64,000 nucleotides of DNA from Jatrophihabitans endophyticus (GTDB taxonomy: Bacteria > Actinomycetota > Actinomycetes > Mycobacteriales > Jatrophihabitantaceae): contig NZ_FQVU01000002.1 of assembly GCF_900129455.1 (NCBI RefSeq), forward strand, positions 930,001 through 994,000. The letters run 5' to 3'. Of the stretch, positions 1 to 64,000 are shown in pieces. Each line of letters opens with the position of its first letter. Positions within the stretch are counted from its first letter, which is position 1. The notes beneath the pieces were generated by a model. The model saw nothing but the letters and a program-made list of their open reading frames with translations. It did no database searches and was not told the origin of the DNA. A program made the translations under genes and the position numbers.

Positions 1-2344
<2,344 letters not shown>

Positions 2345-2396
2345 GTCGTCACTATCTCCTGTAGGTACGGGCTCCACACAGTGCAACGCCGCCAGG

Positions 2397-2417
2397 GTTG
2401 AGTCTGTTCCGCTCAAC
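2397..2417. promoter_or_regulatory. HAIR operator (HspR-binding) of clpB
   Basis: GTTGAGT-N7-GCTCAAC is an inverted repeat about 50 bases upstream of the clpB start. It matches the actinobacterial HspR-associated inverted repeat (CTTGAGT-N7-ACTCAAG) with one symmetric change per arm. hspR itself is in this window (25871-26263) and the dnaK promoter carries a second copy. The functional assignment is by consensus match only. Confidence 0.8.
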
Positions 2418-2508
2418 CTTATCGGCCGTCTCGTGTGCCTCGTCCGCTGGCGGGCGCGGCCTACTATCGGCGCGTGCGGATGGCAACGGCGGCGCGAGGA
2501 TCGCGGCG

Positions 2509-2700
2509 GTGACCCGTCCGGACGGCGCGAGCCGCCACGAGCGACACGAGCGCCACGGCCGGCGCAGCCGCCTGGGCCGGCCCTACCGGCGGCTGCTGCG
2601 CTGGATGCGGCACACGCCGAACGGCGAGATCGCCGGCGCGCTGATGGCGCTGGGGCTGGTGCTCGTCGCCGTCGCGGTGATCATCGTGCTCACCGTCTGA
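2509..2700 (+). CDS. Small single-span membrane protein (TPNG family, copy 1)
   Basis: A 63-residue protein of unknown function. The GTG at 2509 has GAGGA eight bases upstream. The same frame is open further 5', but only this start has a good ribosome site. The N-terminal half is very basic ([13 protein letters not shown]) and is followed by [10 protein letters not shown] and one hydrophobic C-terminal helix of about 23 residues. A TACTAT -10-like box at 2462-2467 could drive it. A 12-codon frame (2474-2512) overlaps the start and may couple translation. The TPNG motif followed by a single helix recurs in the gene at 5332-5484. The orientation suggests the N-terminus is cytoplasmic. It lies divergent from clpB. 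Confidence 0.6.
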
Positions 2701-2710
2701 CGTCCGGCCG

Positions 2711-4606
2711 TCAGCCGCAGTCGGGAGCCGCGACGTCCACCTGCAGCGGCCGGACGCCGGGCTGGCGCAGGACCACCGGGGCGCCCGCGCCGCGAGGCTC
2801 GTCCAGATGCAGGACGACGGTGCGCGTCGTGCCGCGGGGCAGCTCGAGATCGACGGTGTAGACGGAGTGGCCGAGATCGTGGCCGGCGGACGCGGTCGCG
2901 GGCTTCCCGTCGACGGTGACCGAGCTCAGCTGCGCGCCCTGCGTGGCGTAGTACGACACCAGCAGCCGCTGGTCACCGGGCCGCACGCCCGGGCCGTGTC
3001 GGTCGCTGCGCGAGGTCACGTACGAGGACAGTCCGCGGGCCGGGGCGTCGTTGCGCAGGGTGACGGTGGCGGTGGCGGCCCGCCGCGGACGGCAGCCGTC
3101 GGCGCGCCACGTGATGGCGCGATCCAGGTAGTAGTCGAGCTTGTTGCCGCCCTCGTTGACGATCGACAGCCCGACGTAGGGGGCGGTCGTCCGCGGCACG
3201 ATGCCGCCGGCGGCCGTCCGGGCCAGGTCGGCCTCGACCGCGGCGTCGGTGCTGTAGGCGAGGATGCGCCGCTCGCCCACCGCCTGGCCGGCGGCGCGCA
3301 GCAACGCCGTCTCGCTGGCCCGGCTGTCGAGCAGACGCCGGCTCGCGGCGGCGGCGACGTCGAGCAGGTAGCGCTTACGAGCCGTCTGGTCCGACGACGC
3401 GGGGAAGCGGGCGTAGACGTCGCTCTGCGTCAGGGCGACCACGTTGGCGGCCGTGAGTTGCGAGCCGTCCTTCAGCGGAGCGGGGCCGGTGACCTGCAGC
3501 AGGTAGGACAGCGCGGTCGGGTCCAGGGCGAAAGCGCCGTCGAGCCGTTCGCCCGACGCCTTGCGCCACATGGCGATCCACACCTGCGCGGCGTACGGGA
3601 AGTGCGGGCTCAGGTTGCTGTTGCCGTACAGGCTGGTGGTGCGCGCGCCGTCGAACAGGTCGGCGTAGTCGGGGCCGAAGTCCAACCCGGTGGGGATCTC
3701 GCCGAGCCGGTCGTCGGACTCGAAGCGCTCGAAGGAGAACCGGCCGTGGTCGACGCGCAGGATGGCGAACGCGCCGGGGATGCCGCCGGTGCCGCGCGCC
3801 TCGGCGTCGTTCTGGAACGCGACGAAGTAGCGTTTCACGCCGTCCGCGCCGAGCATCGGGGGCGCGATGCGCGCGGCGAGGTCGGCCGAGCGCACCGTCG
3901 CGCCCAGCTGGCGCAGCTGGGCGAGCAGTTGCGCCCGCGCGGCGTCCACCACCCCGAACCAGGTCCGCGCGGGCCGGGCGGCGACCTCGGCGGTGGCGTG
4001 GTCGACGGCGCCCCGCGCGTCGTCGAGCACCGGTGCCACGGCGGTGATCCGGGCGAGGTCGATCGAACCGTCCGGACGTCGCAACCGCTGCGGGTCCAGC
4101 CTGGTGCTGGCGTCGACCAGCCGCGGCAGCACGTCGTCGCCCAGGGTGTCGATCTGGTCGGTCAGCTCGCGGATGGTCCGGACCGGGTTGCCGTCGCCGG
4201 GGACGGCCGCCGCGGCCGCCCAGAACGGTCCGGTGGTGAGTCCGTGCGCGCGGTCGGCGTGGTGGGACAGCGTCCGGGCGGTCGCGCGGGCCCCGGCGAG
4301 ATCGCCCTGGGCGATCTGCTCGCGCAGCGTGGCGACGTCGCCCCGCGCGGAGTTCAGCTCGCCGCGGGCGAGCAGTCCGGTGACGACGATCCACAGGCCG
4401 GTGAGGACGACGAGGCCGCCGAGCGTGATCAGCACGACGCCCCACCGGCGCCGTCGACGCAGCCGGCGTCGGGACACGCGGCGCCGGTGCCGGCTCGACC
4501 GGGCGGTCCCGTCGGCGCCGTCGACGACGTCGGGCTGCCTGCTGGTCGCCCACTCGGGCCCGTCGAACGGGTCCGCGCCGGGCTCCGGCTCCGCGGGCGT
4601 CGTCAT
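2711..4606 (-). CDS. DUF4012 domain envelope protein
   Basis: A 631-residue membrane-anchored protein of the DUF4012 family, common in actinobacterial exopolysaccharide neighbourhoods and without an established biochemical role. Visible features are a disordered acidic N-terminus, an Arg-rich stop-transfer stretch (residues about 40-55), one transmembrane helix (about 55-78), an alanine-rich helical region, then the DUF4012 core with RYFVAFQNDAEARGTGG and a C-terminal beta-rich part. Most of the protein is predicted outside the membrane. The start at ATG 4606 gives a normal family length. It lies next to a large polysaccharide locus, so a role in cell-envelope glycopolymer attachment or processing is an inference from context. 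Confidence 0.85.
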   Translation of the reverse strand: MTTPAEPEPGADPFDGPEWATSRQPDVVDGADGTARSSRHRRRVSRRRLRRRRRWGVVLITLGGLVVLTGLWIVVTGLLARGELNSARGDVATLREQIAQGDLAGARATARTLSHHADRAHGLTTGPFWAAAAAVPGDGNPVRTIRELTDQIDTLGDDVLPRLVDASTRLDPQRLRRPDGSIDLARITAVAPVLDDARGAVDHATAEVAARPARTWFGVVDAARAQLLAQLRQLGATVRSADLAARIAPPMLGADGVKRYFVAFQNDAEARGTGGIPGAFAILRVDHGRFSFERFESDDRLGEIPTGLDFGPDYADLFDGARTTSLYGNSNLSPHFPYAAQVWIAMWRKASGERLDGAFALDPTALSYLLQVTGPAPLKDGSQLTAANVVALTQSDVYARFPASSDQTARKRYLLDVAAAASRRLLDSRASETALLRAAGQAVGERRILAYSTDAAVEADLARTAAGGIVPRTTAPYVGLSIVNEGGNKLDYYLDRAITWRADGCRPRRAATATVTLRNDAPARGLSSYVTSRSDRHGPGVRPGDQRLLVSYYATQGAQLSSVTVDGKPATASAGHDLGHSVYTVDLELPRGTTRTVVLHLDEPRGAGAPVVLRQPGVRPLQVDVAAPDCG

Positions 4607-4621
4607 GGCACCGGACAGTAA

Positions 4622-4652
4622 TCAGGGACGGCCGGAGACCGGCCGTCCCTGA
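4622..4652. terminator. Intrinsic terminator, 14-bp perfect stem
   Basis: The arms 4622-4635 and 4639-4652 are perfectly complementary (TCAGGGACGGCCGG with its reverse complement) around a 3-base AGA loop. It sits just past the stop of the minus-strand secreted protein gene (4668-5201) and before the DUF4012 start, so it should end the former transcript. There is no long T run, which is usual for high-GC actinobacteria. Confidence 0.8.
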
Positions 4653-4667
4653 CGGAAGCGAGGATGG

Positions 4668-5201
4668 TCAGGCGGAGACCCGGCGGCGCCGGCCCATGAC
4701 CAGCAGCAGTGCGCCGCCGAGGAACAGCAGGACGCCCACGCCGCCGATGCTGGCGACGGCGACGCCCGTGGCCGCGGTGCCGCCCGAGCTGCCGGAGCTG
4801 CCGCCGCTCGCCGAGCCGGAGTCGGTGCTGCCGGCGGTGCTGTCGCTGATGGTGATCGCGGTGGAGACGACCTGGCCGGTGACGGTGTCGGTCATGACGA
4901 TCTCGTGCGAGCCGGTGACGCCCTCGGGCAGCGTCACGGTGGCCGACAGGTCGCCGTTCGCGTTCGTCCGGGCGGTGCCGAGCCGGTAGACGCGGCTGTG
5001 GAGGTCGATGGTGACGAGGTCGTTGGCACCGAAGCCGGACGCGGAGACGGTCAGGCTGCCCCCGGGCTCGGGGTTGGTGGTGCTGACGGCCGCCGTCTCG
5101 TCGCCGGGCGTGTACGGCGCCGCGGCGGACGGGACGGCCAGGCCGAGGGCGAGCAGCGCCAGCCCGGTGAGGGCGACGACGATGCGCGTGATCTTGGACA
5201 T
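4668..5201 (-). CDS. Secreted Ig-like protein with C-terminal anchor
   Basis: A 177-residue exported protein. Residues 1-28 are a signal peptide ending SAAA. Residues about 35-120 form a beta-sandwich domain (PGGSLTVSASGFGANDLVTI is typical of bacterial Ig-like repeats), followed by a Ser/Gly/Thr linker and a C-terminal helix with a GRRRRVSA tail. This architecture is that of sortase substrates, but the expected LPXTG or LAXTG reads GTAATG, so the sorting signal is degenerate or lost. A ribosome site AGGAAGG lies upstream of ATG 5201. A strong hairpin terminator follows. The upstream region (5202-5331) holds the only AT-rich patch nearby and probably the promoter. Function is unknown; it is likely membrane- or wall-attached. 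Confidence 0.75.
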   Translation of the reverse strand: MSKITRIVVALTGLALLALGLAVPSAAAPYTPGDETAAVSTTNPEPGGSLTVSASGFGANDLVTIDLHSRVYRLGTARTNANGDLSATVTLPEGVTGSHEIVMTDTVTGQVVSTAITISDSTAGSTDSGSASGGSSGSSGGTAATGVAVASIGGVGVLLFLGGALLLVMGRRRRVSA

Positions 5202-5331
5202 GAGGCGGGGGGCCTTCCTGGGCGGCCTGGGGGCGGAGCCGGACGGGGCGTATCTGAGAGTAACCGACTCAGAGCTAACACAACAGTTTTCTTACATGCA
5301 AGTCGGAGTCCCGAATGCGGGCGGAAAGTCC

Positions 5332-5484
5332 CTAGAGAACGACGATCGCCAATACGGCGGCGACGACGATCAGCATCCCGCCCGCCGCCAGCATGACCAG
5401 CGCAGCGTCGCCGTTGGGGGTCCCCCGGGCCCAGGCGCGCACGCGTCGGACGAGGCCGGCGCGTCGTTCGGGCGGTTCGGACAT
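5332..5484 (-). CDS. Small single-span membrane protein (TPNG family, copy 2)
   Basis: A 50-residue protein of unknown function. ATG at 5484 is preceded by GAGGTGA about 12 bases upstream. The sequence has a basic N-terminal half (SEPPERRAGLVRRVRAWARG), then TPNGDAAL and a single hydrophobic helix to the C-terminus. It aligns with the 63-residue protein at 2509-2700: both share W-x-R-x-TPNG followed directly by one membrane span ending in VL. The two are likely paralogues flanking the DUF4012 and secreted Ig-like genes. Confidence 0.55.
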   Translation of the reverse strand: MSEPPERRAGLVRRVRAWARGTPNGDAALVMLAAGGMLIVVAAVLAIVVL

Positions 5485-5670
5485 GCGGGGATTCTGTCAC
5501 CTCAGGAATGGCCGCGACCTGCCGATGGCACGGTCGGAATTCGTCGCGCCGCGTCCGTCCCCCGATTCTCCGGTTGCCGCGCATAAACACGTCACCTACA
5601 TTCGCAACCGGTACGGGATGTCGGGGGGCGGCCCGTCGTTGCGACGACCGTAGTGAAAGAGGCCCCTCCC

Positions 5671-7500
5671 GTGAGCGTTCCGTCCGACGCGCGGCCGCGC
5701 GGCGACAACGCGTTCGGCCAGTCCAAGAGCCTGATCTCGGCGATCCTCACCGACGTCGTGGTGTGGATCGTGGCGACCGACGTCGCCGCGATCGCCCGAT
5801 ACGACTTCGAACCCGGCACGGTGCCGTGGCGTCCGGTGTCGGTCCTGTCGCTGTTCCTGGCCGGCGGCCAGCTGGTGCTCGGCGCCATCGGACTCATCCA
5901 CCGGCGACGCTACGTAGTCGGCAGCTTCGACGAGATGCGCAACGTGGCGGTCAGCGCGACTGCGGTGTCGGCGTTCGCCTTCACCGTGGTGGCTGCGTTG
6001 GAGCCGGACGGCATCCCCCGGTCGGTGCCGTTCTTCGCGTGGCCGCTGGCGGTGATGGGGCTGGCCGCGGTGCGGGTCGCGAAGCGGCTCATCATCCACG
6101 CGTCGGTGAAGCACGACCACGACGCCGAGCAGGTCGTGATCATGGGCGCCGGCTGGGTGGGGTCCGCGCTGGCCCAGCGGATGCGGCAGGACGCCAGCTC
6201 GCCGTTCGTCCCGGTGGCCTTCGTCGACGACGACCCGGGCAAGCGTCACCTGCAGGTCCACGGCGTCCGGGTGCGCGGGAGGTTCGCCGAGCTCGGCGAG
6301 GTCGCGGCCCTCACCGGCGCCACGCGGGCCGTCGTGGCCGTCAACGACGCGGACGCCACGATGCTGCGTCGGCTCTCGGACATCGCGGCCGAGGCCGGGG
6401 TGGGGCTGCTCGTGCTGCCGCCGTTGAAGGACCAGCTGCGCGGCCCGCAGGTCCGGCTGTCCTCGCTGCGCGAGCTCGACGTCGCCGACGTCATCGGCCG
6501 CCAGCCGGTCGACACCGACGTGCGCGCGATCGCGCAGTACGTCACCGGTCGCCGGGTGCTCGTGACCGGAGCGGGCGGCTCGATCGGCTCGGAGCTGTGC
6601 CGTCAGCTGCACCGCTTCGGACCCGAGGAACTCGTGATGCTCGACCGCGACGAGTCGGCGCTGCACGCGGTGGAGCTGTCCATCCACGGCCGGGCGCTGC
6701 TGGAGTCGCCCGAGATCGTGCTCGTCGACATCCGCGACCGCGCGGCGGTCGCCGACGTGTTCCTCGAGCACCAGCCGCAGGTCGTCTTCCACGCGGCCGC
6801 GCTCAAGCACCTGACCCTGCTGGAGCGCTACCCGTACGAGGCGCTGAAGAGCAACGTCGAGGGCACGCTGAACGTCCTCGAGGCCGCTGCGGCCAACGGT
6901 GTCGAGCACTTCGTCAACATCTCGACGGACAAGGCGGCGAACCCGTCGAGCGCGCTGGGCCATTCGAAGCGCCTCGCGGAGCGGCTCACCTCGTGGTTCG
7001 CGAGCCGGCACCCCGGCGTCCGCTACATCTCGGTGCGCTTCGGCAACGTCCTCGGTAGCCGCGGTTCGGTGCTGCACGCCTTCGCCGCGCAGATCGAGAA
7101 GGGCGGCCCGGTGACCGTCACCGACCCCGGTGTCAGCCGCTACTTCATGACCATCCCCGAGGCATGCCAGCTGGTGATCCAGGCCGGCGCGATCGGTCGG
7201 GGCGGCGAGGTGCTGGTCCTGGACATGGGCGAGCCGGTGCGCATCGTCGACGTCGCGTCGCGCATGATCGCGATGTCGGGCAAGGACGTCGAGATCGTGT
7301 TCACCGGACTGCGGCCCGGTGAGAAGCTGCACGAGGAGCTGCTGGCCGACGGCGAGGCCGAGCAGCGTCCTTTCCACCGGCTGATCTCGCACGTCGACGT
7401 CCCCGCCCTGGAGCCGGGGCGCATCGCGGCCGAGCCCTGGGCTCGGCTGGCCGCGTCCCGCGGGCCTGCGGGCGAGAACCGCCGGCAGATGGTTCGCTGA
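5671..7500 (+). CDS. Membrane-bound UDP-sugar 4,6-dehydratase (FlaA1/PglF/CapD type)
   Basis: Long-form nucleotide-sugar dehydratase that opens the glycan operon, probably acting on UDP-GlcNAc to give the 4-keto-6-deoxy sugar. The first 135 residues hold four membrane spans. A Rossmann/CoA-binding-like domain follows (VVIMGAGWVGSA), then the SDR domain with VLVTGAGGSIGSE. The catalytic stretch reads STDKAANPSSALGHSK: K433 is present, but the residue that is Met in this family (in place of the SDR Tyr) is Leu429. GTG 5671 is chosen because AAAGAGG lies eight bases upstream; GTG 5653 is in frame but has no ribosome site. The next gene is the matching aminotransferase (4-base gap) and the third is a PglC-like transferase, the same trio as in bacillosamine pathways. 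Confidence 0.88.
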   Translation: MSVPSDARPRGDNAFGQSKSLISAILTDVVVWIVATDVAAIARYDFEPGTVPWRPVSVLSLFLAGGQLVLGAIGLIHRRRYVVGSFDEMRNVAVSATAVSAFAFTVVAALEPDGIPRSVPFFAWPLAVMGLAAVRVAKRLIIHASVKHDHDAEQVVIMGAGWVGSALAQRMRQDASSPFVPVAFVDDDPGKRHLQVHGVRVRGRFAELGEVAALTGATRAVVAVNDADATMLRRLSDIAAEAGVGLLVLPPLKDQLRGPQVRLSSLRELDVADVIGRQPVDTDVRAIAQYVTGRRVLVTGAGGSIGSELCRQLHRFGPEELVMLDRDESALHAVELSIHGRALLESPEIVLVDIRDRAAVADVFLEHQPQVVFHAAALKHLTLLERYPYEALKSNVEGTLNVLEAAAANGVEHFVNISTDKAANPSSALGHSKRLAERLTSWFASRHPGVRYISVRFGNVLGSRGSVLHAFAAQIEKGGPVTVTDPGVSRYFMTIPEACQLVIQAGAIGRGGEVLVLDMGEPVRIVDVASRMIAMSGKDVEIVFTGLRPGEKLHEELLADGEAEQRPFHRLISHVDVPALEPGRIAAEPWARLAASRGPAGENRRQMVR

Positions 7501-7504
7501 GCAG

Positions 7505-8626
7505 GTGACCGCCGTTCTGCTCTCGGCCCCCGACGTCGGGGAGCTGGAGAGCAGGTACGTCGCCGCGGCGCTCGCGTCGGGATGGGTGGCGCCGGCCGGG
7601 CCCGACCTCGCCGCGTTCGAGACCGAGATGGCGACCCGCGTCGGTGTCGGCCACGCGGTCGGGCTGTCCTCGGGCACCGCGGGCCTGCACCTCGGCCTGC
7701 TCACCCTCGGCGTCGGGCGCGGGGACGTCGTCCTCACCTCGACCATGACCTTCGCGGCGACCGCCAACGCGATCGCCTACACCGGGGCGAGCCCGTTCTT
7801 CGTCGACTCGGACGCGACCGGCAACGTCGACGTCGGCCTGCTCGCCGAGGCCGCGCGCACGGTGGTCGACAGCGGGCGGCGCCTCGGCGCGATCGTGCCG
7901 GTGGACCTGCTCGGCAAGTGCTGCGACCTCGCCGCGATCGAGCGGCTCGCCGCCGAGCTCGAGGTGCCCCTCCTCGTCGACGCCGCCGAGTCGGTGGGCG
8001 CGACGCGCGACGGACGGCCGTCCGGTTCGTTCGGCGCCGCGTCGGTGTTCTCGTTCAACGGCAACAAGATCATGACGACGTCCGGCGGCGGCATGCTGCT
8101 GACCGACGACGGCGCGCTCGCCGAGCGGGTGCGTTACCTCTCGACCCAGGCGCGACAGCCGGTCGCGCACTACGAGCACACCGACATCGGCTACAACTAC
8201 CGGCTCAGCAACGTGCTGGCCGCGCTGGGCCGTGCCCAGCTCGCCCGGCTCGACCGGATGATCGAGCGGCGCCGGGCCGTGCGGGCCGCCTACCGCGCGC
8301 AGTTCGACGGCGTGGTCGGGGTCGAGGTGTTCGGTGGCGACGACGCGGCCGACAACTGCTGGCTGACCTGCATCGTGGTCGACCCGACCGCCGGGTGGTC
8401 GCCGACGCAGCTGTCGCAGCACCTGGCCGCGCGGGGCATCGAGAGCCGGCCGATGTGGAAGCCGATGCACCTGCAGCCGGTGTTCGCCAACACGGAGCGT
8501 CTCGTCGACGGCACCGCCGAGCGGCTGTTCGCGCGCGGCCTCACGCTGCCCAGCGGATCGGGCATGACCGACCCCGACCTCGCGCGCGTCCGCGCCGCGA
8601 TCGACGACTTCCTGGCCGCCCGGTGA
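7505..8626 (+). CDS. DegT/DnrJ/EryC1/StrS sugar aminotransferase
   Basis: A 373-residue PLP enzyme that should aminate C4 of the 4-keto-6-deoxy-HexNAc made by the preceding dehydratase, as PglE does. Visible landmarks are the substrate/PLP loop SSGTAGLHL, the aspartate region LLVDAAESVGA and the Schiff-base lysine K188 in SFNGNKIMTTSGGG. Full length for the family. GTG at 7505 follows the dehydratase stop by four bases. The stop overlaps the next start (GTGA), so translation is probably coupled. The exact sugar cannot be read from sequence. Confidence 0.9.
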   Translation: MTAVLLSAPDVGELESRYVAAALASGWVAPAGPDLAAFETEMATRVGVGHAVGLSSGTAGLHLGLLTLGVGRGDVVLTSTMTFAATANAIAYTGASPFFVDSDATGNVDVGLLAEAARTVVDSGRRLGAIVPVDLLGKCCDLAAIERLAAELEVPLLVDAAESVGATRDGRPSGSFGAASVFSFNGNKIMTTSGGGMLLTDDGALAERVRYLSTQARQPVAHYEHTDIGYNYRLSNVLAALGRAQLARLDRMIERRRAVRAAYRAQFDGVVGVEVFGGDDAADNCWLTCIVVDPTAGWSPTQLSQHLAARGIESRPMWKPMHLQPVFANTERLVDGTAERLFARGLTLPSGSGMTDPDLARVRAAIDDFLAAR

Positions 8627-9261
8627 CGGCCGCCGCGGCGGTCGCGCGACCCTACGACCGGGTGAAGCGGGTCCTCGACGTCGTCGTCGGCGGCACGGCC
8701 CTCGTGATCTCGGCGCCGGTGCAGGCCGTGATCGCGGTGCTGGTCGCCCGCCGTCTCGGCCGTCCCGTGCTGTTCCGCCAGCCGCGGCCGGGACGCCACG
8801 GCCAACCGTTCACGCTCACCAAGTTCCGCACCATGCGCGAACCGGATCCGGCGCGCGGGCTCGTCACCGACGCCGACCGGATGACCCCGTTCGGGGCGTT
8901 CCTGCGCAGCACCAGCCTCGACGAGCTGCCGACGCTGTGGAACGTCGTGCGCGGCGACATGAGCCTGGTCGGCCCGCGCCCCCTGCTCGTGCGGTACCTC
9001 GAGCGCTACACGCCGGCGCAGGCGCGGCGCCACGAGGTGCGCCCCGGCGTCACCGGTCTGGCCCAGGTGTCGGGTCGCAACCTGCTGGACTGGGAGGCCA
9101 GGTTCGCCGCCGACGTCGACTACGTGGACCGCCGCTCGTTGCGGCTCGACCTGCAGATCGTCCGGCGCACGCTCGGCTCGGTCCTGCGTCGCGACGGCAT
9201 CGCCGCCGACGGCGACGTGACGATGCCCGAGTTCGACGGGGCGTTGCGTGTCGTCGACTAA
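8623..9261 (+). CDS. Initiating sugar-phosphate transferase (bacterial sugar transferase, PglC/WcaJ family)
   Basis: A 212-residue monotopic phosphoglycosyl transferase that should move the first sugar-1-phosphate onto undecaprenyl phosphate at the inner face of the membrane. One N-terminal hydrophobic re-entrant helix (about 17-38) is followed by the family core: KFRTMR, the catalytic-type STSLDELPTLWNV, DMSLVGPRPLL and RPGVTGLAQVSGRN. The size is that of the short PglC-like class without the extra N-terminal spans. It overlaps the aminotransferase by 4 bases and the ATP-grasp gene by 14. Context suggests the aminated dideoxy sugar as substrate (inference). Confidence 0.92.
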   Translation: MTAAAAVARPYDRVKRVLDVVVGGTALVISAPVQAVIAVLVARRLGRPVLFRQPRPGRHGQPFTLTKFRTMREPDPARGLVTDADRMTPFGAFLRSTSLDELPTLWNVVRGDMSLVGPRPLLVRYLERYTPAQARRHEVRPGVTGLAQVSGRNLLDWEARFAADVDYVDRRSLRLDLQIVRRTLGSVLRRDGIAADGDVTMPEFDGALRVVD

Positions 9262-10222
9262 TTGGCTGGTGTCGAGCGCGGGCCGGCGGGGCCACCTCGT
9301 TCGCATCCTGCGCGAGGCCGGCGCGTTGCTCGGCGGCGGGACCGTGGTGGCGGTGGACTGCTCGTCACTGTCCTCGGCGGGGCTGCTGGCCGACGAGTTC
9401 GAGCTGGTGCCGCGGGCCGACGACCCCGCCTTCGTCGAGCGGATGCTGGACGTCTGCCGCCGCCATCGCATCACGCACGTCGTGCCGACCATCGACCCGG
9501 AGCTCGCCGTCCTCGCCGCGGCGACGGATCGCTTCGCCGCGGCCGGCAGCACGGTCTGGGTCTCGTCTCCCGAGGTCGTCGGCCTGGGGAGCGACAAGTG
9601 GCTCTTCCACGACTGGCTGACGCGGCACGGCTTCGCGTCTCCGACGACGTTCGAGGTGCGCGACGAGCGTGCCGGGCAGCTCGTCGGCCCGGTCGTCGCG
9701 AAGCCGCGCGGCGGATCGTCGTCCGTGGGGTTGGTCCGGTCCGAGCGGTGCGATCCCGCGATGCTGGCGTCGCTGCCCGACGACTACATCGTCCAGGGCG
9801 AGGTGCCCGGCTACGAGGTGACGGTCGACTTCGGGGTGGACCGCCGCGGAGCGCTCGTCGGCATGGGCGCGCGCCGTCGGCTCGCGGTGCGGGCGGGCGA
9901 GGTCGCCAAGGCGGTCACCGTCGAGCTCCCGGCGCTGCGCAGCGCCGTCGAGCAGTTCGTCGACACGCTGCCGGGCGCGTTCGGCGTCCTCAACGTGCAG
10001 GTGTTCGTCGACGACAGCACGGGGTCGGTGACGTTCCTCGAGCTGAACCCACGCTTCGGCGGCGGCTTCCCGCTGACCTGGCAGGCGGGCGGCCGTTTCC
10101 CCCTGCTCGTCGCCGGCGCCGGCGGGCCGGTGCCGGCGGACGCCCGTCCCGATCTCGTCATGCTGCGCTACGACGACGCCGTCTTCGCCGAGGCGGACCG
10201 CTTCCCGGACCTGACCACATGA
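9248..10222 (+). CDS. ATP-grasp ligase (carbamoyl-phosphate-synthase-like)
   Basis: A 324-residue ATP-grasp enzyme. The N-terminal pre-ATP-grasp fold starts WLVSSAGRRGHLVRIL. The nucleotide-binding loop is VVAKPRGGSSSVGL and the metal/ATP carboxylates are in FLELNPRFGGGFPLT. Enzymes of this group join an acyl group to an amine or another acceptor via an acyl phosphate. Its place between the sugar-amine genes and glycosyltransferases, in tight overlap (14 bases with the gene before, 4 with the HAD gene after), suggests it decorates the amino sugar or makes an activated acyl donor. No N-acetyltransferase is found in the operon, so it may take that step. The substrate is unknown. Confidence 0.85.
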   Translation: MSSTNWLVSSAGRRGHLVRILREAGALLGGGTVVAVDCSSLSSAGLLADEFELVPRADDPAFVERMLDVCRRHRITHVVPTIDPELAVLAAATDRFAAAGSTVWVSSPEVVGLGSDKWLFHDWLTRHGFASPTTFEVRDERAGQLVGPVVAKPRGGSSSVGLVRSERCDPAMLASLPDDYIVQGEVPGYEVTVDFGVDRRGALVGMGARRRLAVRAGEVAKAVTVELPALRSAVEQFVDTLPGAFGVLNVQVFVDDSTGSVTFLELNPRFGGGFPLTWQAGGRFPLLVAGAGGPVPADARPDLVMLRYDDAVFAEADRFPDLTT

Positions 10223-10890
10223 CGATCACCGCCTGGGTGCTCGACGTCGACGACACCGTCTACCTCGAACGGGACTACGTGCGCAGCGGCTTCGACGCCG
10301 TCGGCGAGTGGGGGGCGTCGGCGGTCGGAGTCACGGGCGTCGGCGACACCGCGTGGCAGCTCTTCCTGGCCGGCACGCGCCGGTCGACGCTGACCGACGC
10401 CTTCGCCGCGCGGGGACGGCCGCTCTCGCCCCCGGAGGTCGCGGCCATGGTCGAGGTCTACCGGACCCACGCACCGGCCATCCGGCCGTGCGGCGACGCG
10501 GCCGCCTTCGTCGCGACGCTGCCACCGTCCCGGCTCGGGATCGTGACGGACGGGCCGGCGGCGAGCCAGTGGGCCAAGATCCGGGCCCTCGGCCTCGAGG
10601 CCGCCGCGGGATCGATCGTCGTCACCGACTCGCACGGGCCGGAGTGGTACAAACCCGCGGTGCGCGCCTTCGTCCACGTCGCGACGAGCCTCGGCGTCGC
10701 GCACGAGCGTTGCGCCTACGTCGGTGACAACCCCGGCAAGGACTTCGTGGCGGCGCGCCGGCTCGGGTGGACGACGGTACGGATCACCCGGCCCGGTGGA
10801 CTGCACGCGGCTGTGCCGTCGCGCAGCGGCGAGGTGGATCGCGAGATCACGAGCTTCGCCGAGCTCGCGCCCGAGGACGTCGCGTCGTGA
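10219..10890 (+). CDS. HAD-superfamily hydrolase
   Basis: A 223-residue phosphatase-like protein. All four HAD motifs are present: LDVDDTVY with nucleophile D9 and D11, the threonine in IVTDGP, the lysine in EWYKPAVRAF, and YVGDNPGKDF for metal binding. The alpha-helical cap lies between motifs I and II. The ATG overlaps the ATP-grasp stop (ATGA). ATP-grasp and HAD genes of this kind recur side by side in surface-polysaccharide loci, so the two probably act on the same intermediate (family knowledge plus inference). The substrate is not predictable. Confidence 0.85.
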   Translation: MTITAWVLDVDDTVYLERDYVRSGFDAVGEWGASAVGVTGVGDTAWQLFLAGTRRSTLTDAFAARGRPLSPPEVAAMVEVYRTHAPAIRPCGDAAAFVATLPPSRLGIVTDGPAASQWAKIRALGLEAAAGSIVVTDSHGPEWYKPAVRAFVHVATSLGVAHERCAYVGDNPGKDFVAARRLGWTTVRITRPGGLHAAVPSRSGEVDREITSFAELAPEDVAS

Positions 10891-10924
10891 GGGGCGGACG
10901 CGTGTACCCGGCCGGCGGTGACCG

Positions 10925-12187
10925 ATGAGGGTGTCGTTCGTGTCGCAGTGGTACGCGCCCGAGTTCGGTGACGGCGGCGTGCCGAAGGAGATCGTCACCG
11001 CCCTCGCCGGGCTCGGCCACGACATGCAGGTGCTGACGGGGTTCCCCAACTATCCCGACGGCAAGGTCTTCCCGGGGTACCGGCAGCGGTTCCACCAGCG
11101 TGACGTCGTGGACTCGGTGCCCGTCCATCGCGCCCCGCTGTACCCCAGCCACGACACGCGCCTGCTGCGACGGGCCGCGAACTACCTGAGTTTCGCGACG
11201 AGCGCCAGCATGGTCGCGGCCTCGACCCTGCCGGTGGCCGACGCGACCCTCGTCTACTCGAGCCCGATCACCGCGGCCCTGCCGGCGATGGCGATCAAGG
11301 CGCGGCGGGGGACGCCGTTCGTGCTCCTGGTCGAGGACATGTGGCCCCAGAGCGTCACGGCGAGCGGGATGTCGCAGGGCTCGGCCGACGGCCCCGCCCA
11401 GCGCGCCCTGCACCGGCTGTGCGACGCCATCTACCGCAGCGCCGGCGCGATCGCGGTCACGTCGCCGGGGATGGCCGAGCTGATCGCCGACCGCGGGATC
11501 GACCGCGACAAGGTGCACTTCGTGCCCAACTGGGTGGACGAGGACCGGTACCGGCCGCAGCCGTTCGATTCGCGGCTCAAGAGCTCGCTCGGCCTGACAC
11601 GGCCGTTCACCGTCATGTATGCGGGCAATCTCGGCGAGGCCCAGGGGCTCGAGACCGTGATCGACGCCGCCGCCCTGCTGCGCGAGCACGCCGACATCGA
11701 CGTGGCGCTGGTGGGGGGCGGGGTCGCCGAGCCGGCATTGCGCCGGCGGGCCGCCGACGCCCGGCTCGACAACATCCACTTCCTGGGCTCCAAGCCGCCG
11801 GCGGAGATGCCGTCGGTGCTGGCGGTCGCCGACCTGCACCTCGTCTCGCTGCGACCTACCGAGCTGTTCCGGCGCACCCTGCCGAGCAAGATCCAGTCGC
11901 TGTTGGCCGCCGGACAACCGGTGCTCGGCTGCGTCGAGGGCGACGCCGCCGCCCTGATCGAGCGTTCGGGAGCGGGCTGGACGACGACTCCGGGCGAGGC
12001 CGCCGAACTCGCGGCCGCGGTGGCCCGGATCGCCACGGTCGAGACCGCGTCGCTGGCGCAGCGCGGAGCCGCGGGGCGCGAGTACTACCTGGCCCATTTG
12101 TCGCGGCGTGCCGGTGCGCGGGCGCTGTCGGACCTGCTGGCCGGCGTTCGGCAGACCCCCGGGGCTCGCGGCGAGGACGGCCGGTGA
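10925..12187 (+). CDS. GT4 glycosyltransferase, WbuB-like
   Basis: A 420-residue GT-B retaining transferase. The N-terminal half shows VSQWYAPEFGDGGVPKEI and TGFPNYPDGKVFPGY, hallmarks of WbuB-type enzymes, and VEDMWPQSV. The C-terminal nucleotide-sugar half has VMYAGNLGEAQGLETVI and a degraded E-x7-E region near LPSKIQSLLAAGQPV. WbuB homologues are linked to N-acetyl-L-fucosamine transfer, and the UDP-L-FucNAc enzymes CapE/CapF/CapG lie in the opposing operon, so FucNAc is a reasonable donor (inference). The 34-base gap before ATG 10925 is the largest so far in this operon. The ribosome site is weak. Confidence 0.88.
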   Translation: MRVSFVSQWYAPEFGDGGVPKEIVTALAGLGHDMQVLTGFPNYPDGKVFPGYRQRFHQRDVVDSVPVHRAPLYPSHDTRLLRRAANYLSFATSASMVAASTLPVADATLVYSSPITAALPAMAIKARRGTPFVLLVEDMWPQSVTASGMSQGSADGPAQRALHRLCDAIYRSAGAIAVTSPGMAELIADRGIDRDKVHFVPNWVDEDRYRPQPFDSRLKSSLGLTRPFTVMYAGNLGEAQGLETVIDAAALLREHADIDVALVGGGVAEPALRRRAADARLDNIHFLGSKPPAEMPSVLAVADLHLVSLRPTELFRRTLPSKIQSLLAAGQPVLGCVEGDAAALIERSGAGWTTTPGEAAELAAAVARIATVETASLAQRGAAGREYYLAHLSRRAGARALSDLLAGVRQTPGARGEDGR

Positions 12188-13341
12188 CCGGCAGCGGGCC
12201 CCGCGTGGTCGTCACCAGCGCCTACTTCGAGCCGGGGTACAAGGCAGGTGGCCCGATCCCGTCGGTGAAGCAGATCGTCAGCTCGGCCGAGGGCATCCGA
12301 ATCCTGCTCCTCACCAACGACCGGGACCTCGGCGACACGGCGCCGTACCCCGGCCTGTCCGGTCGCACGGTCACCCGGGGCGACCTCGACATCCTCTACC
12401 TCGACCGGCGTCGACCCGGGCACTGGTGGCGGGCGATCAAGACGATCCGCGGCGGCCCCGTCGACCTGCTCTACGTGAACAGCCTCTGGGACCCGTGGTT
12501 CACGATCCTGCCGTTGCTGCTGTCGGTGCTGCGAGTGGTACCCGCGCGCCGCGTGCTGGTGGCGCCGCGCGGCGAGCTGTCGGCCGGGGCGCTGTCGATC
12601 AAGGCGCGCAAGAAGAAGGTGGTCAAGCCGGTGCTGCGCGCCCTGCTCGGCGTCCTGCGACCGTCCTGGCACGCCTCGTCGGCCATGGACGAGGCGGACA
12701 TCCGCCGCGCGTTCGGAGCCGACCGGCGGGTGTTCGTGGTCTCCGAGTCGAGCCCGCACGTGCCGTCGACGGCGCCGCTCGAACCGCGTCCGGGACCGGT
12801 CCGCCTGGTCTTCGTCTCCCGCATCGTCCCGATGAAGAACCTGCTCACCGTGCTGGCGGCGCTCGGTCACGTCCGCGGCCCGGCCGCCCTCGACGTCTAC
12901 GGGCCGGTCGAGGACGGGGAGTACTGGCGGCGCTGTCAGGAGGCGATCGCCGCTCTGCCACCGGGGGTGACCGTCGAGTACCGCGGCGTGGTCACGCCGG
13001 CCGAGGTGGCCGACACCTTCGCCCGCTACGACGCGTTCGTCCTGCCGACGCTGGGGGAGAACTTCGGGCACGTCATCGCCGAGAGCCTGTCCGTCGGCTG
13101 TCCCGTCATCTGCTCGGACCGGACCCCGTGGAGCGCATGCCTGGCGGCCGGTGGGGGCGAGGTGTTGCCCGACCTGACGCCGCCGGCCGTCGCGGCGGTC
13201 CTCGACCGGTGGCTCGCGCTGTCGGTGGACGAGCGCGTGGGCCGCCGTCGGCAGGCACGCGACGCCTACGCGTCCTGGCTCGCCGAGCAGTCGGGGCCCG
13301 GCGTCCTCGCGCTCGCTCTCACGACGCCCGCCGCGCGATGA
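12184..13341 (+). CDS. GT4 family glycosyltransferase
   Basis: A 385-residue GT-B transferase. The N-terminus has the acceptor-side glycine loop FEPGYKAGGPIPSVKQI. The C-terminal donor domain includes LVFVSRIVPMKNLLTVL, and the nucleotide-sugar site is LPTLGENFGHVIAESLSVGCPVI with the E-x7-E pair. GTG at 12184 overlaps the previous stop by 4 bases and its own stop overlaps the next gene by 4. The sugar and linkage cannot be inferred. Confidence 0.9.
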   Translation: MTGSGPRVVVTSAYFEPGYKAGGPIPSVKQIVSSAEGIRILLLTNDRDLGDTAPYPGLSGRTVTRGDLDILYLDRRRPGHWWRAIKTIRGGPVDLLYVNSLWDPWFTILPLLLSVLRVVPARRVLVAPRGELSAGALSIKARKKKVVKPVLRALLGVLRPSWHASSAMDEADIRRAFGADRRVFVVSESSPHVPSTAPLEPRPGPVRLVFVSRIVPMKNLLTVLAALGHVRGPAALDVYGPVEDGEYWRRCQEAIAALPPGVTVEYRGVVTPAEVADTFARYDAFVLPTLGENFGHVIAESLSVGCPVICSDRTPWSACLAAGGGEVLPDLTPPAVAAVLDRWLALSVDERVGRRRQARDAYASWLAEQSGPGVLALALTTPAAR

Positions 13342-14543
13342 CGACGCGGATCGCGCTGTTGACGCAGGGCCTCGGCGTGGGCGGCGGCGTCCCGTCGGTG
13401 GCGCGGTGGTTGCGCGACGCGATGCGCGCCGAGGGGTTCACCGTCGACGTCCACGACGTGGCGACGTCGGGCCGCGACCCGCACAGTCGCGGGCTCACGC
13501 GGCCGCGCACCTGGGTGCGACCGTCGCTCCGCGGCGGCCGTTCCGACGACCTCGACGCCACCCTGTGGGGCGCGAACCTCGTCGAGCTCGAGCCGATGCG
13601 CTACCGGCCGCGGCGCGAGCTCACCCGCGTGCTCGCCGGTTACGACCTCGTCCAGGTGGTGGCGGGCGCGCCGGCGCTGGCCTGGATCGCGTCGCGGGTG
13701 GGCCGCCCCGTCGCGCTGCAGGTGGCCACCACCGTGGCGTGGGAACGCGCGGCCAAGGGGGTGGACGGCTCGGCGGCCGTGGCCAGGTGGCGCGGGCTGA
13801 TGACGGCCGCCACGTCGCGCGTCGAGGATCGAGCGCTCCGTCGCGCCGACGTCGTGTTCGTCGAGAACACCGAGATGCTCGCCCACGCGCAGCGCTCTGG
13901 AGCGCGTCGCGCCGTGCTCGCGCCCCCGGGCGTGGACACCGACCGTTTCCGGCCGCACCCGGCCGGATGGCAGAGCGCCGGTCCCGTGCTGTCGGTCTGT
14001 CGACTGGGTGAGCGTCGTAAGCGGCTGGATCGGCTCGTGGCGGCGTACGCCGAGCTCGCGCGACGCCGGCCGGACGCCCCGCCGCTTCTGCTCGCCGGCC
14101 GTGGTCCGGTGCCCGACGACCTCGCGGCGCTCGTCGCACGAAGCGGATGCGCCGACCGCATCTCGGTGCGGGCGGACCTGCCCGCCGACGCGTTGCCGCA
14201 GCTCTACCGCTCGGCGTCGGTCTACCTGCAGACCTCGCAGGAAGAGGGTCTCGGTGTGTCGGTGCTCGAGGCGATGGCGAGCGGGATTCCGGTCGTGGCC
14301 ACGCGTACCGCCGGTGCGCAGGAGTGTCTGGGCGACGAGCGGGCCGGCGTGCTGGTCGGTAACGAGGACGCAGGCAATGCCGCGGCGGTCGCCGACGCGG
14401 TCACGGGCATCCTCGACGCCGAGGGGCACACCATGGCTCGCATCGCCCGCGAGCGGTGCGAGACACGCTTCTCGACCGAGGCCGGGATACGCCGATTCGT
14501 CGACGAGTACGAGCGGCTGACGGCAACCGCGCGGCCCCGATGA
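13338..14543 (+). CDS. GT4 family glycosyltransferase
   Basis: A 401-residue GT-B transferase. It has the N-terminal loop TQGLGVGGGVPSVARWL, a donor domain starting LSVCRLGERRKRLDRLV and the signature YLQTSQEEGLGVSVLEAMASGIPVV (the EGLGVSVLEAM block contains the E-x7-E motif). It overlaps both neighbours by 4 bases (ATGA), as do most genes of the run, so it is one polycistronic unit. Third of the soluble transferases; donor unknown. Confidence 0.9.
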   Translation: MTTRIALLTQGLGVGGGVPSVARWLRDAMRAEGFTVDVHDVATSGRDPHSRGLTRPRTWVRPSLRGGRSDDLDATLWGANLVELEPMRYRPRRELTRVLAGYDLVQVVAGAPALAWIASRVGRPVALQVATTVAWERAAKGVDGSAAVARWRGLMTAATSRVEDRALRRADVVFVENTEMLAHAQRSGARRAVLAPPGVDTDRFRPHPAGWQSAGPVLSVCRLGERRKRLDRLVAAYAELARRRPDAPPLLLAGRGPVPDDLAALVARSGCADRISVRADLPADALPQLYRSASVYLQTSQEEGLGVSVLEAMASGIPVVATRTAGAQECLGDERAGVLVGNEDAGNAAAVADAVTGILDAEGHTMARIARERCETRFSTEAGIRRFVDEYERLTATARPR

Positions 14544-15859
14544 CGGCGCAGGTACCCGAGGACACGCCGCCGATCGGCAGCTGGGCCCGCGTCGGTCGTC
14601 GGGCCTCGGCCGTGATCGGGTTCGGGACGGTGCGCGGTACCGCGCTCGCGAACGCCGCCACCAGCGTCGTCGCCGCCGGTACGAGCATCGGGCTGGCGCG
14701 CGTCCTGGGCGCCGAGGGCCGCGGCGTCTACGCCGCGGCCACGACCTACTTCGGCATCGCCCTCGTCTTCTTCGAGCTGGGCCTCGGGTCGGCCGTGGTC
14801 TACTACGCCGCGCGCGACCCGGATCGCCGGGCCGCGCAGGTGCGCACGTGCGGCCTGCTGCTTGTCCCGCTGAGCGTTGCGGCGAGCCTGCTCGCGGTGG
14901 TACTCGGCGCCACGGCGTTCGACGAGCATTCGGCCCGCACGGCGTTCTTCATCGTGCCTGCCTGCATCGTCGTCTCGTTCGCGGGCACCGGCGCGACCTT
15001 CGCGCTGCAGGCGACCGCACTGACGGGATGGAACCTCACCCGGCTGCTGCAGCCGGTGCTGTTCCTGGTGGTGGTCGCGGTGCTCTGGTCGGCGTCCGCG
15101 TTGACCATCGCCACCACCATGTGGGCGCTCGCTGTCTCGCTGCTCGGTCAGACGCTGTTCGCGCGCCGCTGGTTCGCTCGCTGGGGTCACGGCGGTCGGT
15201 GGGACCGGAACGTGGCGCGGGACCTGCTCCGCTACGGCCTGCTCAATGTCACCTCCACCGCGCCCAACAACATCAACGGCAGGTTCGACCAGCTCGTGCT
15301 CGCCGTCGTGGGTTCGGCGGCGGCGCTCGGGCAGTACGCCGTGGCGGTAACGCTCAGCCTGCTCGCCGGTCCGCTCGCCGTCGCCTTCGGCAACGTGGCC
15401 TTCCCCAGACTGGCCGCTGGTTCCGATCCACTGCACACGATCCGCAGATCGGTCCGGGGGGCGACCGTCCTCGCGCTCGGCATCGAGATCGTGATCGTCG
15501 TCGTGGCGCCCTGGATCGTGCCCGCCCTATTCGGCCCTCAGTTCGGCGACGTGGTGCACCTGCTGCTGATCCTGGCCCCGGGCGCGGTCGCATTCACCGT
15601 CAACCAGGTCCTCGGCGACCTGCTGCGCGGTCTCGGCCGGCCGGGTCTCGTGTCCCGGTGTGAGTGGACCGGCGTGGTCGGCACCGTGGCCGGCTTGGCA
15701 CTCTTCGCGCCCACTTACGGCGCTGTTGCCGCGGCGTGGACGTCTACCGCGGTGTACGTAGCGGTGCACGTACTGTTGCGGCTGGCATTGCGACGGGCCC
15801 TGCGGGAGCGCGACGCCGGCCTCCCTAGCCCTGTGAACGGAGCACGCTTTGCGTCCTGA
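14540..15859 (+). CDS. Wzx-type oligosaccharide flippase (MOP superfamily)
   Basis: A 439-residue polytopic protein with about 12 hydrophobic segments spread over the whole length, and the MOP-family N-terminal pattern LARVLGAEGRGVYAAATTYFGIALV. It should flip the lipid-linked repeat unit across the membrane for Wzy polymerisation. Neighbouring genes supply the initiating transferase, glycosyltransferases, candidate polymerase and Wzz/BY-kinase, which fits a Wzx/Wzy route. ATG 14540 overlaps the preceding stop by 4 bases. Confidence 0.9.
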   Translation: MTAQVPEDTPPIGSWARVGRRASAVIGFGTVRGTALANAATSVVAAGTSIGLARVLGAEGRGVYAAATTYFGIALVFFELGLGSAVVYYAARDPDRRAAQVRTCGLLLVPLSVAASLLAVVLGATAFDEHSARTAFFIVPACIVVSFAGTGATFALQATALTGWNLTRLLQPVLFLVVVAVLWSASALTIATTMWALAVSLLGQTLFARRWFARWGHGGRWDRNVARDLLRYGLLNVTSTAPNNINGRFDQLVLAVVGSAAALGQYAVAVTLSLLAGPLAVAFGNVAFPRLAAGSDPLHTIRRSVRGATVLALGIEIVIVVVAPWIVPALFGPQFGDVVHLLLILAPGAVAFTVNQVLGDLLRGLGRPGLVSRCEWTGVVGTVAGLALFAPTYGAVAAAWTSTAVYVAVHVLLRLALRRALRERDAGLPSPVNGARFAS

Positions 15860-15898
15860 CGTACGGAACCGCAGCCGTTCGCTGCCTGGGAGGCGGCG

Positions 15899-16882
15899 GT
15901 GCGCGTAGGCGTCGTCGGGCCGATCTACGACGACAGCTTCGCCGAGAACGTCGTCGTCACGCTGCAGCAGATGGGATACGACGCCGTTTCGCTCGGCAGC
16001 CCCGGCCTTCCCGTCGGGAAGTTGTCGGCCAAGGTCACCGAGTTGGCGCGCCGATTCGGCGCCGAGGCCGAGCAGCTGACTCAGCGGGCCGTCGTCGCGC
16101 GGGCGGCGAGGGCGCGCTGCGACGTCGTCATCTCGATCCTGCACGGTCTAATGCCCGACATCGTCGCCGCGCTCAAGGACGTCAGTGACAAGGTCTGCCT
16201 CTGGTACCCGGACGCGGTCGCCAACGTCGGCCGCATGGCCATGGCTGCGGCGCCCTACGACGCGCTGTTCTTCAAGGACAGCTGGCTGGCGCAGCGGCTG
16301 CGCGACGTCTACGGCCTGCCCGCCCACTACCTGCCCGAGGCGTGCAACCCGACGTGGCATCGGCCGATCGGCGACTACGGCCGCGAACCGCACATCGTCG
16401 TCGTGGGCTCGGTCTACCCGACGCGCGCCCGACTGCTCGAGCGGTTGATCCGTGACGGCGTGCCGCTGAAGATTCACGGCAACGGGCTGCCGCGGTGGCT
16501 GGCCGGGGGCGCCCTGGCCGACGTGCCGCGGGGTGCCTACATCGCCCGCGAAGAGAAGGCGGCGGCCTTCCGTCGCGCGCGCGGCGTGCTCAACAACCTG
16601 CACCCGGGGGAGATGGTGGGCGTCAACTGCCGCCTGTTCGAGGCCGCGGCCTCGGGTGGCGCCGTGTTGTGCGAGCGTCGCGACGGACTCGGCGATGTCT
16701 TCGACGAGCCGAGCGAGGTGCTCGCGTTCTCGTCCTACGACGAGCTGCTGGGGCACTGCCGGACCCTGCTGGCCGGACCGGACGTCGGGCGCGCCGTCGG
16801 AGCCGCGGCATCCGAACGCGCCCGCCATGAGCACTCCTACGAACGCAGGCTGACCGCCATGCTGGGCGAATTGCACGCTTGA
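15899..16882 (+). CDS. CgeB-like family glycosyltransferase
   Basis: A 327-residue protein with two Rossmann-like halves. The second half carries the CgeB/Glyco_trans_1_2-type block RARGVLNNLHPGE, VNCRLFEAAASGGAVL and FSSYDELLGHCRTLLA. The N-terminal half (VGPIYDDSFAENVVVTLQQM ... WYPDAVANVGR) matches the acceptor-side domain of the same group. GTG 15899 has GGGAGG nearby. A 39-base gap separates it from the flippase. It probably adds a side sugar or tailoring residue; substrate unknown. Confidence 0.78.
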   Translation: MRVGVVGPIYDDSFAENVVVTLQQMGYDAVSLGSPGLPVGKLSAKVTELARRFGAEAEQLTQRAVVARAARARCDVVISILHGLMPDIVAALKDVSDKVCLWYPDAVANVGRMAMAAAPYDALFFKDSWLAQRLRDVYGLPAHYLPEACNPTWHRPIGDYGREPHIVVVGSVYPTRARLLERLIRDGVPLKIHGNGLPRWLAGGALADVPRGAYIAREEKAAAFRRARGVLNNLHPGEMVGVNCRLFEAAASGGAVLCERRDGLGDVFDEPSEVLAFSSYDELLGHCRTLLAGPDVGRAVGAAASERARHEHSYERRLTAMLGELHA

Positions 16883-16923
16883 CGGCCGTCCGCCGAAACC
16901 CGGTCGGATGTGAAGGAGACGCC

Positions 16924-17655
16924 ATGGGAATGTCCGAACAGACCAAGTCGCGATTCTACCGGGCTTACGCGACTACCCATGCCGGCGTGCGCGCCTCGGC
17001 CGACGACGACTTGGCGTTCCGACGCGACGTCTACCCCCATCTACCCGCCGACCGTGCGATCCGCACACTCGATGTCGGGTGCGGGCAGGGCGGTCTCGTC
17101 CGCGCGCTGCGCGACTGCGGTTACGCCGCGGCCGAGGGCATCGACGTCAGTCCGGAGCAGGTGGAGCTGGCCCACGCTGCCGGTATCGCGTCGGTGACCT
17201 TGGGCGATTTCCGCAGCGATCTGCCGCCGGCCAGCTTCGACGTGGTGACGGCGACGGACTTCCTGGAGCACCTGTCCAAGGACGAGGTGGTGGAGGCTTT
17301 CGACCGCGTGCTCGACCTGCTGGTGCCGGGCGGTCGGTTCATCGCGCGCGTTCCGAACATGGTGAGTCCGTTCGCCGGTAACTACCACTTCGGCGACTTC
17401 ACCCACGAGACGGCCTTCACGGCTCGCAGTCTGCGACAGATCGGGTCCGCCACCGGCTTTGACCAGGCCGACGTCCACCCCTGCGACCCGATCCGGCACG
17501 GGCTGATCAGCAACGTCCGCGGCTTGGTGTGGAGGGTGTTCTCGTTGGCCATGAAGCTCTCTCTCGCGAGTGAGACCGGCGTGCTGCGCGGTCATCTGGT
17601 CACGCAGAACGTCGTCGCCGTCTTCTCGAAGCCGCTCGTACCCACCGAGCGGTAG
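16924..17655 (+). CDS. Class I SAM-dependent methyltransferase
   Basis: A 243-residue methyltransferase. Motif I is LDVGCGQGGLV, the acidic motif II region is AEGIDVSPEQVEL, and DVVTATDFLEHL with LVPGGRFIARVPN complete the fold. ATG 16924 has a strong GAAGGAG site. It closes the plus-strand glycan operon, and its stop is 2 bases from the stop of the convergent polymerase gene. Likely O- or N-methylation of a sugar or of the chain end (inference from place). Confidence 0.85.
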   Translation: MGMSEQTKSRFYRAYATTHAGVRASADDDLAFRRDVYPHLPADRAIRTLDVGCGQGGLVRALRDCGYAAAEGIDVSPEQVELAHAAGIASVTLGDFRSDLPPASFDVVTATDFLEHLSKDEVVEAFDRVLDLLVPGGRFIARVPNMVSPFAGNYHFGDFTHETAFTARSLRQIGSATGFDQADVHPCDPIRHGLISNVRGLVWRVFSLAMKLSLASETGVLRGHLVTQNVVAVFSKPLVPTER

Positions 17656-17657
17656 GG

Positions 17658-19025
17658 CTACGCCGGCGTCAGCGCAGCACGCTCCGGCGCGAGATCCGGG
17701 TGCTCGTCACGCGGCGCGGAACGCCTGGTCCGCAGCCACGCGAGTCCTGCGAGTAGGACGTACGCGGCGACGACGCCGCGCGCCGTTACGAAGTAGGTCT
17801 CGTTGGTGCCCTCGTACGAGAGTGCCGCGATCAGCGAGCCGATGGTCAGTAGATACGTCCAGGCCGTCAGTCTGCGGCCGGCAGCCCGGTCCACGAGGCC
17901 GAAACCGACCGCGAAGAGGCCTGCAAAGAACAGCAGCCCGATCGGCCCGAAGTAGCCGAGAGCCGCTCCCATCTGCGTGGGGATGAAGTCCGCCGAGTAG
18001 CTGAGCGAGAAGTGGTCCTGCAACGCGAACTTCTCCGACCTGTCCGCGAGGGACGTCGAGAGCTTGCCCGGGGCTAGGAAGCTGGGGACTGCGAGCTTGG
18101 CGTCGTTCACGACGGTCCCGAGACCTGCCGGGCGCGTGCCGCCGGCCAGCGCGGCCGTCTCGCCGGCTGCGAACGTGTTGCCGTCGATGCGTATCGCGGT
18201 GGGCTGCGTGGCGTTGTCGTACTTGGCCGACGCGCCGGTGACGAGTGCGGCGGAGCCCCGGGCGATCAGGCTGAGTCGGGCGGTTGCCGAGGTCGCATTG
18301 TTGTACTCATCGCGCCCGAACTGCGCGCGTGCCGCGTTCAAGGACAGCCCGACGAAGCCGGCGATCAGCGCCGCGGCGACGACGGCTCGCAGCCGCACCC
18401 GTCGGCCGATGACCGCCAGTCCGACGACCGTCGCCAGCGCGGCGGTGAGGACGTCCAGCCGCTGACCCACGAGCACCTCGGCGGCCATCTCGACGAGGAA
18501 CGCCGGGACGAACGCGCGCGGGTGCCGGGCGATGAAGCTGATGCTGGTGAGCGTGATACCAAGGGTCGTGAACTGGCCGGCGAGCCCGGACTGCGTCGGG
18601 TCGAAGTTCGTCACGGGGCCGGCGACGCTGACGTGGTAACCGCCCCGCGCGACGATGGCGACGAGCGGCGCGGTCAACACGGCCAGGACGCGCCAGTCGA
18701 AGACGGTCAGGACGCGCGCCACCTGGCCGGCCGTGACCGGCGCCGGGCTACGCCGGGCGACGAGCGCGTACGCAGCCGCGTAGACCACGCACGCGGCACC
18801 GATGTCGAGGTACCAGGCGTCGAGGGAGTGCTGGGGGATCGAGGACCGGTACTGGGACCGGGCGCCCGAGGCAAGTTGGAGCAGCTCGGTGACGCCGTGG
18901 AAGACGACCATGGCGAGCAGGAGGTACGTGCCAGTGCGGCGGAACATCGATCGCCGGAACACGACGAACAACAGGGCGACGGCGACGGCCTGCAGGATCA
19001 GGCCGAGAAGCAGTGACGTGGTCAT
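17658..19025 (-). CDS. Polytopic membrane protein, candidate Wzy polymerase
   Basis: A 455-residue protein with about 10-12 hydrophobic segments and one long hydrophilic loop (residues about 240-345, RAQFGRDEYNN through FSLSYSADFIPTQMG). The profile, with large periplasmic loop near the C-terminal third, is that of O-antigen or repeat-unit polymerases, which share little sequence. No other polymerase is found in the island, and its start overlaps the 2-epimerase stop by 4 bases in the minus-strand sugar operon. The polymerase role is inferred from topology and context. Confidence 0.65.
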   Translation of the reverse strand: MTTSLLLGLILQAVAVALLFVVFRRSMFRRTGTYLLLAMVVFHGVTELLQLASGARSQYRSSIPQHSLDAWYLDIGAACVVYAAAYALVARRSPAPVTAGQVARVLTVFDWRVLAVLTAPLVAIVARGGYHVSVAGPVTNFDPTQSGLAGQFTTLGITLTSISFIARHPRAFVPAFLVEMAAEVLVGQRLDVLTAALATVVGLAVIGRRVRLRAVVAAALIAGFVGLSLNAARAQFGRDEYNNATSATARLSLIARGSAALVTGASAKYDNATQPTAIRIDGNTFAAGETAALAGGTRPAGLGTVVNDAKLAVPSFLAPGKLSTSLADRSEKFALQDHFSLSYSADFIPTQMGAALGYFGPIGLLFFAGLFAVGFGLVDRAAGRRLTAWTYLLTIGSLIAALSYEGTNETYFVTARGVVAAYVLLAGLAWLRTRRSAPRDEHPDLAPERAALTPA

Positions 19026-20167
19026 CGAGTCGGGTCAGTGGTTGCGGGAGCACGTAGCCCGAGCCATCCACCGTGCACGCCGGCGAGCCCGGCGATGAGT
19101 CGGCTCACCCGCAGCGAGACGTCGGGCACCGCGTACGCCGCCGGGACGGCCGGCCGTACGCCCGACTCCCACTGGGCGCTGACGAGTTGGACGGCCCGGC
19201 GGATCGCGGCCTCGTCGACGCCGGTGAGCACGATGTTGCCGCCGTCGAGCGCCTCGGGGCGCTCCATCGAATCGCGGACGGTGACGGCGGGAAAGCCGGA
19301 GATGGCGGACTCCTCGCTGATCGTGCCGCTGTCGGACAGCACGCACCGGGCGTGCTGCTGGAGCTGGTTGTAGTCGAAGTAGCCGAAGGGTTCGAGGAAC
19401 TGCACACCGCTGTGGTGGCCGTCCTGCTGCGCACCGAGGTGACGTCGCAGGCGGGGGTGCGTGCTGACCACCACCCGACGGCCGGTGTCGCGGGCGAGCC
19501 CGTCGACAGCAGCCAGCAGCGTCGCCAGCCGCGCCGGGTCGTCGATGTTCTCCTGCCGGTGCAGGGAGGCCACGTAGTAGTCACCCGGTTCCAGGCCGAG
19601 CCGCGAGAGGACGTCCGAGCCGTCGATCTGGTCCCGGTAGGCGGCGAGGACCTCGGCCATGGGTGACCCGGTGACGAACACCCGGCGGGCGGGGAGCCCC
19701 TCCGCCAGGAGGTTGCGCCGGGCGTGTTCGGTGTAGCAGAGGTTGAAGTCGGCGGTGTGGTCGACGATGCGCCGATTCGTCTCCTCGGGCACGTTCTCGT
19801 CGAAACACCGATTGCCGGCCTCCATGTGAAAGACCGGGATTCCCATCCGCTTCGCCATGATCGCCGCCAGGCAGCTGTTGGTGTCGCCCAGGATGAGGAC
19901 CGCGTCCGGCCGTTGCTCCGCCAGAACCGGCTCCACCCCCGACAGGACGCCGCCGAGCGTGGCTCCGAGCGAGGTGACGGGGACCTGTAGCCAGTGATCG
20001 GGTTGCCGCAGCCCCAGTTCGCGGAAGAACACGTCGCTGAGCTGCGGATCCCAGTTCTGGCCGGTGTGGACGAGCTGGTGGTCGAACTCGTCGTCGAGCC
20101 GGATGATGACCCTGGACAGCCGGATGATCTCCGGCCGGGTGCCAACCACGGTCATGACCTTGAGCAT
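19022..20167 (-). CDS. capG: UDP-HexNAc 2-epimerase, CapG/WbjD-like
   Basis: A 381-residue non-hydrolysing 2-epimerase fold. Landmarks are VMTVVGTRPEIIRLS, LILGDTNSCLA, the FHMEAGNRCFDENVPEETNR block, SLHRQEN and SDSGTISEESAISGFPAVTV. The N-terminal RPEIIRLS and the NRCFDENVPEE block are closer to CapG/WbjD, the last enzyme of UDP-L-FucNAc synthesis, than to plain WecB. CapF and CapE lie upstream in the same operon, so the FucNAc branch would be complete. If it instead acts on UDP-GlcNAc, it would pair with the dehydrogenase upstream to give UDP-ManNAcA. Confidence 0.85.
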   Translation of the reverse strand: MLKVMTVVGTRPEIIRLSRVIIRLDDEFDHQLVHTGQNWDPQLSDVFFRELGLRQPDHWLQVPVTSLGATLGGVLSGVEPVLAEQRPDAVLILGDTNSCLAAIMAKRMGIPVFHMEAGNRCFDENVPEETNRRIVDHTADFNLCYTEHARRNLLAEGLPARRVFVTGSPMAEVLAAYRDQIDGSDVLSRLGLEPGDYYVASLHRQENIDDPARLATLLAAVDGLARDTGRRVVVSTHPRLRRHLGAQQDGHHSGVQFLEPFGYFDYNQLQQHARCVLSDSGTISEESAISGFPAVTVRDSMERPEALDGGNIVLTGVDEAAIRRAVQLVSAQWESGVRPAVPAAYAVPDVSLRVSRLIAGLAGVHGGWLGLRAPATTDPTR

Positions 20168-20176
20168 CGAGCCGTC

Positions 20177-21442
20177 CTAGAGCAGATCGGTGGCTGGTCC
20201 ATCAGTCACTCTCTGGGTGTCGAGTATGTAGGCAGCGTGACGCTGGACGAAGTCGAAGTCGAAGACCTCGTGGGCCACCGCGATCAGCACGGCGTCCGCG
20301 CCGCGCACGACGCTCTCGGTCAGGTCGGCTCGCGCGACGTGGGCCGGCAGCGCATCGGCGGCGACCAGCGGATCCACGACGGTGACCACGGCGTCGAACT
20401 GCTTGAGCAGTTCGAGGATCCGGATGGTGGGAGATTCGCGCAGGTCTGCGCTATTGCGTTTGTACGACGCGCCGAGGACCACGATGCGGCTGCCGCGCAG
20501 GCTCTTCTCGCGGCGGTTCAGCCCCTCGATCAGGCGCTGCACCACGTAGTCGGGCATGTGGTTGTTGACGTCGTTGGCGAGCTCGATGAACCGGGACGAT
20601 CGGCCGAGCGTGCGCCTGACCTGCCACGACAGGTAGCTCGGGTCGACGGGCAGGCAGTGGCCACCGACCCCGGGCCCGGGGACGAACTTCATGAACCCGT
20701 ACGGCTTGGTGGCGGCGGCGTCGATCGTGCCCCAGATGTCGATGTCCATCTGGTGGGCGAAGACGGCGATCTCGTTGACCAGCGCGATGTTGATGTGGCG
20801 GAAGGTGTTCTCGAGCAGCTTCGCGAGCTCGGCCTGTCGGGTGCTGGCGACGGGGACGGTCACGTCCACGAGGCCGGAGTAGAACTCGTCCACCGCCGCC
20901 AGCGACCGCGCGTCGATGCCGGACACGATCTTGGGCGTGTTGCCGATGTGCCACTGCGGGTTGCCGGGGTCGATGCGCTCGGGGCTGTAACCGAGCAGGA
21001 AGTCCGCTCCCGCCGAGAGGCCGGTCAGCTCGGCCAGCAGCGGCGCCACCATCTCGTCGGTGGTGCCGGGGTAGGTGGTGGACTCCAGGACCACCAGCGC
21101 GCCCCGTCGCAACTGCGGCGCGAGCTGCCGCACGGCGGTCTCGATGTGAGAGACGTCCGGCAGGCCGTCCTGCAGCGGCGTGGGCACCGTGATGACGGCG
21201 ACGTCGAAGCCGGCGGCGTCGTCGTACGAGCTCGTCGGCCGGTAGCGGCCGCCGGCGAGCGCATCGGCGACGAGCGCGTCGGTGATGTCCTCGACGTGGG
21301 ACACCCCGTCGCGCAGACCGGCGACCTTGCGCTCGTCGCTGTCGATTCCGACGACGTGGTGGCCCGCGGCCACGCCGCACATGGCGAGCGGCAGGCCGAC
21401 GTAACCCTGCCCCACGATGGCGACGTTCTGCGATCGCGTCAC
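20177..21442 (-). CDS. UDP-sugar 6-dehydrogenase (WecC/WbpA group)
   Basis: A 421-residue NAD-dependent nucleotide-sugar dehydrogenase that makes a uronic acid by two-step oxidation at C6. The Rossmann motif is VAIVGQGYVGLPLA, ESTTYPGTTDE follows, and the catalytic C263 is in GPGVGGHCLPVDP. The C-terminal UDP-binding domain has VVLGASYKRNSADLRESP. Full length. It sits between CapF (39-base gap) and the 2-epimerase (9-base gap). The substrate could be UDP-GlcNAc or UDP-ManNAc; the sequence alone does not decide. Confidence 0.88.
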   Translation of the reverse strand: MTRSQNVAIVGQGYVGLPLAMCGVAAGHHVVGIDSDERKVAGLRDGVSHVEDITDALVADALAGGRYRPTSSYDDAAGFDVAVITVPTPLQDGLPDVSHIETAVRQLAPQLRRGALVVLESTTYPGTTDEMVAPLLAELTGLSAGADFLLGYSPERIDPGNPQWHIGNTPKIVSGIDARSLAAVDEFYSGLVDVTVPVASTRQAELAKLLENTFRHINIALVNEIAVFAHQMDIDIWGTIDAAATKPYGFMKFVPGPGVGGHCLPVDPSYLSWQVRRTLGRSSRFIELANDVNNHMPDYVVQRLIEGLNRREKSLRGSRIVVLGASYKRNSADLRESPTIRILELLKQFDAVVTVVDPLVAADALPAHVARADLTESVVRGADAVLIAVAHEVFDFDFVQRHAAYILDTQRVTDGPATDLL

Positions 21443-21481
21443 GAGCGCGTTCCAGCTCTCCGCTTTCCCGTGATCATGCTG

Positions 21482-22600
21482 CTACGCGACCTGGTGATGG
21501 TCGACCGGCTCGCGGAAGGTGTCGGGATCTTCCGGGTCGAGCAGGGGGCTGGCCCAGAACAGGGTCACCAGCTCGCCGTCGCCGACATTCGTCAACGAAT
21601 GCGCCCACATGGTGGGCATGTCGACGATGGCGGGGGTGTCGCCGTCGACCCGGAACGTCACGACCTCCTCGTCGAAGAGCCGACGCAGCCTGATCTCCGC
21701 GGTACCCGCCAGCACCAGGAACCGCTCGACCTTGCGTCGATGCCAGTGCTCGCCCCGCACCCGTCCCGGCGCCGTCGTCGACGCGAACGACTGACCCTGG
21801 CCACCGGATCGCGCGAACTCGAACAGCCGGCCGCGGTCGTCGGCGTGGAGCACCGGCAGGATCGGGAAGGCGTGGGGGAACGTGAACGAACGGTAGGTGT
21901 TGAACAGCGCGAGGCGGAAGTGGTCGCCGACGTCGGGGATGTCGCCCGTCGCGTACCGGCCGCTGAACTCGCGCAGCGTCCCGAGCACGGCCGAGACGCT
22001 CGTCGGTTCGACGTCGAACCGTGGATCGGTGGTGGAGCCGTCGTCGGCCGCCGAGACGAGCCGGTCGACGGCGTCCTGCACGTGCAGCAGGGGCAGTTCC
22101 CGGTCCTCGTGGATCGTGGGCTCCTCGCCGCGGGCGAGCTGGTCGCAGAACGTGGCGACCACCGAGTTGTAGCGCGGTCGGCCGTGCTCGCCGAACAGGT
22201 TCGGCAACCGGGCGTCGACGATGCGTGCACCGCGGCTGCGTCCCCAGTCGGCCAGGTGGCTGCTCGCGGCCGACTTGCCGTCGCCGAAGGGCGTCCCGTT
22301 GCCGGCCTGGATCGAGTTGGCGAAGACCACGGTGGGCGGCGTCGGCACCGTCCGGTCGAGCGACGCCGTGAGCGTCGCGGCCAGCGAGGAGTTCGCATCG
22401 CGCAGCTCGTCGGGCTCGGCACGGTTCGCGCCCGCGAGGTGGTACACCGTCGTGGCGCCCCGCGTCGCCGCGTCGAGCTCGGCCGGTGACGACCACTGCG
22501 CCCGGTCGACGGTACGCACGTCGGTGACCCCCGCCGCCCGCAGCGCGCAGCGCAGGTGCCAGCCGAGGAAGCCCGCCGCACCCGTGACGACGACGGTCAT
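21482..22600 (-). CDS. capF: CapF-like UDP-sugar reductase (SDR plus cupin)
   Basis: A 372-residue bifunctional protein of UDP-L-FucNAc synthesis. The N-terminal SDR domain starts VVVTGAAGFLGWHL (NADPH loop) and the C-terminal cupin (about 250-365) has the metal-site pattern GEHWHRRKVERFLVL and PTMWAHSLTNVG. In S. aureus CapF the cupin epimerises and the SDR reduces. Here the SDR Y-x3-K reads PFGDGKS, so the catalytic Tyr is Phe105 with K109 kept. The start overlaps the CapE stop by 4 bases. Confidence 0.88.
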   Translation of the reverse strand: MTVVVTGAAGFLGWHLRCALRAAGVTDVRTVDRAQWSSPAELDAATRGATTVYHLAGANRAEPDELRDANSSLAATLTASLDRTVPTPPTVVFANSIQAGNGTPFGDGKSAASSHLADWGRSRGARIVDARLPNLFGEHGRPRYNSVVATFCDQLARGEEPTIHEDRELPLLHVQDAVDRLVSAADDGSTTDPRFDVEPTSVSAVLGTLREFSGRYATGDIPDVGDHFRLALFNTYRSFTFPHAFPILPVLHADDRGRLFEFARSGGQGQSFASTTAPGRVRGEHWHRRKVERFLVLAGTAEIRLRRLFDEEVVTFRVDGDTPAIVDMPTMWAHSLTNVGDGELVTLFWASPLLDPEDPDTFREPVDHHQVA

Positions 22601-23625
22601 CCGGCGCGCCCGCCGAGCAACGCCTGCACCTCGGGCAGGGTGTGCAGCAGCTCGACGGTGCCCTCCACGTCCAGCCTGCGGGTGTTGTGCGACGTGTAGT
22701 CGTCCTGGTCGATCTGGCGACGGTCGCCCTCGTCGAAGTAGAGGCCGTAGTCCAGCGACCGGGCGTCCAGGGGGACCCGGTAGTAGTCACCGCGGTCCTG
22801 GGCGTAGACCATCTCCTCGCGGCTGAGGAGGGTCTCGTAGAGCTTCTCGCCGTGCCGCGTGCCGATGGTCACCGGCGCCTGCTCGCCGCCGAGCAGCCGC
22901 GAGACCGCCGCGGCGAGATCGGCGACCGTCGACGCGGGTGCCTTGCGGACGAACAGGTCGCCGGGGCTCGCGTGCTCGAAGGCGTACTCGACCAGCTGCA
23001 CCGACTCCGCGAGCGACATGAGGAACCGCGTCATGTGCGGGTCGGTGACCGTGAGCGGCCGGCCGGCGAGCGCCTGCTCCACGAACAGGGGGATGACCGA
23101 ACCCCGGGAGTACATGACGTTGCCGTACCGGACGACCGAGACGACGGTGCCCGACGCCGGGTTGTTGCGGGCGAAGGCCTGCGCGGTCTTCTCCATCAGG
23201 GCCTTCGTCATGCCCATCGCGTTGACCGGGTAGACCGCCTTGTCGGTGCTCAGGCAGACGACGGACGCCGCGCCGGCGTCGGCGGCGGCGTCGATGACGT
23301 TGGCGCTGCCCTGGACGTTCGTCCGCACGGCCTGGGCCGGGAAGAACTCGCACGAGGGCACCTGCTTGAGCGCGGCCGCGTGGAAGACGTGGTCCACGCC
23401 GTCCATCGCCTCGGCGACGCTGTCGCGGTCGCGCACGTCGCCCAGGTAGAACTTCGCGCGGGGATCGCCCAGGGCGCGCCTGAGGTCGTCCTGCTTGGCC
23501 TCGTCCCGGCTCAGGATCTTGACCGTGCCGACGTCGCCCGTGAGCAGCCGTCGGACCATCGTGGAGCCGAACGACCCGGTCCCTCCGGTGATCAGCACCG
23601 TCGAGCCCGGGATGCTTCGTGACAT
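22597..23625 (-). CDS. capE: CapE-like UDP-GlcNAc 4,6-dehydratase/5-epimerase
   Basis: A 342-residue short-form dehydratase that starts the UDP-L-FucNAc branch. It has VLITGGTGSFGSTMVRRLL, the family STDKAVYPVNAMGMTK with Met in place of the SDR Tyr, VVRYGNVMYSRGSVIPLF and the CapE-type GEKLYETLLSREEM. ATG 23625 (MSRSIPGS) gives the normal family length; an upstream in-frame start at 23703 would add 26 residues without homology. It is the first gene of the minus-strand sugar operon and diverges from the BY-kinase. Confidence 0.9.
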   Translation of the reverse strand: MSRSIPGSTVLITGGTGSFGSTMVRRLLTGDVGTVKILSRDEAKQDDLRRALGDPRAKFYLGDVRDRDSVAEAMDGVDHVFHAAALKQVPSCEFFPAQAVRTNVQGSANVIDAAADAGAASVVCLSTDKAVYPVNAMGMTKALMEKTAQAFARNNPASGTVVSVVRYGNVMYSRGSVIPLFVEQALAGRPLTVTDPHMTRFLMSLAESVQLVEYAFEHASPGDLFVRKAPASTVADLAAAVSRLLGGEQAPVTIGTRHGEKLYETLLSREEMVYAQDRGDYYRVPLDARSLDYGLYFDEGDRRQIDQDDYTSHNTRRLDVEGTVELLHTLPEVQALLGGRAG

Positions 23626-23824
23626 CAGCCGAAGGTCCTTCCCCGCTGGGACGCGACAACCTAACACCGTCCCGGTGTTGATGTCGCATGGTGGCGTGTG
23701 CACGTACGGTCATATCGTCCGGGTGCGAAGCGAACTGTCCGTGCAGGACACGCTCGGGCACTGCGACGGGTCCACTGCGTGCGATTCGCGTTATTCTGTG
23801 CCGGCTCGCTCAGAAGGACGGTAG
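23626..23824. promoter_or_regulatory. Divergent intergenic region between capE and the BY-kinase
   Basis: 199 bases with no gene. It must hold the promoters of the minus-strand FucNAc/dehydrogenase/polymerase operon and of the plus-strand Wzz/BY-kinase. A TATTCT -10-like box at 23792-23797 lies about 27 bases before the kinase ATG, with AGAAGGACGG as ribosome site. No convincing -35 or operator palindrome is seen. Confidence 0.4.
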
Positions 23825-25288
23825 ATGGACCCACGTGAGTTCCTGCGCATTCTCCGCCGGGGCTGGCCCCTGGTGCTCGTGTGCACCGTGTTGGGGGTCG
23901 CCGCCGGCATCGGACTGACCGCAGCGACGTCCAAGGTGTACGAGGCGAGCGTCGAGGTCTTCGTCGCCACGTCGCCGACCAGCGACGCCTCGCAGCTGGC
24001 CCAGGGCAACGCCTTCACCTCCGACCGGGTGCAGTCGTACACGAGCGTCGCGAACAGTCCGGACGTGACCGACGCCGTGGTCGCGCGGACGCGCCTCGGG
24101 CTGACGTCGCAGCAGCTCGCCGACAAGATCACCGCCGACGCGCCGCAGAACAAGACGCTCATCAACCTGCACGTCACCGACGGCAGCCCGACGCGTGCCG
24201 CGCGGCTCGCCAACGCCGTCGCCGAGGAGTTCGACTCCGTCGTGGCGCGCAAGGTCGAGCAGACCGACTCCGCCGGCAAGCCCGTCGTCAAGCTGACCGT
24301 GATCCACCCCGCGACCGTCCCGACGAGCCCGGTGAAGCCGAACCGGACGGTCAACGTCGGCCTCGGGTTCGTCCTGGGCCTGCTGGTCGGGCTGGGCCTG
24401 GTGGTGCTGCGAGACCTCCTCGACAACACCGTGAAGGGACCGGCCGACTTCGAGAACGTCGGGGTGCCGGTGCTCGGGATGATCCCGCTCGACAAGCGCA
24501 CCGCACGCACCCCGGTCGCGTTCCGCGGCGACCCGCACAGCACGCGATCCGAGGCCTACCGGCAGCTGCGCACGAACCTGCAGTTCGTCAAGGTCGACAA
24601 CGCGCCGCGCATCATCGCCGTCACCAGCGCGATCCCGGGCGAGGGGAAGTCGACGACGTCGATGAATCTCGCCGCCGCCCTGGCCGAGGCCGGCCACCGG
24701 GTGTGCCTGATCGAGGCCGACCTGCGCCGTCCCACCATCGGCAAGACGCTGGGTCTGGTGACCGACGTCGGCTTCACCACCGTGCTCATCGGCCGCACGT
24801 CGGTCCTGGACGCGCTGCAGAACATCGGCCGCAACCTCGCCGTCCTCACCTCGGGGCCGGTGCCGCCGAACCCCAGCGAGCTGCTGAACTCCGAGCAGGC
24901 GCGCAACGTGATCGCCGAGGTCGCCGCGCACGTCGACTACACCGTCATCGACACCGCGCCGCTGCTCCCCGTCGCCGACGGTGCCGAGGTCGCGGCGATG
25001 TCGCAGGCGACCGTCGTCGTGCACCGCGCGGGGAAGACGACCCGCGAGCAGGCGCGCCGGTCGGTGGCGGCGCTGGAGAAGGTCGGCGAGGCGCCGGTCG
25101 GGGTCGTCCTGAACATGGTCAGCCGGACGACCGGCCGTTACGACTACGAGAACAACTACTACTACACGTATCGCCCGGAGCGTGACGGCCACGGCAAGCG
25201 GGGCGAGGGCGCCGCCGAGCTCTCGCCGGACCAGCTCACGCCGCAGGACCGCGACACCGCGACCGACGAGACCGTCCCGGGGCGCTAG
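23825..25288 (+). CDS. Wzz/BY-kinase: chain-length and tyrosine autokinase fusion
   Basis: A 487-residue membrane protein that controls polymer length and export. A Wzz-type domain with spans at about 15-35 and 176-195 encloses an extracytoplasmic loop with a proline-rich end (PATVPTSPVKPNRT). The cytoplasmic kinase has Walker A SAIPGEGKSTT (K275), Walker A' LIEADLRRP and Walker B YTVIDTAPLL. A tyrosine cluster near the C-terminus (YDYENNYYYTY) is the autophosphorylation site. The single-chain fusion differs from the split Wzz/kinase of Firmicutes and is usual in actinobacteria. The stop overlaps the convergent phosphatase stop. Confidence 0.93.
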   Translation: MDPREFLRILRRGWPLVLVCTVLGVAAGIGLTAATSKVYEASVEVFVATSPTSDASQLAQGNAFTSDRVQSYTSVANSPDVTDAVVARTRLGLTSQQLADKITADAPQNKTLINLHVTDGSPTRAARLANAVAEEFDSVVARKVEQTDSAGKPVVKLTVIHPATVPTSPVKPNRTVNVGLGFVLGLLVGLGLVVLRDLLDNTVKGPADFENVGVPVLGMIPLDKRTARTPVAFRGDPHSTRSEAYRQLRTNLQFVKVDNAPRIIAVTSAIPGEGKSTTSMNLAAALAEAGHRVCLIEADLRRPTIGKTLGLVTDVGFTTVLIGRTSVLDALQNIGRNLAVLTSGPVPPNPSELLNSEQARNVIAEVAAHVDYTVIDTAPLLPVADGAEVAAMSQATVVVHRAGKTTREQARRSVAALEKVGEAPVGVVLNMVSRTTGRYDYENNYYYTYRPERDGHGKRGEGAAELSPDQLTPQDRDTATDETVPGR

Positions 25289-25827
25289 CGGTCCAGGCCG
25301 AGGATCCGGACGACCTCGGCCACGCTGTCGTCGAGCTGCCGGCCGACCTCCTGCACGAACGCGGCGGACTGCCCGATCGGGTCGAGGATCTCGTCGGCGC
25401 CCGCCTCGGGCGGGTCGACGTACCCGCGCTGGGCGGCCACGGCCGCCACCTGCGCGACGAGTGACTCCGGCGGCTCCACGCGCGCGCCGAGCCGCGCGAA
25501 CTCCCGCACGGTGAAGGCGCGCCGCATGGCGCGCGGCGTCTCCTGCACCACGCGCGACCGGTGCTCCGACGTGGCCGTCAGGATCAACCCGGCTCGCTCG
25601 ACGTCGCCCGGTTGCAGCTGCACGGCCACGTGGCCCTCCGGGTCGCCGCCGAGCTCGCGCAGCACCTGCGCCGAGGGCTGGTCCATGCCGCGGCCGACGG
25701 CGGCGCGAGTACCGGCGCTGTGCACCCGTACGTCGGCGCCCACCCGCAGCCGCGCCAGCATCAGTCGCTCGGCCATCGGGGATCGGCACAGGTTGCCGGT
25801 GCACACGAACAGCACGTCGAAGCTCAC
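25285..25827 (-). CDS. Low-molecular-weight protein tyrosine phosphatase
   Basis: A 180-residue phosphatase, the expected partner that removes phosphate from the BY-kinase tyrosine cluster. The active-site loop VCTGNLCRSP carries C9 and R15 (C-x5-R). The general-acid Asp should be in ILDPIG near the C-terminus. It lies tail to tail with the kinase gene, overlapping by 4 bases at the stops. Confidence 0.9.
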   Translation of the reverse strand: MSFDVLFVCTGNLCRSPMAERLMLARLRVGADVRVHSAGTRAAVGRGMDQPSAQVLRELGGDPEGHVAVQLQPGDVERAGLILTATSEHRSRVVQETPRAMRRAFTVREFARLGARVEPPESLVAQVAAVAAQRGYVDPPEAGADEILDPIGQSAAFVQEVGRQLDDSVAEVVRILGLDR

Positions 25828-25870
25828 GCCGCACAGCGTGTCATCGTCGTGGCACGAGGCCCACGCCGGA

Positions 25871-26263
25871 TCAGCGACGGCGACGCCGGGCGGGCTGCGG
25901 CTGCCAGACCACGAGCGCGGTCGAGGCGCCCGAGCGGGCAGCCAGCTCGGCCCGCGCGTGGTCGAGTTCGTCGGCGAGCTCCTTGACCCGCAGCCGCAGC
26001 GCGTCGACGTGGGACTCGAGCTCGATGATGCGCTTGATGCCCGCGAGGTTGACGCCCTCGTCCTGCGACAGGCGCTGCACCTCGCGCAGCAACGCGACGT
26101 CGCGCAGCGAGTAGCGGCGGCCGCCGCCGGCGGTCCGGCCCGGGGTGACCAACCCCAACCGGTCGTACTGGCGCAGCGTCTGCGCGTGCATGCCGGCCAG
26201 CTCCGCCGCGATCGAGATGACGTAGACCGGCGCGTCCTCGGGCGGTGGCTGGTGCCGGGTCAC
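25871..26263 (-). CDS. hspR: Heat-shock repressor HspR (MerR family)
   Basis: A 130-residue MerR-type repressor of the dnaK operon and clpB. The N-terminal winged helix reads YVISIAAELAGMHAQTLRQY, DRLGLVTPGRT, GGRRYSLRDVALL. A dimerisation coiled coil follows (about 70-105). The C-terminus is a basic ARRRRR tail. GTG 26263 overlaps the dnaJ stop by 4 bases, the standard actinobacterial dnaK-grpE-dnaJ-hspR order. HAIR sites at 30339-30359 and 2397-2417 imply autoregulation of its own operon and control of clpB, with DnaK as co-repressor in known systems. Confidence 0.95.
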   Translation of the reverse strand: MTRHQPPPEDAPVYVISIAAELAGMHAQTLRQYDRLGLVTPGRTAGGGRRYSLRDVALLREVQRLSQDEGVNLAGIKRIIELESHVDALRLRVKELADELDHARAELAARSGASTALVVWQPQPARRRRR

Positions 26264-27426
26264 GGGGCGCTCCCGGTCGCCGCCCCCAATGCGGCCGTGA
26301 TCTCCGGGCGCGGATCCCCGGCCTGCGTGGCCGCGTACGCCTGCAGCGCGGCGCGGGCGGTGTCGTCGAGCTCGGGCGGCACGGCAACCTCCACGGTCAC
26401 GAGCAGGTCGCCGGCGCCGCTCTTGGTCGGCACGCCCCTGCCCCGCACGCGAAGGGTACGTCCGGACGGCGTCCCCGGGGCGATCCGCAGGCTCACGGGC
26501 GCGTCCAGCGTCGGCACCCGCAGCGTCGTTCCGAGCGCCGCCTCGGTGAAGCTGATCGGCACCGCCAACGTCAGGTCGTTGCCCGCCCGGCCGAACAGCC
26601 GGTGCGTGCCCACCGCGACGGTGACGAACAGGTCGCCGGCCGGACCGCCGTTGGCCCCCGGCGTGCCCTTGCCCGGCACGCGGACCTTCGCGCCGTCACG
26701 CACGCCCGCGGGGATGCGGACGGTGATGGTCCGCGTCTCGGTCGTCGTGCCCGACCCCGCGCACACCGGGCACGGGTCGTCGATGAGCTGACCGGTGCCC
26801 CGGCACTCGACGCACGGCTCGCTGAACCCGAACCCGCCCTGGTTGCGCACCACCGAGCCGCTGCCGCCACACGTCGGGCAGCGCCGCGGTGTCGTGCCGG
26901 GGCGCGCGCCGCTGCCGTGGCAGTTGCGGCACGCCCCCGGGGAGGAGAGCTTCAGCGGCAGCGTGGTGCCGCGGACGGCCTCGTCGAACCCGAGATCGAC
27001 GGTCGCGTTCACGTCACGGCCGCGCCGCGGCCCCGACGTCGTGCGGGTACGGCCCCCGCCACCCCCGCCGAACAGCCCGTCGAACAGGTCGTTGATGTTG
27101 CCGCTCTGCCCACCGAACAGGTCGGACATGTCGAACGACTGCGACGCGCCCCCGCCCGGGAACCCCCCGCCGCCGCCCCCGAAGCGCGGTCCGCCGCCGG
27201 CGAACAGCGCGCGCTGCTCGTCGTACTCGGCCCGCTTCGCGGTGTCCGACAGCACGCCGTAGGCCTCGGAGACGTCCTTGAACCGGCCCTCCGCCGCGGT
27301 GTCCCCGGGATGGGTGTCGGGATGATTGTCGCGGGCCAGCTTGCGGTAGGCCTTCTTGACCTCCGACTGCGACGCGTCCTTGGCGACGCCGAGCGCCGCG
27401 TAGTAGTCCTTCTCCACGTTGGCCAC
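26260..27426 (-). CDS. dnaJ: Chaperone DnaJ
   Basis: A 388-residue class I Hsp40. The J domain has the HPD motif (RKLARDNHPDTH). A Gly/Phe region follows (about 80-130). Four zinc-finger repeats are present: CRNCHGSG, CPTCGGSG, CVECRGTG and CPVCAGSG. Then come the two beta-barrel substrate domains. The start is GTG 27426 with AAGGAAGG upstream. A 230-base gap with strong paired hairpins separates it from grpE, unlike the 4-base junctions of the other operon genes, so its expression may be uncoupled from dnaK-grpE. Confidence 0.96.
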   Translation of the reverse strand: MANVEKDYYAALGVAKDASQSEVKKAYRKLARDNHPDTHPGDTAAEGRFKDVSEAYGVLSDTAKRAEYDEQRALFAGGGPRFGGGGGGFPGGGASQSFDMSDLFGGQSGNINDLFDGLFGGGGGGRTRTTSGPRRGRDVNATVDLGFDEAVRGTTLPLKLSSPGACRNCHGSGARPGTTPRRCPTCGGSGSVVRNQGGFGFSEPCVECRGTGQLIDDPCPVCAGSGTTTETRTITVRIPAGVRDGAKVRVPGKGTPGANGGPAGDLFVTVAVGTHRLFGRAGNDLTLAVPISFTEAALGTTLRVPTLDAPVSLRIAPGTPSGRTLRVRGRGVPTKSGAGDLLVTVEVAVPPELDDTARAALQAYAATQAGDPRPEITAALGAATGSAP

Positions 27427-27466
27427 GCGCGGGTCACCTTCCTTCGTCGTGTCTGGTGCGGTACGT

Positions 27467-27646
27467 CCGGTCGACGCTCGACCTGCGGACCTGGCGGACG
27501 GAAGAGCGTGTCCGCCTCTGACGGTCCGCAGGTCGACCGTCGACCGGCCGCAGCGGTTCGGGACGGACTGGCTCCCCGGCCGTCAGGGCGAGGACACGCT
27601 CTTCCGTCCGAGCAGGCCGGGGAGACGGTCGGTCCCGAACCGCTGC
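27467..27646. repeat. Two tandem hairpins with mutually complementary loops
   Basis: Hairpin 1 has arms 27467-27491 and 27523-27547, complementary at 24 of 25 positions, with a 31-base loop. Hairpin 2 has arms 27550-27564 and 27632-27646, complementary at 15 of 15, extended by GGCCGGGGAG-type pairing inside. The loops themselves pair: 27495-27513 is the exact reverse complement of 27592-27610 (19 of 19), and 27518-27524 pairs with 27580-27586. The region can fold as two stems with a kissing interaction or as one long loop-loop duplex. It fills the grpE-dnaJ gap. Pairing is read directly; function (attenuator, stability element or palindromic mobile repeat) is open. Confidence 0.85.
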
Positions 27647-27656
27647 AGCGACATCG

Positions 27657-28354
27657 TCAGTTGCTCTGCTGGGGTTGCTCTGCTGCGTCGTCGGCCTCGG
27701 TCGTGTGGCGTTCGGCGCCGGCGGTGGCGTCCTCGATCGCGTCGGCGACCTCCGGGCCCGCGCCGCCGACCGGGTCGCTGACCCCGACCATGGCGGGACG
27801 GACGAGCCGGTCGCCGAGCAGGTAACCCTGCCGCATGACCGTGGTGCAGGTCGGCACCGTGACGGCGTCGCTCTCGTCGTGCATGACGGCCTCGTGCCGG
27901 GACGGGTCGAACGGATCGCCTACCTCGCCGAACGCGGCCACGCCGAGCTTGCCGAAGACGGCGTCGAGCTTGTCGGCCACCGCCTTCAGCGCGCCGGTCA
28001 GGTCGCCGTGCGCCTTGGCGCGGTCGAGGTCGTCGAGCACCGGGAGCAGCTCGGTGACGACCTTGCCGGTCGCGACCTCCCCTGCCGCCAGCCGCTCGCG
28101 CTCGGCGCGTCGCCGGTAGTTGGTGTACTCGGCCGAGAGCCGCTGCAGGTCCTCCAGCGGGACGGTGGGCACGTCCGGTTCGGCCTGCGTCGACGGTGCC
28201 GCTGTCTCGTCGGCCGACGGGGCGGCGTCCGCGGGCGGGCCGCCCGCGGCCGGAGCCGCGGGCGGAGCGTCGTCGTCGATGCGGATCTTGCGGTTGTCGG
28301 TGAAGCGGATCGGTGGCTCCTCCGGCTCGGCCGGGCGAGCGCCTTCTGCCGAGG

Positions 28355-28358
<4 letters not shown>
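27657..28358 (-). CDS. grpE: Nucleotide exchange factor GrpE
   Basis: A 233-residue cochaperone that drives ADP release from DnaK. The first 70 residues are acidic and low-complexity, a long helix with [12 protein letters not shown] follows, and the beta-domain has the family motif [21 protein letters not shown] with [20 protein letters not shown] 28358 overlaps the dnaK stop by 4 bases. The alanine-rich tail ends just before the double hairpin. Confidence 0.95.
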
Positions 28359-30235
<1,877 letters not shown>

Positions 30236-30338
30236 GTCTGGTGCTCCTTCGTAGCTGGGTACGGGTGGAAATCCGTGGTTCGGGTCGTACGGCCCGCTGA
30301 CTCAATACTGGTCAGGTCGTCGGGCTCATGTCAAAAGA

Positions 30339-30359
30339 ACTGAGTGGGGCCGACTCAAC
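30339..30359. promoter_or_regulatory. HAIR operator (HspR-binding) of the dnaK operon
   Basis: ACTGAGT-N7-ACTCAAC lies about 105 bases upstream of dnaK. The right arm ACTCAA matches the HAIR consensus exactly and the left arm differs at one base. Together with the clpB site it defines an HspR regulon within the window. Confidence 0.8.
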
Positions 30360-30367
30360 TTCCAAGA

Positions 30368-30392
30368 CGGGCGGTGACGTCCGTCACGCCCG
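30368..30392. terminator. Hairpin terminator after the coiled-coil gene
   Basis: CGGGC-GG-TGAC, loop, GTCA-C-GCCCG forms a stem of about 10 bp with one bulged G. It lies 9 bases past the stop of the minus-strand gene 30401-30922 and just upstream of the dnaK HAIR site, so it should insulate the heat-shock promoter from read-through. Confidence 0.55.
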
Positions 30393-30400
30393 GCTCGGGG

Positions 30401-30922
30401 TCAGGCCGGGGTGTCGTCGGTCGTCAGGCCGCGCTCGGCCGCCTGCAACCGGGTGGCGAGCTCGGCGCGGGCCTGCTCGGCGGCGGCCAGGGCCGTCGCC
30501 AGCGCCTGCTCCCCGTCGGCGACGGCGGCGAGCTCGTCACGCGCCCGCCGGCGCAGGTCGTCGGCCCTGGACCGCTCCCGTGCCGCGGCCTCGTCGGCAC
30601 CCACCCGGTCCGCGGCGACCTCCGCCAGCTGCGTGCGCATCTCGTCGAGCTCGGTGGCGATGCGGCCGCGCTCGTCGCGGGCGCGCAGGAGCGCCTGCTC
30701 GGCGTCGTCGACTCGGGCCTGCAGCGCGCGCTCGCGCTCGCCTGCCGCGGCGTCCGCCCGGGCCGCGGCGTCCTGCTCGGCCGCGAGGGCCTCGGCGAAC
30801 TCGCGCCGCTGCTCGTCGAGGCGGCGGGCCGCGTCGGCGCGCTCGGCCGCGAGGGCCTCGGCGAACTCGTCGCGCAGGGCGTCGAGCTCGGCCGTGCCGT
30901 CGGGCTGGGCTGGGGTCGTCAC
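30401..30922 (-). CDS. Coiled-coil protein of unknown function
   Basis: A 173-residue protein almost entirely Ala/Glu/Arg with continuous heptad-like spacing, predicted as one long coiled coil. It contains a direct internal repeat: EFAEALAAE occurs twice 28 residues apart, each followed by a basic/Ala stretch. No signal peptide, span or catalytic motif. GTG 30922 has no good ribosome site, so the start is uncertain. The opposite strand is also open for a very long distance because of GC bias. Function unknown; the placement next to the heat-shock operon may be accidental. Confidence 0.55.
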   Translation of the reverse strand: MTTPAQPDGTAELDALRDEFAEALAAERADAARRLDEQRREFAEALAAEQDAAARADAAAGERERALQARVDDAEQALLRARDERGRIATELDEMRTQLAEVAADRVGADEAAARERSRADDLRRRARDELAAVADGEQALATALAAAEQARAELATRLQAAERGLTTDDTPA

Positions 30923-30965
30923 GTCGGGAACGTACCCGCCGGCGGGCCTGCTGACGCGGCCGTCG

Positions 30966-32618
30966 TCAGCGCAGCAGGCCGCGCAGGCTGCCGCTGAGCT
31001 CGTACGTCCCCGCCCGGGGAGTGGTCATCGTCGTCCAGTCGGAGCCGTCGTCGCCGATCCGCGCCACGACCTCGGGGCGCGAGGTGGTCGGCCGCCGCCC
31101 GGACCCGGTGGCCGGGACGAGGCTCGCCTGCAGGAACTTGGAGTACCGCACCCGGACGGCGATGCGGCAGGCGCAGGGGACCGACACCGACATGGTCGAC
31201 TGCGTGTGCCGGACGATGCGGGCCGGGGCGCCGACGATCGGCGTGGGGTTGCCCACGCGGTAGAGCTTCCAGTCCGGGGAACGCCAGACGAGTCGCAGGT
31301 AGCGCGGTGTGCGGGACCGTACGAGGTCGTACTCGGGGTACGGGCCGACCGACGCGGCGGGCAGCGCGACGTAGCCGACGGCGTTGTTGTCCAGCCACAG
31401 CTTGTACGTGATCGGGGCGAGCGGGTCCTGCTTCAGCGACTGGTTGAGCGCGCTGTCCTGCTGCGTCTCCCACCCGCGGGCCAGCATCGCGTGGTCGAGC
31501 AGGGCGTCGTAGCCGGCGTGGGCGCCGTGGTTGACGACCTCGACCCGGTAGTTGGACAGGTCGCCGATCTGGTCCAGGCGGTCGGCCAACGGGCGGTAGT
31601 ACTCGACCGAGGACACCGGCCGGGCCGAGTTGCGCAGGTCCGCGACCGTGCCGGACGCGCCGGCGATCAGCGCCGGCGCGACCAGCAGGGCGGCGATCCG
31701 GACGGGGCGACGGGTCGTCGCGAGGACCACGACGGGCAGGCAGAACCACACGAAGCGGGCGAAGTTCGAACCCATGCCGTTCGGCACCGCCCACAGCACG
31801 ACGATCGCCGCCGCGGACCACAGGATCGTCGTGCGGACGTGGTCGGGCGGGGTCGCGGACCACAGCAGCGCGAGCAGCACCAGCAGTTCGAGCGCGAGCC
31901 ACGCCGAGAACGGCTCCGGCCCCGGCGTGCCGAAGACGACGGCCACCGCGACCAGCGCGACCAGGGTGGCGCCGACCGCCCACGCGATGATGGGCCGCCA
32001 CGCCCGGGTGCGGGTGGTGAGGAACGTCCCGGACAGCCCGATGACGAGGAACGCACCCGACACCGGCGAGGCGAGCATGCTGGCCAGCGTCAGCGCCACC
32101 GTCAGCGACCGGTTGCGACGCCGCAGCGCGATGACCGCGCCGATGGCGAGGGCCGCGCCGAGCAGGAACGGCACACGGCCGCTCCAGAGGTTGGCGACGG
32201 CCGCGCACGCGACGGCCCAGGCCCCGGCGAGCGGGTAGCGGGTGCGGCGGACGGCCAGCGTCCCGATCGCCGCCACCGCGACCGCGGCGAGCGCGCACAG
32301 CAGCTCGGTGCCGACGAGCGCGGCGAGCGGGGGCGTGACGACCGAGTAGGTGCCGGGCGTGCTGCCGCCGCCGAACCAGCCGAACCAGTAGGTGAGCCCG
32401 ACCCCGTCGTGGACGGCGGCCGCGCGCGCCCGGGCCGCCCACAGGTCGTTGACGTCGGGGCGGACGAGGAAGAAGGCCACCGCGTTGAGTGCGGTGACGA
32501 CGGTGGGCAGCGCCGCGGCGAGCGAACCGCGGGTGAGCCGACGTCGTGCGACCGGTCGGTCGACGGCCGACGACGGGGTCGTCGGCGCCGACGCCTCGGC
32601 GGTCACGGTGGCGGACAT
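30966..32618 (-). CDS. Polytopic membrane protein with extracytoplasmic C-terminal domain
   Basis: A 550-residue protein with about 10-11 hydrophobic helices in the first 360 residues and a soluble C-terminal part (about 365-550) with VSSVEYYRPLADRLDQIGDL, tryptophan-rich DWKLYRVGNPTP and a beta-rich end. The motif TYWFGWFGGGSTPGTYSVV in the first large loop, and the multi-span plus soluble-tail layout, recall GT-C type transferases, but no catalytic Asp pair can be assigned with confidence. ATG 32618 (MSATVTAE) is the natural start; no Shine-Dalgarno is seen. It diverges from the Fe-S oxidoreductase gene across a 223-base region with a palindromic operator. Confidence 0.7.
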   Translation of the reverse strand: MSATVTAEASAPTTPSSAVDRPVARRRLTRGSLAAALPTVVTALNAVAFFLVRPDVNDLWAARARAAAVHDGVGLTYWFGWFGGGSTPGTYSVVTPPLAALVGTELLCALAAVAVAAIGTLAVRRTRYPLAGAWAVACAAVANLWSGRVPFLLGAALAIGAVIALRRRNRSLTVALTLASMLASPVSGAFLVIGLSGTFLTTRTRAWRPIIAWAVGATLVALVAVAVVFGTPGPEPFSAWLALELLVLLALLWSATPPDHVRTTILWSAAAIVVLWAVPNGMGSNFARFVWFCLPVVVLATTRRPVRIAALLVAPALIAGASGTVADLRNSARPVSSVEYYRPLADRLDQIGDLSNYRVEVVNHGAHAGYDALLDHAMLARGWETQQDSALNQSLKQDPLAPITYKLWLDNNAVGYVALPAASVGPYPEYDLVRSRTPRYLRLVWRSPDWKLYRVGNPTPIVGAPARIVRHTQSTMSVSVPCACRIAVRVRYSKFLQASLVPATGSGRRPTTSRPEVVARIGDDGSDWTTMTTPRAGTYELSGSLRGLLR

Positions 32619-32776
32619 CGGTTGGCATGGTCCCACAATGCGGGCGTCGCAGCCCGCTGCTTTCGGGCCCGCGCTCAGCCGGCAACCGCCCGCGTCGTAC
32701 CGTGCGGAGGAACCGCCGGACGACGGGTGGCCCGCGGCGATGCGGTGGGCCAGGCCACAGCGCCGCCGCGAAGTGG

Positions 32777-32790
32777 TTACCGGTCGGTAA
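32777..32790. promoter_or_regulatory. TetR-type palindromic operator over a promoter
   Basis: TTACCG-GT-CGGTAA is a 6+6 palindrome typical of TetR-family sites. It sits just before a TAGTCT -10-like box (32798-32803) and 52 bases upstream of the oxidoreductase GTG, so bound protein would cover the -35 position. No TetR gene lies within the window next to it. Confidence 0.55.
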
Positions 32791-32841
32791 TAACGAATAG
32801 TCTCGGGCGAGTTGCCTCGCACCCGACGCAAGGAGACGCGC

Positions 32842-35178
32842 GTGCAGCAGACCGTCACGGACGTCATGGCGGAGAACTGGTTCGTCGACTGGGAGTACCA
32901 CCCGGTCGGGTGGTGGCGGATCGGCATCGCCGTCGCGATGCTCGTCGTCACCGTCGCGATCGCCGGCCGTCGCATCGCCTGGCTGGTGCGCCTCATCCGC
33001 TCGGGCAAGAAGGACGACTCGCGCCTCGAGGGCATCGAGCAGCGCGCCCGCGACCAGGTCGTCGAGGTGTTCGGCCAGAAGAAGCTGCTCAAGTGGAACG
33101 TGCCGGGCGTCGCGCACTTCTTCACGTTCTGGGGCTTCATCGTCCTCGGCGCGACCATCGTCGAGGCCTACGGCGCCCTGATCGTCAGCCGCGACTTCGC
33201 CTTCCCGATCTTCGGACGGGCCCGCTGGTTCGGCTTCCTCGAGGACTTCTTCGGCCTCGCCGTGCTGCTGGGCATCGTCTACTTCGCGATCAACCGGCTG
33301 CGCAACGCGCCGGAGCGCAAGAAGCGCGACAGCCGCTTCTACGGCTCGCACAACGGGCCGGCGTGGATGGTGCTGGGCTTCATCGCCCTGGTCGTCGTGA
33401 CCCTGTTCATGTACCGCGGCGCGCAGTCGGCCTCGGGGCACTTCCCGTGGGGCGACTCCAAGGCGCCGTTCGTGTCGTGGGCGATCGGCAAGGCGCTGCC
33501 CGACGGCGCGTACCTCACCGGCTTCGAGACGTTCTGGATCATCGCCCAGATGGCGGTCATCTTTGCCTTCTCGGTGCTCGTCGTGTACTCCAAGCACCTG
33601 CACATCGGCACGGCACCGCTGAACGTCCTGACCAAGCGCGAGCCGAACGCGCTCGGCCCGCTGCTCCCGGTGAAGGACGACGAGGGCAAGGCGATCGACT
33701 TCGCCGACGTCGAGAACCTCTCCGAGGACACCGTCTTCGGCAAGGGCAAGATCGAGGACTTCACGTGGAAGGGCTACCTCGACTTCGCGACCTGCACCGA
33801 GTGCGGTCGGTGCCAGTCGCAGTGCCCGGCGTGGAACACCGGCAAGCCGCTGTCGCCGAAGCTCGTGATCATGAACCTGCGCGACCACCTGTTCGCGAAG
33901 GCGCCGTACATCTTCGGACGCGAGGTGCCGGAGGACGCCGAGCCGAGCTTCTCCGACGAGGGCGTCGAGCACGTCCACGGTGTGCCCGAGTCCGGCTTCG
34001 AGCGCGTCCAGGGCTCCGGCATCGAGCAGGCGCTGCGCCCGCTCGTGGGCGACGCGGCCTCCGGCGGCGTCATCGACCCCGACGTGCTGTGGTCCTGCAC
34101 CACCTGCGGCGCCTGCGTCGAGCAGTGCCCCGTCGACATCGAGCACATCGACCACATCGTCGACATGCGTCGCTACCAGGTGCTCATCGAATCCGCGTTC
34201 CCGTCCGAGGCCGGCGTCATGCTGCGCAACATCGAGAACAAGGGCAACCCGTGGGGCATGTCCAACAACGGCCGCAGCGAGTGGTTCAGCGACCTGTCCT
34301 TCGAGGTGCGGCAGGCCGAGCCGGGCACGAAGCTCGACGCCGACATCGAGTACCTGTTCTGGGTCGGGTGCGCCGGCGCGCTCGAGGACCGTTCCAAGAA
34401 GGTCACCGTCGCGTTCGCCGAGCTGCTGCACACTGCGGGCGTCGAGTTCGCGGTGCTCGGCCAGGGCGAGTCGTGCACCGGTGACCCGGCGCGTCGCCTG
34501 GGCAACGAGTTCCTGTTCCAGATGCAGGGCATGCAGAACGTCGAGACGCTGAACTCGATCGAGCGGGCCGGGCCGCTGAAGATCGTGGCCACCTGCCCGC
34601 ACTGCTTCAACACGATCGCCAACGAGTACCCGCAGCTCGGCGGCCACTACGAGGTCGTCCACCACACGCAGCTGCTCGGCAAGCTCGTCGACGAGGGCAA
34701 GCTCGTCCCCGTCGAGACCGTCGACAAGAACGTCACCTACCACGACCCCTGCTACCTCGGCCGGCATAACAAGGTCTACACGCCTCCTCGTGAGGTGCTC
34801 GGCGCGATCCAGGGCCTCAAGAGCCAGGAGATGCACCGCTGCAAGGACCGCGGCTTCTGCTGCGGCGCCGGCGGCGCACGCTTCTGGATGGAGGAGAAGC
34901 TCGGCAAGCGCGTCAACGTCGAGCGCACCGAGGAGGCGTTGAGCTGGGACCCGGACGTCATCTCGACCGCCTGCCCGTTCTGCATGGTCATGCTGTCCGA
35001 CGCCGTCGCGGCGAAGGTCGGCGAGGGCGAGGCCCGCGAGGACGTCGCGGTGCTCGACGTCGCACAGCTGCTGCGCCAGTCGCTCGGCGCACCGCCGGCC
35101 CCGCCGGCGGCGGAGACCGTCGACGACCCCGCACCCGACCCGGACCCGACGCCCGACCCGGAGCCCGCGGCCGGCTGA
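32842..35178 (+). CDS. Membrane-bound Fe-S oxidoreductase (Rv0338c-like, heterodisulfide-reductase type)
   Basis: A 778-residue protein with five N-terminal membrane helices (to about residue 260), as in nitrate-reductase-gamma/HdrE-type subunits. Two 4Fe-4S ferredoxin motifs follow: CTECGRCQSQCP (C318 on) and CTTCGACVEQCP (C419 on). Two CCG domains come next, seen as CPHCFN with DPCYLGRHN, and CCGAGGARFW with CPFC. The fused layout matches mycobacterial Rv0338c, though shorter at the C-terminus, which is a Pro/Asp-rich tail. GTG 32842 has AAGGAGA six bases upstream, which decides the start. Likely shuttles electrons between the membrane and a cytoplasmic partner; physiological donor unknown. 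Confidence 0.9.
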   Translation: MQQTVTDVMAENWFVDWEYHPVGWWRIGIAVAMLVVTVAIAGRRIAWLVRLIRSGKKDDSRLEGIEQRARDQVVEVFGQKKLLKWNVPGVAHFFTFWGFIVLGATIVEAYGALIVSRDFAFPIFGRARWFGFLEDFFGLAVLLGIVYFAINRLRNAPERKKRDSRFYGSHNGPAWMVLGFIALVVVTLFMYRGAQSASGHFPWGDSKAPFVSWAIGKALPDGAYLTGFETFWIIAQMAVIFAFSVLVVYSKHLHIGTAPLNVLTKREPNALGPLLPVKDDEGKAIDFADVENLSEDTVFGKGKIEDFTWKGYLDFATCTECGRCQSQCPAWNTGKPLSPKLVIMNLRDHLFAKAPYIFGREVPEDAEPSFSDEGVEHVHGVPESGFERVQGSGIEQALRPLVGDAASGGVIDPDVLWSCTTCGACVEQCPVDIEHIDHIVDMRRYQVLIESAFPSEAGVMLRNIENKGNPWGMSNNGRSEWFSDLSFEVRQAEPGTKLDADIEYLFWVGCAGALEDRSKKVTVAFAELLHTAGVEFAVLGQGESCTGDPARRLGNEFLFQMQGMQNVETLNSIERAGPLKIVATCPHCFNTIANEYPQLGGHYEVVHHTQLLGKLVDEGKLVPVETVDKNVTYHDPCYLGRHNKVYTPPREVLGAIQGLKSQEMHRCKDRGFCCGAGGARFWMEEKLGKRVNVERTEEALSWDPDVISTACPFCMVMLSDAVAAKVGEGEAREDVAVLDVAQLLRQSLGAPPAPPAAETVDDPAPDPDPTPDPEPAAG

Positions 35179-35201
35179 GGCAGACGCGCCGTGCCACAGT
35201 T

Positions 35202-35251
35202 CGTCCCTCCGTCGCGTTAGAGAGCCGGCAGCTCTCGACGACGGAGGGACG
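35202..35251 (+). promoter_or_regulatory. Hairpin that buries the sigma-factor ribosome site
   Basis: Arms 35202-35214 and 35239-35251 are perfectly complementary over 13 bp. The loop holds a second small stem (35221-35225 with 35231-35235). The Shine-Dalgarno GGAGGGA of the downstream sigma gene lies at 35243-35249, inside the 3' arm, four bases before ATG 35255. It could also end transcription from the oxidoreductase gene. Confidence 0.7.
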
Positions 35252-35254
35252 GAC

Positions 35255-35797
35255 ATGGGATCCGCGGCGGACTTCGACGCGTACGTCCAGCAGCACGGCG
35301 ACGCGCTGCTGCGCTTCGCGGTGACGCTGACCGGCGATCCTCGCCTCGCCGAGGAGATCGTGCAGGACGTGCTGCTCCGGGCGTTCCAGCGCTGGGAGCG
35401 AATCACGGTGCTGGAGCGCCCGCACGCCTACGTCCGGCGCATGGTCGTCAACGAGCACGTCTCGTGGCGCCGGCGTTGGTCGCGGCTCGAGCCGCGCGCC
35501 GAGGTCGAGCCCGCGGTGGCGGTGTCCGACGACGGCGCCAGCCGCGACGACCGCGCCGAGCTCGTGGCCGAGATCGTGCGGCTGCCCAGAAGGCAGCGCG
35601 CGGTGCTCGCGATGCGCTACTTCGAGGATCTGCCCGACGACGAGATCGCGGCCGCCCTGGGCTGTTCGAGGGCGACCGTGCGCAGCATCGCCGCCCGCGC
35701 GCTCGCCGCGCTGCGCGTACGGATGACCGAGGCGGACCCGAGCGACCCGCACCCGTCGCGCGATCCCGCTCCCCGAGCCAAGGAGGCAACCCGATGA
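35255..35797 (+). CDS. ECF sigma factor, SigE family
   Basis: A 180-residue extracytoplasmic-function sigma factor. Region 2 reads FDAYVQQHGDALLRFAVTLTG, AEEIVQDVLLRAFQRW; region 4 reads LPRRQRAVLAMRYFEDLPDDEIAAALGCSRATVRSIAARAL. The pattern is that of the actinobacterial SigE-family (M/SigE-like) group. The tail is Pro/Asp-rich. ATG 35255 is preceded by a ribosome site held in a stable hairpin. It overlaps the next gene by 4 bases, which should encode its regulator or partner. Confidence 0.92.
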   Translation: MGSAADFDAYVQQHGDALLRFAVTLTGDPRLAEEIVQDVLLRAFQRWERITVLERPHAYVRRMVVNEHVSWRRRWSRLEPRAEVEPAVAVSDDGASRDDRAELVAEIVRLPRRQRAVLAMRYFEDLPDDEIAAALGCSRATVRSIAARALAALRVRMTEADPSDPHPSRDPAPRAKEATR

Positions 35798-36891
35798 GGA
35801 CCGTCGACGATCTCGAGGCCGCGTTCGCGGACCTCGCCGCCACCGCCCCCGACGCGGCGTTCCTGACGCGGCCCGCGGCGACGGCCCGGCCCGGCCCGCG
35901 ACGGCGGCGGGTGGCCCCCGCCGTCGCCGCGCTCGCCACCGCCGCCGTCGGTGTCGTCGTCGTGGCGACCCTGCACGCGGACCGCCGCCCGGTGCCCAGC
36001 TCCGGTCCGGGGACGGTGCAGCCGCTGCGCTCGCCCCGGGTGGACGAATCGGTCGACACCACGTTCCGCTTCACCGCGGACGCGCCGGCGGGCGGTCGCA
36101 CCGTCGTGTCCTACGCCGCGGACCGCGGCGGCCAGCAGCTCGAGTTCAGTCGGCCGCCGACGGGTCGCCGCTGCGTCACGAGCGGTGATTCGCGGGTCGT
36201 CGATCCGTACTGCCGGCGGGTGGCGGTCGTGACGCTGTACTACGCGGGGACGCCGCGGTACGCCGACTACGGGCCCTTCTCCCTGCGGGAGGTGCACGAC
36301 CGGCGCCCGGCGCCCGACGTCGACGGTCATCGCGCCGTCTACGGCCGGCTGGGCTCGGACACGATCGTGAACGCACGTTCGGTCGGCAGCCGCCCGCGGC
36401 TGTTCTGGGAGTACGCGCCCGGTGTCTGGGCCTCGGTCCAGGCCGCCACGACCGCCGCGGAACACGCGGTGGCCGAGTCGGTGCGGCCGGCGGCGGTCAC
36501 CGTGCGCACCCCGGTCGCGTTGGTGCCACGGCAGCGCGAGTACCTCAACATCTACGCCGACGAGCACTCCACGGCGGGCGGGAGCTACGAGATCATGACG
36601 CCCGGCAGCTCCGGTTTCGTCGCGAGCGTCGACTGGGGCGACGCCGCCGTACTGACCGGGAACGCGGTGGGCGAGGATCCGCGGCCCGTCGTCGTCCACG
36701 GCCGCACCTGGACCTTCAGCGAGACGGTGGGCGCCGCGACGGCCGAGCTGCGCGTCGCCGGCGTCCCGATGCGGGTCAGCGGTTACGTCGGGATGAGCCG
36801 GGCCGCGCTGCGGGCCATCGTCGAACGGGTCGAGATCGCGCCCGATCCCGGTCATCGCGGTACCTGGTTCGACGCGAAGGTGCTGCGCTGA
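35794..36891 (+). CDS. Membrane protein co-encoded with the sigma factor, putative anti-sigma/sensor
   Basis: A 365-residue protein with a short cytoplasmic N-terminus (MRTVDDLEAAFADLAATAPDA), one span at about 45-62 and a large extracytoplasmic beta-rich domain. It lacks the HxxxCxxC zinc motif of ZAS anti-sigma factors. Such single-span partners are common next to SigE-family sigma genes. AAGGAGG precedes ATG 35794, which overlaps the sigma stop by 4 bases. Anti-sigma function is inferred from coupling and topology only. Confidence 0.7.
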   Translation: MRTVDDLEAAFADLAATAPDAAFLTRPAATARPGPRRRRVAPAVAALATAAVGVVVVATLHADRRPVPSSGPGTVQPLRSPRVDESVDTTFRFTADAPAGGRTVVSYAADRGGQQLEFSRPPTGRRCVTSGDSRVVDPYCRRVAVVTLYYAGTPRYADYGPFSLREVHDRRPAPDVDGHRAVYGRLGSDTIVNARSVGSRPRLFWEYAPGVWASVQAATTAAEHAVAESVRPAAVTVRTPVALVPRQREYLNIYADEHSTAGGSYEIMTPGSSGFVASVDWGDAAVLTGNAVGEDPRPVVVHGRTWTFSETVGAATAELRVAGVPMRVSGYVGMSRAALRAIVERVEIAPDPGHRGTWFDAKVLR

Positions 36892-36970
36892 GCTTCGGCC
36901 GTCGTTGCTGAGACGTCCCTGCTTCGAGGTGAGCCCTCCCAGGTACGCCGGTTAGCCTCCAACTGGCAAT

Positions 36971-37004
36971 CAGCAACGACAGTGCTTCAGCAACGACAGT
37001 GCCT
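36971..37004 (+). repeat. 17-bp tandem repeat before ponA
   Basis: Two adjacent copies (36971-36987 and 36988-37004) of CAGCAACGACAGTGCTT, differing at one base, end two bases before the GGAGG of the penicillin-binding protein gene. The inverse GTCGTTGCTGA at 36901-36911 can pair with either copy. A TAGCCT box at 36953-36958 may be the -10 of the ponA promoter, which would put the repeats in the 5' leader. Confidence 0.6.
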
Positions 37005-37018
37005 CGGAGGTCGATCAC

Positions 37019-39376
37019 GTGGCCGACTCGCGCGCGCCGCGACGCCGACCCAGCCCCACCCGGGCGCAACCCGTCGACGACTGGAACGACGGCGACTACG
37101 AGGACGCCGGATTCTTCGCCACCCGCTGGCACAAGCGCTCGCTGCGGCGCCGGCGGACGAAGGCCCGCGTCGCGGCGATGTCCCGCCGCCGCCGCTTCGG
37201 CCGGCGCGTGATGATCCTGTCGACCTGGGCGCTCGGCCTCGTCGCGTCGCTGATGGTGGCCGCGATCGTGCTCTTCTACACGCTCACGGACGTCCCGCGG
37301 CCCGAGGACCTGCCCCGTCCGCAGGTCGCCACGATCCAGTACTCCGACGGCTCGACGCTCGCGCGCATCGGCACCGAGGACCGCACGAACGTCCACCTGA
37401 GCCAGGTCCCCGAGCACGTGCGGTGGGCCGTCCTGGCCGCCGAGGACCGCAACTTCTACAGCGACTCCGCGATCTCGATCCGGGGCACGGCGCGGGCCGC
37501 GCTGTCCAACATCTCCGGCGGCGACACGCAGGGTGGCTCCGGCATCACGCAGCAGTACGTGAAGAACGCCTACTCCAGCGTGGGCACCGAGCGCACCGTG
37601 TGGCGCAAGCTCAAGGAGCTCATGATCGCGGTCAAGCTCTCGCGCGAGTACAGCAAGGACCAGATCCTCGAGTACTACCTCAACACCGTCTACTTCGGCC
37701 GCGGCGCGTACGGCATCCAGGCGGCGGCCCGCGCGTTCTTCGGCCGCGACGTCGAGAAGCTGACCACCGCGCAGGGCGCGGTGCTGGCCGGTCTGCTGCG
37801 AGCGCCCGCGTACTACGACCCGTTGGAGAACAAGACCGCGGCGGTCGCGCGCTGGCAGTACGTCCTCGACGGCATGGTGAAGACCGGTCACCTGACCGGC
37901 GAGCAGCAGGTCGCGATGAAGTTCCCGAAGACGCAACCGCTGCGCGGCAACGGCATCGGCGTCACGGGCTGGAAGTACCTGCTCAAGGACGCGGTGCTGG
38001 CCGAGCTCGCCCGCAACGGCATCAGCGCCAGGAAGATCGCCGAGACCGGGGCCGTCATCCGCACGACCATCGACAAGAAGGCGCAGAGCGCCGCGCTGAC
38101 GGCGATCCGGCAGAACTTCAGCGACCTCACCAAGAAGCAGCGCAATCTGAAGAACGCGCTGGTCGCGATCAGGCCGGACGACGGCGCCGTCCTCGCCTAC
38201 TACGGCGGCAGCGGCCCGGACGTGAAGGGCTACGACGGCAAGGTCGACTACAACGACTACGCCACGCGGGGCACCCGCCCGCCGGGTTCGTCGTTCAAGC
38301 CGTACGTCCTCGCCACCGCGCTGACCGACACCGTCGAGCAGGCCGAGGGCAAGGCGCACTACACGATCAAGAGCAAGGTCGACGGCAGCTTCTGCCGCAC
38401 GATCGAGGGCACCAAGATCTGCAACGACGACGGCGACCGCTACCTCAGCGGGCCCGCGGTCAGCCTGTCCAACGCGATGAAGTACTCGCTGAACACGACC
38501 TTCGACCTGCTCGCGTCCGAGACCGGGCCCGACGACGTCGCCTCGATCGCCCACCGGCTCGGCATCTCCTACACCGACCCGAACGGCAAGAAGACGCTCG
38601 TCGACGACAAGGGTCGGACGACGTTCGGCATCGGCATCGGCGACTACCCCGTCACCGTCCTCGACCAGGCGAACGGGTACGCGACGCTGCAGAACCGCGG
38701 CATCCGCAACGAGGCGCACCTGGTGTCGAAGGTGACGAGCTCCGACGGCGCCCCGCTGTACAGCTTCGCCGGCAAGCGTTCGCAGGCCGTCGACAAGCGA
38801 GTGGCCAACGACGTCACGCTCACGCTGGAGCCGATCGCCGGCTACACCGGGGTGGGCCTCGCGAACGGTCGGCAGTCCGCCGCGAAGACGGGCACGGCCG
38901 GGGTGAGCGGCCGGTCGAAGGACAACAGCGACGCATGGATGGTGGGCTACACACCGCAGGTGAGCGCCGCGGTCTGGGTCGGGACGGGGTACTCCAAGCC
39001 TATCTACAACTCCGCCGGCAACCCGCTCTACGGCAAGGGCCTGCCGGCGCAGACGTGGAAGACCTTCATGGACACCTACCTGCGCGGCTCGAAGAAGATG
39101 TCCATGGCCGAGGACCAGCAGGTCGCCGCGAACGGCAAGAAGCCGGCGCCGAAGCCGACCTACACCGCGCCGGTCTACACGCCCTCGCCGACCGACAGCT
39201 CCGACGAGACGTCGACGAGCCCGAGCACCGAGGCGCCCAGCACCACCGCCGCGCCGTCCACCACCAGCCCGCCGTCGACGCCGAGCCGCACCCGGACGCG
39301 CACTTCCTCGCCGACGCCCACGAACACCTGCGGCGGGCTGCTCGGCCGGCCGTGCTCGACATCGCCCGGCGGTTGA
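37019..39376 (+). CDS. ponA: Class A penicillin-binding protein (transglycosylase/transpeptidase)
   Basis: A 785-residue bifunctional peptidoglycan synthase. It has a cytoplasmic basic N-terminus, one span (about 65-88), the GT51 transglycosylase domain with AEDRNFY (Glu near 140), GGSGITQQYVKN and KLKELMIAVKLSREYSKDQI, then the transpeptidase with serine motif GSSFKPYV (about 423), the SxN-like YSLN and KTGTAG (about 620). The C-terminal 70 residues are a Ser/Thr/Pro tail. GTG 37019 has GGAGG nine bases upstream. The following GT87 gene and nearby rpsF-dnaB block match the mycobacterial ponA1 neighbourhood. Confidence 0.94.
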   Translation: MADSRAPRRRPSPTRAQPVDDWNDGDYEDAGFFATRWHKRSLRRRRTKARVAAMSRRRRFGRRVMILSTWALGLVASLMVAAIVLFYTLTDVPRPEDLPRPQVATIQYSDGSTLARIGTEDRTNVHLSQVPEHVRWAVLAAEDRNFYSDSAISIRGTARAALSNISGGDTQGGSGITQQYVKNAYSSVGTERTVWRKLKELMIAVKLSREYSKDQILEYYLNTVYFGRGAYGIQAAARAFFGRDVEKLTTAQGAVLAGLLRAPAYYDPLENKTAAVARWQYVLDGMVKTGHLTGEQQVAMKFPKTQPLRGNGIGVTGWKYLLKDAVLAELARNGISARKIAETGAVIRTTIDKKAQSAALTAIRQNFSDLTKKQRNLKNALVAIRPDDGAVLAYYGGSGPDVKGYDGKVDYNDYATRGTRPPGSSFKPYVLATALTDTVEQAEGKAHYTIKSKVDGSFCRTIEGTKICNDDGDRYLSGPAVSLSNAMKYSLNTTFDLLASETGPDDVASIAHRLGISYTDPNGKKTLVDDKGRTTFGIGIGDYPVTVLDQANGYATLQNRGIRNEAHLVSKVTSSDGAPLYSFAGKRSQAVDKRVANDVTLTLEPIAGYTGVGLANGRQSAAKTGTAGVSGRSKDNSDAWMVGYTPQVSAAVWVGTGYSKPIYNSAGNPLYGKGLPAQTWKTFMDTYLRGSKKMSMAEDQQVAANGKKPAPKPTYTAPVYTPSPTDSSDETSTSPSTEAPSTTAAPSTTSPPSTPSRTRTRTSSPTPTNTCGGLLGRPCSTSPGG

Positions 39377-39422
39377 CCGACGGCGTGATCCGGCCCGCGG
39401 GCTGCAATGCCAGGATGGCGCG

Positions 39423-40901
39423 GTGACCAGCGTCGCCGAGGGCCCGCGACCGGACGACGCCCCCGCCCGGCTGCCGAGCCGCACCGACCCCATGGCGTGG
39501 CGGGCCGCCCGCGCGCTGGGCGGCGCCTGGGGGCGCCACGCGGGGGTGGGACGGCTGTCGTGGTGGACGCCGCTGCGCTGGCTGCTCGCGATGACGCTCG
39601 CGACGCTCATCCTCGGTGTCATGCAGAAGGCGCCGTGCGCGACCGGCGCGTGGACGGGCAGCAAGCAGTATACGCACTTCTGCTACTCCGACGTCATCCC
39701 GCTGTGGTCCGACGAGCGGCTGGACGTCGGCGGGGTGCCCTACCGCGACACCAAGGTCGAGTACCCGCTCCTGACCGGCGGCTTCATGTGGCTGACCGCC
39801 GAGCTCACCCGCGGTGTCTCGGCCATCGCCACCGACGCCGACCAGCTGGTGGTGTTCGGCGCGCTGACGATGCTGCTGCTGTCCGTCTGCGCCCTCGTCG
39901 TCACCGTCGCCACCGCACAGACCGCACGGCGTCGGCCGTGGGACGCCGCGATCTTCGCGCTGTCACCGCTGCTGATCTTCCACGCGTTCTCGAACTGGGA
40001 CCTGCTGGCTATGGCGTTCGCCTCGGGGGCGCTGTGGGCATGGGCCCGGGGCAAGCCGGTGCTGGCCGGAGCGCTGATCGGGCTCGGCACGGCCGCGAAG
40101 CTGTACCCCGTCTTCCTGCTCGTCCCGTTCGTGATCCTGGCGATCCGCACCGGGCGGTACCGCGACACGGTGTGGACGGTCCTCTCGGCCGGATTCGTGT
40201 GGCTCGCGGTCAACGGGCCGGTGGCGGTCGCGTACCACGACGGGTGGTGGGAGTTCTACCGCTTCAGCATGGAGCGCCCCACCGAACGCTCGACGGTGTG
40301 GGCGATGGGACGGCTGCTGGCCGTCGGGTCGGTGGGTGACGCCGACGCTCCGAACTGGGTCCCGCCGGGGACGGCGGTGGCGCTGCTGCTCGTGGGCGTG
40401 CTCGGGGCAGTCGCCTGGCTCGCGCTGACGGCCCCGCACCGGCCGCGGGTGGCGCAGCTGGCGTTCCTCTGCGTGCTCGCGTTCCTGCTGACCACCAAGG
40501 TGTGGAGCCCGCAGTACTCGCTGTGGCTGGTGCCGCTGCTCGCGCTCGCCCGGCCGCGCTGGCGCCTGGCGCTGATCTGGCAGTTCGTCGAGGTCGTGGT
40601 CTGGATCCTAACGCTGACCGTGCTGCTCGGGCTGAGCGTCCCCGACCACGGCATCAGCTACGGCTGGCTCATGCTCGTCCTGATCGTCCGCGACGTGCTG
40701 CTGCTCGTGCTGGCCGGCCTCGTGGTGCGCGAGATGTGGTGCCCCTGGCTCGACGTCGTGCGGGTGGACGGCTCGGACGATCCCGGCGGGGGCGAGTTCG
40801 ACGGGGCGCCGGACGCCACCTGGCGGACCCGGCGGCGGGCAACGGTCGAGCCTGCGGTTCAGACCGAGGAGCCTGCGGTTCAGACCGACGAACGCAGGTA
40901 G
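39423..40901 (+). CDS. GT87-family membrane glycosyltransferase (Rv0051-like)
   Basis: A 492-residue polytopic GT-C transferase (DUF2029/GT87) that uses polyprenyl-phosphate sugars. About 11 spans are visible. The first loop has YSDVIPLWSDERLDVGGVPYRDTKVEYPLLTG (acidic residues before YPLL are typical), and FSNWDLLAMAFASGALWAW and KLYPVFLL follow. The order after ponA matches mycobacterial Rv0050-Rv0051. GTG 39423. The C-terminus contains a duplicated EPAVQTE unit from a 21-bp tandem repeat and overlaps the convergent nfo gene by 22 bases. Donor likely a mannose lipid (family knowledge). Confidence 0.85.
   Translation: MTSVAEGPRPDDAPARLPSRTDPMAWRAARALGGAWGRHAGVGRLSWWTPLRWLLAMTLATLILGVMQKAPCATGAWTGSKQYTHFCYSDVIPLWSDERLDVGGVPYRDTKVEYPLLTGGFMWLTAELTRGVSAIATDADQLVVFGALTMLLLSVCALVVTVATAQTARRRPWDAAIFALSPLLIFHAFSNWDLLAMAFASGALWAWARGKPVLAGALIGLGTAAKLYPVFLLVPFVILAIRTGRYRDTVWTVLSAGFVWLAVNGPVAVAYHDGWWEFYRFSMERPTERSTVWAMGRLLAVGSVGDADAPNWVPPGTAVALLLVGVLGAVAWLALTAPHRPRVAQLAFLCVLAFLLTTKVWSPQYSLWLVPLLALARPRWRLALIWQFVEVVVWILTLTVLLGLSVPDHGISYGWLMLVLIVRDVLLLVLAGLVVREMWCPWLDVVRVDGSDDPGGGEFDGAPDATWRTRRRATVEPAVQTEEPAVQTDERR
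40848..40889 (+). repeat. 21-bp tandem duplication at the end of the GT87 gene
   Basis: Copies 40848-40868 and 40869-40889 differ at the last base only. In frame they give EPAVQTE then EPAVQTD. The second copy reaches the stop codon of the opposing nfo gene (40880), so one duplication lengthened both proteins' ends. Confidence 0.85.
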
Positions 40902-41671
40902 GCGACGTCGTCGCCCTGCCCCTCGGCGGGGGTCTCGACGACCACGTCGCTGCCGGCCGCCCGGCAGATGTCGGCGATCGCCGCGGCGTCGATCGTCCCG
41001 GTGCCGAAGTTCGCGTGCCGGTCGGCGCCGGAGTCGAAGGCGTCCCGGCTGTCGTTGGCGTGCACGAGGTCGATGCGGCCGGTGATGCCCCGGACGCGGT
41101 CGACGATGTCGTCGAGCTCCTCGCCGCCGGCGAAGGCGTGGCAGGTGTCCAGGCAGAACCCGGCCCCGAGCCCGCCCACGGCGTCCCACAGCATCGCCAG
41201 CCGGTCGAAGCGGCGCGCCACCGCGTTCGTCCCGCCCGCGGTGTTCTCGATGAGCACCGGCAGCCCGAACCCGCCGTCGTTCTCGGCGTAGGCGAAGGTC
41301 TTGCGCCAGTTCTCGACCCCGACCGCGGGGTCGTCGGTCTCGGCGAGATGACCGCCGTGCACGATGATGCCCTTCGCGCCGAGCGCGACGGCGGCCTTCG
41401 CGTGCTGGGCGAGCAGCTTGCGGCTGGGGACCCGGATGCGGTTGTTGGTGGTGGCCACGTTGATGCGGTACGGCGCGTGCACGTAGACGGCGAGCCCGCT
41501 TGCGCGGATCGCGTCCGCATGGGGGTGCTCGCCCGGCGCCTTCCAGGCCTGCGGATCGGTGAGGAAGAGCTGGACGGCCTGCGAGCCGGTCGTCTCGGCG
41601 AAGGCGACGGGGTCGTCGGACCGGACGTGCGCCCCGATTGCGACGGGGGTCTTCGTGGGCATGATGGGCAC
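40880..41671 (-). CDS. nfo: Deoxyribonuclease IV (AP endonuclease Nfo)
   Basis: A 263-residue TIM-barrel endonuclease of base excision repair. Zinc-site landmarks are VHAPYRIN, IIVHGGHLAE, VLIENTAGG, CLDTCHAFAGG, DLVHANDSRDAFDSGADRHANFGTG (the H-x-N and DRH triads) and VETPAEG at the end. Slightly shorter than E. coli Nfo but full length for actinobacteria. Start GTG 41671 or ATG 41662; neither has a Shine-Dalgarno. It overlaps the GT87 gene tail to tail by 22 bases. Confidence 0.9.
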   Translation of the reverse strand: MPIMPTKTPVAIGAHVRSDDPVAFAETTGSQAVQLFLTDPQAWKAPGEHPHADAIRASGLAVYVHAPYRINVATTNNRIRVPSRKLLAQHAKAAVALGAKGIIVHGGHLAETDDPAVGVENWRKTFAYAENDGGFGLPVLIENTAGGTNAVARRFDRLAMLWDAVGGLGAGFCLDTCHAFAGGEELDDIVDRVRGITGRIDLVHANDSRDAFDSGADRHANFGTGTIDAAAIADICRAAGSDVVVETPAEGQGDDVAYLRSSV

Positions 41672-41814
41672 AGTACGACTGTGGCGTGAGGCACGTGTTC
41701 GCCCGTACCCAGGGTGGGCGCGGTCTCGTTGTACTGGACGTCACAGGTATTCTGGGCGCCGATTCCGGACCTTTCTCCCGTACCGGCGGGCACGAGGATC
41801 GCGAGGAGCATTCG

Positions 41815-42987
41815 ATGACGGGGCGACGGGGCAACGCTGCCACCCACGCGACGGCCGTTCGGCCGCGCCCGAAGCTGCTGGCCGGGATCGCCGCCGGTGC
41901 CGTCGCGGCAGCGTCCGTGGCCGCTGCCGTGCTCGCGACCTCGGCGCCGGCGAACGCCGCGCCCAAGCCGAACTACCACGCGGGCAAGGACACCGCCACG
42001 TTCACGGCCCTCGGCGTCCTCGACCGCAACTGCCTGGTCTCCGCCGGCGGCAGGGCCATCTGGATCAAGCCCGGCGACAAGATCGACTTCAAGTCGACGC
42101 TGGCCGGGATCGACACCAACCAGCTCGCGCTGCCCGGCCTGCTGAACGACCTGACCGGCAAGATCGCCGGGCTCAACGTGACGGCGAAGATCGGCAAGGG
42201 CAGCAGCGCGCAGACGGTCAAGGTCGCCGGCGGCAAGACCACGACGTTCCCGTCGTCCGGGCAGCAGGCGCTCGGCAAGGGCGATCACAAGATCAGCTGG
42301 ACCGTCACCAGCGTCGCGCTCGTGCCGGGTCTGCTCAAGGCATCCGTCCCGCTCAGCTCCAGCGCCCTGAAGTCCGGCGCGAAGCTCAGCTGGAGCGGCG
42401 TCGTCCACGTCACCAACAGCGCGCCGAAGTGCAAGCTCGGCGTGAGCGTGCCGAAGGTCGAGGCCTCGGTGGGCCGCGTCAAGGTCAAGGTCCCGCAGCG
42501 CGACGTGAACGTGCCGGGCACGCTGCCGAACAAGCTGCCCTCGGCCGGCGACCTCACCAAGCTGCCGGGCAAGGTCGAGAAGGCCACCAAGGGTGCCGCC
42601 AAGCCGAAGTCCTCGAGCTCCGCACGCAGCACCGGCTCGGGCTACGAGCTGCCCGGCAAGTCCGTCCCCGAGCAGGTCGTCCCGAGCGGCGGCGGTGCCG
42701 CGGGTGACTACGCCGGCGGCGGCGGGGGCGGCGGCTTCAACGGCCTGGTGCCCAACAGCGGTGGCGGCGCGGGGGTCGACTCGTCCACCCTGCAGCAGGC
42801 CGGCGCCGGCACGGCCAAGAGCGCCAAGGACAGCGACGCGATGAGCCCGCAGACCGTCGATCTCGCCGCCGAGCAGGCCGGCTCGGGCTCCAGCCAGCTC
42901 CCGGTCGTCCTCGCCATCCTCGCGATCATCGCCCTCGCGCTGGTCGCCGGCACCTACGCCCGGCTGTTCCTGGTCAAGCGCACCTGA
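41815..42987 (+). CDS. Secreted anchored protein of unknown function
   Basis: A 390-residue exported protein. The signal peptide runs to about residue 45 (AVLATSAPANA). A mature domain (about 50-190) follows with GVLDRNCLVSAGGRAIWIKPGDKIDFKS. Then come a Lys/Pro-rich linker (PKVEASVGRVKVKVPQ), a Gly-rich segment with GGGGGGGFNG and a C-terminal span followed by VKRT. The start ATG 41815 has GAGGAG six bases upstream; the upstream in-frame GTG lacks one. It precedes the rpsF operon. No named domain is recognised; the anchor implies a cell-surface role. Confidence 0.75.
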   Translation: MTGRRGNAATHATAVRPRPKLLAGIAAGAVAAASVAAAVLATSAPANAAPKPNYHAGKDTATFTALGVLDRNCLVSAGGRAIWIKPGDKIDFKSTLAGIDTNQLALPGLLNDLTGKIAGLNVTAKIGKGSSAQTVKVAGGKTTTFPSSGQQALGKGDHKISWTVTSVALVPGLLKASVPLSSSALKSGAKLSWSGVVHVTNSAPKCKLGVSVPKVEASVGRVKVKVPQRDVNVPGTLPNKLPSAGDLTKLPGKVEKATKGAAKPKSSSSARSTGSGYELPGKSVPEQVVPSGGGAAGDYAGGGGGGGFNGLVPNSGGGAGVDSSTLQQAGAGTAKSAKDSDAMSPQTVDLAAEQAGSGSSQLPVVLAILAIIALALVAGTYARLFLVKRT

Positions 42988-43137
42988 CCGCGCTCGCGCG
43001 ACCCGGCGGATTTCGGGTTGGGGCGCGGCGCCGGGTATCGTGAACGGGTTCGCCCGCTCCCGCGTCCTGCGGTGGCGGGCCACCTCCTGCCGCGGACCGT
43101 CCGCGGCCGACCAGTCCACAGGAGGACGCGTACACCC

Positions 43138-43428
43138 ATGCGTCATTACGAAGTCATGGTCATCCTCGACCCCACCCTCGACGAGCGGACGGTCGCCCCG
43201 TCGCTCGACCAGTTCCTGACGGTGGTGAAGAGCGACGGCGGCAGCGTCGACAAGGTCGACGTCTGGGGCCGGCGCCGGATGGCGTTCGAGATCAACAAGC
43301 ACAGCGAGGGCATCTACGCCATCGTCGACCTGCAGGCCAATCCGGCCGCCGTGCAGGAGCTCGACCGGCAGCTGAACCTCAACGAGAACGTGCTGCGGAC
43401 CAAGGTCCTGCGGCCGGATCAGCGGTAG
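43138..43428 (+). CDS. rpsF: 30S ribosomal protein S6
   Basis: A 96-residue S6 ([16 protein letters not shown] ... [22 protein letters not shown]). ATG 43138 has AGGAGGA upstream. First gene of the rpsF-ssb-rpsR-rplI operon. A TATCGT box at 43036-43041 is a candidate -10, about 100 bases upstream. Confidence 0.98.
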
Positions 43429-43430
43429 GC

Positions 43431-43940
43431 ATGGCCGGCGAGACCGTCATCACCGTCGTCGGGAACCTGACCGCGGACCCGGAGCTGCGCTTCACCCCGT
43501 CCGGCGCCGCCGTCGCGAGCTTCACCATCGCCTCGACGCCGCGGCAGTTCGACCGCAACAGCAACGAGTGGAAGGACGGCGAAGCGCTGTTCCTGCGCTG
43601 CTCGATCTGGCGCCAGGCGGCCGAGAACGTCGCCGAGTCGCTGCAGCGGGGCATGCGCGTCGTCGCGCAGGGCCGGCTCAAGCAGCGCTCCTTCGAGACC
43701 CGCGAGGGCGAGAAGCGCACCGTCATCGAGCTCGACGTCGAGGAGATCGGCCCGTCGCTGAAGTACGCGACGGCCAAGGTCAACCGCACCTCGCGCGGCG
43801 GCTCGTCCGGCGGCGGCTTCGGCTCCTCGGGCAGCAGCGGCGGCAGCGGTGGTGGCTCCGACAGCGCCCCGTCCGACGACCCGTGGGGTTCGGCCCCGTC
43901 GTCGGGCAGCGGCGGCTTCTCCGACGAACCGCCTTTCTAA
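43431..43940 (+). CDS. ssb: Single-stranded DNA-binding protein
   Basis: A 169-residue SSB. The OB fold (residues 1-110) has [22 protein letters not shown] and [20 protein letters not shown] Gly/Ser-rich linker and the acidic C-terminal tip FSDEPPF, the docking peptide for replication and repair partners, follow. It starts two bases after the rpsF stop. The linker is short relative to E. coli but usual for actinobacteria. Confidence 0.98.
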
Positions 43941-43968
43941 CCCCTCACTTCCCGGAAAGAGAATTCGC

Positions 43969-44205
43969 ATGCCCAAGCCTCCGGTTCGCAAGCCGAAGAA
44001 GAAGCAGAACCCGCTCGTCGCGGCCAAGATCGACTACATCGACTACAAGGACACGAACCTGCTCCGCAAGTTCATCTCCGACCGCGGCAAGATCCGCGCG
44101 CGTCGCGTCACCGGCGTGACCGCCCAGCAGCAGCGACAGATCGCCAAGGCCATCAAGAACGCCCGCGAGATGGCCCTGCTGCCCTACACCTCGACCGCCC
44201 GCTAA
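43969..44205 (+). CDS. rpsR: 30S ribosomal protein S18
   Basis: A 78-residue S18 ([44 protein letters not shown]). It lacks the CXXC zinc motif, so it is the zinc-free type. GGAAAGAG lies upstream of ATG 43969. Confidence 0.97.
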
Positions 44206-44221
44206 GGAGGCGAGAGATCCG

Positions 44222-44668
44222 ATGAAGCTCATCCTGACCCGCGAGGTCGCGGGGCTGGGCCTCGCCGGCGACATCGTCGAGGTCGCCGACGGCTACGGCC
44301 GCAACTTCCTGGTTCCGCGCGGTGCCGCCATCACGTGGACGAAGGGTGCCGAGAAGCAGATCACGCAGATCAAGCGTTCCCGCGACGCCCGCGAGATCCG
44401 CGACCTCGGCCACGCCCGCGAGATCAAGACCGCGCTCGAGGGCCTGTCCGTGGCGGTCGGTGCCCGTGCCGGCAGCGACGGCCGACTCTTCGGCTCCATC
44501 ACCGCGGCCGACGTCGCCGGCGCCGTGAAGAGCGCAGGCGGCCCGACGCTGGACAAGAAGCGCATCCAGATCGACGGCCACATCAAGTCGACCGGCACGC
44601 ACACCGTCACCGTCGACCTGCACCCGGACGTCATCGCGACCATCCCGGTCCAGGTCACGGGCGTCTGA
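44222..44668 (+). CDS. rplI: 50S ribosomal protein L9
   Basis: A 148-residue L9 with the N-terminal VKLxGDVVxVADGYGRNFL-type signature (LAGDIVEVADGYGRNFLVPRG), the connecting helix and the C-terminal domain. AAGGAGG lies just before ATG 44222. Last gene of the operon, followed by a strong terminator. Confidence 0.97.
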   Translation: MKLILTREVAGLGLAGDIVEVADGYGRNFLVPRGAAITWTKGAEKQITQIKRSRDAREIRDLGHAREIKTALEGLSVAVGARAGSDGRLFGSITAADVAGAVKSAGGPTLDKKRIQIDGHIKSTGTHTVTVDLHPDVIATIPVQVTGV

Positions 44669-44689
44669 GTCCCGCCTCGCACCTTCGGA

Positions 44690-44720
44690 GCCCGGCCCCC
44701 GTTCGCGGGCGGCCGGGCTT
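44690..44720 (+). terminator. Terminator of the rpsF-rplI operon
   Basis: GCCCGGCC-CCCG-TTCG-CGGG-C-GGCCGGGC forms a 12-bp stem with a TTCG tetraloop and one bulged C, 21 bases after the rplI stop. The cUUCGg-type loop is exceptionally stable. Confidence 0.85.
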
Positions 44721-44739
44721 CGTCGTCCCCGGGTCGTCC

Positions 44740-44852
44740 CTGGGTCTCCCCGCTGGTGCTCGCTCTCGGGTGGCCGGCCCGAGCACCAGCGGGGAAAGGC
44801 CCCCTGGGTCTCCCCGCTGCTGCTCGCTTTCACGTGGCGCAGCCGACCACCA
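44740..44852. repeat. Two palindromic intergenic repeat units
   Basis: Unit 1 has perfect 15-bp arms CCCCGCTGGTGCTCG (44748-44762) and its complement (44780-44794). Unit 2 (44812-44858) begins with the same direct repeat (CTGGGTCTCCCCGCTG, 44804 on) and has shorter CCCCGCTG/CAGCGGGG arms. Together they look like tandem copies of a REP/ERIC-like palindrome between rplI and the EamA gene. Confidence 0.65.
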
Positions 44853-44906
44853 GCGGGGAGAGCGAGCACGTCCGGGGAAAGCACACGGCCCGGCCCCGGG
44901 AACTCG

Positions 44907-45860
44907 ATGTCCGAATTCCGCTTGTCCGTGACCCCGCATCGTGGGCATCGTCGTGCTGTGCCCCCTCGCAATCTCGCGCCCGCCGCCGCCCTTGTCACCG
45001 TGCTGCTGTGGGCGTCGGCGTTCGTGGTGATCCGCGCCGCCGGGGACGCGTTCTCGCCGGGTTCCCTGGCGTTCCTCCGGCTGCTCGTGGGGACGGCCGC
45101 GCTCGGCCTGCTGGCGGTGCGCTACCGGCGCCCGGTGCCGCGGGGTCGAGCGCTCGGGTACGTCCTCGGCTACGGCGTGCTGTGGTTCGCCGCGTACACG
45201 GTGGTGCTGAACTGGGCCGAGCGGCATCTGGACGCGGGCACCGCGGCGCTCCTCGTCAACATCGCGCCGATCCTGGTGGCGGTGGTGGCCGGCGTCGTCT
45301 TCGGCGACGGCTTCCCGCGGCCGCTGGTGCTCGGCCTCGTCGTCGCGTTCGCCGGCGTGGTGGTCATCGCCGTGGGTGGTGACGACGGCGGGGTCGCCGA
45401 CTCGCTGGGCATCGTCCTGGGCGTCGTCACCGCCGTGCTGTACTCGGCCGGGGTGCTGCTGCAGAAGGTGGCCCTGCGGACGGTGGACGCGGTGACGGCC
45501 ACCTGGGTGGCGTGCGCGGCGGGGCTGGTGGCGACCGTGCCGTTCGCGCCGCAGGCGGTGGGCGAGATCGCCGACGCACCGGCGGGCGCCGTGGTCGGCG
45601 CGGTCTTCCTCGGGCTGGGGCCGACGGCCGTCGCCTTCACCACCTGGGCCTACGCGCTCGCCCGCACCGACGCCGGGCGCATGGCGGCCACGACGCTGTG
45701 CGTGCCCGCCATCGCCGTCCTGCTGTCGTGGGTGACGCTCGGCGAGGTGCCGACGGTGTGGGGGCTGCTCGGTGGTGTCCTGGCCCTCGCCGGGGTGGCG
45801 ATCAGCCGGCGGCGGCCGCGCGTCGCGCGGCTGGAGACCGAGCTGCAGCCCGTCCGGTGA
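44907..45860 (+). CDS. EamA/DMT-family transporter
   Basis: A membrane protein with ten hydrophobic helices in two five-helix halves. LLWASAFVVIRAAGDAFSPG begins the first EamA repeat; LYSAGVLLQKVALRTVDAVT begins the second. ATG 44907 gives 317 residues. GTG 44958 (MPPRNLAP) is equally likely and would be leaderless downstream of TTGTCC (44922-44927). The substrate of such drug/metabolite exporters cannot be read from sequence. Confidence 0.85.
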   Translation: MSEFRLSVTPHRGHRRAVPPRNLAPAAALVTVLLWASAFVVIRAAGDAFSPGSLAFLRLLVGTAALGLLAVRYRRPVPRGRALGYVLGYGVLWFAAYTVVLNWAERHLDAGTAALLVNIAPILVAVVAGVVFGDGFPRPLVLGLVVAFAGVVVIAVGGDDGGVADSLGIVLGVVTAVLYSAGVLLQKVALRTVDAVTATWVACAAGLVATVPFAPQAVGEIADAPAGAVVGAVFLGLGPTAVAFTTWAYALARTDAGRMAATTLCVPAIAVLLSWVTLGEVPTVWGLLGGVLALAGVAISRRRPRVARLETELQPVR

Positions 45861-45871
45861 GTGCCGCGGCC

Positions 45872-46882
45872 TCAGCTGCGGAACAGCGCGCTATAGGCGT
45901 TGAGCGCGGGCTGGCCGCCGAGGTGGGCGTAGAGGACGGTCGAGTCGCGGCCGATCTCGCCGGTCGTCACGAGGTCGACGAGCCCGGCCATCGACTTCCC
46001 CTCGTACACCGGGTCGATGATCATGCCTTCGAGCCGGCCGGTCAGCCGGATCGCGTCGAGCGTGGACTCGACGGGGATGCCGTACGCGTCGCCCGCCCAG
46101 CCGGGCAGGACGGTGATCTCGTCGTCGCGCAGCGCCCGGTCGAGCCCGATCAGCTCGGCGGTGTTGCGTGCGATCTTGGCGACCTGGGCGTGGGTCTCGG
46201 CGAGCTTGGCCGACGCGTCGATGCCGATGACGCGGCGGGGACGATCCTGGCCCGCGAAGCCGGCGATCATCCCGGCGTGCGTCGAGCCGGTGACGCTGCA
46301 GACGACGACGGTGTCGAAGAAGACGCCGAGCTCGCGCTCCTGCGCGGCGACCTCGTCGGCCCAGTTGGCGAAGCCGAGACCGCCGAGCGGATGGTCCGAC
46401 GCGCCGGCCGGGATCGGGTAGGGGACGCCGCCGTCGGCCTCGACCTCGGCGAGCGCCTGCTCCCAGCTGGACTTGAAGCCGATGCCGAAGCCGGCCTCCA
46501 CGAGGCGCACGTCCGCGCCCATGATCCGCGACAGCAGGATGTTGCCGACCCGGTCGTTGACCGAGTCCGGCCAGTCGACCCAGCTCTCCTGCACCAACCG
46601 CGCCTGCAGCCCCAGCTTGGCCGCCACCGCGGCCACCTGCCGGGTGTGGTTGGACTGCACGCCGCCGATCGAGACGAGGTGGGTGGCGCCCTTGGCCAGC
46701 GCGTCGGGGACGAGGTACTCCAGCTTGCGCGTCTTGTTGCCGCCGTAGGCGAGGCCGGAGTTGCAGTCCTCGCGCTTGGCCCAGATGCGTGCACCGCCGA
46801 GGTGCTCGGACAACCGCTCGAGCGGGTGCACCGGGCTCGGCCCGAACAGCAGGGGGTAGCGGGGGAAATCGCCGATCGACAC
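45872..46882 (-). CDS. acdS: 1-aminocyclopropane-1-carboxylate (ACC) deaminase
   Basis: A 336-residue PLP enzyme of the tryptophan-synthase-beta fold. The Schiff-base K50 is in [11 protein letters not shown] and S77 in [10 protein letters not shown]. The residues that separate true ACC deaminase from D-cysteine desulfhydrase are kept: Glu in [11 protein letters not shown] and Leu in [11 protein letters not shown]. It would degrade the ethylene precursor ACC to ammonia and 2-oxobutyrate, a trait of plant-associated bacteria. GTG 46882 has GAGAGGAA upstream. Monocistronic and convergent with the EamA gene. Confidence 0.92.
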
Positions 46883-46996
46883 GCCGGGGTTCCTCTCGTG
46901 GAGCTCGCTGCATTCCTAGCGCATGGCCGCCCGGGCCGAAAAGGGGCGACCGGACGTTCGCGCGACAGTCGCGGTACGCGACGCCGGAACTTTCTT

Positions 46997-47137
46997 CGGT
47001 CCACAGCCGGGGGACGACGCAGCGCCCGTGTTCCGGGGCCTCCGGCGCGAGCCCGGCATTCGTCCACAGGCCCGTCCACAGCTGTGTGAACAGCCCGCTC
47101 GGCGTTTCCCACAGCTTGTCCACGGCGTGGTGCACAA
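46997..47137. promoter_or_regulatory. Cluster of DnaA-box-like sequences upstream of dnaB
   Basis: The 400-base gap 46883-47284 has no convincing gene. Within 140 bases it has CGGTCCACA (46997), TCGTCCACA (47060), CCGTCCACA (47072), TTTCCCACA (47105), TTGTCCACG (47116) and the reverse of TTGTGCACC (47129-47137). Actinobacterial DnaA boxes are TTGTCCACA-like, so each site is 1-3 bases off. The spacing is irregular. Confidence 0.45.
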
Positions 47138-47284
47138 GGCGAGTTGGAGTCCGTGCGACGCTGCCTCTAACGTCTCGCACGGCACGCCGACGAGTACTGC
47201 ATCTCCTGCCGTCCCTGATCTTGCGATCCCTCTCGTATTCGCCGGCGCGTTCGAATATCCTGGGTGGATGAGAGGGTCGAAACG

Positions 47285-48670
47285 ATGACGGTGGTCGACG
47301 ACGCGCGCGGGCGCAACGGCGCCGGCGCTGCCGAGTTCGACCGCACGCCGCCGCAAGCCGTCGAGGCCGAGCAGTCGGTCCTCGGCGCCATGATGCTGAG
47401 CAAGGACGCGATCGCCGACGTCGTCGAGGTCATCCGGCCGGGCGACTTCTACCGGCCCGCGCACCAGCTCGTCTACGACGCCGTCCTCGATCTCTATTCG
47501 CGCGGCGAGCCGGCCGACGCCGTCACCGTCTCGGCCGAGTTGACTCGGGGGGGTCAACTCGGCCGGGTCGGCGGCGCGCCGTACCTGCACACCCTGATCT
47601 CGATGGTGCCCACCGCGGCCAACGCCGGGTACTACGCGCAGATCGTCGCCGACCGCGCGACGCTGCGGCGGCTCGTCACCGCCGGCACCCGCATCGTCCA
47701 GATGGGCTACGACGCGTCGTCCGGCGACGGTGAGGACTCCGGCGCCATCGACGACGTCGTCGACCGCGCCCAGGTCGAGATCTACGACGTCACCGAGCGG
47801 CGCGCGACCGAGGACTACGTCCACATCGAGACGTTGCTGCAGTCCACCCTCGACGAGATCGAGAAGATCTCGGCCACCGGCGGCATTGGCACCGGTATAC
47901 CGACCGGTTTCCAGCAGCTCGATGAGATCACCAACGGCCTGCACCCGGGGCAGATGGTCACGGTCGCCGGCCGGCCGGGTAGCGGCAAGTCGACGCTCGC
48001 CCTCGATTTTGCGCGTTCCTCCGCAATCAAGAACCAGAAGCCCACGGCCATCTTCTCCCTCGAGATGGGCAAGCTCGAGATCATGATGCGGCTGTTCAGC
48101 GCCGAGGCCGGCGTGGCGCTGCAGAACATGCGCTCGGGTCACATGAGCGACCAGGACTGGCGGCGTCTCGCGCTGCGGTCGTCCGAGCTGGCCGAGGCGC
48201 CGCTGTTCATCGACGACTCGCCCAACCTGACGATGATGGAGATCCGGGCCAAGGCCCGCCGGCTCAGCCAGCGCCACGACCTGCAGCTGATCGTCATCGA
48301 CTACCTGCAGCTGATGACGAGCGGCAAGCGGGTCGAGTCGCGCCAGCAGGAGGTCTCCGAGTTCAGCCGCGCCGTCAAGCTGCTGGCCAAGGAGCTCGAC
48401 GTCCCCGTCGTCGTCCTGTCGCAGCTCAACCGTGGCTCCGAGCAGCGCACCGACAAGAAGCCCATGCTCTCCGACCTCCGCGAGTCCGGCTCGATCGAGC
48501 AGGACTCCGACGTCGTGGTCCTCGTCCACCGCCCGGACCTCTACGAGCCCGAGACCGAGCGCGCCGGCGAGGCCGACCTGATCATCGCCAAGCACCGCAA
48601 CGGCCCCACCGCCACCGTCGCCGTCGCCTTCCAGGGCCGTTACTCCCGCTTCGCCGACATGCCCAGCTGA
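47285..48670 (+). CDS. dnaB: Replicative DNA helicase DnaB
   Basis: A 461-residue hexameric fork helicase. The N-terminal domain has PPQAVEAEQSVLGAMMLS. The RecA-type motor has Walker A AGRPGSGKSTLALD, Walker B IVIDYLQLM and the arginine-finger region LSQLNRGSEQR, then ESGSIEQDSD. There is no intein, unlike several mycobacterial dnaB genes. ATG 47285 has GAGAGGG eight bases upstream; the in-frame GTG 47264 has no site. A TATCCT box at 47256-47261 may be the -10. Confidence 0.97.
   Translation: MTVVDDARGRNGAGAAEFDRTPPQAVEAEQSVLGAMMLSKDAIADVVEVIRPGDFYRPAHQLVYDAVLDLYSRGEPADAVTVSAELTRGGQLGRVGGAPYLHTLISMVPTAANAGYYAQIVADRATLRRLVTAGTRIVQMGYDASSGDGEDSGAIDDVVDRAQVEIYDVTERRATEDYVHIETLLQSTLDEIEKISATGGIGTGIPTGFQQLDEITNGLHPGQMVTVAGRPGSGKSTLALDFARSSAIKNQKPTAIFSLEMGKLEIMMRLFSAEAGVALQNMRSGHMSDQDWRRLALRSSELAEAPLFIDDSPNLTMMEIRAKARRLSQRHDLQLIVIDYLQLMTSGKRVESRQQEVSEFSRAVKLLAKELDVPVVVLSQLNRGSEQRTDKKPMLSDLRESGSIEQDSDVVVLVHRPDLYEPETERAGEADLIIAKHRNGPTATVAVAFQGRYSRFADMPS
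47532..47565 (+). repeat. 13-bp palindrome inside dnaB
   Basis: CGGCCGAGTTGAC (47532-47544) and its exact complement (47553-47565) flank 8 bases, within codons for AELTRGGQLGR. Several codons used here (TTG, ACT, GGG, CAA) are rare in neighbouring genes, so the palindrome is favoured by synonymous choice. Confidence 0.75.
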
Positions 48671-48782
48671 CGACGACGGCATTCGTAACGAGCGAGGTCC
48701 GCACGTCTTGTTTGCGGCACGGCTGTCGGTCGTCGGAGTCTCGACGTCGGCGCCGAACGGGAGCAGCGGGTCTGGCACTGGA

Positions 48783-49292
48783 TCACCGATGGACCTGCTC
48801 GCCTCCGTGGATGGCCTTGCGAGAACAGGTCAGCAGCGCGCTCAGCGTTCGATCTGCTGGCAGGTGTATGGCGCAGTCGCCCGCGGCGAGCCGGGTGGCG
48901 TTGTCCATGCGACGGGCTTGACGGACGCCCAGTTCGATGCACAGCTCCGCGAACTCCATGGCCTCCTCCGCTTGCATGTGAGCGAGCAGGGACGATCGCA
49001 GGTTCGCGACGCCCGTCATGAAGGCCGACGAGTCGGCGTCGGTGGCTTCGAGGGCGGTGACGACCTCGAATATGGCTCTTTCCTCGGCGAGCCGCCGGGC
49101 GACGACGGCGGCGCCGTCCGCCAGCTCGACCGCAGCGCGAGGATGGACGATTTCCTGTTCGGTGGTCTCGTGGACCGCGAGATGACGACGCAGCTGGTCG
49201 AATGACGGCCAGCGGGTCTCCGCGTCGGCGGCCATCAGGGCGTCGAGCAGGGTCTCGATCTCGCGATGTTGGGCCTGCAGGTGAGCGACCAC
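48783..49292 (-). CDS. Hemerythrin HHE-domain protein
   Basis: A 169-residue helical protein with diiron ligands in the HHE order: LQAQHREIETLL, LAVHETTEQEIVHP and LLAHMQAEEAMEF. Such proteins sense or bind oxygen, NO or iron. GTG 49292 lacks a clear ribosome site and the frame is open upstream, so the N-terminus is uncertain. It is on the strand of the CLC/PRC-barrel pair and 47 bases beyond it. Confidence 0.8.
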   Translation of the reverse strand: MVAHLQAQHREIETLLDALMAADAETRWPSFDQLRRHLAVHETTEQEIVHPRAAVELADGAAVVARRLAEERAIFEVVTALEATDADSSAFMTGVANLRSSLLAHMQAEEAMEFAELCIELGVRQARRMDNATRLAAGDCAIHLPADRTLSALLTCSRKAIHGGEQVHR

Positions 49293-49339
49293 CGTCGCCG
49301 CCGACCAGGCGGGGTGATGACGGCCCGTCCCGTGGACAG

Positions 49340-49732
49340 TTACAAGGATCCCCAGAACGGCGGGTAGGCGTAGTAGGCGTACAGCTCGCTGTAGGCGGCG
49401 GGGGCCGGCACCACCTCGGGGTCGTACCGCGGGGCTCCGGCAATGCGCTCATGGGTCTGATCGATGTGGACGACGTCGTCGGTGATGCGTGCAATGGCTT
49501 CGACGGGCACGAACGAGGCGGTGGCGCCGATGCCCAGGACGCCGCCGTGTTCGATGCGCAGCATGCGGACCCTGTGATGGGTCTGGTCCACCAGCAGGTT
49601 CTGGATCCGGCCGAGCTGTTCGCCGTTCCGGTCGAGGACTCGCCGGCCGCGGATGTCCTCGTCGTCGGACGAGAGGGTTTGGCCCTGGTCGCTGAGTTTG
49701 ACCAAGATGTGGTGAGCGGATCCAAGACTCAT
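49340..49732 (-). CDS. PRC-barrel domain protein
   Basis: A 130-residue protein. The PRC-barrel spans about residues 18-90 (LSSDDEDIRGRRVLDRNGEQ, LVDQTHHRVRMLRIEHGG, FVPVEAIARITDDVVHI), followed by a Tyr/Pro-rich tail (AYYAYPPFWGSL). ATG 49732 has GGAGAAC and overlaps the CLC stop by 4 bases, so it is translated with the channel. PRC-barrels bind RNA or proteins and are often stress-linked; no specific role is visible. Confidence 0.8.
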   Translation of the reverse strand: MSLGSAHHILVKLSDQGQTLSSDDEDIRGRRVLDRNGEQLGRIQNLLVDQTHHRVRMLRIEHGGVLGIGATASFVPVEAIARITDDVVHIDQTHERIAGAPRYDPEVVPAPAAYSELYAYYAYPPFWGSL

Positions 49733-51570
49733 GATGTCGTTCTCCTGTCGATGGCGGTCGAATCGTCGTGGGATCGGGGTGCCGGCATCCCGGGGTCCGG
49801 GCCGGCAGCGTTGAGCGAAGCTCCGATGGGAAGAGTTCCGCTGCTGAGGACCAGGAGCAGATCGCGGTGCCGTATCCACCCGGTGATCGCGTTCTCGGAG
49901 TCGACGACGGGGACCGCTCCGGCGCCGCGTTCCAGTTCGTGCAGGACGACGCCGAGTGGTGTTTCCGGCGTAACGGGGGTGGTCGTCGTTGTCAGCGAGC
50001 GAGCGGTCGTCGTCTCGCCGGCGGCCAGCGCGTTGATGACGTCGACCGCCGCAAGGACGCCGAGGTAAGTTCCGCGGTCGTCGGCGACCGGGAGATGGCT
50101 CTCGGCGGAGTCGGCGAACATCGCGGCGCCGTCCTCGAGGCGCAGACTCTCACGCACCGCGGTGGGGGGTGCGGTCATCACGTCCGATGCCGGCCTCCGG
50201 CGCAGTGCGGCGTCGGCGGGCTCGTCGATGTCGATCCCGCGGCGGAGGAGCTTGCGGGTGTACACGGTGTCGTGCGAAACGAAGTGGCTGACGCCGGCGG
50301 CCAGCACGATCGCGAGCATGAGCGGCAGGATGATGGTGTACTCACCGGTGAGTTCGAACAGGATGACCACGGCCGTGATCGGCGCCCGGGCGGCACCGGC
50401 GAAGACCGCGCCCATGCCGATGAGCGCGTACGTTCCGATGGATCCTGCGGTATCGGGTGCGATCGCATGCGCGGCGTCCCCGAACACGGCGCCCGTCATC
50501 GCACCGCAGAACAGGGCGGGAGCGAAGACCCCGCCCGACCCGCCGATACCGATGGTGACGCTGCAGACGAAGAGCTTGCCGACGAGCAGGGCGACGAGGA
50601 ACGCCACTCCGTAGCCGCCGGCCACGGCCCTGCCGAGCACGGGGTAACCCACGCCGTACATCTCGGGCAGTGCGAGCAGCAGGCCGCCCAGGAGCAGCCC
50701 CCCGACGGCGGGCCGCGCCCACTCCGGACCCCGCCAGACCCAGTCACAGACGTCCTCGACGGCGTAGAGCACGCGGGAGAAGGCGACACCGGTCAGGCCG
50801 GCGATGAGCCCGAGCACCGCGAAGAGCGGGTACTGGGACACGTGGTCTACGCGGAACGCGGGCAGGGACAGGAACGGGTTGTCGCCGAGGACGGACCGGC
50901 CGACGACGCTGGCGGTGACCGAGGAGAGCACGACCATGCCGAACGACTCGGTGGCCCACTCCCGGAGGATGATCTCCATCGCGAAGAAGACGCCTGCCAG
51001 CGGCGCGTTGAACGTCGCGGCGATACCTCCGGCCGCGCCGCAGGCGACGAGGAGCCTGGTGCGCTGCTCTCCCAGCCGGCAGACCTGGCCCAGCGTGGAG
51101 CCGAGCGCGGATCCGATCTGGACGATCGGTCCTTCGCGCCCCACCGATCCGCCACCGCCGATGCACAGCGCGGACGCCAGGGCCTTGACGACGGCGACCT
51201 GCGGCCGGATCCGCCCCCCATTGCGGGCCACCGCCACCATGACCTCGGGCACGCCGTGTCCGCGGGCCTCGCGTGCGAACAGATATATCAACGGTCCGTA
51301 CAGCAGCCCGGCCACGACCGGCGTCAGCACGACGAAGTACCGGCCGAGAAACGCGACGTGCGGATTCGCGACGTGGCCGAGACCGGCGTAGTCCTCGTGC
51401 CCGGAAAAGAGCCGGGTCAGCCCCTCGATCAGGTACCGGAACGCCACGGCGCCGAGCCCTGCCCCGCCGCCGATGAACAGCGACAGAACGACCAGTCTCA
51501 GCCGTTCCGAACGGGCAGCGCCCAGACGGGACGGGATCACTCGCATCACAGACACAATTGCATGATGCAA
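49729..51570 (-). CDS. CLC-type chloride channel/transporter with CBS pair
   Basis: A 613-residue protein. The CLC core has the three anion-path signatures GHGVPEVM, GREGPIVQ (gating Glu present, as in exchangers) and GGVFAPALF. Two CBS domains (about 465-585) follow with VMTAPPTAVRESLRLEDGAA. ATG 51570 lies inside a palindromic operator; ATG 51546 (MRVIPSRL) is an alternative start. No Shine-Dalgarno at either. Divergent from marR, so the palindrome at 51557-51592 probably controls it. Confidence 0.88.
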   Translation of the reverse strand: MHHAIVSVMRVIPSRLGAARSERLRLVVLSLFIGGGAGLGAVAFRYLIEGLTRLFSGHEDYAGLGHVANPHVAFLGRYFVVLTPVVAGLLYGPLIYLFAREARGHGVPEVMVAVARNGGRIRPQVAVVKALASALCIGGGGSVGREGPIVQIGSALGSTLGQVCRLGEQRTRLLVACGAAGGIAATFNAPLAGVFFAMEIILREWATESFGMVVLSSVTASVVGRSVLGDNPFLSLPAFRVDHVSQYPLFAVLGLIAGLTGVAFSRVLYAVEDVCDWVWRGPEWARPAVGGLLLGGLLLALPEMYGVGYPVLGRAVAGGYGVAFLVALLVGKLFVCSVTIGIGGSGGVFAPALFCGAMTGAVFGDAAHAIAPDTAGSIGTYALIGMGAVFAGAARAPITAVVILFELTGEYTIILPLMLAIVLAAGVSHFVSHDTVYTRKLLRRGIDIDEPADAALRRRPASDVMTAPPTAVRESLRLEDGAAMFADSAESHLPVADDRGTYLGVLAAVDVINALAAGETTTARSLTTTTTPVTPETPLGVVLHELERGAGAVPVVDSENAITGWIRHRDLLLVLSSGTLPIGASLNAAGPDPGMPAPRSHDDSTAIDRRTTS

Positions 51571-51592
51571 TCTTTGCTAACATCAATGCAAA
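51557..51592. promoter_or_regulatory. Palindromic MarR-type operator between clc and marR
   Basis: ATTGCATGATGCAAT (51557-51571) is a perfect 15-base palindrome covering the first possible CLC start codon. TTTGC-N10-GCAAA (51573-51592) is a second, related inverted repeat. This AT-rich pair stands out from its surroundings and sits between a MarR gene and a divergent membrane-protein operon, the usual MarR arrangement. Confidence 0.65.
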
Positions 51593-51658
51593 CGACGGGG
51601 TCGACCGCGACGACGCTCGCGGCCCCGACCGAGCCGAAGCGCAAGGAGCGACGAGCCC

Positions 51659-51712
51659 ATGACGACGATGCTCCGCGCGACGCGAACGATCTTCGGCCGG
51701 ATTGGGCGCTGA
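51659..51712 (+). CDS. Possible 17-codon leader peptide of marR
   Basis: ATG 51659 has AAGGAG ten bases upstream, better than any other site here, and reads MTTMLRATRTIFGRIGR to a TGA at 51710-51712. The marR GTG follows 1 base later. It could be a coupling leader, or evidence that the true marR N-terminus involves a frameshift. No homology claim. Confidence 0.3.
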   Translation: MTTMLRATRTIFGRIGR

Positions 51713-51713
51713 C

Positions 51714-52205
51714 GTGGGTCCTCCAGCAGCGGATCACCACCATGGCGACGACGAAGTCGTCGAGGCAGTGCTGCGCGCATCGCGTGTCCTCGTCGCGGTC
51801 TCGGTCAGGTCGTTGTCAGCGCTCGACGATGCGGTGACCCCCACGCAGTTCCGGACCCTGGTCGTGCTCGACGGTCACGACGGCGTGAACCTCAACCAGC
51901 TCGCCGACATCCTGGGTGTCAACGCCTCGACGGCGATGCGCACCATCGACAGGCTGCTCGCCGCGGATCTCGTCACGCGAACGGAGAATCCAGCCAACCG
52001 CCGTCAGGTGCTCCTCGGCCTCACCAAGCAGGGCGCCCGGCTGGTGGCGAGGGTGACCAGTCGCCGGCGCAAGGAGATCGCCCGCATCGTCGCCGCCGTC
52101 CCGGAGCGACAACGCGGGCCGCTCGTCGCGGCGCTCCGGGCTTTCGCCGACGCTGCCGGTGAGCCGGACCCCAGACCCGACGCCGTCTCGGTGTTGGGTT
52201 GGTGA
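51714..52205 (+). CDS. MarR-family transcriptional regulator
   Basis: A winged-helix regulator of 163 residues. The recognition region is LNQLADILGVNASTAMRTIDRLLAADLVTRTENPANRRQVLLGLTKQG. Start choice is GTG 51714, directly after a leader ORF; TTG 51702 is in frame. Divergent from the CLC-PRC-barrel genes with palindromic sites between, so it likely represses them and itself. The ligand is unknown. Confidence 0.85.
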   Translation: MGPPAADHHHGDDEVVEAVLRASRVLVAVSVRSLSALDDAVTPTQFRTLVVLDGHDGVNLNQLADILGVNASTAMRTIDRLLAADLVTRTENPANRRQVLLGLTKQGARLVARVTSRRRKEIARIVAAVPERQRGPLVAALRAFADAAGEPDPRPDAVSVLGW

Positions 52206-52274
52206 GGCCGCCGACATGACCTGGTCACCCACACGAGCCTGCCGGCGCGATGACGCCAGCTTCGGCGGCGGGCG

Positions 52275-52784
52275 ATGAGTGACAGCACCGCACTCAGCTG
52301 GCGATCACGGCGTGCTCGCGGTGCGGCCCCTACACGGCGCATCGAACTGGTACGCGCGGCGTGGGGCGGTCTGCTCCTCGCGGTCCCACACATGGTCCTC
52401 GGCCCTACGGAAGCCGGACGCGAGGACCGTCGGGCGGTCGTGGTCACCCGCATGCTGGGCGGCCGGCACCTGACGCAGGCTGCCCTGTCAGGCATCCGCC
52501 CGTCCTACGAGGTGCTTGCAATGTGGGTGTGGGTCGACGCCGTGCACGCAGCCACCGCAGCAGGCCTGGCCGGCAGCGACCGGGCTCGCGCGCGTGCTGC
52601 CCTTGTCGACACCGTCGTCGCTGCCGTGTGGGCACTGGCCGGCTATCACGATCTCAGCTCGGCACATCCGGCCGGAGACCGCCACCAGCGACGGCGCGAC
52701 CAGCTCGCGCGAACCGTGTTGGACGTCGTACCCGGCGGGCGCCTGCTGCGCCGCCGACCCGACATCCACCGATCCAACTCGTGA
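52275..52784 (+). CDS. Hypothetical membrane-associated protein
   Basis: A 169-residue protein with two to three moderately hydrophobic helices: RAAWGGLLLAVPHMVLG, SYEVLAMWVWVDAVHAATA and ALVDTVVAAVWALAGYHDL. RMLGGRHLTQAALSG is conserved in a family of small actinobacterial membrane proteins I know only as uncharacterised. ATG 52275 has a weak site. Followed by GTGAGGAGGG and a short ORF. Confidence 0.6.
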   Translation: MSDSTALSWRSRRARGAAPTRRIELVRAAWGGLLLAVPHMVLGPTEAGREDRRAVVVTRMLGGRHLTQAALSGIRPSYEVLAMWVWVDAVHAATAAGLAGSDRARARAALVDTVVAAVWALAGYHDLSSAHPAGDRHQRRRDQLARTVLDVVPGGRLLRRRPDIHRSNS

Positions 52785-52796
52785 GGAGGGTCACCC

Positions 52797-52934
52797 ATGA
52801 CCTCTTCGCCCGACGACATCCCTGAGATCCTCATGCCTCAGCGGTGGCAGACCAATGCAGCCGTGCGTACCTACGAGAATCGGCGCGTGAAGAGAAGCCA
52901 CTCGACTCGACCGGCGAGGCGGGAGTTCAGGTAG
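52797..52934 (+). CDS. Possible small protein (45 aa)
   Basis: ATG 52797 has a very strong GAGGAGGG seven bases upstream and a 45-codon frame ending TAG at 52932. It is basic and polar with no span. Its 3' half is antisense to the gene 52871-53041, so probably only one is real. The ribosome site is the main support. Confidence 0.35.
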   Translation: MTSSPDDIPEILMPQRWQTNAAVRTYENRRVKRSHSTRPARREFR

Positions 52935-53041
52935 CGGTCGGCGAGACTCTCCGGTTCGTCCTCGAACGCGCGCGCCGCGATCTCTTCCATCTCGTGACGC
53001 GTCATGGGTCGAAGCTTGCCGTCCTCGTCCATGGCGTACAC
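52871..53041 (-). CDS. Small hypothetical protein (56 aa)
   Basis: From GTG 53041 (with AAGGGA about 10 bases upstream) the frame reads MYAMDEDGKLRPMTRHEMEE and continues with FEDEPESLADRYLNSRLAGR, a composition like a genuine soluble helical protein. No known domain. It competes with the plus-strand frame 52797-52934. Confidence 0.45.
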   Translation of the reverse strand: MYAMDEDGKLRPMTRHEMEEIAARAFEDEPESLADRYLNSRLAGRVEWLLFTRRFS

Positions 53042-53104
53042 GGCTGATGGTCCCTTGTCGTGGTCAGTCGGTGGGCAGGGCAAAGGTGCGTTGCCGTGTT
53101 TGCG

Positions 53105-53410
53105 TCAGGCCAGGCGGAAGTGATCCTGCAGGCCCGTCAGCTCAAGCAGCCGGAGGACGGTGGGGGAGGTGTTGAGCAGCGTCAGCTCCGACTTGTAGTC
53201 GCGGGTCAGCTCCTCCTGCGTGCGGACGAGCATGCCCAGCCCGACGGAGTCGATGAAGTCGACGCCGCTGAGGTCGATCGCGACGAGGGTCGCGCCCGCC
53301 TCGGCCTCGGCGGCCGCCGTCTCGTACACGCGGTAGGCCTCGCGGGCATCCATCGTGCCGTGCACGGTCAGGGTTGCGACGGAGTCGGCGCGGCGGGCGG
53401 TGATGTCCAT
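53105..53410 (-). CDS. STAS-domain anti-sigma-factor antagonist
   Basis: A 101-residue protein of the SpoIIAA/RsbV fold. The phosphorylatable serine is S55 in SGVDFIDSVGLGMLV. It would bind an anti-sigma kinase and free a sigma factor. No partner kinase is adjacent. ATG 53410 gives the normal family length; there is no strong ribosome site, and longer upstream frames have no homology. Confidence 0.85.
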   Translation of the reverse strand: MDITARRADSVATLTVHGTMDAREAYRVYETAAAEAEAGATLVAIDLSGVDFIDSVGLGMLVRTQEELTRDYKSELTLLNTSPTVLRLLELTGLQDHFRLA

Positions 53411-53662
53411 GGTCACGGTGTGCCCGGCTCGACGATGCCGATCTCCTGCCGTTGCGACTCGGAGAAGCAGCGCTCCGCGCATCCTGCATGCCTGGAGTGA
53501 CGCTCCGGCACGGGGCCGCGGCCGAGCCGTTGGCGACCAGGATCGACATATGGGGCAGCCCCGACGAATCGCGTCGGCACGCGTCAACCGACGTTAGAGT
53601 CGGCGCGGGCGGGGGCATATCCGCGCCGTCGAAGTGTGGCTCTGGACCTTGGGAGGGGACGG

Positions 53663-54853
53663 ATGAGCCGACTCAGTAGGGCAATTCTGATCGTGGCGTC
53701 GTTGGCGGCCGCGGCGGTGGTGGTGCCGGCGACCGACAGCGTCGCGGGCGTCAGCCGCCATGGACCCACATCGTTCCTGACGGTCGCCGGCGCCGCCGGT
53801 GAGCCGATCACCCAGGGCAAGGTGTGGACCTTCGACGACACCGACGGCCTGTTGCAGTTCTCCGGCAATGAGGGCCGGCTGACCTGGCGTCTGTCGACTC
53901 GCTATGGCGACGGCAACACCGACTACGAGGTGGAGCTGGCCGCGCCTGTGGGCGGACAGCTCACGACCGGCACCTACACGAACGTTGCCCGTGCCGGCTT
54001 CAACGGGACGCACGCCGGTCTGTCGGTCTCCGGCCAGGGGCGGGCGTGCAACACCCTCACCGGCAGCGTGTTGATCCGCTCGATCACGACGAACCAGTTC
54101 GGCGGCGTCACCGAGCTGGACGCGTCCTTCACGCAGTACTGCGACGGGTCGAAGGTGCCGCTGAACGGCAGCCTGCAGTACCACGCCCCCGTGCGGCACG
54201 CGGTGACGCTGACCTCGTCGCACCCCGTCACGGTGCTGGGCCAGCCGACGACGCTCACCGCGCAGGTGCACCGGGGCTCGTCCGTCTTCTTCTATGACGG
54301 CACCAAGCGCATCGGCCGGGCCAAGGCAGACTCGTTCGGGCTCGCACGCCTGACCACGGCCACGCTCAAGGCCGGCACCCACCAGCTCACCGCGCGCAGG
54401 GGCAAGCACTCGTCGGTCCGGGTGCGTCAGCGCGTCGACGGAAGCGCGACGTCGTTCTGGTTCCGCTCCGTCGGCGGCGACGGACTCGCCACCGGCGCCA
54501 CTGCCGCGTACACGCCGACCTCGAGCCAGATGCCGATCTCCGCCACGACGAGAAAGATCACCGTCGACGTCGGCGGTGACGCCTCGTGGGACGTCGTCGT
54601 GCAATCACCGACCCGCACGGCACTGCGCCCCGGCACGTACGAGCACACGCAGCAGGGGCCGACGGCGACGTCCGCGGGCGTGATGATGTACGGCGGCGGC
54701 AACGCCTGCGACACCCAGAGCGGCTCGCTGCACGTCTCGTCGCTGCGGGCGAACAAGCGCGGCGTCATCACCGCCGTCGCCCTCAGCTTCGCCGTCTACT
54801 GCAACGGCTCTGCCTACCCGCTGCGGGGAACGCTGCACTACACCGCAGCCTGA
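53663..54853 (+). CDS. Secreted protein with duplicated two-cysteine domain around an Ig-like repeat
   Basis: A 396-residue exported protein. It has a signal peptide (to about residue 30), domain A (about 38-175), an Ig-like repeat (about 180-255, PVTVLGQPTTLTAQV ... FYDGTKRIGRAKAD) and domain B (about 265-396). A and B are homologous: both end with CNTLTGSVLI/CDTQSGSLHV, then SFTQYCDGSKVPLNGSLQYH/SFAVYCNGSAYPLRGTLHY, each with one Cys pair likely to form a disulfide. GGGAGGGG precedes ATG 53663. No named family is recognised; a cell-surface or extracellular binding role is likely. Confidence 0.75.
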   Translation: MSRLSRAILIVASLAAAAVVVPATDSVAGVSRHGPTSFLTVAGAAGEPITQGKVWTFDDTDGLLQFSGNEGRLTWRLSTRYGDGNTDYEVELAAPVGGQLTTGTYTNVARAGFNGTHAGLSVSGQGRACNTLTGSVLIRSITTNQFGGVTELDASFTQYCDGSKVPLNGSLQYHAPVRHAVTLTSSHPVTVLGQPTTLTAQVHRGSSVFFYDGTKRIGRAKADSFGLARLTTATLKAGTHQLTARRGKHSSVRVRQRVDGSATSFWFRSVGGDGLATGATAAYTPTSSQMPISATTRKITVDVGGDASWDVVVQSPTRTALRPGTYEHTQQGPTATSAGVMMYGGGNACDTQSGSLHVSSLRANKRGVITAVALSFAVYCNGSAYPLRGTLHYTAA

Positions 54854-54966
54854 CGACGCGGCCGGCGCGCTCGGAGCTCGAGTGCGCCGGCCCAACTCGA
54901 GCGATGACCTAGCGCGACTGCCGATGCCCGGGCGCAGTGTCTGCCACCCCGAGGCACAATCTTGTC

Positions 54967-55326
54967 GTGCGGCTCGGCGGCGATCTCGACTCCCACTACC
55001 TGCCTGGTGATGAGTACAACCAGCCCCACTACCGGGTGAGCTTGTGGACCGGGACCACCGAGGAGTGGGTCGAGATCTACGAAGCTGACGTGGACGAGGT
55101 GCTCACGTGGGTCGCTGCCCATTCCGACGGACGGGCAGCGACCATCTGGGCACGGATCGCCTTGCAGGGCGGCGAAGATCAACAGATCATCGACGTCCGA
55201 CTGCGCGGGATCGATCCCACTGGGTACGACGAGGATTACCCGCCCTGGGCGGAACGGGTCGGTTCGCCGACTGCCCGTCCGGATGGGGCTGCGGCGGAGG
55301 CCTCAGCCACGCGGATCAGCGAGTAA
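54967..55326 (+). CDS. Hypothetical protein, probably leaderless
   Basis: From GTG 54967 a 119-residue soluble acidic protein reads MRLGGDLDSHYLPGDEYNQP with EEWVEIYEADVDEVLTWVAA and a disordered tail. CACAAT at 54955-54960 would be a -10 placing the transcript start at the GTG itself. An upstream GTG (54937) is in frame but would precede that box. No known domain. Confidence 0.55.
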   Translation: MRLGGDLDSHYLPGDEYNQPHYRVSLWTGTTEEWVEIYEADVDEVLTWVAAHSDGRAATIWARIALQGGEDQQIIDVRLRGIDPTGYDEDYPPWAERVGSPTARPDGAAAEASATRISE

Positions 55327-55378
55327 CAGCCGCAGCTGGCCGGCCGCCGCGGGCTGCTGAAGCCGACGAACACGCGTC

Positions 55379-55783
55379 CTAGTCGTCTGGCCAGAGGCAA
55401 TCACCGCGGGCGACCGCGGCGACGACGACCTCGGTCACCTCGATCAGGATCGCCTTCGCCGACACCGGCATCACGAAGAGAGTTCGCGCGGATCTGAACG
55501 AAGTGGCAGGGGCGTCGACCGTGATCTTCCATCCGGTGTCACCCCATGCCTCGAGGTTGCGTCCCAGGTACTGCGCCACGGAGCCGAGATCAGAGCCCAT
55601 GGCCAGTTCGCCGGCCCCGGCGAGCGGGGCGTTGCGGACCACGTTGACGTAGTACAGCTCACCCTGCGGTGAGTAGACGTCGACCCGCGCGATCAGCTGT
55701 GCCGACAGCCGCTTGCGCCGCGGTCGACGACGATCGGTCCGCACCCGCCACCGCGGTGCAGGCAACGCGCGTTCGTCATCCAC
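55379..55783 (-). CDS. Hypothetical protein
   Basis: A 134-residue soluble protein. After a basic N-terminus (RTDRRRPRRKRL) comes an alpha/beta part: QLIARVDVYSPQGELYYVNVV, YLGRNLEAWGDTGWKITVDA and a hydrophobic ILIEVTEVVVAAVARGDCLW end. GTG 55783 follows a GATACT box by 6 bases, suggesting a leaderless transcript. It lies 32 bases after the LysE gene on the same strand. No known domain. Confidence 0.55.
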   Translation of the reverse strand: MDDERALPAPRWRVRTDRRRPRRKRLSAQLIARVDVYSPQGELYYVNVVRNAPLAGAGELAMGSDLGSVAQYLGRNLEAWGDTGWKITVDAPATSFRSARTLFVMPVSAKAILIEVTEVVVAAVARGDCLWPDD

Positions 55784-55815
55784 GCCCGCAGTATCGCCCG
55801 ACCGCGAGCGGAACG

Positions 55816-56481
55816 TCACTGAGCGCGGACGCGGGCACCGGACCAGATCGACCAGCCGCCCAACCCGAGGTACAACACCCCGCTGGCACGAGTGCTCGTG
55901 CCGAGCAGCCGGCGGCTGCTCCCAATGCGTTGGCGCAACGCACCGGCGAGTAGGGCGTAGATCGAGTCCGAGAGCAGTCCGACGACGCAGAACACGGCGC
56001 CGAGAACGACCAGTTGCCCGGTGACGGAGCCGGAGCCACGGTGCACGAACTGCGGGAAGAAGGCGAGGAAGAACAGCGCGACCTTCGGGTTCGACAACTC
56101 CACGACCACGCCCTGGACGAAGGCGCGGCGCCTGCGGCTCGCGATGTCGCGCTCGTCGCTCGCGGCTTGCGCCGGCGGTTGCTCGCCGATCCTCCCGCCG
56201 GCCCGCCACGCGCGCACACCGAGGAACAGCAGGTAGGCGCCGCCGAGATAGTGCAGGGCCGACAGCGCCGGGGCGGAGGACGCGAGCAGCGCGGCGAGCC
56301 CGAAGGTGGTGGCGACGGCATAGGCGGCGGCGGCGAGCGCGCACCCCAGCGCCGCCGCCAGTGCCACGCGCCGCCCGCCGCGCAGACCCTGCGCGGTGAC
56401 GTACAGGTTGCTGGGGCCGGGAACCGCCGCGAACGCCGCGACGACCAGCACGAACGTCGTCAGCGTCGACAGCGAGGGCAC
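55816..56481 (-). CDS. LysE-family amino-acid exporter
   Basis: A 221-residue protein with six hydrophobic helices. LysE/RhtB landmarks are VPGPSNLYVTAQGLRGG, LHYLGGAYLLFLGVRAWR and VVVELSNPKVALFFLAFFPQFV. GTG 56481 gives the family length; no Shine-Dalgarno is seen. Substrate unspecified. Confidence 0.88.
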   Translation of the reverse strand: MPSLSTLTTFVLVVAAFAAVPGPSNLYVTAQGLRGGRRVALAAALGCALAAAAYAVATTFGLAALLASSAPALSALHYLGGAYLLFLGVRAWRAGGRIGEQPPAQAASDERDIASRRRRAFVQGVVVELSNPKVALFFLAFFPQFVHRGSGSVTGQLVVLGAVFCVVGLLSDSIYALLAGALRQRIGSSRRLLGTSTRASGVLYLGLGGWSIWSGARVRAQ

Positions 56482-56524
56482 CGCCCCAGTCTGCCCCCGT
56501 CGAAGGCGTTGCGGGAGTACTCCG

Positions 56525-56977
56525 TCACGTCGCCAGGGACCGGGCCATGCAGACCGACGACGCGCTGTCGACGTAGGGGCCGAACTTCGCGATCGGCTCG
56601 AAACCGTGCCGGGCGTAGAACCGGATCGCGGCGTGCTGGTGGACGCCGGTCTCGAGACGGACGAGGTGCGCCCCGGCCGCGGCGGCGTGGTCGAGCAGCG
56701 CGGTGATGACCGCCGACGCGACGCCACGTCCGCGGTGCGAGGGGAGGACGTAGAACCGCTTCAGCTCGGCGGTGCCGTCGTCGGCCACCTCGACACCACC
56801 GACGCCGACGTAGGCACCGTCGTCCGACGCGCCGACGAGGTGGACGCCGCCCGCTTCGAGTCGCTCGACGGAGTAGCCGAACATCTCGCTCTCGTCGTAC
56901 CCGCTGGAGGCCAGCTCGGCGGTCAGCGCGTCGACGAGCGGCAGGACGTCACGAACCGAGACAACGGCGACCTTCAC
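56525..56977 (-). CDS. GNAT-family N-acetyltransferase
   Basis: A 150-residue acetyltransferase. Motif A (acetyl-CoA pyrophosphate loop) is VLPSHRGRGVASAVI, preceded by ELKRFY and followed by LVRLETGVHQHAAIRFYARHGFEPI. GTG 56977 has GAGAG eight bases upstream. The substrate is unknown. Confidence 0.85.
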   Translation of the reverse strand: MKVAVVSVRDVLPLVDALTAELASSGYDESEMFGYSVERLEAGGVHLVGASDDGAYVGVGGVEVADDGTAELKRFYVLPSHRGRGVASAVITALLDHAAAAGAHLVRLETGVHQHAAIRFYARHGFEPIAKFGPYVDSASSVCMARSLAT

Positions 56978-57061
56978 CTGTCGCACTCTCACCGACCACT
57001 GTTTCGGCGCGGTTACCCGGCGCCCGCTCGTCCGTCCGGGAACCGCTGCGACCATGGACCC

Positions 57062-57556
57062 ATGAAGTTCCGCGCCGGTCTGCACGGCACCGTGAACGCG
57101 GTGCTGGGCGCGGTCTTCGCGCCGCTGTTCGCGGCGCTCGCCGTCGTGTGCGGCATCCAGGTCTCGCGCGGCAGCGACGTCGGCTGGTCCTGTGCCGGCG
57201 GCATCCTGGCCCTCGTCAGCTGCCTGGTGATGGCCGCGGTGCTGGTCGGCGGTGTCTCGACCTGGCGGACGGTGATCCTCACGCCCACCGGCCTGTCCCT
57301 TCCCGGCTTCACGCTGCGCCGCGGGCTGTATCGCGACGACGTGCCACTCGCCGACATCGCCGTCGTGGAGCTGAGGTATCGCTCGGAACCGCGCAACGGT
57401 CGCTGGCAGCTACGCGTCGTCCGGCGGGACGCGACGGCGCTGTGCTGCGACAGCATCACGAGCTCGCGCAGCTCCGCCGGCGCCGGTGGCACGTCCGCCA
57501 TGCGGTCGGTCGATCGGCTCCGGGTCGCGGTCGAGGACGCGCAACGACGCGCGTGA
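57062..57556 (+). CDS. Small membrane protein with PH-like C-terminal domain
   Basis: A 164-residue protein with two N-terminal spans (about 12-32 and 42-66) followed by TWRTVILTPTGLSLPGFTLRRG and LADIAVVELRYR, the pattern of bacterial PH-like domain membrane proteins. ATG 57062 has no ribosome site. Convergent with the M15 peptidase gene. Confidence 0.6.
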   Translation: MKFRAGLHGTVNAVLGAVFAPLFAALAVVCGIQVSRGSDVGWSCAGGILALVSCLVMAAVLVGGVSTWRTVILTPTGLSLPGFTLRRGLYRDDVPLADIAVVELRYRSEPRNGRWQLRVVRRDATALCCDSITSSRSSAGAGGTSAMRSVDRLRVAVEDAQRRA

Positions 57557-57570
57557 CCGACCTGCCCGGG

Positions 57571-58149
57571 CTAGCAGGTGGGCGAGTGGCAGGGGAAGAG
57601 CTTCTTGTACACCTTGTGCGTGGCCGCGACGCTCTTGTTGATCTCGAAGTGCATCGGGTCCTTGCGATGCTGGTAGTCGCCGCCCCATCGGATCACGCCC
57701 GAGTAGCGCTTGAGCCGCTTGTGAATGGCCGCGATCTGCTTCTTCGTGAACGAGTGGGCCGCGGTGGTGTTCAGTGGGTGGCGGGTCGCGTTGAGGTCGA
57801 TCGCGGTGCCCGACGCGTGGTTGGAGTACGTGGTCTGGGAACCGCGGATCTTGCGGTACGACCAGCCGTAGTCGTCACCGGCCTTGTAGAGACTCAGCTT
57901 CTCGACCTGCTTGTTGTACCAGTTGGCGAAGTCGACCAGGAGCACGCCGGCGTCGCCCTTGCGCAGCAGCAACCCGTGCTTGGTGCCCGGCACCTTGTAG
58001 GTCGCCAGCTTCGACGAGGTCGACTTGGTGATGACCGTCCAGCCGTTCTGCGACTTGGCGGTGGCGGCCGATGCCGACGTCGCCGAGGCGATGAGCAGCG
58101 CCGCCGAGGTCAGGAGTCCGAGCAAGGCCGCGAAAAGCTTCGTGCGCAT
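57571..58149 (-). CDS. Secreted M15-family peptidase (D,D-carboxypeptidase-like)
   Basis: A 192-residue exported peptidase. Signal peptide to about residue 29. The VanY/L-Ala-D-Glu-type zinc ligands are H111 and D118 in SNHASGTAIDLN and H167 in DPMHFEI, so it should cut peptidoglycan stem peptides. Two cysteines at the extreme C-terminus (CHSPTC). GGAGGG precedes ATG 58149. The start lies within the shifted 3' end of the methyltransferase gene. Confidence 0.88.
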   Translation of the reverse strand: MRTKLFAALLGLLTSAALLIASATSASAATAKSQNGWTVITKSTSSKLATYKVPGTKHGLLLRKGDAGVLLVDFANWYNKQVEKLSLYKAGDDYGWSYRKIRGSQTTYSNHASGTAIDLNATRHPLNTTAAHSFTKKQIAAIHKRLKRYSGVIRWGGDYQHRKDPMHFEINKSVAATHKVYKKLFPCHSPTC

Positions 58150-58853
58150 GGCAATCCCTCCGAATCGGTCATCGTCGTGACCTGCGGGTCATAGTGCCGA
58201 GAACCGTCCGTTATGGGAAGGGCGGGTCGGGACGTCGCCACATCAGCAGGTAGCGCCAGAGCAAGCAGCCGGCACACGTGCACACCGGGCAGCACCACCC
58301 GGGCCTGCTCGCGCACCTGGCGCGTGGTCAGCTCGGCGTCGCGCGTCGGCATGCGCCGGTGGTCGGGATCGTGGCGCAGGGGCGAGCCCGGCCGGGTGCG
58401 GTCGCCTCCGGCGGCCAGTACGAGACCGATCAGGTGGTGCCAGGTCGAAGCGACCAGTTCGACGGGCAGCTCGCGCGGCAGGTCGCGACGCGGCAGGGCG
58501 ACGACGGCCAGCACGCCGCCGGGGCGCAGCGCCTCGGCCAGCCGGGCGAGCGTCGCGGCGAGCGGCAGGTGGTGCAGTGCGGTCATCGAGACGATCGCGT
58601 CGTAGTGCCCGGCGGGCAACGGAACCGTCGTGACGTCGGCCAGCCGGCAGTCGACGTTGTCGGGCACGCGGCGGCGGGCGGCGTCGATCATCGTCGGGTC
58701 ACGGTCGAGGGCATCGACGTGGCGGACGCGGGCGGCCAGCGCACCGGCCAGCCGGCCGGCCCCGCAGCCGACGTCCAGGACGCGCTCGGCGCCCGCGGGC
58801 ACGGCGCGCAGCAGCAGCCGGTCGTAGTAGGCGTTGTGGTCCCACGGCAGCAC
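58110..58853 (-). CDS. Class I SAM methyltransferase with frameshifted C-terminus
   Basis: A 247-codon frame. Motif I is RVLDVGCGAGRLA; DALDRDPTMID, YDAIVSMTALHHL and LRPGGVLAVVALP follow. GTG 58853 has GGGAGG eight bases upstream. Near the end the frame reads VHVCRLLA and then an unlikely tail to a stop at 58110, inside the next gene. One base over, the same DNA reads LWRYLLMWRRPDPPFP then TAA (58211), which is the normal end of this family. A one-base insertion near CTGCTTGCTC explains both. Either a natural frameshift or a sequence error. Confidence 0.75.
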   Translation of the reverse strand: MLPWDHNAYYDRLLLRAVPAGAERVLDVGCGAGRLAGALAARVRHVDALDRDPTMIDAARRRVPDNVDCRLADVTTVPLPAGHYDAIVSMTALHHLPLAATLARLAEALRPGGVLAVVALPRRDLPRELPVELVASTWHHLIGLVLAAGGDRTRPGSPLRHDPDHRRMPTRDAELTTRQVREQARVVLPGVHVCRLLALALPADVATSRPALPITDGSRHYDPQVTTMTDSEGLPCARSFSRPCSDS

Positions 58854-58899
58854 GGGTTCATCCTCCCTGGGACGAAGGGGGCGAGAGCGACGTTCTGGC

Positions 58900-59526
58900 A
58901 TGATCGCCGCCGTGGGCGGTCCCGCGCATCGAAACCTGCGGACGCGCACGACCGGTCTGATCCTCGCGCCGGCGCTGGCGATATCCGGGTGCGCCGGGGG
59001 TTCCGCCTCCCGGGGCGGTGACACCATCGCCGGATCACGCAGCGCACCTGCATCGACGCCCACCACCTCGTCCGCGTCCCGCAGCGTCGGTTCGCCGGAC
59101 CGAGACGTCCCACCCCGGTGCCACCGCGGCGAGGTGCTGGCGGTCGGTAGGTCGGCTCTCGATGCAGCTCTCGGCCGGCGTTACCTGGCCGTCGACGTGC
59201 GCAACTGCACGGGCCGTCCGGTGCGGCTGACTCGACCGGTCGTCACCGGGGTGACCGCCGCCGGCCGCAGCGGCGCGCTCCGGGTCGTGCCGACCCCCGT
59301 TGCGCATCGGCAGGAACGAGCGTTCATGCTCGGGCCCGGTCGGACGGCCTCGGCCGGGTTGTCGTGGCGGGCCGAACCGCGCGACGAGCGCATCCGCGAG
59401 CTCCGCATTGCCGCGACCCCCGCCGACCCCGCGCACGTCGTGCCCCTCGATCTGCTGGAGCTACGGCTCACCAGTCGCCTCGACTACTACCCGTGGGTGT
59501 CGCGACCCAGCGACGTCTTCTCCTGA
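58900..59526 (+). CDS. Putative lipoprotein
   Basis: A 208-residue exported protein with lipobox ALAISGC (Cys at about 31). A Ser/Thr-rich linker and a beta-rich domain follow, with FMLGPGRTASAGLSWRAEP and VVPLDLLELRLTSRLDYYPWVS. Start ATG 58900 or GTG 58912; the latter would be leaderless after CATGAT. Resembles small actinobacterial DUF4232-like lipoproteins only loosely. Divergent from the methyltransferase. Confidence 0.65.
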   Translation: MIAAVGGPAHRNLRTRTTGLILAPALAISGCAGGSASRGGDTIAGSRSAPASTPTTSSASRSVGSPDRDVPPRCHRGEVLAVGRSALDAALGRRYLAVDVRNCTGRPVRLTRPVVTGVTAAGRSGALRVVPTPVAHRQERAFMLGPGRTASAGLSWRAEPRDERIRELRIAATPADPAHVVPLDLLELRLTSRLDYYPWVSRPSDVFS

Positions 59527-59653
59527 CATACCGGCGGCGTACGGATCGGGTGCCGTGTCACGCGGCCAGGTGACCACCGGCTGGAACTCGTGATCGCGGG
59601 CGTCGGCCGCCGAGGTGGCGACGTGATCATGTCGGCACACCGACCGATGCGCA

Positions 59654-59683
59654 TTGACCGGATCGGCGCGGGGCTGTTACGGT
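59654..59683 (+). promoter_or_regulatory. Promoter of the cobalamin-regulated operon
   Basis: TTGACC (59654-59659), 18 bases, TACGGT (59678-59683). Good match to the housekeeping actinobacterial -35/-10. The transcript would start near 59690, just before the riboswitch. The stretch 59527-59653 before it shows nothing else. Confidence 0.6.
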
Positions 59684-59685
59684 GC

Positions 59686-59812
59686 GCTCGGCCGGGCAGC
59701 CGCCCGTGCAGCAAGACCAGCCCACGCAGGGGAAGCCGGTGTGAACCCGGCGCTGACCCGCAACCGTGAGCCGCGCAGCGATGCGAGGCGAGCCGGAATG
59801 CCTGCCGGGCTG
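59686..59812 (+). ncRNA. Cobalamin (B12) riboswitch
   Basis: The conserved core is readable: GGGAAGCCGGTGTGAA (59730-59745), GCTGACCCGCAACCGT (59752-59767) and the 3' B12 box GCCGGAATGCCTGCC (59792-59806). These are the signature blocks of the adenosylcobalamin-class riboswitch in the right order and spacing. It lies about 100 bases upstream of ATG 59913, so high B12 should switch off the secreted helical-repeat protein and its coupled neighbour. Confidence 0.92.
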
Positions 59813-59853
59813 GGTGGTCAGTGTCTCGTCGCGGTAGCGAGACGGTGCCCGGC

Positions 59854-59903
59854 CCGTTCGTCGGTCGTCGCCGTGTCGCGTTGCGAGCACTCCGAACGAA
59901 CGG
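59854..59903 (+). promoter_or_regulatory. Hairpin next to the start codon, probable expression platform
   Basis: CCGTTCGT (59854-59861) pairs with ACGAACGG (59896-59903), whose last bases belong to the only ribosome-site-like stretch (ACGGACG) before ATG 59913. A smaller stem GTCTCG/CGAGAC (59823-59828, 59838-59843) precedes it. The layout suggests translational control downstream of the riboswitch. Confidence 0.45.
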
Positions 59904-59912
59904 ACGTCGCTC

Positions 59913-62900
59913 ATGACTCCCTGCCCCACCCGCCGGAGCCGCGCCGTCGCGGCCGGGGTCATCCTCCTGCTCGCCGGTGCTCTGATCACCGCGGCGCCCG
60001 CCGGTGCCAAGCCCGCCAAGACCACCAAGCCCGCCGAGCCGAGGAAGACCACGACATCCGTGAGCGCGTCACGCGCCGTCGCGGGCGCGCCGCTCGCGCT
60101 GACCGCGAGGGTCAGGCCGCGTCCGACGGGCGGCACGATGCGCTTCACCATCGCCGGCAGGACGCCGAAGACGTGCGCGAAGGTCGCGGTGCGCGCCGGG
60201 TCGGCGCGGTGCGCCGCCACCGCCCCGGCCGCGGGCCGGCGCACCGTCACCGTCCGGTACTCCGGGGTGCGAGCGAGCGCGAAGTCGAAGCATCGGGCCT
60301 ACCGTGCGTCGAGTATTCGGCGCACCGTCACGGTGGCGGCGAGACCCGGCACGACCCCGAAACCGGCGGCCGGCACCATCGTCGGCAGCACCGGCTCGTG
60401 CACCACCAGCAAGGGCGCGCTGGTGGCGGTCAGCTTCGCGACGTGGTCCGGGCCGATCGTCCGTGGCTGCGACACGACCCCGACCACCGGCATCGACCTG
60501 CTCGACACGGCCGGCTTCACCACCGCCGGCACGCAACACGACGGCCCGCAGTTCCTGTGCCGTATCGGCCATGCGCTGTTCGACAGCGGCACGCAGTACC
60601 CGAAGCCGGCCACCGAGTCGTGTGTGAGGACGCCGCCGGCGAGCGCGTACTGGTCCTACTGGCTGGCGCCGAAGGGATCGAACACCTGGTCTTATGCGCA
60701 GTTCGGCGCATATTCGCAGCGGACGATCGACGGCGACGTCCAGGCGTGGACCTACGGCGCCACCGACGTCGAGGGCACCACCGGCAAGCCCGCCTTCACG
60801 CCGAACCAGGTGCGGGCGGGATCGAGCGCGACGGCGAGATCCGCGCCGGCTGCGCAGCGAAGGGCTGCGCCCGCGCCGCGCGCCGACGTCGGGAAGGCGA
60901 CCGACTACCTGCTCACCGCCCCCAACAGTGCCGGCGACGGACCGCAGCTCAAGGACGGCCACTACTACGACCAGTACGACCTCGGTTTCGCCGACTACGG
61001 GTTGACCGTCGACGCGGTGTACGCGCTCGCCGCGTCCGGCTCGGACGACGCCGCGTTGCGTCGCATCATGGCGTTCCTGGACAGCGCCGGAACCGACGGC
61101 AGCGACCGGTCGATCAACGACTACACCGGCGTCGGCACGGAGTACGCCGGCGGCGGCTCGGTCGGCAAGGTCGCGCTGGCCGCACTGATGACCGGCTACG
61201 ACCCGCACGCGTTCGCCGGCCACGATCTCGTCGCGACCCTGGCCGAGCTGGTCTGCACGAAGGCGATCGATAGCGTCTGCGCCGCGCCCGGCAACTACCG
61301 TTACTCGCCGTCGACCTTCGCGCAGGCGCTGCCGATCATCGCGCAGCTACGCGCCGGCGACGCCAAGGGTGCGAAGCGTCCGATCGCCTACCTGGAGAGC
61401 CTGCAGCACGCGTCGGGGGCGTTCCCCAGCGTGCTGCCCGGCGCCGACTCCGAGACCGACAGCACCGGCATCGCCGCGATGGCGCTCGCCCTCGTGCCGG
61501 GCGCCGAGGCGCGCACCCGGCTGGCGAAGGCGCTGTCGTGGCTCGCTTCGCAGCAGACCGCCGACGGCGGCTTCCCCGGCGCGGCCGGCGACTCGACCAA
61601 CTCCGCCGCCATCGCGATCCAGGCGCTGCGGCTCGACGCGCAGACCTACGCGACCCGGATCGAGCGAGCCGAGGCGTTCCTCGCCGCGGCGCAGAACGCC
61701 GACGGCGGCTTCGACGTCGACGCCGACGCCGACGGCTCGGACATGCGAGCCACGACGCAGGTGCTCGGCGGTGTCGTCGGCACCCCGTTCGGCTCCGTGC
61801 TCGACGACCTCGACGCCAAGGACGTCGGTACGTCCGGGGCCACCTACCTCGTCGACCAGCTGACCGGCGGCGACCACTACGAGACGGTCTACGACGGGAC
61901 GGCCTACCCCGACCAGGGGCTCACCGCCGACGGCGTGTTCGCGCTGCTGGCCACCGGCGGGCACGCCGCGTCGGTCTCGGCCATGACGTCCTACCTCGAG
62001 AAGCAGGTCGACGCGTACGCCGACCCGACCGGGGCGAACTTCGGGCCCTACAGCGGGTCACTGGCCAAGCTCGCGCTGGTCGCCGAGGCCACCGGCGGCG
62101 ATCCGCACTCCTTCGGCGGGGCCGATCTGCTCGCAGTGCTCGCCGCGAACGTGTGCACCGAGGCCCAGGGTGCGGGGCAGCCGTGCGTCGCGGTCGGCGA
62201 CTTCCGCAACAACTACGCCACGGTCTCGCAGGCGCTCGGAGTCCTCGCCCTGCAGGCATCGCCGGACGACGGTGACCATCTCGCCGCCACCGACCCCGCC
62301 GTCGTGCGGCTGCACCAGCTGCAGTGCGACGACGGCGGCTTCGCCAGCACGCTGCGCAGTGCCGGGGACGGCTGCACCTCCGACGTCGACACCACCGGGT
62401 ACGCGGTGCAGGCGCTCGCCGCCGTGGCGGGTACCGACACGTGGATCGGCGCGGCGCAGCACTACCTGCAGGACCGGCAGCGCACGACCGGTCTGTTCCC
62501 GGGGGCAGCGGGGGACAACGCCAACTCCACCGCGCTGGCCGCCGACGCCCTGCAGTCGCTCGTCACGGCCCTGACCAGCCCCACCGCGGACCCGCCGCAG
62601 CCGCAGACGATCACGCCGATCGCGCCGTGGCAGTCGTCGCTGCGCGGCCTGCGTTCGCTCGCGACCCCGGCCGGCGGCTTCGCCCTCACCGGCGGCGCGG
62701 CGCCGGACCTGCGCGCCTCCACGCAGGCGGTCGCCGCGGCGGCCCAGCGCAGCCTGCTGGAGCTGTCCGGCGCGACGATCCTGTCGCTGCCGCGTGCCGC
62801 GGCTGCCGACCCGCCCGCCGTCCCCGGCGGCGGCTCGAGCTCCGGCGGAACGCCGTCCGGCCCCGGCACGACCTCCTCGGCGGCCGGCCACGGGAGCGGC

Positions 62901-63104
62901 AGCCCGGGCACCGAGACCTCCGGGGCCGTGCCGAACGGCGACTCGGCGTCGCCGGTCGCCGACGGTGCGGCGGGCACCGCCGACACCGGCGTCCCGACGC
63001 TGACCCTGCTGCTGTGGGCGGCCGCCCTGCTCACGCTCGGCGCGGCCCTGAGCGTCGCCGCCCGCCGCGGCGCGCGCCCCGGGCGTGGCGGGACGCACCG
63101 ATGA
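59913..63104 (+). CDS. Secreted helical-repeat protein, transcobalamin/intrinsic-factor-like, membrane-anchored
   Basis: A 1063-residue exported protein. Signal peptide to about residue 31. An Ig-like domain (about 45-142) follows, then a four-Cys module (about 160-300; C163, C186, C216, C237; TPPASAYWSYWLAPKG). The long helical part (about 327-1000) has six QxxxGxF-type repeats of the prenyltransferase/squalene-cyclase fold: LQHASGAFPS, QQTADGGFPG, AQNADGGFDV, LQCDDGGFAS, RQRTTGLFPG and ATPAGGFALT. There are no cyclase DxDD-type acids. A Gly/Ser linker and a C-terminal span with an Arg tail anchor it. Six such repeats build the alpha6-alpha6 barrel of transcobalamin and intrinsic factor, and the gene is under a B12 riboswitch, so surface cobalamin capture is the best reading (inference). 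The stop overlaps the next start by 4 bases. Confidence 0.85.
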   Translation: MTPCPTRRSRAVAAGVILLLAGALITAAPAGAKPAKTTKPAEPRKTTTSVSASRAVAGAPLALTARVRPRPTGGTMRFTIAGRTPKTCAKVAVRAGSARCAATAPAAGRRTVTVRYSGVRASAKSKHRAYRASSIRRTVTVAARPGTTPKPAAGTIVGSTGSCTTSKGALVAVSFATWSGPIVRGCDTTPTTGIDLLDTAGFTTAGTQHDGPQFLCRIGHALFDSGTQYPKPATESCVRTPPASAYWSYWLAPKGSNTWSYAQFGAYSQRTIDGDVQAWTYGATDVEGTTGKPAFTPNQVRAGSSATARSAPAAQRRAAPAPRADVGKATDYLLTAPNSAGDGPQLKDGHYYDQYDLGFADYGLTVDAVYALAASGSDDAALRRIMAFLDSAGTDGSDRSINDYTGVGTEYAGGGSVGKVALAALMTGYDPHAFAGHDLVATLAELVCTKAIDSVCAAPGNYRYSPSTFAQALPIIAQLRAGDAKGAKRPIAYLESLQHASGAFPSVLPGADSETDSTGIAAMALALVPGAEARTRLAKALSWLASQQTADGGFPGAAGDSTNSAAIAIQALRLDAQTYATRIERAEAFLAAAQNADGGFDVDADADGSDMRATTQVLGGVVGTPFGSVLDDLDAKDVGTSGATYLVDQLTGGDHYETVYDGTAYPDQGLTADGVFALLATGGHAASVSAMTSYLEKQVDAYADPTGANFGPYSGSLAKLALVAEATGGDPHSFGGADLLAVLAANVCTEAQGAGQPCVAVGDFRNNYATVSQALGVLALQASPDDGDHLAATDPAVVRLHQLQCDDGGFASTLRSAGDGCTSDVDTTGYAVQALAAVAGTDTWIGAAQHYLQDRQRTTGLFPGAAGDNANSTALAADALQSLVTALTSPTADPPQPQTITPIAPWQSSLRGLRSLATPAGGFALTGGAAPDLRASTQAVAAAAQRSLLELSGATILSLPRAAAADPPAVPGGGSSSGGTPSGPGTTSSAAGHGSGSPGTETSGAVPNGDSASPVADGAAGTADTGVPTLTLLLWAAALLTLGAALSVAARRGARPGRGGTHR

Positions 63105-64000
63105 CGGCGTGGCGGCGCTCCGCCGTCCTCGGCGCGATCGCCGTCGCGCTCGTCGTGGTGGTCGGTCCGGTGCTCGGGTCGCCCGCCGCCCAGGCGAGCC
63201 CGGTCGGCGACTGCGGGCCGAGCACGGGAACCGTCGTCGCCGTCGACTACTCGCACTGGGACGGCCCGATCGTGCGCGGCTGCGACCTCGACAGGCCCGC
63301 GTCCGGCATCGCCCTGCTGAACGACACCGGGTTCCGCACCACCGGCACGCAGCACGACGGCCCGCAGTTCCTGTGCCGCATCGGCAACCAGGCCTGGGAT
63401 CACGGCACCCAGTACCCGACGCCGAGGGACGAGGCGTGCGTCCGGACGCCGCCGGCCTCGGCGTACTGGTCCTACTGGCTCGCCCCGAAGGGCAGGAACA
63501 GCTGGTCGTACAGCCAGTTCGGCGCGTACGCCGACAAGCCCACCGAGGGCGAGGTGCAGCTGTGGATCTTCGGCGGCACCGACATCACCGGCGCCGACGG
63601 CGACCCGGTGAACGGCTTCCCGGTGTGCACCCCGAACTCGCTGCGTGCCGGCGGGTCCGCCTCGACGTGCACCCCCACGGGCACCGAGGCCGGCCGGGGC
63701 GTGGGCCACGGCGGGTCGAGACGGACGGCCGCGAGCCGGACCGCCGCGGTCGGCCGCGGTCACGGCGGGGCCGCGGACGGGCACCGGACGTCGTCAGCCG
63801 CCCGGCGGGCCGAGCCGACCGCGACGCAGGCGGGACGGTCGACGGCCCGGGCCTCGACCGCGCCGCTCGCGCCGACCGCCGGCCGCAGCGCCGCCACGCA
63901 CGGCACCGCGACGACGGCAGCGGGTCGGGCCGTCGCCTCGTCCGCGGCCGGCTCGTCGCTCGGCGCGCGGGCCGCGGGCAACGTCGTCGACGCGCGTCCT
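63101..64000 (+). CDS. Secreted protein with the same four-Cys module (3' end cut by window)
   Basis: At least 300 residues; the frame runs off the window. ATG 63101 overlaps the preceding stop (ATGA), so it shares the B12-controlled transcript. Signal peptide to about residue 33 (SPAAQAS). The module at about 38-185 is a paralogue of the one upstream: C38, C61, C92 and C113 have nearly the same spacing (23, 31, 21 against 23, 30, 21), and GTQHDGPQFLCRIG and TPPASAYWSYWLAPKG are shared exactly. A low-complexity Ala/Thr/Arg/Gly tail follows. No helical repeats so far. Probably a companion cobalamin-binding or anchoring subunit. Confidence 0.85.
   Translation, partial: MTAWRRSAVLGAIAVALVVVVGPVLGSPAAQASPVGDCGPSTGTVVAVDYSHWDGPIVRGCDLDRPASGIALLNDTGFRTTGTQHDGPQFLCRIGNQAWDHGTQYPTPRDEACVRTPPASAYWSYWLAPKGRNSWSYSQFGAYADKPTEGEVQLWIFGGTDITGADGDPVNGFPVCTPNSLRAGGSASTCTPTGTEAGRGVGHGGSRRTAASRTAAVGRGHGGAADGHRTSSAARRAEPTATQAGRSTARASTAPLAPTAGRSAATHGTATTAAGRAVASSAAGSSLGARAAGNVVDARP

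Follow-up and report, generated by a model that had tools for sequence, protein, structure and literature searches.

Organization of the locus

Near the end of the window, by which we mean the whole 64,000-nucleotide stretch of DNA that was analysed, a cobalamin riboswitch precedes two genes whose products, P1 and P2, are apparently exported and membrane-anchored, as judged from their sequences. The features, all on the forward (+) strand, are as follows.

59672..59823, +, cobalamin riboswitch aptamer (match over the full RF00174 model, 1-189; E 1.7e-5; 36.0 bits, where the gathering score is 31.5)
59824..59912, +, leader from aptamer to start codon, with a short inverted repeat (GTCTCG...CGAGAC) and no T run
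59913..63104, +, P1, 1063 aa, a relative of the NCBIfam SCO2321 family below its cut-off
60060..60290, +, Ig-like domain Big_3_5 of P1, residues 50-126 (E 1.2e-7, 32.7 bits; curated 35.5 not reached)
60396..60761, +, predicted beta domain of P1 (transcobalamin C-terminal/DUF4430-like), residues 162-283, from profile comparison
60876..61826, +, predicted first alpha/alpha toroid of P1, residues 322-638, from a profile
61812..62795, +, predicted second alpha/alpha toroid of P1, residues 634-961, from a profile and a model (modelled stretch 61821-62801)
63000..63062, +, C-terminal hydrophobic, transmembrane-like segment of P1, residues 1030-1050, ahead of a basic tail (by eye)
63101..64000, +, P2, 343 aa, putative exported beta-domain protein with a C-terminal hydrophobic anchor (continues to 64132, past the window edge)
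63209..63577, +, predicted beta (DUF4430-like) domain of P2, from profile comparison

The aptamer at 59672-59823 is the sole Rfam match in the 64 kb window that reaches its gathering score, which confirms the observation, made in a preliminary description of this DNA, that a cobalamin riboswitch leads an operon for two exported proteins. The RNA fold of the leader (59672-59932) was no better than that of shuffled sequences (z 0.43), and a clear expression platform was not found there. The operon continues beyond the window, where P2 is followed by EcfT, an EcfA-EcfA' fusion and an S component.

P1 is built, in order, of a signal, the Ig-like domain, the beta domain, the two toroids, a low-complexity linker and the C-terminal hydrophobic segment. 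Its N-terminal hydrophobic export signal was read by eye, as were the export signal and C-terminal anchor of P2, and the C-terminal segment of P1 with its basic tail agrees with the membrane anchor that had been claimed for this protein. Against NF053823 (SCO2321 family), P1 scored 150.8 bits (E 5e-44), which is below the cut-off of 300. The start of P2 at 63101 overlaps the stop of P1, and the beta domains of the two proteins (60396-60761 and 63209-63577) are about 63% identical. Because this domain is common to both, we regard P1 and P2 as coupled.

An ECF importer follows the two proteins

The preliminary description had expected ECF or ABC importer genes just past the window, and extension of the contig yielded them in a run that starts within a few bases of the end of P2. 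EcfT matches PF02361 (E 9.5e-10, CbiQ family), EcfA-EcfA' is a fused double ABC ATPase, and the S component matches PF12822 (E 3.2e-6, 27.7 bits, slightly below the curated 30.7). As a single query, the S component of this operon found no solved relative. A family profile built from 25 of 35 S-component sequences matched the CbrT chain of 6FNP, the structure of ECF-CbrT, at E 2.3e-10 among solved chains, with the next match at 0.052, which indicates on profile grounds that the S component is CbrT-like and far closer to CbrT than to other solved S components.

An ECF transporter under a B12 riboswitch could also be a CbiMNQO-like importer of cobalt or nickel, to which the surface proteins would be unrelated. 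Cobalt importers do stand under cobalamin riboswitches, as passages in one report describe for cbiMNQO of C. difficile (PMC11477304), and the EcfT belongs to the CbiQ family. However, PF12822, the ECF substrate-specific component, matches 24 of the 25 S-component members, the CbiM family is absent from their matches at E up to 0.001, and the best solved relative is CbrT; moreover, the host genome carries a separate cobalt transporter, CbtAB, which has a riboswitch to itself. We rejected the cobalt importer on the grounds that the S component is not CbiM-like, and metal import through this operon thus seems very improbable.

P1 is predicted to contain two tandem alpha/alpha toroids

The earlier claim of six QxxxGxF helical repeats in P1 stands as to the repeats, which are real, and not as to their number, as strict motifs occur at five positions (residues 498, 548, 594, 804 and 856); in 2000 shuffles of P1 the motif occurred 0.1 times on average and at most three times. 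The repeats had been read as the transcobalamin-type fold, and a toroid fold is indeed predicted, with two toroids in tandem instead of one. An AlphaFold model of the second toroid (pLDDT 78.4, pTM 0.84) was compared with solved structures and, consistent with the suggested likeness to transcobalamin, its matches included intrinsic factor (2pmv; Z 21.8, rmsd 2.7 over 230) and transcobalamin (2v3n; Foldseek E 5.7e-6). Solved alpha/alpha toroids match the model at Z above 20. Transcobalamin holds ranks 12, 19, 22, 26, 40 and 46 in the Foldseek list, and in the best 50 rows of the VIA list intrinsic factor stands at ranks 38 and 50 and transcobalamin chains are absent.

Both lists are led by type II terpene cyclases (Z 24.6), and the toroid sequence profile matched SHC at E 2.1e-40 among solved proteins, with no transcobalamin in the best 60. 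The toroid alone is therefore not diagnostic of transcobalamin, since terpene cyclases are as close or closer in both fold and sequence. These matches, together with a PF00432 match in P1 (E 1.9e-9), would also fit an extracellular enzyme of the terpene cyclase or prenyltransferase kind that is B12-regulated for other reasons. The DxDD motif of the cyclases argues otherwise. An intact cyclase site was looked for, and the motif is broken in 33 of 33 toroid relatives, all of which lack its third acid, and is missing from P1 as well. The claim that the cyclase acids are absent thus holds for the third acid and not for the first two, which are often kept (first acid D or E in 28/33; second D in 24/33 and N in 9). 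Furthermore, the toroid protein is apparently exported, and its partners are DUF4430-like domains and an ECF importer of the CbrT-like kind. We rejected a type II terpene cyclase for the toroid on the basis of the broken DxDD, and an extracellular enzyme appears highly unlikely.

Relationship of the two domains to the halves of transcobalamin

Profile-to-profile comparison relates the toroid to the alpha half of the animal proteins. In hhalign, 33 bacterial toroids matched the alpha domains of intrinsic factor, haptocorrin and transcobalamin (IF/HC/TC) with P 1e-6 and Prob 91; no control, of one reversed and 30 column-permuted profiles for this pair and for each of the beta pairs below, fell under P 0.063. 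The toroid profile contained 33 of 63 toroid domain hits, each at least 255 aa, and omitted permuted or split ones. A four-sequence mammalian alpha profile, searched against the 3498 ORFs of 47 loci, which include 49 toroid ORFs, gave 12 hits with E<10, of which nine were toroid ORFs and none fell below E 0.01. PF01122 had no hit in P1 at E up to 10 and matched two of 35 toroid relatives (best E 0.0058). Over 198 genomes a PF01122 search found no match, nor did it in the controls, and the result is hence uninformative.

For the beta domain, hhalign matched the bacterial profile to DUF4430 (P 2.8e-7, Prob 93) and DUF4430 to the IF/HC/TC beta domains (P 2.5e-9, Prob 96), while the direct match between the bacterial and mammalian beta domains was weak (P 0.001, Prob 21.5). 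These profile matches indicate that the bacterial beta domain is linked to the transcobalamin beta half mainly via Pfam DUF4430. The Pfam DUF4430 model itself has no match in the beta domains of P1 or P2, and the beta profile gave weak hits alone against the PDB (best E 0.34), which we took as chance. An AlphaFold model made from a three-sequence alignment failed (pLDDT 32), so the predicted beta fold rests on profile comparison. Run on the same 3498 ORFs from those 47 loci, the mammalian beta profile picked up two small operon proteins at about 1e-5. Of 34 genomes that have bona fide DUF4430, 17 have it no more than 5 kb from a toroid hit, as counted by eye among the matches listed. The beta alignment held 31 of 44 beta hits and omitted seven partial Streptomyces-type ones (L060, L062, L066, L067, L068, L069 and L071) along with L016, L057:4028, L080:9043, L084, L086:6512 and L089:8079; the DUF4430 alignment held 29 of 30, with L116 left out for its wrong frame. 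That the beta domain might correspond to a half of transcobalamin had gone unnoticed in the preliminary description.

We also compared residues that we take to be the B12 contacts of intrinsic factor and transcobalamin, with their letters checked against the PDB chains. Of the eight placed sites, three are conserved, with an identical or similar residue (D153/D176, D204/N224 and Q252/Q273); intrinsic factor S38 was unplaceable and is thus outside the eight. As a set, the eight sites are not conserved above random columns, as 12372 of 100000 random sets reach the same level, and conservation of the contact residues as a whole set is not supported.

Recurrence of the operon in related genomes

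Of 296 genomes from the phylum, 95 have a match to the toroid profile at E up to 0.001, and the weakest of these matches may be other toroid proteins. We infer that this phylum is Actinomycetota because of the SCO2321/SCO2322 members above cut-off and the operon, shared by locus L050. All 35 toroid relatives match NF053823 (E up to 0.01), and 30 of the 31 beta relatives match NF040672 (SCO2322 family; E up to 0.1). We then took a census of the 40 genomes that scored best by toroid, which is not a random draw; a feature was counted as present if it lay anywhere in the fetched stretch, partial beta matches included. The full set of toroid, beta domain, EcfT, EcfA-EcfA' and S component occurs in 27 of the 40 loci (seven of the 27 via a partial beta match), and any Ecf gene in 34. 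In 30 loci a riboswitch match lies on the same strand as the toroid and no more than 1.5 kb upstream; 15 of these matches are above the Rfam cut-off and 15 under it, and the other ten loci have none nearby. Five loci have neither beta domain nor Ecf genes, and three of these are at contig ends. A contig scan with patterns, albeit poor ones, confirmed two related loci (the organisms named were Streptoalloteichus hindustanus and an uncultured Kouleothrix), and a scan of viral contigs found no relative.

P1 and P2 might instead be a cell-surface adhesin or matrix protein that merely shares a promoter with a B12 importer. The Ig-like domain and the anchors are compatible with such a role, as are CWB2 in 4/35 and SLH repeats in 3/35 relatives. 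However, toroid, beta and ECF genes are kept together across many families and in several different arrangements, among them a single chain with both toroid and beta domain in L056, L082 and L087. We rejected a plain adhesin because of the co-occurrence of these genes in 27 of 40 loci, and give this reading a very small chance.

A closely related reading differs in the corrinoid that is imported. The operon could take up a precursor or part (cobinamide, a lower-ligand base or another cobamide), with the clamp and S component tuned to it. In two loci, L016 and L017, the operon adjoins cobT, a gene of late corrinoid assembly and salvage, and in L017 also cobS; the host of the window has B12 synthesis genes, and cobinamide is also taken up by ECF-CbrT, according to passages of the study of that importer (PMC5997447). 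However, the relative indicated by the S-component profile is CbrT, an importer of cobalamin and cobinamide alike, and we consider a dedicated precursor importer rather doubtful.

Discussion

We propose, with a probability of roughly 0.8, that the locus is a B12-repressible cobamide uptake operon in which a surface clamp feeds a dedicated CbrT-like ECF importer. With little cobalamin in the cell, the riboswitch would permit expression of the operon, and P1 and P2 would be held outside the membrane by their C-terminal anchors. The toroid would form one half of a clamp and the beta-grasp (DUF4430/SLBB-like) domain the other, which together would sandwich the cobamide as in transcobalamin and intrinsic factor. 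With two toroids and two beta domains between them, P1 and P2 could build two clamps. Once loaded, a clamp would pass its cobamide to the CbrT-like S component, and EcfT and the fused EcfA-EcfA' ATPase would power import. The earlier proposal of a transcobalamin-like binder that feeds an ECF importer is thus supported by the ECF genes, the CbrT match and the likeness of the toroid and beta domains.

ECF importers are generally considered to need no external binder, and CbrT is not known to have an extracellular one. Dedicated capture proteins outside the cell would therefore mean a binder-assisted ECF system, doubled in the window. Passages on the animal proteins state that the alpha and beta domains can each bind B12 alone and that their association is B12-dependent (PMC11107200). 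We regard as evenly balanced this binder-assisted reading, in which the capture device of the importer is a split transcobalamin, whose separate, anchored halves would close on the cobamide and pass it to the CbrT-like S component.

The general idea is not new here, because Burroughs, Balaji, Iyer and Aravind predicted it in 2007 for other bacterial groups, with passages on a transcobalamin-like clade of the SLBB superfamily that describe surface proteins in CbiO/CbiQ operons as predicted scavengers of B12 or its precursors (PMC1796856). As described there, that clade shares with the window system secretion or anchoring, beta-grasp and alpha/alpha toroid, and Ig-like domains, and its operons likewise hold another, paralogous beta protein and an adjoining CbiO ATPase and CbiQ; its toroid lies either N- or C-terminal to the beta-grasp (PMC1796856). 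The same passages place it in low-GC Gram-positives and planctomycetes, and more rarely in euryarchaea, with hosts that usually lack key B12 synthesis enzymes (PMC1796856), whereas the present system belongs to another phylum, inferred to be Actinomycetota, and its host has B12 synthesis genes. Set against those passages, the window system also differs in its cobalamin riboswitch, in having toroids in tandem and a CbrT-like S component, and in beta domains too divergent for the Pfam DUF4430 model. Among the records listed in searches of the open-licence literature, no report on this probably actinobacterial branch surfaced.

Animal transcobalamin, intrinsic factor and haptocorrin (PF01122 plus DUF4430) also combine an alpha/alpha toroid with a beta-grasp domain and share with the bacterial toroids motif runs around VDT, N/DxxST and AQ. 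Unlike them, P1 has the order beta-alpha-alpha, is apparently anchored and is accompanied by the separate beta protein P2, and the cobalt-binding His of transcobalamin is not conserved in the bacterial toroids. In Bacteroides, BtuG/BtuB likewise capture B12 at the surface before import, through an outer-membrane lipoprotein system whose folds are not known to be related. ECF-CbrT of Lactobacillus delbrueckii is alike in ECF architecture and is matched by the S-component profile (E 2.3e-10); passages on it describe an ECF module common to other S components, whereas here the module is encoded with the S component and the surface proteins (PMC5997447).

The Streptomyces-type operon proteins exceed both NCBIfam cut-offs, below which P1 and P2 score; members above cut-off have a permuted toroid and a partly matched beta profile, in the same kind of operon. 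The names of NF053823 and NF040672 carry no function, and our reading offers a concrete, testable one for the SCO2321 and SCO2322 families. If true, it would carry the 2007 prediction of transcobalamin-like systems into a further phylum, directly supported by riboswitch and CbrT, would have implications for how the animal B12-carrying proteins arose from bacterial ones, and would identify a way of importing B12 in organisms that have B12 synthesis genes as well.

A riboswitch-headed operon joins two exported proteins to an ECF importer

The preliminary description placed a cobalamin riboswitch ahead of genes for two exported proteins, P1 and P2, and this arrangement is borne out. The riboswitch scores 36.0 bits against a gathering score of 31.5 and is the sole Rfam match at gathering score within the 64-kb window.

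59672-59823, + strand: cobalamin riboswitch (RF00174)
59913-63104, + strand: P1, 1063 aa
63101-64132 (window numbering, past the window edge), + strand: P2, whose start overlaps the P1 stop codon

The window ends within the operon. In the adjoining stretch of the same genome, ECF genes lie directly 3' of P2, as had been foreseen: EcfT (CbiQ family PF02361, E 9.5e-10) starts within a few bases of the P2 end and is followed by a fused ECF-type double ABC ATPase and then an ECF S component, which matches PF12822 just under cut-off (E 3.2e-6). Because the genes overlap or almost touch, we infer from spacing that those downstream of the riboswitch form one transcript. A profile of 25 S-component sequences from toroid operons, the window's one included, was compared with solved chains and matched the S component of ECF-CbrT (E 2.3e-10), with the next chain and then folate S components at E 0.052 or worse. 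The 6FNP structure is described as the B12 transporter ECF-CbrT (PMC5997447). As a single query, the window's S component found no solved relative, and the link to CbrT therefore holds at the family level.

P1 opens with an export signal and an Ig-like domain, continues with a beta domain and two alpha/alpha toroids in tandem, and closes with a low-complexity linker and a hydrophobic anchor at its C-terminus. In P2, the export signal is followed by a single beta domain, low-complexity sequence and the anchor; signals and anchors of both proteins were assigned by eye. The two beta domains share ~63% identity. Six QxxxGxF repeats in one toroid had been described; the repeats are real, but we counted five strict motifs distributed across two toroids. 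Shuffled sequences contained a mean of 0.1 and a maximum of 3, which indicates that the motif is not due to chance. Corrected in motif count and toroid number, the observation overall is confirmed.

The toroid fold is shared with terpene cyclases and B12 carriers

A model of the second toroid of P1, built from four sequences, reached a pLDDT of 78.4 and a pTM of 0.84. The best solved Foldseek matches were type II terpene cyclases, with transcobalamin at rank 12 (E 5.7e-6) and five further entries among the best 50 matches. The top VIA-align match was drimenyl diphosphate synthase (Z 24.6), and intrinsic factor scored Z 21.8 (rmsd 2.7 over 230 residues). Because terpene cyclases top both lists, the model supports the toroid fold well but does not support specificity for transcobalamin. 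The expected resemblance to transcobalamin stands as a fold match that terpene cyclases equal or surpass. The toroid family profile found squalene-hopene cyclase first among solved proteins (E 2.1e-40), and transcobalamin was absent from its best 60 matches. The third acid of the DxDD motif is absent in 33/33 toroid relatives, which counts against catalysis by the toroid.

In profile-profile comparison with intrinsic factor, haptocorrin and two transcobalamins, the toroid profile gave P 1e-6 (probability 91%, 221 columns), and P 4e-7 over 194 columns after trimming. Aligned pairs of bacterial consensus and animal sequence include VDTTALAVQAL / VDTGAMATLAL, GNANSTGLAAQAL / GDIYSTGLAMQAL and, C-terminally, ATAQAVLGLAG / SIAQILPSLKG. 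Among the positions that we take to be B12 contacts in the animal structures, D153/D176, D204/N224 and Q252/Q273 are conserved in the toroid family and five others are not; as a set, they are no more conserved in the toroid-animal alignment than random columns.

DUF4430 bridges the operon beta family and animal beta domains

A Pfam scan of the window's beta domains returned nothing convincing, and among 31 beta relatives the commonest match, DUF4430, occurred in 3 (best E 0.013). In profile-profile comparisons, the beta family matched 29 DUF4430 domains (P 2.8e-7, probability 93%) and DUF4430 matched the beta domains of animal B12 carriers (P 2.5e-9), whereas the direct comparison of operon and animal families was weak (P 0.001, probability 21.5%); reversed and column-permuted controls gave P of at least 0.063 throughout. 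Against the PDB, the DUF4430 profile found a putative metal-binding protein (E 2.2e-4) and haptocorrin (E 0.012), and one report places DUF4430 at the C-terminal end of animal transcobalamins (PMC4350170). Among the matches listed, judged by eye, 17 of the 34 genomes with DUF4430 over cut-off have such a gene no more than 5 kb from a toroid match, so that the toroid seems to pair with beta domains of either kind. Two loci from related genomes each encode, between riboswitch and toroid gene, a small protein that a mammalian profile built from four beta domains finds at E ~1e-5.

L056, 12894-13415, - strand: small mammalian-beta-like protein
L057, 4001-4474, - strand: small mammalian-beta-like protein

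The operon recurs in reshuffled gene orders

Across the phylum, the toroid profile had a match in 95 of 296 genomes, and the NCBIfam SCO2321 model matched all 35 scanned toroid relatives (E up to 0.01). We took a census of neighbourhoods in the 40 best-scoring genomes. In 30, an RF00174 match precedes the toroid on the same strand by no more than 1.5 kb (15 above the Rfam cut-off, 15 below); with 1-9 matches per genome in 42 of 45 searched genomes of 1.3-9.9 Mb, such proximity is not expected by chance. The full set of toroid, beta, EcfT, EcfAA' and EcfS occurs in 27 (beta partial in 7), any Ecf gene in 34 and a beta match in 31. Among the ten loci lacking a near riboswitch match, L078 has a weak match right before the beta gene, at the start of the gene row; L063, L064 and L070 have one farther upstream on the same contig; the toroid gene sits at a contig end in L061, L065 and L085; and L054, L071 and L091 showed no RF00174 match near the toroid. 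The Streptoalloteichus hindustanus locus (L050) has the same gene order, and its riboswitch core is visible by eye, below gathering score. An uncultured Kouleothrix (Chloroflexota) encodes a toroid protein with an LPRTGG-like C-terminal end, at a locus interrupted by a contig end.

L051:3422-4791, + strand: toroid protein with cobalamin riboswitch upstream (56 bits)

Toroid then beta, as separate genes, is the commonest arrangement. The two form a single chain, as in transcobalamin, in L056, L082 and L087; beta precedes the toroids in the window; and L063 and L070 have DUF4430, ECF genes, then toroid. That the same parts are kept through reshuffled orders argues strongly for a joint function.

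The toroid appears to be circularly permuted in the Streptomyces-type loci of genus g19 (L055, L060, L062, L066-L069, L071) and in L081, L083 and L084 of family f17, with profile positions from ~140 onward first, then 3 to ~130. The permuted ring retains the same operon partners, and the g19-type toroid scores above the SCO2321 cut-off. The Streptomyces-type partner belongs to the SCO2322 family (two tested, over cut-off) and matches the beta profile only in its second half (YWSFW...GDVQGFRF); a permutation similar to that of the toroid may apply to the rest of the 144-position SCO2322 model. Capture parts are repeatedly duplicated beside a single ECF module, as in the window: L089 has two toroid genes, one carrying two beta domains, and L072 has toroid and beta twice, with a riboswitch match ahead of each toroid. 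Anchoring varies by lineage among 35 aligned toroid relatives (CWB2 repeats in 4, SLH repeats in 3, a Gram-positive anchor model in 1, the remainder judged by eye).

A candidate surface system for B12 capture

The proposed reading of surface B12 capture is supported in outline by the riboswitch, the ECF genes and the apparent relation to the transcobalamin halves. Isolated animal alpha and beta domains are reported to be capable of binding B12 and to associate in a B12-dependent manner (PMC11107200). By analogy, toroid and beta proteins at the cell surface could bind B12, closing as a clamp, and the loaded clamp would dock on the S component; the two toroids and two beta domains of the window operon would suffice for two clamps.

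In 2007, Burroughs and colleagues described secreted bacterial proteins that combine an alpha/alpha toroid with a beta-grasp domain of the transcobalamin type. The operons concerned carry CbiO and CbiQ and often encode another protein of this type, and the authors predicted that the products scavenge B12 or its precursors (PMC1796856). The window operon is the same kind of system. The hosts named there are low-GC Gram-positives, planctomycetes and euryarchaea, whereas the window branch belongs to another phylum, has a beta domain beyond the reach of Pfam, and adds the riboswitch link and a CbrT-like S component; the window operon itself adds tandem toroids, and its host holds B12 synthesis genes. 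Among the matches listed in open-licence literature, we found no report on this branch and no experimental test of the window-type variant.

The host B12 synthesis genes comprise cobN and genes for a tetrapyrrole methylase, a chelatase-like AAA/VWA protein and a sulfite-reductase-type protein, and the genome also encodes the cobalt transporter CbtAB.

G000:C4, ~387-404 kb (L092, the window's own genome): B12 synthesis genes with cobN, CbtAB and two cobalamin-class riboswitches (RF00174, RF01482)

Salvage and import genes are adjacent in two related loci, where cobT (PF02277) adjoins the uptake operon (L016, 8501-9520, + strand; L017, 4468-6517, - strand), accompanied in L017 by cobS (PF02654). 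If the B12 pathway of the host is complete, the uptake operon would serve salvage, precursors or other cobamides.
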